In this document: positions 1 through 30,766 of the stretch, piece by piece
Numbering within the stretch: the first letter of the stretch is position 1
Layout: every line of letters begins with the position of its first letter
Source of the DNA: a virus
DNA: 30,766 nt
Reading direction: 5' to 3' (one strand)
Virus record (IMG/VR): IMGVR_UViG_3300034071_000665
Location: 1 to 30,766 of that record
Notes under the pieces: model-generated
What the model saw: the letters and a program-made list of their open reading frames with translations, nothing else
Told to the model about the DNA's origin: nothing
Database searches by the model: none
Made by a program: the position numbers and the translations under genes

Positions 1-3000
1 ATTGTTATAGTATTTCTGGATAAATTGATATCAGTGTCTATAAATGATCTTGGGTTAATTAACATTCTTCTGTTAATGTCATCATATGTCACATAAAAAT
101 TAGTAGAAACTCCAGAAATTACTTTCAAATCAACAATATCACCATTTGTTAATCCATGCTCTCTTTCAGTTATAACTGTTGCAGTCTTTTTATAAACATC
201 TCCACGAATAGTTAAAGGTAGATCTGTTTTAATACTGTGTACTTCACCTGTTCCATAATTAGCAATTTTAAAAATCTCTAAAACATCTGAACCTATTCCA
301 ACAAATCCACCAGTGCTTCCAATTCCGATTCTCTGAGTTGATACCCCGATAAAGTCAGAATCATATGAGGCAATATACAAAGTTTGTGAATTTAAAAGTG
401 GTGTTGTTGTTGTTCCATAAGATACACTAACTCCTGTATATCCATGTCCAACGTTATATTTTACTTTATCTCCAGTTTTAAATCCATGATTTGGTAAATA
501 AAATGTATTTGGAATTGTTTTAATTCCTTTTTTCTGGGTAACTCCTGGGTTACTAAAAAACAATAATCCAGATTTTTGAGATGCTCTTGATAATGGACTA
601 CCCGAAGTTGAATAATATGAACTAGTTAAAGACCCAAGTTCAACTTGAGCACCCCAAACATAAAACGTAGGAGATGAATTTAGAGTAAGACCTTGAGGAC
701 CATATGTTCCTATTCTTATTCTATGGAGTCCAGCACCAGTCAATACAGTAAGACTATATCTTCTCCAATTTGTTGTTAAAGTTACTAATTGAGAATAATA
801 TGAACCACCATCGTCCAAAATAAAATAGACTTGTTCTCCACCAGTATGACCTCTTAAAAATACTGAAAATGTATTATTACCAGAGGACAAAGATACTGAT
901 TCATATTTTATTCCAAATGCATCACTTGAACCTGTAGTAGAAGCAAATGCCACTTTTGCAGCATTATTTGAACCATCTGGAGAATTATCACTAAAATATT
1001 CTACAGATCCAGTTCCTACTCCCACAGAATAATAATCCCAAGCTGTTGGAACAAGTGACGGAGGTATTGGGTTTGAATACAGGATTAAATTTTCTGAAGG
1101 GATTATTGCACTTTCTCTAGGATCAAAATAATATTCTGAGTTAAGTTTATATTCTGTAGAAGTGCTGAATCCACTATTGAAAGTAATTTTTCTACTTAAT
1201 TCAATTAAACTATCACCTGCAGTGTGTGCAATAGAAGTACTTCCACCAAAAGATCTATATACTTTTATTCTAGAATCTTGAGGATATACATTAATAATCT
1301 TAACTCTTTCTGGTCCAATTTTGTAAACATCATTTACTGATGCTACGGGAAAATTTAAATTACCAGAAACATTTAAATAAGTTACAATTCCAGTTTGTGA
1401 AGCATTTGGAGTATTATTTGATAGTGTTAGTGTATTTGTTGAGATACCTACTACATAAGAAGATGCAAAATTTGTTGAAAGAATATTTAAATTCTGTACA
1501 GATACAATATCTCCATTGATTAAAGAGTGAGATGTACTTGCAAATCCAACAAATTTACCAAGAGATCCAAATGGAGTAAACTCAACATCAACTAATTTAC
1601 TGAAAGAATATGATATTGAACTTACATCCCTACCTTTAATTTCTGATATTCTAGCATAAGCACCAGAACCACCTGTGCCTTGACTATTGAAGAATATATT
1701 ATCCTGTATTGAATAATTATCACCAGGGGAAATAATTTGTAACTCTGTTAATTCTCCAGAACTGACACTACTAACCTCAGTGAATCCCCTACTAAAAGTA
1801 TCTGGTTGAATAAATCCCTGATATCTTGTTTTATTTAATAGTAACCCTAATGGTGTTGTATATCTAATCCATCCAGTATTATTTAAATCTACAAAAGACA
1901 AGTTTGAATATTGATCAAAATTATAATCAATTATTTTTGATTTAAAAGTGTCCCCAATAATGTATGGGAAAACAGGTTTTAAAAATCCGTTAAATGGTCC
2001 AGAAGCATTTTTTATGGAATTTACAGTAGCAAAATATGCATAAACACCATTTGGAAATTCTGGAGTTTTACAATATCTTCCATTGTGTATATCTAAATCT
2101 CCATTGTTAGTGAATTCATAATCTTGTATAAAATATCCTGGTGGGAAAGATGATGTTGATGGTCTATATGCTTGTAAGTTTAATTCATACCCACTATTTA
2201 ATCTTACAACAGCACCTCCCTCTTTATCCGCATATCCGTATGGTCCATAAATTGGATTTCCATCATATGCCCACCCTATGATAGGTGAATGATATTTAAC
2301 TGGATTGTTATCATTCTCAATATCCTCCCGATAAACAGTATTACCAACAAGATCTAAAGAAGTTGCTAGTAATTTTTTACGCAGTTCTCTAGCAGCATAT
2401 GCGTGAGTAAACTGTAAACCTCTTTCTGATGCAAGGGGTGTAGTGATTATTCCATCATCTGAATTTACTTGATCTGATTGGAAAATTCTTTCAACAACAT
2501 TAATATTCCAAGATTTAATTTTAGCTTCAAATCTAGCATTGCTTCCTGTTGGAACTACTTTTACAGTAGTATCTACTTGAGAATAATTAAATCCACTTTC
2601 AATAATTTTTACGTCTACAATTGCTCCATTAACAATTATTGGAACCAATATTGCACCAGAACCAGAACCTAAAACTTCTAGTAATGGTGGTGAATTATAA
2701 TTTGAACCAGGATTATTTACAATAGCACCAATAATTTTACCTTGAGAAGATACAATAACACTTATTTGTGCATTTTCTCCATTTAATAAACTTATGTCAG
2801 GTTGTCTATTGTAATTTACAACGTTTGGATCTCCATAATTATCACCTTTATTTTTTAATGATACTGATTGTATTGAACCAGTAAATATTGGTCTAACCTT
2901 AGCATTGAAGTCTTGACCAGCAAAAGTTGTGACTCCAATTGGGGATTCAATTTTTAAAGTAATTGATTGATACTTTATACTATGCTGCCCCAATCCACCA

Positions 3001-5969
3001 TCATTAAAATCAATAAATCTTCTATTAACATAATTATAGTCACTAGATATAGTACTACCAACACCAACAGGTTCAACACTAGCAACTCTGAAAGTATTTT
3101 TATCAACTACTTTTACATAATATTCAGAATTTGTATTTAATCCAACAGGTAATACACCATCAGAGTTAAAAAGAATAATTTCTTTGTCAGTATATCCGTG
3201 ATTTATTATTTTAATTGTATTATTAAAAGTACTGATAGAATCTTTATCAAAAAATAAAGTCTTATTTGTATAATTTCTACCAGGGGTAATTACTTCTATT
3301 GATGAAATTACTTTCTTCTTATCCGAAGAAGTTAATTTCTGTAATCCTTCGCCATATGAACCAAGAATAACAGTATTTATTCCAGTAATGGCATCATCTA
3401 AAGTATTATGTAATTTAATTTTAGTTGGTGTAATTATTTTAACAAAATAAATGGCATCATCAACTAAATTACTAATCTTAGGTTGATTCTGTGAATTATA
3501 AATTACTCTTTCAAAATCTCTAAATTTATGATAAGTAGTGAAACCTATACTATTTTCAGATAAATTTACCTGGTCATATAAACTTCCAGCATTAAATGAT
3601 ACCGAATGAATTATTTTAGATAAGTTTGCCTTTGCTTCGGCACCAGTACCGTTTCCGCCAGAAATTGTAATTTTTGGTTCGTCTGTATAATCAAATCCTT
3701 TATCTAAAATATTAATTCTAGATAAAGTTCCTACAACATTACAAATTCCCTCAGCACCAGATCCAAAAATAGTATTTCCAACACCAACATTATCCGATAT
3801 AACCATCACAGGAGGGTTGATAACGTCGTAATTAGCATCTCCCACGGAAGAAACTACTATTTCTTCAATTGGACCAGAATAAATGGTATCAGAAGATTTA
3901 TAATTTAATGCTTCAACACCATTTAAAAACAATCCAACAGTTCCTGGTTTTGTAATTCTATTTTCAATGATATCATCATCAACACTAGGAGAGAATTTTC
4001 TAATTATGTCTTGAGACTGTAATCTCCTATTATAATACTTCAATAATGATATTTTATTATTAAGTACAGTACCAAAAACGTAAACGAACTGACCACTTCT
4101 AATATTAGCTCTACTGGTAGCTAATCTTATTGTGCTGGAGTTTACTTTATAAACAAAATAAGGTCCCTCTGCAATATTTAACCCAACATTATTATTTCTA
4201 GAATAATATACTGCCTCGCCACTAATAAAAGAGTTAGAACCAATATTAATATCAAATCCATCATACTGTCCAGTAAAAGTTACAGACAAATCTTCAACAA
4301 TTATTGGAGTATTATAATAATTTGGCAGAGAAGAACTTACAACGTAAGTGTCATCATCGTCTGTATATACATTTTGAATATCTGCTGATATAATATTAAT
4401 TTCTGGTTGATTATTACTCTTAGTTTTTGATATACCCTTTCTAATAGAATATCTTACATCAGATGTATTAATTCTAGTAGTTAAGTTTACGTCAAATTCG
4501 TACTTATTTGATACCGCGATTACAAAAATATCATATTGATTACCATCACTACCTTTTATGGTTCCAATATCACCCAAAGTGAAGATATTGGGGTCATATG
4601 TTTTTATTCTATATTGTGCTGCTCCATTTAATTTTAATGCAACCTGAGTAATTTGTTCAATTTCATACTCTGGTGATACATTATTAATCCAACTGCTTCT
4701 TATTTGCTCCTCACTATCTGCACCTAAAGAAACAATTTCAACCTGGTCTTCTAATTCATAATAATATGAAGATTCTCTATCTAATTCCAAATCTCCAAGA
4801 ACACCTGTAATCTTAACTCTAATTTGGTCTCCAGATTCTGAAATTGCATACGCATAATCTGGAGTTGTTATATCTTGATTTAAATTTATTGCAATAGGAG
4901 AAGACAATCCAAAAAATTGTGTGCAACTTTTACCACTATATGTAAATTTATATTCTACATTATTATCAAATACTACAAGTGTTCCTGAGTTTGTAAAGCT
5001 CAGTGTTGAATCAACATCAAGATAAGTCTGTCCAAGACCTACTGGATTGGTAATTTTTGTTTTTGGGTGTACTGTAAAATTAAATGTTTCTAACTCTGGA
5101 TTATAGTCCAAACTTAATCTAAAGTACTCTTCACCGTCTTTAAAAAGTTGCTCTACATTAGTAATAGATCCAGCTGCTTTTGGAATGGTTTGAGTCTCAT
5201 CTTGATATAATGTTTTATTAACTAACTCTTGAGGATTTCCAGATAATCTTTTAATAACAAGATCTCTAGTAATTCTATAATCAGCATCAGATGGTTGAAT
5301 TAAGAAATCTCTAGGTTTAATGATTTGTACGGGTGAACCCCAAATGGATTTAAATAAAATATCAAAAGAACTATTTGCTCCTTTTGAAGCGTAAAAATCT
5401 TTTAAGTTTGATACTAATATTTTTTCATTTAGTTCTTTATAAAATTCAATATCTTCAAATCCTGGAGCGTATTGATATTTAAATTTTTTATAAAGTTCTG
5501 CTAAAAATAAGGAATGTAAATTATATACAATTGTATTACCTGTATGTGCGTCTATAATACTTGTACTAAAAGTCAGAGTTTCACTTTCTGGACTTGTATA
5601 GGTGGTAATTCCACTAAACCCTCTTTTACAATTTAAAAAAGTGGTTTGGTTTTTGGATTCATATAGAATTATTTCATTATCAATTTGTAAAAGACCATTA
5701 TATAATGGGAATCCATCAGTGCTACTCACACTAATATCAACCGCACCGTAATCAACATTTGCGGTTAATTCAGTATAATAAGTTAATTCTGTTATATTAT
5801 CTAATTTGGTATATTCATCAATATTATTTAAAATATCTACAGGACCACCAGGAAACTCTAAAGAATCATAGTAATCTTTTAAAAACTCTACAAATTCTGG
5901 ATACCCATCCCTAACAAAACTGGGAAGTTGGTCAGAAACTAAATTTTTAATATTAACTCTGTTCTTCAT
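1..5969 (-). CDS. Giant YHYH-domain virion/baseplate protein in the gp7 position (partial)
   Basis: Open frame of about 1,989 codons from ATG at 5969 to the left edge; the C-terminus is outside the window. The N-terminus (QLPSFVRDGYPEFVEFLKDYY) is a segment typical of large cyanophage structural proteins. Around residues 1225-1245 is a YHYH-type motif (GWAYDGNPIYGPYG). Around 1640-1800 is a jelly-roll, carbohydrate-binding-like domain ending in the phage tail signature FYVWGAQVELGS. Between about residues 695 and 1440 at least six copies of a beta repeat occur (hydrophobic strand, then PGxNY or KGxxY, then GSGSGA or GGNGTGA). It starts 4 bases after gp6 stops, the place of gene 7 in T4, but it is already almost twice the length of T4 gp7. 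Inferred role: baseplate periphery or tail-fibre attachment with glycan contact. The virion role is fairly sure; equivalence to gp7 is positional only. Confidence 0.85.
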   Translation of the reverse strand, partial: MKNRVNIKNLVSDQLPSFVRDGYPEFVEFLKDYYDSLEFPGGPVDILNNIDEYTKLDNITELTYYTELTANVDYGAVDISVSSTDGFPLYNGLLQIDNEIILYESKNQTTFLNCKRGFSGITTYTSPESETLTFSTSIIDAHTGNTIVYNLHSLFLAELYKKFKYQYAPGFEDIEFYKELNEKILVSNLKDFYASKGANSSFDILFKSIWGSPVQIIKPRDFLIQPSDADYRITRDLVIKRLSGNPQELVNKTLYQDETQTIPKAAGSITNVEQLFKDGEEYFRLSLDYNPELETFNFTVHPKTKITNPVGLGQTYLDVDSTLSFTNSGTLVVFDNNVEYKFTYSGKSCTQFFGLSSPIAINLNQDITTPDYAYAISESGDQIRVKITGVLGDLELDRESSYYYELEDQVEIVSLGADSEEQIRSSWINNVSPEYEIEQITQVALKLNGAAQYRIKTYDPNIFTLGDIGTIKGSDGNQYDIFVIAVSNKYEFDVNLTTRINTSDVRYSIRKGISKTKSNNQPEINIISADIQNVYTDDDDTYVVSSSLPNYYNTPIIVEDLSVTFTGQYDGFDINIGSNSFISGEAVYYSRNNNVGLNIAEGPYFVYKVNSSTIRLATSRANIRSGQFVYVFGTVLNNKISLLKYYNRRLQSQDIIRKFSPSVDDDIIENRITKPGTVGLFLNGVEALNYKSSDTIYSGPIEEIVVSSVGDANYDVINPPVMVISDNVGVGNTIFGSGAEGICNVVGTLSRINILDKGFDYTDEPKITISGGNGTGAEAKANLSKIIHSVSFNAGSLYDQVNLSENSIGFTTYHKFRDFERVIYNSQNQPKISNLVDDAIYFVKIITPTKIKLHNTLDDAITGINTVILGSYGEGLQKLTSSDKKKVISSIEVITPGRNYTNKTLFFDKDSISTFNNTIKIINHGYTDKEIILFNSDGVLPVGLNTNSEYYVKVVDKNTFRVASVEPVGVGSTISSDYNYVNRRFIDFNDGGLGQHSIKYQSITLKIESPIGVTTFAGQDFNAKVRPIFTGSIQSVSLKNKGDNYGDPNVVNYNRQPDISLLNGENAQISVIVSSQGKIIGAIVNNPGSNYNSPPLLEVLGSGSGAILVPIIVNGAIVDVKIIESGFNYSQVDTTVKVVPTGSNARFEAKIKSWNINVVERIFQSDQVNSDDGIITTPLASERGLQFTHAYAARELRKKLLATSLDLVGNTVYREDIENDNNPVKYHSPIIGWAYDGNPIYGPYGYADKEGGAVVRLNSGYELNLQAYRPSTSSFPPGYFIQDYEFTNNGDLDIHNGRYCKTPEFPNGVYAYFATVNSIKNASGPFNGFLKPVFPYIIGDTFKSKIIDYNFDQYSNLSFVDLNNTGWIRYTTPLGLLLNKTRYQGFIQPDTFSRGFTEVSSVSSGELTELQIISPGDNYSIQDNIFFNSQGTGGSGAYARISEIKGRDVSSISYSFSKLVDVEFTPFGSLGKFVGFASTSHSLINGDIVSVQNLNILSTNFASSYVVGISTNTLTLSNNTPNASQTGIVTYLNVSGNLNFPVASVNDVYKIGPERVKIINVYPQDSRIKVYRSFGGSTSIAHTAGDSLIELSRKITFNSGFSTSTEYKLNSEYYFDPRESAIIPSENLILYSNPIPPSLVPTAWDYYSVGVGTGSVEYFSDNSPDGSNNAAKVAFASTTGSSDAFGIKYESVSLSSGNNTFSVFLRGHTGGEQVYFILDDGGSYYSQLVTLTTNWRRYSLTVLTGAGLHRIRIGTYGPQGLTLNSSPTFYVWGAQVELGSLTSSYYSTSGSPLSRASQKSGLLFFSNPGVTQKKGIKTIPNTFYLPNHGFKTGDKVKYNVGHGYTGVSVSYGTTTTPLLNSQTLYIASYDSDFIGVSTQRIGIGSTGGFVGIGSDVLEIFKIANYGTGEVHSIKTDLPLTIRGDVYKKTATVITEREHGLTNGDIVDLKVISGVSTNFYVTYDDINRRMLINPRSFIDTDINLSRNTIT

Positions 5970-5973
5970 GTTC

Positions 5974-7878
5974 TTACAGTCTTATGAACTCGCCGTTTAA
6001 GTAGCTAGATGATACTATGTATTGTGATCCTGATATATCAATTCCAGAAGAGATTACATCATTAATCATATTTACCATAGATTTAGAATTGTCTAATTGT
6101 AAGTATAAATCTTGTTTACCAATAACATCATTAGATTTTGGTATAGCAGAAAATTCAACTATATTATCACCAAAAGATTTTTTACTAGTTGCTATAATAT
6201 TCAAAGCATTTATTTTAATCTCACCTTTTTTATAATCTATAGTTCCAACTTTTCTTCTAACAATAACTGGTTGATTTGAAGCATCCAATTTAAATAAAAA
6301 TACTGCTCCAAATCCTTCAGCATGTGGAATGTCTGAAAGATAAACTGTACCAGTAATTCCATCAACAGAAAATCCACTTGTTTTAAAATTATACCCACTT
6401 GGATTTTTGATATGGAATTCATTACCAAAGCAGATTTCATATTCGGTAAATTGACCTAATATAATTTTCAAGTCTCTCCTTATTTGTAAGGTTGTAATAT
6501 TTGATGTAATTGCTATAGAAGAATCATCAATTAATTTTAGGAATTTGCTATACTTGAATCTAGATCCATATCTATTTAACTCATCAGATTTAGCGAATTT
6601 TTCTAATGTTTGTTGGACTTGAGTTTTTAAAAAATCTGCATTACCTTGATTACTATTGTAGTAAACTTTTGTTTGATATTCAATATACAAATACTTTAAA
6701 TCTATAAATTCTGGAATTATTCCCGCAACTGCATACTTTCTAAGAGTTGTTTTTAAGTTATCTTTAATAGCATTTGGCAAATATGAACCGTTTTTTGGTT
6801 TAACTGTAATATATACTTTGCCAAATTTTGGGGGGTCCAATTCTTCTCCACCATAAACAGATACAGATTCTGTTTCTGGATAAATTAATGGTATTAGTGA
6901 TTCATAATCTGATGCAGTAACTGCTCTATTTTGTGAAGAGTATACTCTTGGAGCTAATTTTTTAATCGATGCGATGGATTCGATATCTGACCCATATCCT
7001 GCCGCTTCTACGGTTGTTAATAGGGGTTCATCAACGGTAACTGGACTGCCGTTGTTATCTACTAGTCTTCCAGCAAAACTAAAAGCATTTATACCGTTTG
7101 CAATTGTTCCATTAGTTGTAACGTAACTTACCAAAATAAAGTTATCGTTTTCTAATTTGCTGCCAAATGTATTATCTCCAAAAATTAATTCATATCTCTG
7201 GTCTTCAATTTCATTTAAGAAAAATACATCATCTGTTGATTTGACTGCAGTTAAATTATCGGCAAATTTATAAACTCTAGAAATATTACTATTTTTACTT
7301 TCTCTAACAGTAACTCTTATCAAACTGGTATCAATATTTTCATTGTTTAAAATAAATCTTTGATTTTTATTTAAACTATTTACGGTAAAGTTGTCTTCAA
7401 TATAAGAACCTTCATAAATTACAATATTATCAAAAGTAGCGATTCCATTTGATACAGGAACTGTTACATCGTCAGGAATTGAATAGATATAATTTAAATT
7501 TGAGAATGATGCATTAGATGTTGCAACTATTCCTTTACGTAAAGTAATTGAAATTGGATTTGTGGCAAATCCAGAAAGATTTACAAAGAATGATATCTTT
7601 GCTCTAGAAGATCTTACTGATCTTGGTAGATACCCTAAATTTCTAGCAAGAGAAACTACATTTTCTCTTAGAGTTGCTCCATCTAAGAATACCTCATTAG
7701 TTAACATATTTGCATTATATGAACTAATGTAAGTATTATATGCTAGGGTATCAATTAAAATACTAAAATTTGATCCTTCAAAATCATAATCTGTAAATCT
7801 ACCATCAGCTCTCAAGAAACTTTTGATAGATTCCCTTATATCATTAAAATCTAGTGATGATACGTTAACTAATGACAT
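5974..7878 (-). CDS. 6: Baseplate wedge subunit gp6
   Basis: 634 residues, close to T4 gp6 (660). The N-terminal region (residues about 10-90: DFNDIRESIKSFLRADGRF, then FEGSNFSILIDTLAYNTY and a block with LRENVVSLARNLGYLPRS) is the most conserved part of this family. The middle carries the baseplate J-like core (VTASDYESLIPLIYPE, residues about 325-340). In T4, gp6 dimers join neighbouring wedges into the ring around the hub and move on tail contraction. It begins one base from the gp25 stop and is followed after 4 bases by the giant virion protein, so the three form one late operon. No frameshift or truncation is seen. Confidence 0.95.
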   Translation of the reverse strand: MSLVNVSSLDFNDIRESIKSFLRADGRFTDYDFEGSNFSILIDTLAYNTYISSYNANMLTNEVFLDGATLRENVVSLARNLGYLPRSVRSSRAKISFFVNLSGFATNPISITLRKGIVATSNASFSNLNYIYSIPDDVTVPVSNGIATFDNIVIYEGSYIEDNFTVNSLNKNQRFILNNENIDTSLIRVTVRESKNSNISRVYKFADNLTAVKSTDDVFFLNEIEDQRYELIFGDNTFGSKLENDNFILVSYVTTNGTIANGINAFSFAGRLVDNNGSPVTVDEPLLTTVEAAGYGSDIESIASIKKLAPRVYSSQNRAVTASDYESLIPLIYPETESVSVYGGEELDPPKFGKVYITVKPKNGSYLPNAIKDNLKTTLRKYAVAGIIPEFIDLKYLYIEYQTKVYYNSNQGNADFLKTQVQQTLEKFAKSDELNRYGSRFKYSKFLKLIDDSSIAITSNITTLQIRRDLKIILGQFTEYEICFGNEFHIKNPSGYNFKTSGFSVDGITGTVYLSDIPHAEGFGAVFLFKLDASNQPVIVRRKVGTIDYKKGEIKINALNIIATSKKSFGDNIVEFSAIPKSNDVIGKQDLYLQLDNSKSMVNMINDVISSGIDISGSQYIVSSSYLNGEFIRL

Positions 7879-8280
7879 TTATCTGGTTGGCAGTAATACA
7901 AATTCTAGTTGTTGTGGTAGGGCATCTATTCCAACTATTAAATATATCACTTTAACATCCATTGCTCCTTCATCATAATTTGGAGTTACAGTAACTTCAA
8001 CTAATTCAACCCTAGGTTCATTATTCCTTATAACACTTTCTATTTCGCTTTTTAATAATTCTGCGGTAGAAAAATCAATATTTTCAAATAATAATGCATT
8101 TGTGAGAGTTCCAATAGTAGGTTCAAAAAATTTCTCCCCTCTAGAGGTCAATACCAAATTCTGGACCGAACGTGCTATGGCAGATTCATTCTTTAAAATA
8201 GATAAGTCTCTCGTCAGAGGATTTGCCCTTAACGAGAGACTAATATCCTTAAATCCAACACTAATACGCTCTAGCGGCAT
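7879..8280 (-). CDS. 25: Baseplate wedge subunit gp25
   Basis: 133 residues, matching the usual length of T4 gp25 (132). It shows the family marks: LTRGEKFFEP-like SRGEKFFEPTIGT at residues 46-58 and the EPR motif in NNEPRVE near residue 88. This wedge component contacts gp6 and anchors the first sheath ring; homologues occur in type VI secretion and other contractile machines. ATG at 8280 is the only sensible start, 22 bases downstream of an exact late promoter. It is the first gene of the gp25-gp6-giant protein operon, with one-base spacing to gp6. Confidence 0.95.
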   Translation of the reverse strand: MPLERISVGFKDISLSLRANPLTRDLSILKNESAIARSVQNLVLTSRGEKFFEPTIGTLTNALLFENIDFSTAELLKSEIESVIRNNEPRVELVEVTVTPNYDEGAMDVKVIYLIVGIDALPQQLEFVLLPTR

Positions 8281-8302
8281 TATTTCGAGTATTATTATGA
8301 TT

Positions 8303-8310
8303 TATTTATA
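8303..8310 (-). promoter_or_regulatory. T4-type late promoter TATAAATA before gp25
   Basis: The minus strand reads TATAAATA, identical to the T4 late promoter core recognised by the phage sigma factor gp55 with the gp45 clamp. It lies 22 bases upstream of the gp25 ATG and just after the stop of the 83-residue gene. A short GTGGT/ACCAC stem (8311-8325) sits immediately upstream of it. No other exact copy was noticed between genes in this window. Confidence 0.8.
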
Positions 8311-8318
8311 GTGGTTTT

Positions 8319-8570
8319 TTACCACTTATGTCCCCAACTTGGTTCAGTGCCGTAGGACCAATCATCATAATCTTCATCATTACGAATTTTTTCATGAAGT
8401 TCATTTTGAACTTCAAAATCATGCTTTTTTGGGGTTTTATCATCGTTTGCGATCTCTCGCAACATCTTTTTTTCTTTAATTACTTCTGTTGAATTGTAAT
8501 CTGAGATTAAACTAGTTGTTCCCCACATATTATACATGTAGTTTACATCACGATCTGCTGGTTTACCCAT
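8319..8570 (-). CDS. Hypothetical 83-aa acidic protein upstream of gp25
   Basis: 83 residues from ATG at 8570 with a good ribosome binding site (GGAGAGC, 3 bases before the ATG). The sequence is hydrophilic and charged, with an acidic C-terminal tail (RNDEDYDDWSYGTEPSWGHKW, read in two parts as RNDEDYDDW and SYGTEPSWGHKW). No domain recognised. It sits between the 199-residue unknown gene and the gp25 late promoter, and its leader carries a perfect hairpin (8580-8596), which may control translation. Being in the late zone suggests a late product; function unknown. Confidence 0.75.
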   Translation of the reverse strand: MGKPADRDVNYMYNMWGTTSLISDYNSTEVIKEKKMLREIANDDKTPKKHDFEVQNELHEKIRNDEDYDDWSYGTEPSWGHKW

Positions 8571-8579
8571 TTTGCTCTC

Positions 8580-8596
8580 CTGATTTGTTAAATCAG
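8580..8596 (-). promoter_or_regulatory. Hairpin directly upstream of a ribosome binding site
   Basis: The minus strand reads CTGATTTAACAAATCAG, a perfect 7-bp stem with a 3-base loop, ending at the GGAG of the 83-aa gene. A second short stem (ACGGG/CCCGT followed by AAAAAG) lies just before it. Position suggests an RNA structure affecting translation or 5' end stability; no U-run follows, so it is not a terminator. Confidence 0.5.
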
Positions 8597-8621
8597 AACT
8601 TTTTACGGGGTTGCTATCCCG

Positions 8622-9221
8622 TCAATCAATATAAAAACCAGTTCTTAAGTAATCTTCATCCTTAATATAGTTATAATTTTTGTCAATTGGTGCATTTTCA
8701 TCCTTCCAAACTGGTATTGCAACAGTGTTACCATACCTAAAATCTGGGTTTTGTCTAAAATGAACCTCTATTAGACGATTTCCAATAAATTCACAATTAA
8801 TATACTCATAACTACCGACCAAATCATTTAAAATTTCAGGAAAAGTAACCTCTTGGTCCATTCTTTCCCATTTTTCCCATTTATAGAGAGGACTGAATGG
8901 TTCTCGTGTACCTAAAACCACCAATTCAGACTTCTTATCCCTAAAATCTACACTTAAGTGTGGTCCATGGAATATTTCACACCAAAACTCTCCTGGATGG
9001 TATTGGTCGGTGTACTTGTAAATCCATTCTTTGCGAGCATACCGACCCATTCCAAGCATATTCATCATTGGGCGAACAATATAAAAGTCGGGTTTAGGAA
9101 CTGAAGACCCAATTGGTCCACAAGTATATCCTAAAACCCGACTTAAAAATAATTTATTGTAAACCCACAAATCAGAAGTATGAATATTCTCCCACTCTTC
9201 CTGTGAATCTAAAAAATACAT
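8622..9221 (-). CDS. Conserved-type hypothetical protein, 199 aa, aromatic-rich
   Basis: 199 residues from ATG at 9221. Rich in Trp, Tyr and Phe, with few low-complexity stretches, so it should be a folded globular protein. Notable segments are GPIGSSVPKPDFYIVRPMMN (residues 36-55) and an EFWCEIFHGPHLSVDFRD block near residue 80; both look like conserved cores, but I cannot place them in a named family. The upstream leader lacks a clear Shine-Dalgarno. It lies in the late zone between the small 46/56-residue genes and the gp25 operon. Function unknown; an enzyme is possible. Confidence 0.8.
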   Translation of the reverse strand: MYFLDSQEEWENIHTSDLWVYNKLFLSRVLGYTCGPIGSSVPKPDFYIVRPMMNMLGMGRYARKEWIYKYTDQYHPGEFWCEIFHGPHLSVDFRDKKSELVVLGTREPFSPLYKWEKWERMDQEVTFPEILNDLVGSYEYINCEFIGNRLIEVHFRQNPDFRYGNTVAIPVWKDENAPIDKNYNYIKDEDYLRTGFYID

Positions 9222-9246
9222 GAATTATAGTTAATTCTTATAGTAT

Positions 9247-9387
9247 TTAACCTTGTCCTCTATACCTCTTACGTGCTCCGTTACGAGACGTTGCGGCGTA
9301 CTTTGTATGTTTACCCATACCTTGCCGAGTTTTTTTGGGTTTTGATTCAATAACAACTTTACTAGTCAGTGAAGGTCTTTTTGCCAT
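9247..9387 (-). CDS. Small basic protein, 46 aa
   Basis: 46 residues from ATG at 9387 to TAA at 9247. About one third of residues are Lys or Arg, and the C-terminus reads TSRNGARKRYRGQG, so a nucleic-acid or virion-interior binding role is plausible but unproven. The start is 2 bases after the stop of the 56-residue gene and the reading frame has no good alternative. Part of a tight group downstream of the glycosyltransferase-like gene. Confidence 0.7.
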   Translation of the reverse strand: MAKRPSLTSKVVIESKPKKTRQGMGKHTKYAATSRNGARKRYRGQG

Positions 9388-9389
9388 AG

Positions 9390-9560
9390 TTAATTTTCAA
9401 ATAATGGTTCAAGTGAAATCAAATTGGGGTCGATATCTTCCCCCGAGAAAAAGCGTTCAGAGAACTCTTGAAGAATCTCAGTACAGTCTTCAAGAGTCAT
9501 ACTCTGATATAACGCTCTACCATTATAACACACGTTATAAAGTTTCTCAGAGGTACTCAT
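9390..9560 (-). CDS. Hypothetical small acidic protein, 56 aa
   Basis: 56 residues from ATG at 9558-9560 to TAA at 9390. It begins MSTSEKLYNVCYNGRALYQS and then has an amphipathic acidic helix (LEDCTEILQEFSERF). The start lies one base after the stop of the upstream glycosyltransferase-like gene, indicating translational coupling. No family recognised. Confidence 0.7.
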   Translation of the reverse strand: MSTSEKLYNVCYNGRALYQSMTLEDCTEILQEFSERFFSGEDIDPNLISLEPLFEN

Positions 9561-9561
9561 A

Positions 9562-10347
9562 TCAGATTACGCGAGTCTTCTCATGTCCAACGCGAATCCG
9601 TGGGTCACACCACGTTTCAATGCCTGCCTCTTTTGCATCTAGACAGAACGATACGTCCTCTCCACACATATCTTGAACTGCACCAGATTCAAAGACTTGC
9701 ATCTTAGGAGCAAACCAAGGATATTCAAGACGTTCAAAGACACCATGACGAATCATAACCCATCCAAAACCTGTGTAATCCACGGTGAATGGTTTGCGTC
9801 TCTTTGCCATAGATTCAGTGGTTTCATGATTCATAACACCACCGTTCTTACGGAAGTCATCCTCTTCCAACCAGTGAGCAACTGAAGTAGTTACCCCATC
9901 CTCAGTGGCATACCAACCAGCAACGATTTCTTTTTCTTGCTGTGGGATACCTTCTTTGTCTGGTCCAGGTACTGCGAGATCGCACAGTTGCCAGAATTTT
10001 TCTGTATTAAACACAATGTCATTATCAATCCAAAGTTGATAATCGTATTGTAGCTTACCGTCCCAAGGAATTTGCTTAGGTCCACGAAGAACGTTTGCAC
10101 CAAGACACTTGCAACGTGCAAAGTTAACCATGGAAGAATAATCTTGAGAGATCTGAATACTCATACCATTTTGTACAAGGTCAAAACACAGTTGTACAAA
10201 TGATTTCAGAAATTGATAGGAGCAACCACGTCCTGGGAGACAAAAGACGATGCTCTTGCCCCTCATTCTCTCCCTAATTGCATCATAGTCCCACTGCTCT
10301 TGTGGTTGAGTCGGAGCTGTGGCTTTTACGGTGAATCCTTTTGCCAT
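9562..10347 (-). CDS. GT-A-fold glycosyltransferase-like protein
   Basis: 261 residues from ATG at 10347. The pattern fits a GT-A glycosyltransferase: an N-terminal Rossmann-like strand (KSIVFCLPGRGCSYQF, residues 31-46), a metal-binding DxD-type motif in LWIDNDIVF (D108-N-D110), an aromatic acceptor region (YTGFGWVMIR), and a late acidic motif CGEDVSFCLDAKEAGI, then DPRIRVGHEK, where a GED/His pair commonly closes the active site. Such genes recur near cyanophage structural genes and may modify virion proteins or another target; donor and acceptor cannot be read from sequence. It is followed within one base by the 56-residue gene, forming a four-gene group down to 8622. Confidence 0.75.
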   Translation of the reverse strand: MAKGFTVKATAPTQPQEQWDYDAIRERMRGKSIVFCLPGRGCSYQFLKSFVQLCFDLVQNGMSIQISQDYSSMVNFARCKCLGANVLRGPKQIPWDGKLQYDYQLWIDNDIVFNTEKFWQLCDLAVPGPDKEGIPQQEKEIVAGWYATEDGVTTSVAHWLEEDDFRKNGGVMNHETTESMAKRRKPFTVDYTGFGWVMIRHGVFERLEYPWFAPKMQVFESGAVQDMCGEDVSFCLDAKEAGIETWCDPRIRVGHEKTRVI

Positions 10348-10395
10348 GTTAATTAAGTTTCTTCAGGTCAATTCTAACGTTTAGTTTTTAGTTTG

Positions 10396-10557
10396 TCAAT
10401 AGGAAGACTCTACCATGAGTTGTCGATTTACTTCGACTTCCTCATAATCAAACTCTTTGTCTTTGAGTTCTTCCCACTTCTCTATGAATTCGTCTTCAGA
10501 GAGAACTGCGTCAACACAATGATTATCTTTGTCATAGATGTGATAAACTTTGTCCAT
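10396..10557 (-). CDS. Hypothetical small acidic protein, 53 aa
   Basis: 53 residues (MDKVYHIYDKDNHCVDAVLS...). A longer frame exists back to 10674, but ATG at 10557 is chosen: it has AGAGGA seven bases upstream and follows an extended -10 promoter whose transcript would begin inside the longer frame. The sequence looks like a beta-hairpin followed by an acidic helix (SEDEFIEKWEELKD). It is the last gene of the high-GC/early zone before the late genes. Function unknown. Confidence 0.7.
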   Translation of the reverse strand: MDKVYHIYDKDNHCVDAVLSEDEFIEKWEELKDKEFDYEEVEVNRQLMVESSY

Positions 10558-10591
10558 ATTAAATCCTCTTGACATTTTTATGTATAATGGT

Positions 10592-10613
10592 ATTATAGCA
10601 TACCCTTTAGGGT
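10592..10613 (-). promoter_or_regulatory. Extended -10 promoter with an overlapping palindrome
   Basis: The minus strand carries TGCTATAAT (-10 hexamer at 10592-10597), an ideal extended -10 element, with no convincing -35. Directly upstream is ACCCTAAAGGGT (10602-10613), a perfect 5-bp inverted repeat with a 2-base centre. A second inverted repeat, GGGAAA/TTTCCC with a 4-base gap, lies at 10630-10645. The arrangement resembles an operator-controlled promoter for the 53-aa gene. Confidence 0.6.
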
Positions 10614-10645
10614 TTATACGACCTTCTGAGGGAAATTTTTTTCCC

Positions 10646-10817
10646 AAAAATTTTTCATATGAAAGTGAAATCACTCACTCGAATTGTCACCTCTGTAGGT
10701 TAGGGTAGTGATCGATTTTATATACGGGGGGGGCGCAGGGGGCCGCATTAGTATAACTTATGAATCGATTTAACTGCCATAACGGATACTGATGAATGAA
10801 AGTGTCCGCACGAATAT
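10646..10817. other. Non-coding boundary between early-type and late genes
   Basis: About 170 bases with no supportable gene or tRNA. It holds a GC-rich island (10725-10746) with a run of eight G, flanked by TATATA-type AT sequence. It separates the terminator of the GC-richer small-gene cluster (right) from the promoter of the AT-rich late-side genes (left). Confidence 0.5.
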
Positions 10818-10843
10818 AAAAAACCCCCTCACGAATGAGGGGG
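10818..10843 (-). terminator. Rho-independent terminator
   Basis: The minus strand forms an 8-bp stem (CCCCCTCA/TGAGGGGG) with a 4-base loop, followed by six T. It closes the small-gene transcription unit ending with the 56-residue gene at 10855. Confidence 0.92.
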
Positions 10844-10854
10844 CAAAGTGTTAA

Positions 10855-11025
10855 TCAGGGCAGGCAACCTTTGGAGTCAAGTATACCAATGTGTAGAACA
10901 TTGTTATACAAACCAGCATAAAGTCTGCCGATTGATAACCCGAACTGCTCATCATCTTTCCATGCCTTTGTATCAACGCCAAAGTAGAAGATGGCGGCGA
11001 ATTGTTGAGGAGTAGAGAAGCGCAT
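10855..11025 (-). CDS. Hypothetical small protein, 56 aa
   Basis: 56 residues from ATG at 11025 (MRFSTPQQFAAIFYFGVDTK...) to TGA at 10855. A different frame is open over the same stretch, but this one has ordinary protein composition, a start right after the intergenic hairpin, and a stop 12 bases before the terminator. It contains a glycine- and aromatic-rich core (LSIGRLYAGLYNNVLHIGIL). There is no clear ribosome binding site. No family recognised. Confidence 0.7.
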   Translation of the reverse strand: MRFSTPQQFAAIFYFGVDTKAWKDDEQFGLSIGRLYAGLYNNVLHIGILDSKGCLP

Positions 11026-11051
11026 TGTGGTGATGATAGTGTTAACGAAGG

Positions 11052-11069
11052 GGGGGCATTTCTGCCCCC
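11052..11069. repeat. GC-rich intergenic hairpin
   Basis: GGGGGCA, 4-base loop, TGCCCCC: a perfect 7-bp stem between the stop of the 46-aa gene and the next start. It lacks a U-run, so it is not a classical terminator; it is one of several similar hairpins in the 10.8-16.7 kb cluster, here followed by a GTTAA tract. Confidence 0.65.
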
Positions 11070-11076
11070 GTTAAGT

Positions 11077-11217
11077 TTACTCCTCAGGACCGAAAGCACA
11101 CTCTAGAGAGTACATTTCCAGTTCCTGATCATCATCATAGAATGATGCCCAATCATCCTCAGTGGGGATATAAACATCCTCAATCTGAGGGTCACAAACG
11201 AAAGAATCGAAGTTCAT
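11077..11217 (-). CDS. Hypothetical very acidic protein, 46 aa
   Basis: 46 residues from ATG at 11217 (MNFDSFVCDPQIEDVYIPTE...). Around 30% Asp/Glu, only weakly basic, ending FGPEE. The frame extends further upstream, but the ATG after CACCTGAAA is preferred because the extension would run through the promoter-like CACCCCTTAAGAT. Its charge would suit a DNA mimic or an inhibitor peptide, but that is only inference. Confidence 0.65.
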   Translation of the reverse strand: MNFDSFVCDPQIEDVYIPTEDDWASFYDDDQELEMYSLECAFGPEE

Positions 11218-11305
11218 TTTCAGGTGTGGGGTTGTGCGGGTGTGTCCCGCTTGAATGTATCTTAAGGGGTGGGGGCACCCTATGGGCACCCCCTGTCACA
11301 TTTCG

Positions 11306-11566
11306 TTAGATTCCAGAGAGGGCAGCAATCAGGCGGTCACGCTTGCGGATTTGCTCAAAGTTCACAAACCACAGATCCCGCTTTCCGTTATCGGAACGGG
11401 TGGCACCTAGAACGCCATCCTTTTCGAGGTCAACCATAAGGGCGTGAATGGTGCCCTTATGGCGACGGGGGTCAAGACCCATAGAGCGCACAAGGTCGCT
11501 GCAGGTCTGGGGTCCGTCGTTGATCAGGCGGGTACGGATTGCGGCGCGGATGATGGAAGCGAACAT
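11306..11566 (-). CDS. Winged helix-turn-helix DNA-binding protein
   Basis: 86 residues from ATG at 11566, the whole protein being one wHTH domain: helix 1 (ASIIRAAIRTRLIND), an HTH (residues about 20-50, TCSDLVRSMGLDPRRHKGTI then HALMVDLEKDGVLG), and a beta wing (ATRSDNGKRDLWFV), ending in a basic helix. The layout fits a MarR/IclR-type or Mrr-N-like wing domain. It is the only clear regulator candidate in the window. Its -10 like CTAGGATAC lies 45 bases upstream. It sits among short early-type genes, so it may act on the host or on the palindromic sites nearby; neither is shown. Confidence 0.75.
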   Translation of the reverse strand: MFASIIRAAIRTRLINDGPQTCSDLVRSMGLDPRRHKGTIHALMVDLEKDGVLGATRSDNGKRDLWFVNFEQIRKRDRLIAALSGI

Positions 11567-11630
11567 GGTCGGTTTGGGGTTGGGCGAGGTCCGTTTGCCT
11601 CGCTTGACAGTATCCTAGACGGTCGGGCGG

Positions 11631-11798
11631 TCAGGTCGTGACCAGAACGGGCGAATCGTTACAATCGGAAATAATGTTAACTTGCTCAAAAAATTGCATC
11701 CATTCCTCATCACTTAAGACGGTGCAGTTCTTTTCAACAAGTTCAGCGATTCTTTCGGCGGGAAGTTTAAACCGAAGGCGGGAGGGATAGTGTGTCAT
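11631..11798 (-). CDS. Hypothetical small protein, 55 aa
   Basis: 55 residues from ATG at 11798 (MTHYPSRLRFKLPAERIAEL...) to TGA at 11631. The start overlaps the stop of the 35-residue membrane peptide gene as ATGA, strong support for coupled translation. A basic N-terminus is followed by acidic helices (SDEEWMQFFEQV). No family recognised. Confidence 0.75.
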   Translation of the reverse strand: MTHYPSRLRFKLPAERIAELVEKNCTVLSDEEWMQFFEQVNIISDCNDSPVLVTT

Positions 11799-11902
11799 TC
11801 TTGAATGATGTTAGCGACGGTGTGCAATGTTGCAGCGGTGGTGTTTCTAACTGGTGATGAGAATAGAAACGCAACCGCAAAAATCAGAAAGAATGTTCTC
11901 AT
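11795..11902 (-). CDS. Tiny membrane or exported peptide, 35 aa
   Basis: 35 residues, MRTFFLIFAVAFLFSSPVRN followed by a polar tail. One hydrophobic segment covers residues 3-16 after a single Arg, so it is a small inner-membrane peptide or a signal-peptide-like product. Both ends overlap neighbours as ATGA, placing it in the middle of a three-gene coupled set (11631-12060). Too short for homology claims; the double overlap is the main evidence. Confidence 0.7.
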   Translation of the reverse strand: MRTFFLIFAVAFLFSSPVRNTTAATLHTVANIIQE

Positions 11903-12060
11903 TTTTGACCCTCACTGAAAGTAACAACCTCAGCAGGAGAACCACAGGAACGATAGAAATCTACCATACGCTTTGCCTCATCAATTGTGGGGAAAGTTTG
12001 CTCCCGCCATTCACAAGAATTGTAGGGAGTTTGGTAGCGAATGGTGATACCGAGTGCCAT
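11899..12060 (-). CDS. Hypothetical small protein, 53 aa
   Basis: 53 residues from ATG at 12060 (MALGITIRYQTPYNSCEWRE...). The pattern (short beta strand, then an FPTIDEAKRMVDFYRSCG helix, then strand) resembles small phage proteins with a beta-alpha-beta layout. Its stop overlaps the next start as ATGA. It follows a GC-rich hairpin at 12089-12108. Function unknown. Confidence 0.75.
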   Translation of the reverse strand: MALGITIRYQTPYNSCEWREQTFPTIDEAKRMVDFYRSCGSPAEVVTFSEGQK

Positions 12061-12088
12061 GATCTTGTGGGTTTGAAGGTGAAGAATT

Positions 12089-12108
12089 GGGGGGGAATTT
12101 CACCCCCC
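12089..12108. repeat. GC-rich intergenic hairpin
   Basis: Runs of G and C (GGGGGG/CCCCCC) flank AATTTCA between two genes; the right flank reads GTTGTTGTTAAC. One of the recurring intergenic stems of this cluster, without a U-run. Confidence 0.6.
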
Positions 12109-12121
12109 GTTGTTGTTAACC

Positions 12122-12307
12122 TCAGGCAGTTACAACTGCCACAGTGTAACTAGGACCGCCAAGATTGAAGGTGCCAATCTTAACAGGAACTCCACCGAGT
12201 TCAGCACTCCAATCAAACGCGGCATCGTATGCCTGATCTTGAGTGTAGAACCATTCCTGATCAGCAGGAACGAAATCGGTGTGGTCGGGGAGAATGTAGA
12301 ACCGCAT
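12122..12307 (-). CDS. Hypothetical small protein, 61 aa
   Basis: 61 residues from ATG at 12307 (MRFYILPDHTDFVPADQEWF...). It reads as two short strands, a helix (DQAYDAAFDWSAEL) and two further strands ending TVAVVTA, a compact beta-alpha-beta fold. The leader is GGGACACCCCC-ATG, matching the cluster's unusual C-rich leaders; a TAGGAT -10-like element lies 26 bases upstream. No family recognised. Confidence 0.75.
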   Translation of the reverse strand: MRFYILPDHTDFVPADQEWFYTQDQAYDAAFDWSAELGGVPVKIGTFNLGGPSYTVAVVTA

Positions 12308-12348
12308 GGGGGTGTCCCGTGTTGACCTTGGTATCCTACAGCATGGGA

Positions 12349-12368
12349 GGGGGGCACCCGTGCCCCCC
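12349..12368. repeat. GC-rich intergenic hairpin
   Basis: GGGGGGCAC-CC-GTGCCCCCC, an almost perfect 20-base palindrome with up to 9 bp, just downstream of the 205-residue gene and followed on the plus strand by GTTAAC. No U-run; it may act as an attenuator, RNA-processing site or 3'-end protector. Confidence 0.7.
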
Positions 12369-12380
12369 GTTAACAAAGGT

Positions 12381-12998
12381 TCACACTAGACCTTTGTGTA
12401 TCCTACGATACGCGACCCATGTAATCGCCTGAACTTGTGCCGCTGAATGATACTTTTCGGTGACGCTTGAGATTAACTTAGCAGCGTCACGGTAAGCATC
12501 TTGAATCAGCAGGAAAGTTTTGTCTGACATAGAAGGAACTTCTTTCAGGTTAGAAACACTTCCGTTCCAAATGTTGTAGGCGTGACCATCAATGCAGGGA
12601 GTGTCAGAATTGCCATCCTTTGCAATACAATTGTAGAAGGCAATTGTTTTGTTTCCGCGTAGAACTTTCTCGATATACTGATCAGAATCGAGTTGCAGTT
12701 CAATGATAGTCCGCGCCTTATCTTTGTTGATAGAATAGGTTGAGACTTTCACATTCTCAAACGGAATTTCATAACAATAGGCGCGGAGCATTGTTTCAGC
12801 ATCCTCTACATTTTGATCCCATTTGTTGTTAGGAGAAAGTGCAGCGATAACACCTGCCACGGTGTTAGGGCAGAAACCATACTTTTCGCCTAAAGTAACA
12901 CAAACCATGTAGGCGTTGTGATACCATTGGGCGCCCATCTGCCGATCCAGAGTGTTGCTCTGGAAATAGGTTGCGATGATCGAATCGGTGTGTGCCAT
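12381..12998 (-). CDS. Phage protein of a helix-rich, glycosylase-like family (DUF7178-like)
   Basis: 205 residues from ATG at 12998 (MAHTDSIIATYFQSN...). The frame extends 17 codons further, but that part overlaps the promoter and the C-rich leader favours ATG at 12998. Characteristic blocks are TVAGVIAALSPNNKWDQNVE (residues about 46-65), NKDKARTIIE, VLRGNKTIAFYNCI and PCIDGHAYNIWNG. The same order (ALSPNNKW, then KT..FY..NI, then IDGHA) occurs in an actinophage/cyanophage family I recall as DUF7178, and the layout is reminiscent of HhH-GPD DNA glycosylases, with the GNK lysine and the Asp of IDGH as candidate active-site residues. That enzymatic reading is inference. Confidence 0.7.
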   Translation of the reverse strand: MAHTDSIIATYFQSNTLDRQMGAQWYHNAYMVCVTLGEKYGFCPNTVAGVIAALSPNNKWDQNVEDAETMLRAYCYEIPFENVKVSTYSINKDKARTIIELQLDSDQYIEKVLRGNKTIAFYNCIAKDGNSDTPCIDGHAYNIWNGSVSNLKEVPSMSDKTFLLIQDAYRDAAKLISSVTEKYHSAAQVQAITWVAYRRIHKGLV

Positions 12999-13021
12999 GG
13001 GGGTGGGTTGGCGTTGCCAGA

Positions 13022-13049
13022 ATCCTACAGCATCGGGGGCACCCTGCAA
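13022..13049 (-). promoter_or_regulatory. Sigma70-type promoter for the 205-aa gene
   Basis: Minus strand TTGCAG (13044-13049), 16-base spacer, TAGGAT (13022-13027), 24 bases before the ATG. Similar TAGGATAC elements occur upstream of the 61-aa gene (12333-12338) and the wHTH gene (about 11612-11617). Confidence 0.6.
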
Positions 13050-13170
13050 CGGGTTTTACCATCAGGGTTTCTTATGGGTGACATCAGAAATACTTATGAG
13101 CCAGGGGTTGACTTTTAGGGGGCACCGCCCCTACGCTAGAGGGCGGGAGGGGTGGGAAGCATACAGGTAT
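13050..13170. other. Intergenic region, possible plus-strand RNA
   Basis: No gene. The plus strand has TTGACT at 13108-13113, then GC-rich sequence with a short stem (AGGGG/CCCCT) and only a poor -10 (TACGCT). The stretch ends at the near-symmetrical terminator at 13171-13198. A small plus-strand RNA is conceivable but weakly supported. Confidence 0.25.
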
Positions 13171-13198
13171 AAAAAAACCCCGCCATCGGCGGGGTTTT
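13171..13198 (-). terminator. Rho-independent terminator
   Basis: Minus strand stem CCCCGCC/GGCGGGG with a 3-base loop, extended by A-T pairs, followed by seven T. It closes the unit ending with the 62-residue gene. The plus strand shows the same stem with four T, so weak bidirectional activity is possible. Confidence 0.92.
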
Positions 13199-13206
13199 GT
13201 GTTAGA

Positions 13207-13395
13207 TTAGAACTCTACAATCCAGTCAGGATCTTTGTTTAGATTAACCCAGAAGTGGTTTCTACCGTTGTGACTGGTGAGGAATACTTTATCCCCTTTG
13301 TGTTGTTCTACAATACATTCATCAATTCCATCCATTAAATTAGCAAATCTGTTTTTTGCTTTTTTAGATACAGGCGTGACGAATGCGGTGTCCAT
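13207..13395 (-). CDS. Hypothetical small basic protein, 62 aa
   Basis: 62 residues from ATG at 13395 (MDTAFVTPVSKKAKNRFANL...). A Lys-rich N-terminal part is followed by a beta-rich part (CIVEQHKGDKVFLTSHNGRN then HFWVNLNKDPDWIVEF) that looks like a small beta-barrel. It starts 4 bases after the 43-aa gene and ends 9 bases before the terminator, so it is the last gene of its unit. No family recognised. Confidence 0.75.
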   Translation of the reverse strand: MDTAFVTPVSKKAKNRFANLMDGIDECIVEQHKGDKVFLTSHNGRNHFWVNLNKDPDWIVEF

Positions 13396-13399
13396 GGTG

Positions 13400-13531
13400 T
13401 CAGAAATCGATTGGTTCTAGAGTCGCTTGCATTGTATCATCAGAAGCGGCGATGGTGTCAAGAATCTTGAGGATTTCTTCACCATTGTTACCCTGACGAA
13501 GCATTGAAATCAGAATCGAAGCGTTTTCCAT
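13400..13531 (-). CDS. Hypothetical small helical protein, 43 aa
   Basis: 43 residues from ATG at 13531 (MENASILISMLRQGNNGEEI...). It is one long amphipathic helical stretch (residues 4-33), acidic overall. The start lies 13 bases after the third palindrome of the upstream CTCGACGAG array, followed by TATCAC and TATCAT. Function unknown. Confidence 0.75.
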   Translation of the reverse strand: MENASILISMLRQGNNGEEILKILDTIAASDDTMQATLEPIDF

Positions 13532-13543
13532 GATACGTGATAC

Positions 13544-13605
13544 CTAGTCGAGATTTGTAAGTGTGATAAACTCGTCGAGATTAAATGTGATAATCTCGAC
13601 GAGAT
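13544..13605 (-). repeat. Array of three CTCGACGAG palindromes (regulatory)
   Basis: Centres at 13548 (degenerate, CTCGACTAG), 13575 and 13599 (perfect CTCGACGAG/CTCGTCGAG), spaced 27 and 24 bases. On the minus strand each is followed after 1-2 bases by TATCAC, a -10-like element. The array fills the gap upstream of the 43-aa gene, so an operator/promoter role is likely. The same palindrome occurs at 15578-15588 and five times at 17267-17415. Confidence 0.8.
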
Positions 13606-13614
13606 CTGTTGCTA

Positions 13615-13827
13615 TCAGGCAGCGACCAGTTGCTCGCTCTTGATGGCAGCGTTAACAAAGCGACCCACGCTACCCTGAGCATTGATGGTGCTGGTCAGTT
13701 CGCTAACAAACTGATCAACTTGGGGCACAGCGTAGGTATACTCACGACCACCGTTGAAGGTGATGGTCACTTTACCATCTTGCACGTCGCTGATGGACTC
13801 GATGGCGGAAGAAGTGAAGTTAAACAT
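13615..13827 (-). CDS. KTSC-like domain small protein, 70 aa
   Basis: 70 residues from ATG at 13827 (MFNFTSSAIESISDVQDGKV...). The frame extends upstream to 13947, but that part covers the promoter and looks non-protein-like. The pattern V-x-I-TFNGGREYTYAVP (residues 20-35), then a helix, then GSVGRFVNAAIKSEQL, fits the KTSC domain (strand, G-x-x-Y-x-Y-x-V-P, helix, G-x-F-x-N-x-x-I), though the name-giving C-terminal residues are not clear. KTSC proteins are small and of uncertain function. Driven by a strong promoter at 13898-13926. Confidence 0.7.
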   Translation of the reverse strand: MFNFTSSAIESISDVQDGKVTITFNGGREYTYAVPQVDQFVSELTSTINAQGSVGRFVNAAIKSEQLVAA

Positions 13828-13897
13828 AATGAATTCAAAAAGTAAAGGTTTGAGTGAAGTGTTTTGAGCGGGATGCTTCACCCCCGCTTGTGAACCT

Positions 13898-13926
13898 AGA
13901 TTAGCATCACCGCCGTGCGGTGTCAA
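13898..13926 (-). promoter_or_regulatory. Strong sigma70 promoter with a palindrome in the spacer
   Basis: TTGACA (13921-13926), 17-base spacer, TAATCT (13898-13903), 70 bases upstream of the 70-aa gene. The spacer contains ACCGC-ACG-GCGGT, a perfect 5-bp inverted repeat well placed for a repressor. The promoter overlaps the 3' end of the upstream 47-aa gene. Confidence 0.75.
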
Positions 13927-14050
13927 CCTCTTGGACCACTTCGACAACTGTCACAATCTGTTTATCTTCGTTGAGATAATTTGTTGTGATTTCATTCGGT
14001 CCTGTAATTACTTGACCGACAACGTATGCAACAAGCAAGGATTCAATCAT
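13907..14050 (-). CDS. Hypothetical small protein, 47 aa
   Basis: 47 residues from ATG at 14050 (MIESLLVAYVVGQVITGPNE...) to TGA at 13907. The hydrophobic N-terminus (residues 4-16) could insert in the membrane or be a buried strand; the rest is polar and ends in a basic TARR. It starts 3 bases after the stop of the 46-aa gene. Its last codons hold the promoter of the next gene. Function unknown. Confidence 0.7.
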   Translation of the reverse strand: MIESLLVAYVVGQVITGPNEITTNYLNEDKQIVTVVEVVQEVDTARR

Positions 14051-14053
14051 GAT

Positions 14054-14194
14054 TCAATAATGATGGCGAGACATGACACAGTTGGGGTCATTATACCAAT
14101 CAGAATCTTCATAATCTTTGTATTCTGTTTCTTGATAATCTTCTTCCAACATTGTGGGCATTGGAATGTCGTTAACCCAGGTGATGTCAGTCAT
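14054..14194 (-). CDS. Hypothetical acidic, Tyr-rich protein, 46 aa
   Basis: 46 residues from ATG at 14194 (MTDITWVNDIPMPTMLEEDY...), about one quarter Asp/Glu and six Tyr, ending MSRHHY. Probably unstructured or a short interaction peptide. It is the first gene after the promoter at 14216-14244, with the start 22 bases downstream of the -10. Confidence 0.65.
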   Translation of the reverse strand: MTDITWVNDIPMPTMLEEDYQETEYKDYEDSDWYNDPNCVMSRHHY

Positions 14195-14215
14195 GAATCT
14201 GTGTTGAACAAACGT

Positions 14216-14244
14216 AGTATGGAATGGATTGGGTCAGAAGTCAA
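14216..14244 (-). promoter_or_regulatory. Sigma70 promoter TTGACT-17-CATACT (twin 1)
   Basis: TTGACT at 14239-14244, exactly 17 bases, CATACT at 14216-14221. A TGGGTCAG/CTGACCCA inverted repeat spans the -35 region. The upstream block (AGTCAACCCCCTGACCCAT) recurs exactly at the second promoter 700 bases away. Confidence 0.75.
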
Positions 14245-14269
14245 CCCCCTGACCCATAAGGATTGGTTA

Positions 14270-14728
14270 TCAATCCAGGGTGAATCGCTCAACCCCCATC
14301 ATGTCGTTATACTGTTGCAACATGGTTTTCAGGGTTTGACCAGCACGATCGAACGATTTCGTGATGACATCGTTATACTGATCGTAGTATGCAATTTGTC
14401 CATGAATACCCATTGCCGAAGCAACAGGATTCTTTCGGAACGATTGAATACCTGTAGCAGCAAGTTTGCGGTCAAAAACTTTTGCTTGACCGTTGAGAGT
14501 ATAAGCGCACAGATACTCTTCAAACACAGGTGCAATTTCTTCCTTTGTAAAAGGAACACGCTTTTGATCCTCAATCGTCAGAGAATCAATTTGTTCTTGA
14601 ATTGCTTTAGAAACTGCACGGAATCGAATCCGTTCTTCACGCTCATCAAAAGTGTTAATCATGCCAAATTGCATGACACTGTTGTAGTTGTCCTCGTAGA
14701 AGTTCAGATCTTCTTGAGTGAGAGTCAT
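14270..14728 (-). CDS. Hypothetical helical protein, 152 aa
   Basis: 152 residues from ATG at 14728 (MTLTQEDLNFYEDNYNSVMQ...). Almost entirely helical and polar, with recognisable segments EREERIRFRAVSKAIQEQID (residues about 29-48) and a central KVFDRKLAATGIQSFRKNP block. No catalytic motif, signal or membrane segment. It is one of the larger proteins of this early-type cluster; another frame of the same stretch is also long, but this one has the natural start and composition. Function unknown. Confidence 0.8.
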   Translation of the reverse strand: MTLTQEDLNFYEDNYNSVMQFGMINTFDEREERIRFRAVSKAIQEQIDSLTIEDQKRVPFTKEEIAPVFEEYLCAYTLNGQAKVFDRKLAATGIQSFRKNPVASAMGIHGQIAYYDQYNDVITKSFDRAGQTLKTMLQQYNDMMGVERFTLD

Positions 14729-14759
14729 AATAAAGAAAAAAGTTGCGGTGGGTGAGCAA

Positions 14760-14891
14760 TCAAATCATACCACGGCGACCGAGGTCTGCCCACACATGGG
14801 ACGGGGCAGCAGCTGGCACACCAGTGGCGGTGGTGTTCTTGACCCATACCATTTGGCGGGTCTTGAGGTCGGAGGCGCAAACCAGAGTCAT
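14760..14891 (-). CDS. Hypothetical small protein, 43 aa
   Basis: 43 residues from ATG at 14891 (MTLVCASDLKTRQMVWVKNT...). ATG at 14891 is chosen over the longer frame (to 14957) because the extension crosses the promoter; the leader reads GGGAACACCCC-ATG like other genes here. The C-terminal WADLGRRGMI is basic. Ala-Thr-Gly rich in the middle. No family recognised. Confidence 0.65.
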   Translation of the reverse strand: MTLVCASDLKTRQMVWVKNTTATGVPAAAPSHVWADLGRRGMI

Positions 14892-14906
14892 GGGGTGTTC
14901 CCGTGA

Positions 14907-14944
14907 ACTGATGTCAGTATGGGTCAGAACGGCAGCAAAGTCAA
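14907..14944 (-). promoter_or_regulatory. Sigma70 promoter TTGACT-17-CATACT (twin 2) with a palindrome at the start site
   Basis: TTGACT at 14939-14944, 17 bases, CATACT at 14916-14921. It shares the upstream block and geometry of the promoter at 14216-14244. Overlapping the -10 and reaching the likely start site is ACTGATGTCAGT (14907-14918), a 5-bp inverted repeat also found at 16142-16153 and 27689-27700. Confidence 0.78.
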
Positions 14945-14966
14945 CCCCCTGACCCATTAGCGTTTC

Positions 14967-15140
14967 TTATCCTTCCAGAAGTTCAGGATAGTATTCTTCA
15001 CATTCAGTGATCAATTCTTCTTCAGAATACTTATCATAACCCTCCTCAAGATAATCATAACAAAGTTGGGTCATTGTCTTAAGGTCCATGTCATCCAACA
15101 TCTGCTGAATAAGTGCAGTTTGAAGTTCAGAACGGTTCAT
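14967..15140 (-). CDS. Hypothetical acidic helical protein, 57 aa
   Basis: 57 residues from ATG at 15140 (MNRSELQTALIQQMLDDMDL...) to TAA at 14967. Two amphipathic helices; the second half is very acidic with repeated Glu-Tyr (YSEEELITECEEYYPELLEG). It starts 2 bases after the stop of the 59-aa gene and ends just before the twin-2 promoter. Similar short acidic helical proteins recur in the window. Function unknown. Confidence 0.78.
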   Translation of the reverse strand: MNRSELQTALIQQMLDDMDLKTMTQLCYDYLEEGYDKYSEEELITECEEYYPELLEG

Positions 15141-15142
15141 GA

Positions 15143-15322
15143 TCAAAAACGAATGATAGGGTGGTCAAGATCGAGGACATCACATTCCTCAGTTGAAAAC
15201 ACTAACTCTACACTTGCTTGATAATACTCATCGGGTTCATCTTCAGAGCAGATAGCAACATCCTGATTCAGTTGATCTTCACTAAGTTGTTGCAACTGTT
15301 CGAGCAGTTCTTTGTATTTCAT
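15143..15322 (-). CDS. Hypothetical acidic protein, 59 aa
   Basis: 59 residues from ATG at 15322 (MKYKELLEQLQQLSEDQLNQ...). An N-terminal coiled-coil-like helix (residues 3-20) with heptad Leu is followed by DVAICSEDEPDEYY and a beta strand ending LDLDHPIIRF. The pattern suits small phage proteins with a helix plus a strand pair. The start overlaps the preceding stop as ATGA. No function assigned. Confidence 0.78.
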   Translation of the reverse strand: MKYKELLEQLQQLSEDQLNQDVAICSEDEPDEYYQASVELVFSTEECDVLDLDHPIIRF

Positions 15323-15534
15323 TGAAGAACGTGACGGTAATCGATGGACTTAATGCACCAACCTGATGCAGTAGAGATTTCCTCTACAAGGTCATCCTCA
15401 TCATCAGCATCCCAGATTTGACCAACATAAACCTCATTGAGGCGTTCTTCAGTCATAATCTGGTCTGATTCATCCCAACCCTCTTCATCATCAAGAGAGC
15501 AATCGAATTGAATTGAAGTGATTTGATACTTCAT
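15319..15534 (-). CDS. Hypothetical acidic protein, 71 aa
   Basis: 71 residues from ATG at 15534 (MKYQITSIQFDCSLDDEEGW...). It starts with a strand, has a very acidic centre (IWDADDEDDLVEEIS) and ends with a strand (GWCIKSIDYRHVLQ), a beta-alpha-beta pattern. First gene after the palindrome/TATCAT element at 15559-15588 and coupled by ATGA to the 59-aa gene. Function unknown. Confidence 0.8.
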   Translation of the reverse strand: MKYQITSIQFDCSLDDEEGWDESDQIMTEERLNEVYVGQIWDADDEDDLVEEISTASGWCIKSIDYRHVLQ

Positions 15535-15558
15535 GATGTTCTGGTGGTGAACAAATGA

Positions 15559-15588
15559 ATGATAGCGCGTGTGCGCGTCTCGTCGAGA
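15559..15588 (-). promoter_or_regulatory. Single TCTCGACGAGA palindrome with -10-like TATCAT
   Basis: TCTCGACGAGA at 15578-15588, followed on the minus strand by a GC-alternating segment with its own palindrome (GCGCACACGCGC) and TATCAT at 15559-15564. CTCGAC falls exactly 17 bases from TATCAT, so the palindrome also occupies the -35 position. It lies 25 bases upstream of the 71-aa gene. Confidence 0.65.
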
Positions 15589-15593
15589 TTTTA

Positions 15594-15616
15594 TGGACAG
15601 TTCACTGACTGTCCAC
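15594..15616. repeat. Intergenic hairpin TGGACAGT/ACTGTCCA
   Basis: An 8-bp perfect stem with a 6-base loop, directly after the stop of the 49-aa gene. On the minus strand it is followed by TAAAATC, not a U-run. The half-site GGACAGT/ACTGTCC also occurs near 16188-16194 and 16726-16732 next to other gene boundaries. Confidence 0.55.
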
Positions 15617-15765
15617 TAGACAAAAAATTCCTCCAGATAATAGTCTACAGTGACTTCCAGTTTTGCTGCTTCTTCTTCAATTGCAGCAGTGAATGCCTCA
15701 TCAATTGACATCACTTCCCTTACAGATTGATGTTCACAAAAGAGGTCAAGAGTAGAATCATTCAT
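15616..15765 (-). CDS. Hypothetical small acidic protein, 49 aa
   Basis: 49 residues from ATG at 15765 (MNDSTLDLFCEHQSVREVMS...). An in-frame ATG at 15801 would give 61 residues but overlap the upstream gene by 44 bases; the internal start overlaps it by only 8. The C-terminal half is a helix (DEAFTAAIEEEAAKLE) followed by VDYYLEEFFV. No family recognised. Confidence 0.7.
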   Translation of the reverse strand: MNDSTLDLFCEHQSVREVMSIDEAFTAAIEEEAAKLEVTVDYYLEEFFV

Positions 15766-15976
15766 TGGTGTAAGGTTTGAGAGTGATACGATCTGCCACA
15801 CACATGATCAGTTCTGCTAGAATTTCATCATCAACTTGACCAAGTTTGTCAACAATGATGCCACCAATGTTGGTGTGAAGAAATTCAATCCAATCACATG
15901 TTTCTACAAGTTCTTCTGCAACTTCTTCAACAAGTGCTGCAGCAATTCTGTTGACTGATTTGTTAGAGAGTGACAT
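15758..15976 (-). CDS. Hypothetical helical protein, 72 aa
   Basis: 72 residues from ATG at 15976 (MSLSNKSVNRIAAALVEEVA...). A TTG two codons earlier is possible, but the ATG has a Shine-Dalgarno (AGGGGAGGG) inside the end of the upstream gene. All-helical with regular hydrophobic spacing (IAAALVEEVAEELVE; EILAELIMCVADRI), no membrane segment. Function unknown. Confidence 0.78.
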   Translation of the reverse strand: MSLSNKSVNRIAAALVEEVAEELVETCDWIEFLHTNIGGIIVDKLGQVDDEILAELIMCVADRITLKPYTNE

Positions 15977-15978
15977 GA

Positions 15979-16128
15979 TCAACCCTCCCCTGCAATGTTC
16001 ATTGCGTCAATGACCTTATCATAAAGATCAGAGACATCGCAACCCACACGCTCACTCACCTCATCCCAATCATCATGGAAGGAGATTAAATCAGCAAGGG
16101 CACTGAGTTCGTTGATGGTGAAGTTCAT
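15979..16128 (-). CDS. Hypothetical small acidic protein, 49 aa
   Basis: 49 residues from ATG at 16128 (MNFTINELSALADLISFHDD...) to TGA at 15979. Helical and acidic (FHDDWDEVSERVGCDVSDLY), ending MNIAGEG. It leads the three-gene set 16128-15616 and follows the palindromic promoter at 16142-16156. No family recognised. Confidence 0.75.
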   Translation of the reverse strand: MNFTINELSALADLISFHDDWDEVSERVGCDVSDLYDKVIDAMNIAGEG

Positions 16129-16141
16129 TGGAGTGGTGTGA

Positions 16142-16156
16142 ACTGAAGTCAGTATA
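16142..16156 (-). promoter_or_regulatory. -10 element overlapping an ACTGAnnTCAGT palindrome
   Basis: The minus strand reads CACCCCTTATACTGACTTCAG (TATACT at 16151-16156; palindrome 16142-16153). The 18-base core GAACTGAARTCAGTATAA is repeated at 27687-27704 in front of another gene. No good -35 is visible; the C-rich CACCCC stretch takes its place. Confidence 0.6.
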
Positions 16157-16165
16157 AGGGGTGGA

Positions 16166-16183
16166 GGGGCGCCTGTGCGCCCC
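16166..16183. repeat. GC-rich intergenic hairpin
   Basis: GGGGCGC-CTGT-GCGCCCC, a perfect 7-bp stem 11 bases downstream of the 154-aa gene's stop. No U-run follows on either strand. Same type as the stems at 11052, 12089 and 12349. Confidence 0.65.
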
Positions 16184-16194
16184 GTTGTGGACAG

Positions 16195-16659
16195 TTACGC
16201 TGCTGTCACATACCCAGGGATTTCGACACGCTCTACAGGTCCCCAACCAATCTTATATGCCTTCCAGTTACCATTGAGGTCATACAGGTAAGCATACTCT
16301 TCGCCACCCATTTTACCAGAGACAAACATATCGAAGTCGGTGACATCTGGTTCATTATTCTCACCACGCTCTGAATGATACAGCGGTTGTGCATCACGAG
16401 TGTGGGAATAAGACCAACTGCCAGCATCATCTTCGATGATCTTGCCATTCTCATCACGAAGAGCAGCACTCTCCCACGTATGAGTTGTGCGAAGAGATGA
16501 CATTGAACCACCGTCGATGAGATCTTGCACATCATCGCGGTTCTGATAATGATCTACCAGAATGCGACCGTTGCCTTCTACGTAACCATCCCAGTGGCAG
16601 TAAACGCTAACCACAGAATGGTCGGGGAGTTCGTAACCGATGCGTGAACGGGTTCCCAT
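16195..16659 (-). CDS. Conserved phage protein, MGTRSRIG family, 154 aa
   Basis: 154 residues from ATG at 16659. The N-terminus MGTRSRIGYELPDHSVVSVY followed by CHWDGYVEGNG and then ILVDHY is a conserved block I recognise from many phage and some plasmid proteins of unknown function. Mostly beta with a Trp/Tyr-rich C-terminal half (YDLNGNWKAYKIGWGPVERV). No membrane or signal sequence. It has its own sigma70-like promoter at 16685-16713 and the C-rich leader AACACCCC-ATG. Biological role unknown. Confidence 0.85.
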   Translation of the reverse strand: MGTRSRIGYELPDHSVVSVYCHWDGYVEGNGRILVDHYQNRDDVQDLIDGGSMSSLRTTHTWESAALRDENGKIIEDDAGSWSYSHTRDAQPLYHSERGENNEPDVTDFDMFVSGKMGGEEYAYLYDLNGNWKAYKIGWGPVERVEIPGYVTAA

Positions 16660-16684
16660 GGGGTGTTGTGTTCAGGACTCCGCC

Positions 16685-16713
16685 AATATAACCGCTGCAG
16701 ACCCACCCTGCAA
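16685..16713 (-). promoter_or_regulatory. Sigma70-type promoter for the MGTRSRIG gene
   Basis: TTGCAG (16708-16713), 17-base spacer, TATATT (16685-16690), 26 bases upstream of the ATG. The -35 sequence matches the one used before the 205-aa gene. Confidence 0.65.
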
Positions 16714-16884
16714 CCAACCAGTGGACTGTCCAAAAACTGGCACATCATCGGATTAATTCCGATCTTCTATGGTATCTTATAAGGACAACCAGCGCCCTTA
16801 TAGGGAACGGCAGAGGGGTATCTGCCTGATCAATACATCGTCACTGAACCTGCAAACTTTTTTATAAAAAGTATACAAAAACAT
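16714..16884. other. Intergenic region without a recognised gene
   Basis: About 170 bases after the terminator of the 56-aa gene. There are short inverted repeats (CGGATTAATTCCG at 16749-16761) and a CTTATAAGG segment, but no open frame with a plausible start and no tRNA. The right end is an AT-rich, T-run-containing stretch belonging to the terminator. Confidence 0.4.
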
Positions 16885-16921
16885 AAAAAGACCTTATGTG
16901 CCCCCACCTTGACACATAAGG
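16885..16921 (-). terminator. Rho-independent terminator after the 56-aa gene
   Basis: Minus strand CCTTATGTG, 12-base loop, CACATAAGG (9-bp stem), followed by TCTTTTTATG and a further T-rich run. It lies 28 bases after the stop at 16949. Its loop and distal arm overlap a plus-strand promoter. Confidence 0.85.
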
Positions 16922-16938
16922 CCCTTCTATGTTATACT
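16909..16938 (+). promoter_or_regulatory. Plus-strand sigma70 promoter, antisense to the genes
   Basis: TTGACA (16909-16914), then TTATAC (spacing 17) or TATACT (spacing 18, 16933-16938), followed by GAGGAG. Transcription would run rightward through the 56-aa gene as antisense and toward the iteron array. No plus-strand gene follows. The hexamer match is strong but function is unproven. Confidence 0.5.
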
Positions 16939-16948
16939 GAGGAGTTAA

Positions 16949-17119
16949 CTACCAGATATCAGAATCCAAATCCTCAATATAAGCATCGCACCTCTCACCA
17001 GATTCAAGTTTAAACATCTTCTCCCAATTAATATTATGGGGGTCAAAGTCACCAAGAACGTCGAGTTCCAGAGTGACGCGATAACGATGCTTACGTGCTT
17101 GATCGTAAATGGTTGCCAT
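16949..17119 (-). CDS. Hypothetical small protein, 56 aa
   Basis: 56 residues from ATG at 17119 (MATIYDQARKHRYRVTLELD...) to TAG at 16949. Basic N-terminus, then a beta strand (YRVTLELDVLGD) and an acidic C-terminus (CDAYIEDLDSDIW). A longer open frame overlaps in another phase, but this one starts 25 bases after a near-perfect promoter and ends before a terminator, so it is a complete single-gene unit next to the palindrome array. Function unknown. Confidence 0.78.
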   Translation of the reverse strand: MATIYDQARKHRYRVTLELDVLGDFDPHNINWEKMFKLESGERCDAYIEDLDSDIW

Positions 17120-17143
17120 GAGAACTTTGTGCGAACTGTAGTA

Positions 17144-17172
17144 ATCTTACCCCACACTCACCGTTGTGTCAA
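17144..17172 (-). promoter_or_regulatory. Strong sigma70 promoter for the 56-aa gene
   Basis: TTGACA (17167-17172), 17-base spacer, TAAGAT (17144-17149). The -35 overlaps one arm of an inverted repeat TCAATAC/GTATTGA (17169-17193). Confidence 0.8.
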
Positions 17173-17266
17173 TACCTTATAAGAATGTATTGATAACGAT
17201 GGTTTATATATGACATAAGGAGACCTTATATGATACTGTGTGCTTGTTATATCATGATTCGCACAC

Positions 17267-17415
17267 ATCTCGACGAGATTCTTATATAATGATTCTATGA
17301 TACTGTGTGCGTCTCGTCGAGATTTATGATGCGTGTCTCGTCGAGATTCTTATATAATGATTCTGTTATACTATGATATACTCGTCGAGATTCTCATCGC
17401 GGGTCTCGTCGAGAT
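17267..17415. repeat. Five-copy iteron-like array of CTCGACGAG palindromes
   Basis: Centres of the CTCG[A/T]CGAG core are at 17273, 17317, 17341, 17385 and 17409: spacing 44, 24, 44, 24. The larger unit is therefore 68 bases, and 23 bases are identical at 17274-17296 and 17342-17364 (including TTCTTATATAATGATTCT). Between copies lie TATATAAT, TATACT and TATCAT-like elements. No coding frame. Candidate operator array or replication-origin iterons. Confidence 0.88.
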
Positions 17416-17449
17416 TTATGTGAGAATCCTTATATTTTTTTCGCGGGTC

Positions 17450-17478
17450 TTGACGTTTTTTTGCGGTTGTGCTATAAT
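17450..17478 (+). promoter_or_regulatory. Near-consensus plus-strand promoter facing an AT-rich tract
   Basis: TTGACG (17450-17455), 17-base spacer, TATAAT (17473-17478) with extended -10 TGC. It is one of the best sigma70 promoters in the window, yet points against all genes. It starts 35 bases after the last palindrome of the array and would transcribe the AT-rich tract and the 3' end of the methyltransferase gene in antisense. Confidence 0.75.
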
Positions 17479-17658
17479 ACGCTGTCTAAGATCACAAGGA
17501 TTCAGAGGGATTATAAGAGAGTTATAAAAAGATTCCACACGATTATAAGGCAATAATAAGATATAACAATACTGTAATACTATATGTTATTGATAATGAT
17601 TATCAGTAACAACAAAACACTTTTATATTTAAAAATACATTTAATTAATAAAATAAAC
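17479..17658 (+). ncRNA. Putative plus-strand leader/origin RNA in an AT-rich tract
   Basis: 180 bases, strongly AT-rich, with repeated GATTATAAG-type elements (about 17509 and 17540), no supported gene and no tRNA. A hairpin at 17586-17610 has an 11-bp stem (GTTATTGATAA with TTATCAGTAAC), whose single non-Watson-Crick pair is U-G on the plus strand but C-A on the minus strand, so the structure favours a plus-strand RNA. No U-run terminator follows. Existence of the RNA is inferred only from promoter and hairpin. Confidence 0.4.
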
Positions 17659-18636
17659 CTATTTTAACCATAATTTGTCAATTTTCATCCTATTTTCAAA
17701 GATATTATATCTTAATGCACAATGATGACTTTGAGGTGGTACAATGATTGGATTATAATAACCAGTGAATTCTCTATAACATTTTTTAAAATCTAATATA
17801 TGTTCACCAGACCTTAAAAATGGATGAACTACAATCAAATAAGGTTCATCAGTCTCTGGTAATTTAAACTGAATGACACGATTTGATTGATAATGATCTG
17901 GATTATTTGCATCAAATATATGAACACCTATATGTTCAAATTGATGAGTTTGATAGATGTTTTGTAATGCATTAATAACATTATTCTCATTAATTGGTTT
18001 ATCCATAATATGTGTATAATGATGAAAATGACTTGATGATTGAATCACCTCATTATAATACTCAGCAAACTTAGGAGATAAACCAAGATCTAATGTTACA
18101 CCTTCTGAGATACCTGGATTATGCTCAACATTAACCAAATGAGAATATTCTTTAGGTGTAAGTCTTACAATACTAAACTGAATGATATATTCAGATGGTA
18201 GCATTTTAAATGGCAATGGTACATCAAATGCTGTACCCATCATATCATTCCAAATATAAGACCCTACCAGTTCATGAAAGAGAATATCAATATCTTTGAC
18301 ATTATACGAATTAAATTTAGATGCAATAAACTCAGTATTAATGACTTCAATCTTTTTAGACAATCCCATTCTTTTTGCTACATTTTGAATATGTGCCGCA
18401 GACTTAGGATTTTGTTCAAAACACGTTACATGCTTTGCTCCATGCTTTAATGCTAAAAATGCTAATACACCACTACCTGACCCTACATCAATGCAACGTT
18501 TACCCTTACACTCTTTAAGTATCTGATCATAATATCCTAAACGCATTGATTCATTGATCAATGCAATTCCGTTATACTGAGAACTCATTCTATTTTGTTG
18601 TCTCATTCTTAAACTATAATTCCGATCAAAGTCCAT
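17659..18636 (-). CDS. PRMT-like SAM-dependent methyltransferase
   Basis: 325 residues from ATG at 18636. A class I methyltransferase core: motif I CIDVGSGSGVLAFLALKHGA (residues about 48-67), an acidic ribose-binding residue in CFEQN (E74), and motif IV IDILFHELVGSYIWNDMM (residues 116-133). HELVGSYIWND resembles the double-E loop of protein arginine methyltransferases (SExxGxxxxxE, PRMT5-like), with E122 present and the second Glu position occupied by Asp131. The C-terminal half looks like a beta-barrel, as in PRMTs. Likely substrate: a protein Arg or another small nucleophile; unknown. Last gene of the ketosynthase operon, overlapping the 90-aa gene by 11 bases. A methyltransferase is sure, the PRMT subtype less so. 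Confidence 0.82.
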   Translation of the reverse strand: MDFDRNYSLRMRQQNRMSSQYNGIALINESMRLGYYDQILKECKGKRCIDVGSGSGVLAFLALKHGAKHVTCFEQNPKSAAHIQNVAKRMGLSKKIEVINTEFIASKFNSYNVKDIDILFHELVGSYIWNDMMGTAFDVPLPFKMLPSEYIIQFSIVRLTPKEYSHLVNVEHNPGISEGVTLDLGLSPKFAEYYNEVIQSSSHFHHYTHIMDKPINENNVINALQNIYQTHQFEHIGVHIFDANNPDHYQSNRVIQFKLPETDEPYLIVVHPFLRSGEHILDFKKCYREFTGYYNPIIVPPQSHHCALRYNIFENRMKIDKLWLK

Positions 18637-18898
18637 TAAACGGTATTTGCTGATTCTCTGGTAATTTATAAATCTTCTGACCCTCTATCTTATAACTTCC
18701 TGGTGGTAGTCCTATTTGACCAGGTAGAGCGTTCTCTACAATACTCTCTACATCAATCACAGCATCATTCAATGGTGTCACTTTACGATATGCTCGATTG
18801 ACAGGATTCAATGCTACCATCATCTGTGCATCCTCTAGCAATGCACATTGACATACATTCTCTCCTGTATTTAAATTCACAACAACATAATAACTCAT
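18626..18898 (-). CDS. Hypothetical 90-aa protein between HNH-like and methyltransferase genes
   Basis: 90 residues from ATG at 18898 (MSYYVVVNLNTGENVCQCAL...). It begins with strands and a helix (LEDAQMMVALNP), then a Pro/Gly-rich C-terminus (LPPGSYKIEGQKIYKLPENQ). It is not an acyl carrier protein: no DSL phosphopantetheine motif. It overlaps the methyltransferase start by 11 bases and follows the HNH-like stop by 6. Function unknown. Confidence 0.75.
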   Translation of the reverse strand: MSYYVVVNLNTGENVCQCALLEDAQMMVALNPVNRAYRKVTPLNDAVIDVESIVENALPGQIGLPPGSYKIEGQKIYKLPENQQIPFNGL

Positions 18899-18904
18899 GA
18901 TAAA

Positions 18905-19294
18905 TTAATCCAATTTTGATACTATTTGATTACCATTGAAATGATTTTTCAATTTCATTACTTGATCTCTAAACTTATTTTCTGGACAACGCTGCCTACC
19001 CAAATTAAATAACCTCAAAGCAATAACAACATTATTGGGAATATAACCTTTAGATTCATCCAATCTTTCTAAACTAGGTGCAAGTGGATTATTCCTCTCA
19101 TAAACACCGTAAGGGTCAATTGGATATTCAGTCCAATAGCATTTACCATTTTGTTGTTTATATTGTTTTATAAGATAAAATTCATCTATACTAACATCTA
19201 ATGGTTCTGTTCTTTTAATACCATTCTTTTTTTCTTGTCCAGGTCGGGCGGCAGTCTTTGCTTTTGCTATGAGAGTCTTCCAAGGATTTCTCAC
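18905..19294 (-). CDS. HNH-like nuclease domain protein
   Basis: 129 residues from ATG at 19294, overlapping the ketosynthase stop as ATGA. A basic N-terminus (IAKAKTAARPGQEKKNGIKR) precedes a core of KQQNGKCYWTEYPID (residues about 46-60) and PSLERLDESKGYIPNNVVIA (residues about 73-92). The second block is the usual C-terminal part of HNH endonucleases of the CxxSGxPL...PSLDRxDxxKGY...NV type. The zinc Cys pairs and the HH are not complete (one Cys in CYWTEYPI), so activity is doubtful; a degenerate or structurally zinc-free relative is possible. It could be a homing-type insertion or a true operon member. Confidence 0.65.
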   Translation of the reverse strand: MRNPWKTLIAKAKTAARPGQEKKNGIKRTEPLDVSIDEFYLIKQYKQQNGKCYWTEYPIDPYGVYERNNPLAPSLERLDESKGYIPNNVVIALRLFNLGRQRCPENKFRDQVMKLKNHFNGNQIVSKLD

Positions 19295-20472
19295 ACCTTT
19301 ACCTCAATCACTTGACTTGCACATTTACCACCAAAACCAAAACTATTGTTCACAGTCCTTAGAACCTTTGATGTTGTCTTCAAATCACATGAAGTCCTTA
19401 CAAGTTGCTTTGAGACATCATACTCTGCATTCTCCAAATTATAACATCCAGGAATCACACAATTCCTCATGGATAGGATAGAGTAAATACACTCCAATAC
19501 AGATGCAGCAGCAAGTGTATGACCAATCTTTGACTTTGGTGCATAGATTGGAACATCAGGCAAATAATCTTGCAATACCTGATATTCAATCTCATCACCA
19601 ATCGGTGTACTCGTAGCATGTGCAGAGATTGCATCAATTGTATCAGGTTCAATACCATCCAATGCCTTATCCAATGCAAGTTTTGCACCAACACCATTTG
19701 TTGCAGGACTTGTTAAATCAAATGCATCACTTGCACAACCAACAGGATATAACTTTGCATACACATTTGAATCATATTGTTGTACTTTATCTTTTGATTG
19801 CAAAATTAAAATACCCGCGCCTTCTCCCATCACAAACCCTTCACGATTCTCATCAAAAGGACAATTGTGATTACCCAGTGCGCCAATGCCTGCGAAATAC
19901 TTCAATGCCATCTCAAATACACCAGCATCAGCACCACCTACCACAACATAGTCATACTCATCCAATATCCTCATTGCATAATCAATTGAATACATTCCAG
20001 TCGCACACGATGCATACAATGCCACTGATGCACCATGAAACTTATAATGACTCGTAATCTGACCTACAATCATATCTGGAATACGATTGACAATCTTGAA
20101 TGGATTCACTCTCTTATTCTCTTTAAACCGTTGGAAGTTACCATCAAGGAACTCCACATCATTAGAGACACTTGATACAATCACGGCAACATTCGATGAG
20201 TGTTTTAGATTTGCCATCTTCAATGCCTGCTCAGTTGCATGAAGTGCCATCTGTTGCGCTCTGGTCATGTTAGCGGTTATTTTCGGCGTAAACGCCTCGG
20301 GAAGTAGAATATCATGCAAACATGGAATACCATACTGAATCTTATGCTCACCCATAAAATCAAGTTTCTGAATCGGATTATAATCATTAATCATATTCAG
20401 AAAACAATTCCCAGGTCGATTACCCAATGCATCGACCATACCATAACCAACAACATAAGCAGGATTGACCAT
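19291..20472 (-). CDS. Beta-ketoacyl-ACP synthase (FabF/KAS II-like)
   Basis: 393 residues from ATG at 20472, close to FabF length (about 410). Thiolase-fold ketosynthase with the complete Cys-His-His triad: Cys156 in ALYASCATGM, His285 in SAHATSTPIGDE, His318 in KSKIGHTLAAAS with Lys315, and the C-terminal NNSFGFGGKCAS loop. FabF condenses malonyl-ACP with acyl-ACP in the host cytoplasm. No acyltransferase, ketoreductase or ACP is encoded nearby, so it would use host ACP and reductases, either to shift lipid chain composition or to start a dedicated product. Second-site differences from textbook FabF: AHAT instead of HGT, GGK instead of GGT. It lies in an operon with HNH-like and methyltransferase genes, which is unusual for a phage. 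Base composition fits the neighbours, so no recent transfer is evident. Confidence 0.92.
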   Translation of the reverse strand: MVNPAYVVGYGMVDALGNRPGNCFLNMINDYNPIQKLDFMGEHKIQYGIPCLHDILLPEAFTPKITANMTRAQQMALHATEQALKMANLKHSSNVAVIVSSVSNDVEFLDGNFQRFKENKRVNPFKIVNRIPDMIVGQITSHYKFHGASVALYASCATGMYSIDYAMRILDEYDYVVVGGADAGVFEMALKYFAGIGALGNHNCPFDENREGFVMGEGAGILILQSKDKVQQYDSNVYAKLYPVGCASDAFDLTSPATNGVGAKLALDKALDGIEPDTIDAISAHATSTPIGDEIEYQVLQDYLPDVPIYAPKSKIGHTLAAASVLECIYSILSMRNCVIPGCYNLENAEYDVSKQLVRTSCDLKTTSKVLRTVNNSFGFGGKCASQVIEVKV

Positions 20473-20480
20473 ACTCTGTA

Positions 20481-20684
20481 TTAACCTCCAAATCCCTTGA
20501 CTGGTTTCTTCTTCTCTATTCTATCAAGAACTTCTACATGTGACAACTCATCGGATTGCATCCAAATCTGATACACTTCCATATAATCATCTACAATGAT
20601 ACGCTCACCCTGATTTGATACAATCGCATAACGATGTTTGTCATACGGTGCATCAGATGTTCCAGTAAAGTTCCTCAATTTCAT
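20481..20684 (-). CDS. Hypothetical 67-aa protein upstream of the ketosynthase
   Basis: 67 residues from ATG at 20684 (MKLRNFTGTSDAPYDKHRYA...). Reads as two strands (RYAIVSNQGERIIVDDY), a helix (YMEVYQIWMQSDEL) and a basic tail (EKKKPVKGFGG). It overlaps the upstream gene as ATGA and ends 8 bases before the ketosynthase. No ACP motif. Function unknown. Confidence 0.75.
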   Translation of the reverse strand: MKLRNFTGTSDAPYDKHRYAIVSNQGERIIVDDYMEVYQIWMQSDELSHVEVLDRIEKKKPVKGFGG

Positions 20685-20872
20685 TTACCTGTGTAATGGA
20701 ATAGTTTGTACTTTGGTTTATGTCGTTGAATATACTTCGTTGCATGTTCTTCACATTCAAACCAACATACTCTCTTCTCATCTAAATTGTCTAATCTCCA
20801 TAAAAAAGATTGCCACGGGAATAATTCCTTATCCCGTGACTTTGTAATCTTAATCGTTGATTCCTTCTTCAT
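20681..20872 (-). CDS. Hypothetical basic protein, 63 aa
   Basis: 63 residues from ATG at 20872 (MKKESTIKITKSRDKELFPW...); a TTG two codons earlier is less likely. Lys-rich with strands, aromatic core (FPWQSFLWRLDNLDEKRVCW) and a C-terminal basic helix (ATKYIQRHKPKYKLF). It overlaps the 36-aa membrane peptide by 23 bases and the next gene by 4. Function unknown. Confidence 0.7.
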   Translation of the reverse strand: MKKESTIKITKSRDKELFPWQSFLWRLDNLDEKRVCWFECEEHATKYIQRHKPKYKLFHYTGK

Positions 20873-20960
20873 GTTCAATCAACCTCCGTGGTCCTTGAAT
20901 AAAATAATTTGCAATCATAGACAAAATAATCATTGTCAAATAATATGCAAGAAAACTCAT
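20850..20960 (-). CDS. Tiny membrane peptide, 36 aa
   Basis: 36 residues, MSFLAYYLTMIILSMIANYF followed by a charged tail. One transmembrane helix (residues 3-20), Arg-Arg just after it. It starts in an ATGA overlap with the upstream stop and overlaps the next gene in another frame. The precise overlap and the clean membrane segment support it. Confidence 0.65.
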   Translation of the reverse strand: MSFLAYYLTMIILSMIANYFIQGPRRLIEHEEGIND

Positions 20961-21142
20961 TGAGAGAACCTCTTTGCCCAAAGTTGATAGGATTTGTCAC
21001 GCACACGCTTCAGTATCAGTGTACGCTCATTCTCATCAACACTCATCTCCATTGATGCATCCAGAAGATGATTCAATGCAATGTTAATCATTTCTTGTTC
21101 CTCTGCATCAACGCAGAGATTCATTTCGGATTCAATTATCAT
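20957..21142 (-). CDS. Hypothetical helical protein, 61 aa
   Basis: 61 residues from ATG at 21142 (MIIESEMNLCVDAEEQEMIN...), chosen over an upstream TTG because it overlaps the preceding stop as ATGA. Helical and acidic, then basic (NERTLILKRVRDKSYQLWAK). No family recognised. Confidence 0.75.
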   Translation of the reverse strand: MIIESEMNLCVDAEEQEMINIALNHLLDASMEMSVDENERTLILKRVRDKSYQLWAKRFSQ

Positions 21143-21315
21143 GGTTTTGGGTTGCAATTGGGGTGAAAGGTTTTAAACTGTGAGCAACGTTGTTCTGTTG
21201 CCTTCATACTATCATAACCCTCAAACATCTTTTTGTCACGTTGAATAATCAGTGCATTCCATCCAAGAATTACAATGAGTACAAAAAAGATGTAACTGAT
21301 TTTCTTACTGGTCAT
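21139..21315 (-). CDS. Small membrane protein, 58 aa
   Basis: 58 residues from ATG at 21315 (MTSKKISYIFFVLIVILGWN...). One transmembrane helix (residues about 6-23) after two Lys, N-in topology; the C-terminal part has two Cys (QRCSQFKTFHPNC) that would lie in the periplasm. The internal ATG is preferred because GGAGGG lies 9 bases upstream. Function unknown. Confidence 0.75.
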   Translation of the reverse strand: MTSKKISYIFFVLIVILGWNALIIQRDKKMFEGYDSMKATEQRCSQFKTFHPNCNPKP

Positions 21316-21316
21316 T

Positions 21317-21529
21317 TTATGACCCTCCGTAAACATAATCTATAATACCAGCAGCATGATTCACACCTTCGATGATAGTGAACTTAGCATACCTGTCAAA
21401 CTCATCAACATGATACTCACTAAACTCTTTGACAAACAACTCACGGGCGTGGTCTTTGGATTCAGCAGCAAGAACTACCATCCCACTGGTCCAGTCGGAG
21501 AGAATGTTGTTGATGATGTAAAGATTCAT
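21317..21529 (-). CDS. Hypothetical 70-aa protein
   Basis: 70 residues from ATG at 21529 (MNLYIINNILSDWTSGMVVL...). Strand, then VVLAAESKDHARELFVKEFS (a helix typical of small beta-alpha-beta phage proteins), then a strand (YAKFTIIEGV) and a short tail. Start overlaps the 63-aa gene as ATGA. Function unknown. Confidence 0.75.
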   Translation of the reverse strand: MNLYIINNILSDWTSGMVVLAAESKDHARELFVKEFSEYHVDEFDRYAKFTIIEGVNHAAGIIDYVYGGS

Positions 21530-21717
21530 TTGATGTCGCCTTCAGCAATCAGACCCATGATTTCACGAGCAGTGGCAGCAAAGTTAATGTGGTCCTCAAG
21601 ACCCTCTTTAGCATAAATGTCAAAGACATCAGACTCACGATAGGTGTCCATAATCAGAGCACAGGCATCATACAGAGCAGCGATGTGATGTGCCTTGGAT
21701 TGGAATGAGAGTGCCAT
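21526..21717 (-). CDS. Hypothetical helical protein, 63 aa
   Basis: 63 residues from ATG at 21717 (MALSFQSKAHHIAALYDACA...). All helical; leader GGGAACACCCC-ATG matches the leaders of the 14.9 and 16.7 kb genes. It heads a train of ATGA-coupled genes running to 20481. Function unknown. Confidence 0.75.
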   Translation of the reverse strand: MALSFQSKAHHIAALYDACALIMDTYRESDVFDIYAKEGLEDHINFAATAREIMGLIAEGDIK

Positions 21718-21742
21718 GGGGTGTTCCCTTGATTACTTTGTA

Positions 21743-21748
21743 ATTATA
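21743..21748 (-). promoter_or_regulatory. -10 element TATAAT after GCACCC
   Basis: Minus strand GCACCCTATAATTAC, 25 bases before the 63-aa gene. No -35 match at the normal distance; the C-rich stretch directly before the -10 recurs at other genes (21908, 26567, 16151). Confidence 0.6.
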
Positions 21749-21755
21749 GGGTGCC

Positions 21756-21890
21756 TCAGAACTCCCGCAGCAGTTCATGGGGCAGTTCTTCAACTGGCCA
21801 CTCCTCATCCAGGAGAGCATCCAGTTCCATGTCAGTGTCAATCACGGAGCGCAGTTGGTGTTCGTTGTAATCGTAATCCATGAGGTTCAT
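21756..21890 (-). CDS. Hypothetical acidic peptide, 44 aa
   Basis: 44 residues from ATG at 21890 (MNLMDYDYNEHQLRSVIDTD...), or 41 from an ATG three codons later. About one third acidic residues (MELDALLDEEWPVEELPHEL). It sits between two near-identical -10 elements, so it may be transcribed separately from the next gene. Function unknown. Confidence 0.65.
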   Translation of the reverse strand: MNLMDYDYNEHQLRSVIDTDMELDALLDEEWPVEELPHELLREF

Positions 21891-21907
21891 AAGTTGACTA
21901 CTTTTAA

Positions 21908-21913
21908 ATTATA
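21908..21913 (-). promoter_or_regulatory. -10 element TATAAT after CACCCC
   Basis: Minus strand GCACCCCTTATAATTTA, 17 bases before the 44-aa gene; a weak TTTGAT lies at -35 distance (spacing 16). Same promoter class as at 21743 and 26567. Confidence 0.6.
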
Positions 21914-21963
21914 AGGGGTGCTTCAGCAAATCAAAGCGCCCAGTGTGCCAGTTATTGAATTGT

Positions 21964-22188
21964 CTATTTCTTCTCTGGTTTTGCTGCTGGTGGTGCAGTG
22001 TAAGGAACCTTACCAGTCTCATTATACATCAGAATGTCATATTTAAATTTACATTCCAATGGTTTTTGATTGCAAAGTTTAAGCGTATCTTGATGAGAAC
22101 TATGTGTGCCTACATTACCACCCAATGCAAATCCGATTATACCAGCAAGGGCAAATCCAACATAAGAAACATAATAAGTTTTAATCAT
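21964..22188 (-). CDS. Membrane or exported protein, 74 aa
   Basis: 74 residues from ATG at 22188 (MIKTYYVSYVGFALAGIIGF...). A Gly/Ala-rich hydrophobic helix (residues 6-28) anchors a C-terminal domain with two Cys (LCNQKPLECKFKYD) and a Pro-Lys-rich tail (PPAAKPEKK). The two Cys could form a disulfide in the periplasm. It follows the Sec-exported protein by 3 bases and belongs to the envelope-directed gene group. Confidence 0.72.
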   Translation of the reverse strand: MIKTYYVSYVGFALAGIIGFALGGNVGTHSSHQDTLKLCNQKPLECKFKYDILMYNETGKVPYTAPPAAKPEKK

Positions 22189-22191
22189 AAT

Positions 22192-22575
22192 TCAATCCCA
22201 AGAAACATTTTGAAGAAGGAACCCAGGCATTACATATGTCCAGGAACCAGACTCTTGACTACCACCGACTTTATATTCCCACTTGTATTCGTACTTATTA
22301 TGACTATCCCAAGTCATATATCCCTTCTCTTTATCAAATCGTCCTTTAATAGTGAGACCAAACTTATTAGAGAAGATATTGCGAGTACGCAATGCACCAC
22401 CAGTCTCACGAGTTTCTACTACTTTACATGTGTCAGGATAGGTTTGAAGTCCTGCTTCAAGTACACATGGAGTTTCATATGCAAATGGACGATAGACCTT
22501 TGGTTTTGGTGGTGCATTCTGTGCAAATGCAGGTGCAGTCAACAGAAGAGATGCAAGAATTAGAAGTTTGTTCAT
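22192..22575 (-). CDS. Sec-exported protein with a signal peptide, 127 aa
   Basis: 127 residues from ATG at 22575. A classical Sec signal: MNKLLILASLLLTAPAFAQN with Lys3, a hydrophobic core and an AFA cleavage site before Gln19. The mature part is beta-rich (GLTIKGRFDKEKGYMTWDSH then YEYKWEYKVGGSQ), has two Cys and no known motif. In a cyanophage this should act in the periplasm or outer envelope, perhaps at lysis or superinfection exclusion. Its start overlaps the Cys-rich gene's stop as ATGA. Export is sure, function unknown. Confidence 0.85.
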   Translation of the reverse strand: MNKLLILASLLLTAPAFAQNAPPKPKVYRPFAYETPCVLEAGLQTYPDTCKVVETRETGGALRTRNIFSNKFGLTIKGRFDKEKGYMTWDSHNKYEYKWEYKVGGSQESGSWTYVMPGFLLQNVSWD

Positions 22576-22769
22576 TTGTCCTTCAGTAGATTGTGATAAT
22601 GTTGTACTTCTGAGTTTTCAAAATCTTTACATCGTGGATAGAATACACCATCTCGATAGCAAGACTTCTCTGGTTCATAGTAAACCTGAGATGATTTGGT
22701 GTAATTTCTCTCACAGACGTAAGTTCCATTCACACACAATTGCAAAAGAGTGAATAGTGTGGAGTACAT
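22572..22769 (-). CDS. Cys-rich small protein, probably exported, 65 aa
   Basis: 65 residues from ATG at 22769, which overlaps the RlpA-like stop as TAATG. Hydrophobic start (MYSTLFTLLQLCVNGTYVCE) that may be a short signal sequence, then four or five Cys in a small Tyr-rich domain (VYYEPEKSCYRDGVFYPRC). The Cys content suggests disulfides, hence the periplasm. Sits between the RlpA-like and Sec-exported genes. Confidence 0.72.
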   Translation of the reverse strand: MYSTLFTLLQLCVNGTYVCERNYTKSSQVYYEPEKSCYRDGVFYPRCKDFENSEVQHYHNLLKDK

Positions 22770-23104
22770 TATACCACAACTCTCCAACAAACAGTAGCAT
22801 TACCTCTTTTAGAAGATTCGATGTGAGCAAATGCAGCGTAACTCAAATCCAAATCAGCATGTGAGTAAGGACCACGGTCATTCACTCTCACAATTACTTG
22901 TTTACCATTATCTTGATTGGTCACTCGTATGCGTGTACCCATAGGTAGATAAGGATGAGCTGCAGTCCAACGATAAGCATTAAACCGCTCACCATTTGCC
23001 GTAATTTGTCCATGAAATCCATCTCCAATTCCATAAAAAGTGGCGATACCACAAGCAAGACCAGCAATGATTGACATGTTTGGTGAATGAGGCATAAGCA
23101 TCAT
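22769..23104 (-). CDS. RlpA-like double-psi beta-barrel protein
   Basis: 111 residues from ATG at 23104 (ATG at 23101 or 23077 also possible; GAGG lies just upstream). The whole chain is one DPBB domain: ATFYGIGDGFHGQITANGER (residues 21-40), TAAHPYLPMGTRIRV (47-61), VRVNDRGPYSHADLDLS (72-88). The conserved Glu39 in NGE and Asp76 in VNDRGP, needed in RlpA lytic transglycosylases, are kept. RlpA cuts glycan strands lacking stem peptides. A short hydrophobic N-terminus (MSIIAGLACGIA) may serve export. Likely a peptidoglycan-active protein used during release or entry, encoded with two other exported proteins. Confidence 0.88.
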   Translation of the reverse strand: MMLMPHSPNMSIIAGLACGIATFYGIGDGFHGQITANGERFNAYRWTAAHPYLPMGTRIRVTNQDNGKQVIVRVNDRGPYSHADLDLSYAAFAHIESSKRGNATVCWRVVV

Positions 23105-23157
23105 AACCTCACCAGAGGTGCCTACGTGCCCCTGTGTGCCACTTGTTTTGCTGTCTA

Positions 23158-23361
23158 CTATAGATTCTCCAGTTCCTCTGCTATTTTGAACATCTCTTGG
23201 GCAGTCTTAAGATTCATTTGTGGGCACTCATCAATTAAGGTCCGAACAAATGCTGCCAATGCTTTTGCACCTATTTTATCTTTCTTATCATGAGTTGTTC
23301 TGAGTAGAGTATTCATAGAATTTAAATACTCTTGCTCTAATCTTTTTGCTCTGCTTGACAT
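23158..23361 (-). CDS. Hypothetical helical basic protein, 67 aa
   Basis: 67 residues from ATG at 23361 (MSSRAKRLEQEYLNSMNTLL...), one base after the fucosyltransferase-like stop. All helical with basic N-terminal half (RTTHDKKDKIGAKALAAFVR) and an acidic end (FKIAEELENL). Function unknown. Confidence 0.75.
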   Translation of the reverse strand: MSSRAKRLEQEYLNSMNTLLRTTHDKKDKIGAKALAAFVRTLIDECPQMNLKTAQEMFKIAEELENL

Positions 23362-23362
23362 T

Positions 23363-24493
23363 TTAACTGACAACTGTAAATGAACGTTGGTCGGGATTCT
23401 CTAATCCTATGTAGTGTGGTTTATCAAAAAATAATGCTGCAAGATCTCTAGTTTGGTCATAACCATCAAGATCGATTTTAATAGCACCTAATCCAATCTC
23501 TGCAAAGGCATTTCTAGTATCCTCATCATGCCCTTGCATCCAATATTTTGGATAGATAACTTTCTTACTATTAGATAATTCTACGCCCCACATACCAAAA
23601 GAACTATTTGCTGCAATATGATAATCACACATAGACATCAAGCATAGTTCAAATGAATAATTATACAAATTATTTGCAATTTTCTCTTTATATGTTGGAT
23701 GCAATTCTTTTACAAGTCTCACCATCTCTTGATTCAATTCTTCTTGAGTTGGAGTAGATGGCATCAAATTATCATAGGCATGTTTAGCTAATGCTACTTT
23801 GTAATCAAATCTACATTCTCCAGAAGCATCTACTAACCTATCCAATTCTTGACCAACATCACAATTAATTAATTCATTATCGTTGAATATATCAAGAACA
23901 AACGTAAATCTTTCTGGATCACTTGCTGTTAAAATTGGATTTGTTAGAATATAATCTTTAACGTTACAAAAGATTAGAACTGGGATGTTTGGTGGCAGTA
24001 ATTCCAATGCCTCTTTATAATAATCATCATCAATTAAAAACATTCCAGATCTAATATCTTCAAAATCACCTCTACGAAGATGCATTGAGATTACTTCTTG
24101 ACCATCAAACTTTGACATAAACTGACGGCATTTATCCACAACTTCTGGTCTAAACCGCAATTCTTTTTTAACAGATTCAAAATTAATAGAATCAACCATA
24201 CTTTTAACAGTAGGATACCCATATAATTCACAGTTGTCCTCTACCATTGCAACAACTTCTTCAAAAGAATGGTCATCCAAAAACTCAATGGACTTTAAAT
24301 CAGCATCAAGTTCATCTTTAATACTGTTAAATTGCAAATTAGTAAATGTATTTCTAAGTGCCTTTAATCCATTTGTATTGATAGTATAACTATACCCTGT
24401 TCTATTTGCAATAGAACGCATCAATACATATGAAGATATCTGGTATCCCAATCCAGTTCCAGTAGCAGCAAATTCTTGATGATATTTAATCAT
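23363..24493 (-). CDS. GT11 alpha-1,2-fucosyltransferase-like protein
   Basis: 376 residues from ATG at 24493 (a TTG three codons earlier is less likely). GT11 marks: N-terminal GTGLGYQISSYVLMRSIAN (GLGNQ-like donor-domain start), the HxRRxD motif in SMHLRRGDFEDI (residues about 136-147) and the late motif CDYHIAANSSFGMWGVELS (about 289-307), which in the family reads IANSTFSWWGAWL. These enzymes move fucose from GDP-fucose to a sugar hydroxyl. Gln of GLGNQ is kept while Asn is Tyr. It follows the 2OG oxygenase-like gene by 27 bases. Possible roles are virion glycan or host LPS modification; the acceptor is unknown. Confidence 0.85.
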   Translation of the reverse strand: MIKYHQEFAATGTGLGYQISSYVLMRSIANRTGYSYTINTNGLKALRNTFTNLQFNSIKDELDADLKSIEFLDDHSFEEVVAMVEDNCELYGYPTVKSMVDSINFESVKKELRFRPEVVDKCRQFMSKFDGQEVISMHLRRGDFEDIRSGMFLIDDDYYKEALELLPPNIPVLIFCNVKDYILTNPILTASDPERFTFVLDIFNDNELINCDVGQELDRLVDASGECRFDYKVALAKHAYDNLMPSTPTQEELNQEMVRLVKELHPTYKEKIANNLYNYSFELCLMSMCDYHIAANSSFGMWGVELSNSKKVIYPKYWMQGHDEDTRNAFAEIGLGAIKIDLDGYDQTRDLAALFFDKPHYIGLENPDQRSFTVVS

Positions 24494-24520
24494 ATTGCAC
24501 AAATTATCCAGTGTTACTAT

Positions 24521-25309
24521 TTAGAAATATATCTCCCAAACTCCATCACACTTGACCCCATGCCCCTGTAGTGTGATTCTACGGTCATTCAATGACAAAT
24601 TATATGCAGGTGCAATTTGGTGTTGAAGTGGACCAATAAAATAGAACATTTTACCTGGAATATAAGGAATCACTGTTGGTGTTCCATATGCACCATATTC
24701 AAGTGATTTAATTGCTTTGGAATAATCATCATTGATTTCATAGCATTTAATTGCATCTTCATTCCAAGTATTAAGACCAGCACCAGTTTTAGGAACTTCT
24801 AAACATAGAGTGAATGACAAACAATTTTCAAGGTCTACCTCACCATATTGACTCCATACTGATTTATGCTTTTCTTGTTGAAGATCTACATGAATAGTTG
24901 CACTTGGACGTTCCATGTATTCTTTTGTTGCTACTTTTGGTTCCTCTCCAGGTTTACAACCAAATATATGGAATCCAGGATATGCTAAAGAATCATTTAA
25001 CCGACAGGGACCAATCTCATAATAGATGTGATATACAATGGTATCATACAACCAACCAAAATATTCTTTAAGTAAAGGATTGGTCTGCATTGTCATCATA
25101 GTATACATCTGAGTATTGAGCATACAATCAATATATGTTGCAGGACCCAAAGTATAAAAATCCACTGGATTCTCAGCATCATGAGAGAATCCAGTGTTAG
25201 CAGAGTAAATCCCCCTTGGAATCCACCAATTACTCAATAAATCAATTCTTTCCAATGCCGCATCGATTCTTTCTTTATCTAATACATCCAGATATCCTGC
25301 CGTTATCAT
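24521..25309 (-). CDS. 2OG-Fe(II) oxygenase-like protein
   Basis: 262 residues from ATG at 25309, overlapping the membrane-protein stop as ATGA. The double-stranded beta-helix pattern carries the iron ligands: HxD in SATIHVDLQQE (H140, D142), distal His in GPLQHQIAP (H230) and an Arg 13-14 residues later (NDRRITLQG, R243/R244) for 2-oxoglutarate. Such oxygenases are frequent in cyanophages and hydroxylate proteins, nucleobases or small molecules. Next to a fucosyltransferase, hydroxylation creating a sugar acceptor site is an attractive but unproven idea. Cytoplasmic; no signal. Confidence 0.78.
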   Translation of the reverse strand: MITAGYLDVLDKERIDAALERIDLLSNWWIPRGIYSANTGFSHDAENPVDFYTLGPATYIDCMLNTQMYTMMTMQTNPLLKEYFGWLYDTIVYHIYYEIGPCRLNDSLAYPGFHIFGCKPGEEPKVATKEYMERPSATIHVDLQQEKHKSVWSQYGEVDLENCLSFTLCLEVPKTGAGLNTWNEDAIKCYEINDDYSKAIKSLEYGAYGTPTVIPYIPGKMFYFIGPLQHQIAPAYNLSLNDRRITLQGHGVKCDGVWEIYF

Positions 25310-25551
25310 TCAAACTCTCCTCTTTGATTTTTAGTTAAAAGATTTGGTACAATAGGTTCTTCCACCTTTATTTCAACATAGACATTAGTCTCATCATTCC
25401 AATGTCTTACGACCCCTGCGATAATGCAAATATTAGTAATGAGATAAGTGAGGAATATAACAGTACGTATATGAGCAATGTGGTCTGATTCTCTGTCATC
25501 ATTTGATGCCTTCTCTCCCAGTGCCTTTGCCCACATTCTCCAAATCTTCAT
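25306..25551 (-). CDS. Conserved single-pass membrane protein, 81 aa
   Basis: 81 residues from ATG at 25551 (MKIWRMWAKALGEKASNDDR...), chosen over the ORF start at 25626 because GAGAGAATCC precedes it and the N-terminus resembles cyanophage proteins beginning MKIWRMW. A transmembrane helix (TVIFLTYLITNICIIAGVV, residues about 30-48) separates a basic/acidic N-part from a polar C-part. It overlaps the upstream gene by 53 bases. Function unknown. Confidence 0.8.
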   Translation of the reverse strand: MKIWRMWAKALGEKASNDDRESDHIAHIRTVIFLTYLITNICIIAGVVRHWNDETNVYVEIKVEEPIVPNLLTKNQRGEFE

Positions 25552-25774
25552 AAATGGATTCTCTCGTTGCAATGTATTTAAGTTCTTTCCATTGACTTGC
25601 ATAACACAAAACAAGTAGTCTATCATTCCTATGAAGACGACATGCTTTATAATTTACACAGTCTTTTGGACGGACAGATACTTCAATGGTAATGTATTCT
25701 TTACCTTTGAAGTAAACCCATCCTTCTACCCCCTTAGTCCACTCAACATAATCATTAACTTCTGGTTCATACAT
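25499..25774 (-). CDS. Conserved-type hypothetical protein, 91 aa
   Basis: 91 residues from ATG at 25774 (MYEPEVNDYVEWTKGVEGWV...). An SH3-like beta barrel pattern (DYVEWTKGVEGWVYFKGKEY, then TIEVSVRPKDCVNYKACRLH and RNDRLLVLCY) followed by a helix (YIATRESIYEDLENVG). I recognise similar proteins from cyanophages, always unnamed. The C-terminal end overlaps the membrane protein gene. Possibly a nucleic-acid-binding small barrel; not established. Confidence 0.8.
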   Translation of the reverse strand: MYEPEVNDYVEWTKGVEGWVYFKGKEYITIEVSVRPKDCVNYKACRLHRNDRLLVLCYASQWKELKYIATRESIYEDLENVGKGTGREGIK

Positions 25775-25955
25775 CGGTTAAATCATTGATAAACAACCAA
25801 TCATCTGGTTCCTCACCATCAACTACAAATTCACAGTGAAGGGCATCTGCATCATCAATGTTAAACTCATCAACAAGTTGACTAATGCGATCCATGAAGA
25901 ACTCTTCACAGTGAGTAATGCACCTTTCATGCATCAGATCTGACTTTATACTCAT
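25767..25955 (-). CDS. Hypothetical acidic protein, 62 aa
   Basis: 62 residues from ATG at 25955 (MSIKSDLMHERCITHCEEFF...). Helical N-half with two Cys, then a strand pair (ADALHCEFVVDGEEPDDWLF). Overlaps the next gene by 8 bases and the previous one by 29. Function unknown. Confidence 0.75.
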   Translation of the reverse strand: MSIKSDLMHERCITHCEEFFMDRISQLVDEFNIDDADALHCEFVVDGEEPDDWLFINDLTDV

Positions 25956-26070
25956 TTAAAAACTCCTGAATTTGGGTCATTTCTTTCAGAATGCATTCTA
26001 GTTGGGATTCAAGATGTGTCAACCTGTGCTGCTGGGCAGCAATGAAGTCTGGGTCTTTAATCATAATCAT
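25927..26070 (-). CDS. Small coiled-coil protein, 47 aa
   Basis: 47 residues from ATG at 26070 (or 45 from ATG at 26064). Essentially one coiled-coil: LTHLESQLECILKEMTQIQE with Leu/Ile at heptad positions. Start overlaps the 81-aa stop as ATGA. It reads into the following gene by 29 bases in a different frame. Function unknown. Confidence 0.68.
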   Translation of the reverse strand: MIMIKDPDFIAAQQHRLTHLESQLECILKEMTQIQEFLNEYKVRSDA

Positions 26071-26312
26071 GTGGTAAACTGCTCCACAACACAAGAAGTG
26101 ATGTCATCTTCAGAAACAGCATAGATGCGAGCATTCATAATGTTCTCCCTCAAATCACTGTAATACTGTTCATAGTAATTACCATCGTCTTCAGCAGCGA
26201 TGAGATCAAAACATTCATCATCGTTCTCAGCAATTACATTCCACAAACCACCATACTCAGAAGAGGGGAAGGGAACGTAATGATCAACGATGTAAAGATA
26301 CTTTTGTGCCAT
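26067..26312 (-). CDS. Hypothetical acidic protein, 81 aa
   Basis: 81 residues from ATG at 26312 (MAQKYLYIVDHYVPFPSSEY...). Beta start, an acidic Tyr-rich centre (ECFDLIAAEDDGNYYEQYYS) and a late strand (MNARIYAVSEDDITSC). The pattern matches several small beta-alpha-beta proteins in this genome. Function unknown. Confidence 0.78.
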   Translation of the reverse strand: MAQKYLYIVDHYVPFPSSEYGGLWNVIAENDDECFDLIAAEDDGNYYEQYYSDLRENIMNARIYAVSEDDITSCVVEQFTT

Positions 26313-26360
26313 TTTTGTAGTTAAAGAACTCCTTAATTGTAAAAGAAAAGAATCGTGATG

Positions 26361-26543
26361 TCAAGCAGCAAATTCTACATTAAACTGCTCACACCACTCA
26401 TTGTACTCATCCAAGCAACCATGCTCCATAGCATCCATCTCCTCATAGGTGTATGGACGCTCTTCAAGGGTCAGCAGCATACCAGTTGTAGGACACTGCC
26501 ACAGACCAGAGGTGTAGAGATCAAGGTGTTGTTGGATGGTCAT
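26361..26543 (-). CDS. Hypothetical acidic protein, 60 aa
   Basis: 60 residues from ATG at 26543 (MTIQQHLDLYTSGLWQCPTT...); the GTG at 26564 is rejected since it lies at the expected transcription start of the -10 at 26567. An LWQCPTTGMLLTLEERPY stretch is followed by acidic helices (EEMDAMEHGCLDEYNEWCEQ). Function unknown. Confidence 0.72.
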   Translation of the reverse strand: MTIQQHLDLYTSGLWQCPTTGMLLTLEERPYTYEEMDAMEHGCLDEYNEWCEQFNVEFAA

Positions 26544-26566
26544 TGGAATCTCTTGAGTACCCACTC

Positions 26567-26572
26567 ATTATA
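26567..26572 (-). promoter_or_regulatory. -10 element TATAAT after CACCCC
   Basis: Minus strand TCACCCCTATAATGAG, 23 bases before the 60-aa gene. No -35; at that position is the GC-rich hairpin at 26582-26600. Confidence 0.6.
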
Positions 26573-26581
26573 GGGGTGATT

Positions 26582-26600
26582 CCACCCCAATCTGGGGTGG
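26582..26600. repeat. GC-rich intergenic hairpin
   Basis: CCACCCC, 5-base loop, GGGGTGG: perfect 7-bp stem just after the metalloprotease stop and just before the next -10. No U-run. Confidence 0.65.
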
Positions 26601-26611
26601 TGTGTGCCAGT

Positions 26612-27049
26612 TTACAGACCTGTCCACACCCTTCCAGTGTCACACATGAATGTGAGTAGATACTTCTCTTCATTTTCATGTGCTTCTACTTCATGAGGTT
26701 GATTGGAGTAATCCATCTCCTCAACATTGATTCCCCTGTAAATTCTATTGCCACCACGAAGACGCAGTGTGCCATCAACCCATTGTTTTACATGGATAAG
26801 TTCATGCAAAAGCGTAAGCGCATACAATCTTTTATTCATGTTAGATTGCAGTTCAATTAAGAATGTGCGTGGATTGCGTTCTCCACCTTCAATATCACAA
26901 TATCCATATGCACATTCACGCTTCATGCCACGATGAGTGACTGTAATATCAATCTTATGACGAGGATAAAATTTGGTGATAAACCAAACTAAAATATCTT
27001 CGCATAGTTTTTTATGGGCACCATACCCATTGATTTCATAGTAAAACAT
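26612..27049 (-). CDS. HExxH zinc metalloprotease-like protein
   Basis: 145 residues from ATG at 27049. The zincin signature is LLHELIHVKQW (H82-E83-xx-H86), followed by Glu122 in PHEVEAHENEE as likely third ligand, the pattern of small SprT/M48-like peptidase domains in which a W/P-x-E-x-E-A block follows the HExxH helix. Upstream is a beta region (FLIELQS) forming the active-site edge strand. No signal peptide, so cytoplasmic. Possible targets are host proteins or phage precursors. Zn-binding is well supported; substrate unknown. It overlaps the 32-aa membrane peptide by 14 bases. Confidence 0.85.
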   Translation of the reverse strand: MFYYEINGYGAHKKLCEDILVWFITKFYPRHKIDITVTHRGMKRECAYGYCDIEGGERNPRTFLIELQSNMNKRLYALTLLHELIHVKQWVDGTLRLRGGNRIYRGINVEEMDYSNQPHEVEAHENEEKYLLTFMCDTGRVWTGL

Positions 27050-27134
27050 TAAAAATCACCTGCGTAAGACGGGTTCCCCAATGCATGAGCCAAATGAATG
27101 ACCCAATAAAAATGAGTTTGTCAGTCTTTGTCAT
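27036..27134 (-). CDS. Tiny membrane peptide, 32 aa
   Basis: 32 residues, MTKTDKLIFIGSFIWLMHWG followed by TRLTQVIFNVLL. One or two short hydrophobic segments after two Lys. It starts inside the end of the 34-aa gene (14-base overlap) and ends inside the metalloprotease start. Compact overlapping layout and membrane character are the support. Confidence 0.58.
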   Translation of the reverse strand: MTKTDKLIFIGSFIWLMHWGTRLTQVIFNVLL

Positions 27135-27225
27135 GTTTGTGCTCATCAAGGTAATTAAAGAATGGGGAGAATAGTACGAATCCTCCCCATGCAAATCCTG
27201 CAAGGATAATCAGTGCATAAATCAT
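27121..27225 (-). CDS. Tiny membrane peptide, 34 aa
   Basis: 34 residues, MIYALIILAGFAWGGFVLFS then a short charged tail (NYLDEHKHDKD). One clear transmembrane helix (residues 2-20). Start overlaps the 149-aa stop as ATGA. Function unknown. Confidence 0.68.
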   Translation of the reverse strand: MIYALIILAGFAWGGFVLFSPFFNYLDEHKHDKD

Positions 27226-27671
27226 CGTGCGTAAAGATAACCACCTGCCCAATCACAATTTGCAAGAGCATTCTCACGTTGCTCAATGATACGCAAATCA
27301 TAGCGAACTCCCTTAGCAGGTGCCTTCCAAGATGCAGACTTGTAGAGTTCACCAGTCTTGCGATCTACAAAAGCATGAACAGAACGAGAACCACCACCAT
27401 CAATCATAATGATTTTGTGATACTTCTTACCACTTTCAATCACATAATCAATGTCAGACTTGCCAGACTTGAGTTCATCAATCTTACGTTGATGATACTC
27501 ATGAGTGTCAGCATCAGTGCCAACAAACTTCTGATGTCCACGGACAGCATACTCCCTATAGTTGTCCTTGAGAGCATCAATCAACATGTAGCACCACTTG
27601 GTCACGTTGAGTTGAATGGTGTTACGAGCATCCTGCTCAGCAACAAACTGATCGAAGGTGGAAGCAGTCAT
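27222..27671 (-). CDS. Conserved phage protein, 149 aa
   Basis: 149 residues from ATG at 27671 (MTASTFDQFVAEQDARNTIQ...). A recognisable C-terminal block: YHKIIMIDGGGSRSVHAFVD, then RKTGELYKSASWKAPAKGVR (residues about 84-123), seen in phage proteins from cyanobacterial and actinobacterial hosts without an assigned function. Beta-rich C-half, helical N-half. Preceded by the palindromic promoter at 27689-27703. Confidence 0.8.
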   Translation of the reverse strand: MTASTFDQFVAEQDARNTIQLNVTKWCYMLIDALKDNYREYAVRGHQKFVGTDADTHEYHQRKIDELKSGKSDIDYVIESGKKYHKIIMIDGGGSRSVHAFVDRKTGELYKSASWKAPAKGVRYDLRIIEQRENALANCDWAGGYLYAR

Positions 27672-27688
27672 GAGAGGTGTTTGTTTGA

Positions 27689-27703
27689 ACTGAAATCAGT
27701 ATA
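27689..27703 (-). promoter_or_regulatory. -10 element overlapping ACTGAAATCAGT
   Basis: Minus strand ACCCATTATACTGATTTCAG: TATACT at 27698-27703, palindrome ACTGAAATCAGT at 27689-27700, 17 bases upstream of the ATG. Shares GAACTGAARTCAGTATAA with the site at 16142-16156. Confidence 0.62.
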
Positions 27704-27708
27704 ATGGG

Positions 27709-27846
27709 TCAGATAACTCCCGATGTGTAATGCTGTGACGGTTTTTCAACTGGCACACTCTCACGGGACGAACCAACATTCCATGTAAACACGGTATGAA
27801 CCATCATACCAATAGTCACAAAGAATACAAATTTAATTACCTTCAT
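27709..27846 (-). CDS. Small membrane or exported protein, 45 aa
   Basis: 45 residues, MKVIKFVFFVTIGMMVHTVF then a polar tail. Hydrophobic segment residues 5-20 after two Lys, signal-anchor-like. Starts in an ATGA overlap with the 61-aa stop. Function unknown. Confidence 0.7.
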   Translation of the reverse strand: MKVIKFVFFVTIGMMVHTVFTWNVGSSRESVPVEKPSQHYTSGVI

Positions 27847-28028
27847 GCACTGTAACCTTCAGACTTCAAAATAGCACGACGAGCATCATATGCTTGAAAT
27901 TGAGATGCAAACTCAGCAATCTTCTGATACGGATTCTTACGATACAATCCCCATCGAGTAGTGCCAAGAATAGCACGAATCATGTATGGATTATCAAGAC
28001 CCAGAGGATAGGGTTTCATCTTCTGCAT
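27843..28028 (-). CDS. Hypothetical basic protein, 61 aa
   Basis: 61 residues from ATG at 28028, or 58 from ATG at 28019 (MKPYPLGLDNPYMIRAILGT...), the latter giving less overlap with the previous gene. Aromatic and Arg-rich middle (RWGLYRKNPYQKIAEFASQF). Function unknown. Confidence 0.7.
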   Translation of the reverse strand: MQKMKPYPLGLDNPYMIRAILGTTRWGLYRKNPYQKIAEFASQFQAYDARRAILKSEGYSA

Positions 28029-28242
28029 TTGTAGGACTCTCTGATATTACTACCTGAGTCGGTTCCTCGTCAACGGTAGGTGGACACTCTTGAGATTGTC
28101 CCAACAACTCATTACATCTTTTCATAATACAATCAATAAAATCCTGTTCAGTCCATGTGTTAAACATAGATTCTAGTGGATCATTCTCATCCCATGATAT
28201 TGTAAATGATCCATCTTGTTCTTCTTTAACATCAATTGCCAT
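27994..28242 (-). CDS. Hypothetical acidic protein, 82 aa
   Basis: 82 residues from ATG at 28242 (MAIDVKEEQDGSFTISWDEN...); an ATG three codons earlier is possible. A strand (GSFTISWDENDPLESMF), a helix (EQDFIDCIMKRCNELLG) and a disordered acidic/Pro tail (CPPTVDEEPTQVVISESPTN). Overlaps its neighbours by 11 and about 30 bases. Function unknown. Confidence 0.72.
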   Translation of the reverse strand: MAIDVKEEQDGSFTISWDENDPLESMFNTWTEQDFIDCIMKRCNELLGQSQECPPTVDEEPTQVVISESPTNAEDETLSSGS

Positions 28243-28576
28243 AATCGTCATCCCATGGTGCTTTACGACTTAAAACTCTTGCAATTTTTTTCATTACTTC
28301 TGGGTCTGGTGGTTCATGCAACCTTTCTACAAGAGCATCAAAGTCTTTTGCTGGTAATACAATCCGTTCAGGTTTTGCTCCTTTACCCCAGAACTTCTCA
28401 AACTCCCACTTGTAGTTCATATCCAACCACCCACCATTCAAAGAACTCCAAAACTCTCCCCAAATGTGATAATCATCAAAGCGAAATCCTTCGTGTGACA
28501 TCAAACGATACCACCACCAGAACGGAGTATAACGAAGAAATCTATTTGAGATAATCCATCTATTAATTAAGACCAT
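28232..28576 (-). CDS. Trp-rich protein with a DUF1778/TacA antitoxin-like tail
   Basis: 114 residues from ATG at 28576. The N-terminal 70 residues are unusually aromatic (10 Trp in the chain, including a FWWWY run) with no recognised fold. Residues 71-110 read RIVLPAKDFDALVERLHEPP then DPEVMKKIARVLSRKAPWDD, matching the C-terminal part of DUF1778 (TacA-type) antitoxins: L-S/P-x-x-D-F-x-x-L...PPxP...RKAPWD. In those antitoxins this segment clamps the GNAT toxin; the ribbon-helix-helix DNA-binding part is missing here. No toxin gene is adjacent. Function inferred at most. Confidence 0.65.
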   Translation of the reverse strand: MVLINRWIISNRFLRYTPFWWWYRLMSHEGFRFDDYHIWGEFWSSLNGGWLDMNYKWEFEKFWGKGAKPERIVLPAKDFDALVERLHEPPDPEVMKKIARVLSRKAPWDDDYGN

Positions 28577-28794
28577 CTTCCCAACCTCAGCTTTCGTTCA
28601 GGTGAAATCCACGGATTATATGGATCATCATAGGGATAGATGTATTCGCACATCCAACCCCAGGATAATGCCTCCCAGAAGTCATCAGGGAAATGCTCAA
28701 CAGTTTCATGACAATCTATGATATATCTAATGTTGAAAAATCCCTCACGGAACCATTCCCACTTACTCATACCCCAGTATTCATCGTGCGTCAT
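28567..28794 (-). CDS. Hypothetical Trp-rich protein, 75 aa
   Basis: 75 residues from ATG at 28794 with 8 Trp (MTHDEYWGMSKWEWFREGFF...; DDFWEALSWGWMCEYIYPYD). Overlaps the next gene by 10 bases and the upstream one as ATGA. Member of an aromatic-rich trio (28232-29146) that may have arisen by duplication. Function unknown. Confidence 0.75.
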   Translation of the reverse strand: MTHDEYWGMSKWEWFREGFFNIRYIIDCHETVEHFPDDFWEALSWGWMCEYIYPYDDPYNPWISPERKLRLGRWS

Positions 28795-28979
28795 GCTGTT
28801 TCATCACTCCAGTAGTATTTTAGTTGATCACCAGTGATATTCAAATGATAAATCTTACCATCTTGCCCATAAACACCAATCCACAGTGCTCGTTCATTCA
28901 TACTTTCCAGATGAAACAACTTCACCTCTTCCAGTACAATCTCATCTGGGTTTTCAGTCCAATTTACTAATTTAGTCAT
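28791..28979 (-). CDS. Hypothetical 62-aa protein
   Basis: 62 residues from ATG at 28979 (MTKLVNWTENPDEIVLEEVK...), overlapping the upstream stop as ATGA. Beta-rich (LWIGVYGQDGKIYHLNITGD), acidic. Function unknown. Confidence 0.75.
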   Translation of the reverse strand: MTKLVNWTENPDEIVLEEVKLFHLESMNERALWIGVYGQDGKIYHLNITGDQLKYYWSDETA

Positions 28980-29146
28980 TTTTTCCACTCCCATTCACTC
29001 TTGATACTCCACTCTGTTCTAATGTAAGAGTAGTTTAGATAATCCCAAAAAATACCTTGATAATCTTCAAAGTCCCATTCAGGGTCACGACCATCATAAG
29101 TCATCAGTTGCTTCCACAACTCAAAACATATTTTAAATGCTTTCAT
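28976..29146 (-). CDS. Hypothetical Trp-rich protein, 56 aa
   Basis: 56 residues from ATG at 29146 (MKAFKICFELWKQLMTYDGR...), 6 Trp, ending SIKSEWEWKK. Start overlaps the Cys-rich gene's stop as ATGA. Similar in flavour to the 75-aa protein two genes on. Function unknown. Confidence 0.75.
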   Translation of the reverse strand: MKAFKICFELWKQLMTYDGRDPEWDFEDYQGIFWDYLNYSYIRTEWSIKSEWEWKK

Positions 29147-29361
29147 TTTGCCTCCCAAAATCTACCATCAGGACCACAAGAGTAATCAAGTGATTCCCAA
29201 CATTTAGCACGGAGCATATCACAGAACCTGCTCTCATTACCAGTCACAAGGTTATGAGAAGTATTTGGTGATACACAAGTATCGTGTCGGTGTCCCATTC
29301 CAAATAGATGAGAGAACCAATCCTTACGATAATACTTGCAATCTTTACAGAGTTTGGTCAT
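29143..29361 (-). CDS. Cys-rich putative zinc-binding protein, 72 aa
   Basis: 72 residues from ATG at 29361. CxxC near the N-terminus (LCKDCKYYRKDW), then Cys at about 29, 47, 54 and 62 with His, ending DYSCGPDGRFWEAK. The CKDCKYY...CGPDGRFWE frame is familiar from small phage/bacterial proteins with a structural zinc. Function unknown; nucleic-acid or protein binding possible. Confidence 0.75.
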   Translation of the reverse strand: MTKLCKDCKYYRKDWFSHLFGMGHRHDTCVSPNTSHNLVTGNESRFCDMLRAKCWESLDYSCGPDGRFWEAK

Positions 29362-29528
29362 AGTAACTCGTGCTTCATTCCCATCAGTTTACCATAGATT
29401 TTGGCATAAAACAAATGAATAAACTTATCGTTATCATCTCGCAGTATTTGGGCCTTCACTAGTGCCATCAGTGCTTCAATTTCAGCAATCTGTAAATCAG
29501 AGTCTATATTGTGTTCTGTGACTTCCAT
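29358..29528 (-). CDS. Hypothetical helical protein, 56 aa
   Basis: 56 residues from ATG at 29528 (MEVTEHNIDSDLQIAEIEAL...) to TGA at 29358. Two helices (IAEIEALMALVKAQILRDDN; KFIHLFYAKIYGKLMGMKHE). Its start overlaps the 100-aa stop as TAATG and its stop overlaps the next start as ATGA. Function unknown. Confidence 0.75.
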   Translation of the reverse strand: MEVTEHNIDSDLQIAEIEALMALVKAQILRDDNDKFIHLFYAKIYGKLMGMKHELL

Positions 29529-29830
29529 TATGAGTAATTAAAGTGTAAATGTGTTTCCCAAGTGAATGCTGGTTGGTCTTTCCTTTGCATCATTTCTGCA
29601 ACAAAATATGGAATGAACCTTGTGTATTTGTCCAGAAACTCCCTCTCCGTGAGTTCATCAAATCCGTGCATATAATGATCACAATCAACAAACTTTGCAA
29701 ACTTTTCATATTCACGGTCTCTATCATCAACTCTTTGATAGTTGCGACAGATTTTCAACCAGAATGAACGACCTTCACCAGTGGCACAGTAATCAATCGC
29801 AAAGAAACGATAGAATGGTTTGTCACTCAT
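29528..29830 (-). CDS. Hypothetical 100-aa protein
   Basis: 100 residues from ATG at 29830 (MSDKPFYRFFAIDYCATGEG...). Charged and aromatic, with KICRNYQRVDDRDREYEKFA and a helix (TEREFLDKYTRFIPYFVAEM). No catalytic motif recognised. Overlaps the upstream gene by 8 bases. Function unknown. Confidence 0.75.
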   Translation of the reverse strand: MSDKPFYRFFAIDYCATGEGRSFWLKICRNYQRVDDRDREYEKFAKFVDCDHYMHGFDELTEREFLDKYTRFIPYFVAEMMQRKDQPAFTWETHLHFNYS

Positions 29831-30344
29831 TGTTCTTCCTCACTCTTGCAAGAAACTCATTACTCTGTTGATACAATCCTGCAATCAAATCCTTGATGTC
29901 ATCAATTGCAATCACAGTATACTCCACATTCATATTTTCACAGATGAGTGCGTCAACCATACATTCCAATGTCATTGCTTGCATATGCTCTGGTGTGATT
30001 GGTGTGCCATGTGGCATCCCAGAGCATTCATCATTGTAAAATGCATTATATCGTCGAAGAACAGTTTCACTTCGTTCTTTGCGTTCCCATTCTTCTTTTT
30101 CAATTGCTGCAAGTTGTTGAAGTGCATCACCATTTTCATCATAAAGTTTATCAAGAGCATCAAGTGCCTTGCGTTCTTTCTCACGACGCTCTGCTTCTTC
30201 AAACATAGCATCAGGATAGGGTTCTTGGTTTCTCATAAGTTCTTTTAACCTTTGTTTACCATACTCTGTAAGTTCATGTTTCTTGGTGCGAAGTTCATCA
30301 ACTTCCTCTTGTGTGAGATTTACCCATGGCATGTCTTCATTCAT
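29823..30344 (-). CDS. Coiled-coil hypothetical protein, 173 aa
   Basis: 173 residues from ATG at 30344 (ATG at 30332, MPWVNLTQEEVDELRT, is an alternative). A long charged coiled-coil (residues about 10-95: EERREKERKALDAL-like heptads, then QLAAIEKEEWERKERSETVL), a Gly/Pro linker (CSGMPHGTPITPEHMQ) and a helical C-part (DIKDLIAGLYQQSNEFLARV). Start overlaps the membrane protein's stop as ATGA. Function unknown. Confidence 0.78.
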   Translation of the reverse strand: MNEDMPWVNLTQEEVDELRTKKHELTEYGKQRLKELMRNQEPYPDAMFEEAERREKERKALDALDKLYDENGDALQQLAAIEKEEWERKERSETVLRRYNAFYNDECSGMPHGTPITPEHMQAMTLECMVDALICENMNVEYTVIAIDDIKDLIAGLYQQSNEFLARVRKNNE

Positions 30345-30583
30345 TTGTTCTTCTCACAATACAGGAAATACTTGTACTCTGCAACTTGATGTGGTGCATA
30401 TCTTACGACATCACACTCTTTATACTTATCAACCACTTCAAATGATGCAGAGTTGATTGGGTTATCCCCAGAGGCAAAGTAAGCAAGTGCAATCAGAATA
30501 ATGATGAATACAGCAGAGGCACCAAGAAATACACCAACACCACGCAGAAACTCTTTGAGAGCATACTTATCTTCTTCAGTCAT
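30341..30583 (-). CDS. Single-pass membrane protein, 80 aa
   Basis: 80 residues from ATG at 30583 (MTEEDKYALKEFLRGVGVFL...). One transmembrane helix (about residues 17-38, LGASAVFIIILIALAYFASG); two Cys in the C-terminal part (YKECDVVRY; YFLYCEKNK) probably outside. Overlaps the upstream gene by 8 bases. Function unknown. Confidence 0.78.
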   Translation of the reverse strand: MTEEDKYALKEFLRGVGVFLGASAVFIIILIALAYFASGDNPINSASFEVVDKYKECDVVRYAPHQVAEYKYFLYCEKNK

Positions 30584-30764
30584 TTTGCTCCACAGCATAC
30601 TCTTCCTGCTGTTCTAACTTTCTTTCAAGTTTCTCAATCCTATCACACAACTCGGTGATAATACAAATCAAAGAAGGATAGCAAATAGTTTCAGTATCAT
30701 TCCCATCCTCCATATCAATATAGCGGTGATGGCAAAGTTCTTTGGCAAAGTTGCGTTCAGTCAT
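30576..30764 (-). CDS. Hypothetical 62-aa protein
   Basis: 62 residues from ATG at 30764 (MTERNFAKELCHHRYIDMED...), complete in the window. N-half with Cys/His, then a coiled-coil (ELCDRIEKLERKLEQQEEYA). The ATG is followed by A, so an ATGA overlap with a gene beyond the right edge is likely. Function unknown. Confidence 0.75.
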   Translation of the reverse strand: MTERNFAKELCHHRYIDMEDGNDTETICYPSLICIITELCDRIEKLERKLEQQEEYAVEQND

Positions 30765-30766
30765 CG

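Follow-up and report, generated by a model that had tools for sequence, protein, structure and literature searches.

A conserved palindrome array in T4-like cyanophages, probably the operators of a dimeric regulator

Copies of the palindrome CTCGWCGAG are clustered in one region of a T4-like cyanophage and its relatives, and their sequence and placement suggest that they are probably operators, arrayed over several operons, of a putative dimeric regulator that probably represses. The window, that is, the whole stretch of 30,766 bp analyzed here, is an IMG/VR record complete in itself. Megablast of the window matches, in short stretches, phages of Synechococcus and Prochlorococcus and a single marine virus record, and nothing else; the window is a piece of a T4-like cyanophage. 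That a sequence-specific regulator binds the palindromes, as the first-pass annotation had proposed, is well supported because the word is an 11-bp dyad, is confined to one region, is conserved with turnover of sites, and lies in promoter spacers of relatives. In the proposed mechanism, a homodimeric DNA-binding protein would recognize TCTCGWCGAGA at three gene groups of a single region, 4-6 kb long, and would repress by blocking RNA polymerase. The presence of several sites per promoter may allow cooperative binding, and the controlled genes would be early or delayed-early. Conserved operators of a dimeric regulator are favored over a role in activation, in a replication origin or in RNA.

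The palindrome in the window and in related phages

Eight exact copies of CTCGWCGAG are present in the window, at 13.5, 15.6 and 17.3 kb, and every copy is intergenic. Cluster i has five of them, CTCGACGAG at 17269-17277 and CTCGTCGAG at 17313-17321, 17337-17345, 17381-17389 and 17405-17413, whose centers are spaced by exactly 44, 24, 44 and 24 bases. Cluster ii begins with a near-copy, CTAGTCGAG (13544-13552, one mismatch), a CTAG half-site variant that is common among relatives, and continues with the exact copies CTCGTCGAG at 13571-13579 and CTCGACGAG at 13595-13603, the center spacings being exactly 27 and 24. The columns of these two exact sites are retained in relatives, partly as the CTAG variant. 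The remaining copy, CTCGTCGAG at 15579-15587, stands alone and is conserved in the locus L143. The palindrome family with regular spacing in non-coding gaps, as first described, is thus confirmed.

When one mismatch is allowed, the window contains 11 matches against 2.0 expected, and none of 100 shuffles reaches 11. CTCGNCGAG is the top 9-base odd palindrome of the window (8 copies), and a reversed, non-complemented control pattern has no match there. Shuffling of the 13.0-17.7 kb segment alone (n = 2000) gives a mean of 0.02 copies and a maximum of 1. The palindromes could in principle be chance matches or a by-product of Leu-Asp-Glu codons, given that CTCGACGAG is frequent in high-GC coding DNA and that, among the matches listed, most of those in GC-rich contigs are of that type; the matches listed from genome contigs include two at 34% GC. 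The window, however, has 37% GC, its copies all lie outside genes, and shuffles almost never recreate one. This reading is scarcely conceivable and is already refuted for the window, where the copies are not at the chance frequency that the first-pass annotation had named as the danger to its proposal.

That annotation had also described a TATCAC/TATCAT element at a short fixed distance from several copies, which holds only loosely. On the minus strand, TATCAY follows four copies by 1-2 bases and others by 10, 14 and 33 bases. It is common to the window and the near-identical L143 and is lost in L144-L146. It is therefore not part of the palindrome element, and its candidacy as a second box was rejected.

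As judged by the MDTAFVTP protein (68% identity), the closest cultured phage is S-SRM01 (MW015081; 240,842 bp), a Synechococcus phage from fresh water in Singapore. All 11 of its exact copies lie inside 5.4 kb, in three clusters (85571-85730, 88165-88252, and 90908-91005). The syntenic locus likewise holds every copy of three IMG/VR genomes, G001 (8/8; 246 kb), G002 (10/10; 175 kb) and G003 (10 copies; 96 kb), and the reversed control has 0-1 matches in G001 and G002. The same clusters are found in dozens of IMG/VR cyanophage contigs, and in another six cultured cyanophages the copies are scattered and number 0 to 3. The conservation in related phages anticipated at first reading is thus borne out in the motif-bearing lineage and fails in Bellamy and DSL-LC02, neither of which has an exact CTCGWCGAG copy. 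Because a first pattern scan of IMG/VR was biased to 24-bp spacing and contained many GC-rich chance matches, the main counts rest on protein-fetched loci. This sample consists of 80 loci fetched by the MDTAFVTP protein regardless of motif, together with three phage records; it divides almost cleanly, with at least 3 copies in 35 records, 1-2 in 7 and none in 41.

The word derived from 280 non-redundant copies is TCTCGWCGAGA, a symmetric 11-bp dyad, with ATCTCGWCGAGAT as the wider site consensus. The inner flanks are symmetric in cluster iii, a cluster of the relatives (T at -5 in 98%, A at +5 in 95%), and are less so in clusters i and ii, where overlap with codons (GAT CTC GAC GAG) and with -10 boxes may account for part of the difference. 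In the outer flanks, A at -6 exceeds T at +6 in every cluster, which a plain homodimer leaves unexplained. A four-way alignment of cluster i has 86% identity in the sites vs. 49% between them, and only 15 of 5000 random placements do as well. Site conservation in the cluster ii alignment is not significant alone (943 of 5000 random placements are as good). In the alignments of relatives, sites are gained and lost whole.

Gene groups and promoters at the sites

The clusters are associated with three gene groups: Cluster i lies upstream of the phrog_12516 family, cluster ii at the MDTAFVTP gene and, in relatives, cluster iii downstream of a winged helix-turn-helix (wHTH) gene. Of these, clusters i and ii are present in the window, along with the single copy at 15.58 kb, and cluster iii is absent. 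Cluster ii precedes a minus-strand 43-aa reading frame, MENASILISMLRQG... (13400-13531), read directly from the sequence. The frame starts 12 bases from the nearest site; it is conserved in relatives, where its start aligns. Next in the group is the conserved 62-aa gene MDTAFVTP... (phrog_1653; 13207-13395, minus strand). In the window lineage cluster ii is thus one gene earlier than in S-SRM01, and the sites have therefore moved yet stayed at the same gene group. Spacings of 30-33, 38-44 and 61-64 also occur in the arrays; fixed helical phasing was considered and found to be weak and locus-dependent.

The single copy at 15.58 kb abuts the -10 of a minus-strand promoter-like sequence, TGGACA-16-TAAAAT (15588-15615; 10/12 in a consensus scan), upstream of a small minus-strand gene in the open reading frame list (15319-15534). 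The palindrome would here cover the predicted start site. Cluster i lies between two sigma-70-like promoters. One, TTGACA-17-TAAGAT (17144-17172, minus strand, 10/12), is situated between the cluster and a 56-aa gene (phrog_12516; 16949-17119, minus strand). The other, TTGACG-17-TATAAT (17450-17478, plus strand, 11/12), is divergent. The TTGACA of the former and the whole of the latter are conserved in L143, L145, and L146. The nearest recognizable -35/-10 pair downstream of cluster i is about 100 bases off, and the cluster has no clear spacer operator because the window lineage apparently lacks the gene, MYDDYD, to which cluster i belongs in many relatives.

MYDDYD... is a tiny acidic gene, unannotated in the S-SRM01 record. 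The gene, MYDDYDFEYTYTNDYADLDEYMQDLDEDYARDGQDYESLAYRHYA, lies at about 85.65-85.78 kb in S-SRM01 and at 1392-1529 in L136 and is conserved in dozens of contigs. It is really coding, since gaps among its 34 variants are multiples of a codon, the C-terminus is retained and changes at third positions are in excess. Upstream of MYDDYD, the palindrome lies inside the spacer of the best sigma-70-like promoter (consensus calls) in 34 of 35 distinct regions; as these promoters are orthologues, the count shows conservation, not independent origin. The site is right behind the -35 box and 7-8 bases ahead of the -10, in a spacer of 17-18 bp. Examples of the predicted promoters are TTGACA-tCTCGTCGAGatatcgg-TATAAT in L057 and TTGCAT-CTCGACGAGcattatgc-TATAAT in S-SRM01. 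Additional copies are found about 22-33 bp upstream, at the start codon, and within the reading frame.

The palindrome is its own mirror image, so that the opposite strand can serve as a control for its placement. By this control, sites in the spacer number 11 on the coding strand vs. 0 on the opposite strand, and those abutting the -10 number 20 vs. 10; the other placements are nearly even between strands. The position in the spacer points to repression. The word is above chance in promoter regions and overlaps promoter elements, as in known phage operator arrays; the overlap is seen in 34 of the 35 MYDDYD promoters predicted by consensus, and within the window it is limited to the 15.58 kb site, which touches a predicted -10. 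Constraint at the level of DNA is seen within the gene: Leu-Asp-Glu tripeptides are encoded by CTC GAC GAG in 63 of 80 cases in the MYDDYD protein and in 15 of 80 elsewhere in the loci, the latter probably including frames that overlap arrays. Some cluster i arrays also contain a T4-late-like TATAAATA, which occurs 56 times on the coding strand vs. 13 in reverse, with one mismatch allowed.

Other features of the window were noted in passing. The divergent promoter has no gene after it, and a near-perfect hairpin is found near 17583-17611; the element as a whole (17450-17611, plus strand) is a possible small RNA. At 16883-16930 the minus strand has a long stem-loop ending in a T-rich tail; it separates the gene of cluster i from the following gene group and is likely a terminator. 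The minus strand encodes a beta-ketoacyl synthase with both Pfam domains (19291-20472), an unusual metabolic gene for a T4-like cyanophage, as well as a methyltransferase with a weak PRMT5 match (17659-18636), a family 11 glycosyltransferase (23363-24502) and an RlpA-like DPBB protein (22769-23104).

Activation, replication and RNA as alternative roles

In phage T4, MotA boxes take the place of the -35 box, with an activating effect. The palindromes could similarly be activator sites that aid polymerase at promoters with a poor -35, and they resemble MotA boxes in being a phage-specific box near -30 of some early or middle genes. Two window copies are at the place of a -35 box relative to TATCAT (centers at about -27 and -31). 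TATCAT, however, is not a conserved partner, and placements overlapping the -35 have no strand bias (12 coding, 9 opposite). In relatives, moreover, a recognizable -35 is present as well as a -10, and the site is behind the -35 in a spacer of normal length, 17-18 bp. A box replacing the -35 near -30 together with a motA gene, as in T4 middle promoters, was not found. Activation is hence an unlikely role. In its favor, the middle mode of cyanomyoviruses, which are without asiA and in which motA has not been reported, is unexplained (PMC2984593). Gene timing from early to late in T4-like cyanophages is poorly known because the T4 middle-mode factors are absent. The timing question becomes directly testable with a cultured pair, S-SRM01 and Synechococcus sp. 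KCZYC6, in which the putative operator set is conserved and its promoter position exact.

The first-pass annotation had also suggested an initiator as the binding protein. A word that recurs in AT-rich DNA at one place per genome would suit a partition site or the iterons at a replication origin. The copies, however, form three separate clusters across 4-6 kb, and some are within a coding gene or a promoter spacer. The GC skew does not switch at the array but runs monotonically through the region, unchanged in S-SRM01, G001 and G002; a replication origin was rejected on this ground, the initiator role is without support, and iterons or a partition site are very improbable. It is almost as improbable that the palindrome functions at the RNA level, where it would recur in the transcripts as an element for protein binding or pairing. 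Such a role would agree with the presence of copies in leaders and reading frames, with an A at the coding-strand center in about three quarters of copies, and with spacers that are G-poor on the coding strand. Against it, copies are also found upstream of and inside the promoter, the inner symmetry of cluster iii is nearly complete, and an Rfam search of the window gave no match. Neighboring centers are complementary no more than by chance, and hairpins between neighboring copies were rejected for this reason.

Candidate readers, sister words and known arrays

If the palindromes are operators of a dimeric regulator, a candidate reader is the 86-aa wHTH protein at 11306-11566 (minus strand), which has a well predicted MarR/MecI-like fold (pLDDT 86) and which had been put forward from the start. 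Nearly all motif-bearing records carry a wHTH of the window type or of a diverged S-SRM01 type. The association is not specific: L168 carries the motif but lacks a wHTH at the usual position, and 40 of 80 loci fetched by the wHTH, some of them short, are without any copy. The recognition helix is identical in wHTHs of phages with and without sites, for example in the motif-free L281 beside L178. The protein is therefore unsupported as the reader, although its presence, in this or a diverged form, in nearly every motif-bearing record keeps it a candidate. An unannotated winged-HTH-like frame of 100 aa, with C-terminus RKRERIARFIGI, is found in S-SRM01 (90334-90633) and L136 (6076-6375); given its same place and weak sequence similarity, the S-SRM01 frame is perhaps the diverged counterpart of the window wHTH. 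The motif is present in every locus with a full-length match to an AbrB/MazE-like 56-aa protein. This candidate was also rejected, as it occurs in many motif-free phages (18 of 41 loci with cover) and has no strong match in G001. Comparison of four motif-bearing with three motif-free genomes yielded no motif-specific DNA-binding gene, a search that frames shorter than 38 aa and very diverged genes would escape. The reader may be a host protein, a phage protein that is shared widely, or one that falls below these detection limits, and the operator set can serve as bait for finding it.

In a sister phage, the word itself changes. L201, a 215-kb record that has the wHTH, lacks CTCGWCGAG; AACTAGATT occurs there 12 times, in three clusters that occupy the same places. 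Its word is CAACTAGATT; the three-cluster layout and the spacer site are kept, and a TTGACA/TACAAT promoter has the related ATCTAGAAT inside its spacer of 17 bp. L188, L193, L195, L198, L211, L213, L215, and L216, also without CTCGWCGAG, have AATTATTAA(C/G) arrays in similar places around the MDTAF gene, perhaps the same system; in this group AATTATTAA is often followed by TATACTGTATA. By analogy with the immunity specificity of temperate phages, lytic cyanophages might have a repressor regulon whose operator word varies by lineage (CTCGWCGAG, CAACTAGATT, perhaps AATTATTAA) in a constant three-place layout, the word defining which specificity group a phage belongs to when related phages compete. 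This extension is speculative and rather unlikely.

Phage operator arrays are a known kind. In open-access papers, no description was found of an array in lytic T4-like cyanophages with in-gene sites and a word that changes. The palindrome word had no hit in a phage context among the papers listed, and the S-SRM01 paper has nothing about promoters or palindromes. In phage lambda OR/OL, several dyad operators of one repressor surround a promoter at about 24 bp center to center. The cyanophage arrays share the several dyad sites around a promoter and the step of about 24 bp, with room for cooperative dimers, but they belong to T4-like phages, are at three gene groups and inside a gene, and include the wider spacings given above. 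No CI-like gene is among the proteins identified; in place of an adjacent CI/Cro-type HTH gene, the nearby HTH has the MarR/MecI-like winged fold. The stoperators of mycobacteriophage L5, bound by Gp71, are asymmetric sites spread over the genome. They are similar in that one word recurs at several intergenic places with a preferred orientation to transcription, whereas the cyanophage sites are dyads in one region, with one in a promoter spacer.

T4-like phages also have PeSL cassettes, in which a promoter is paired with a stem-loop at gene boundaries (PMC4503421). Both are repeated intergenic regulatory elements in a variable gene region, but the palindrome is loopless and confined to three clusters, and the early promoter with a stem-loop terminator at boundaries was not seen with it; the B-type dyads of relatives fit that pattern better. 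Gene boundaries in L194, L177, L155, and L201 have a module made of a 24-bp dyad, TGTGMCAST..ASTGGCACA, a GGGGG..CCCCC stem, and TTATACTGAACAAGTCAACC before the start codon. The module resembles PeSL cassettes and has about 10 copies per 8-12 kb, and the window has two loose matches to it.
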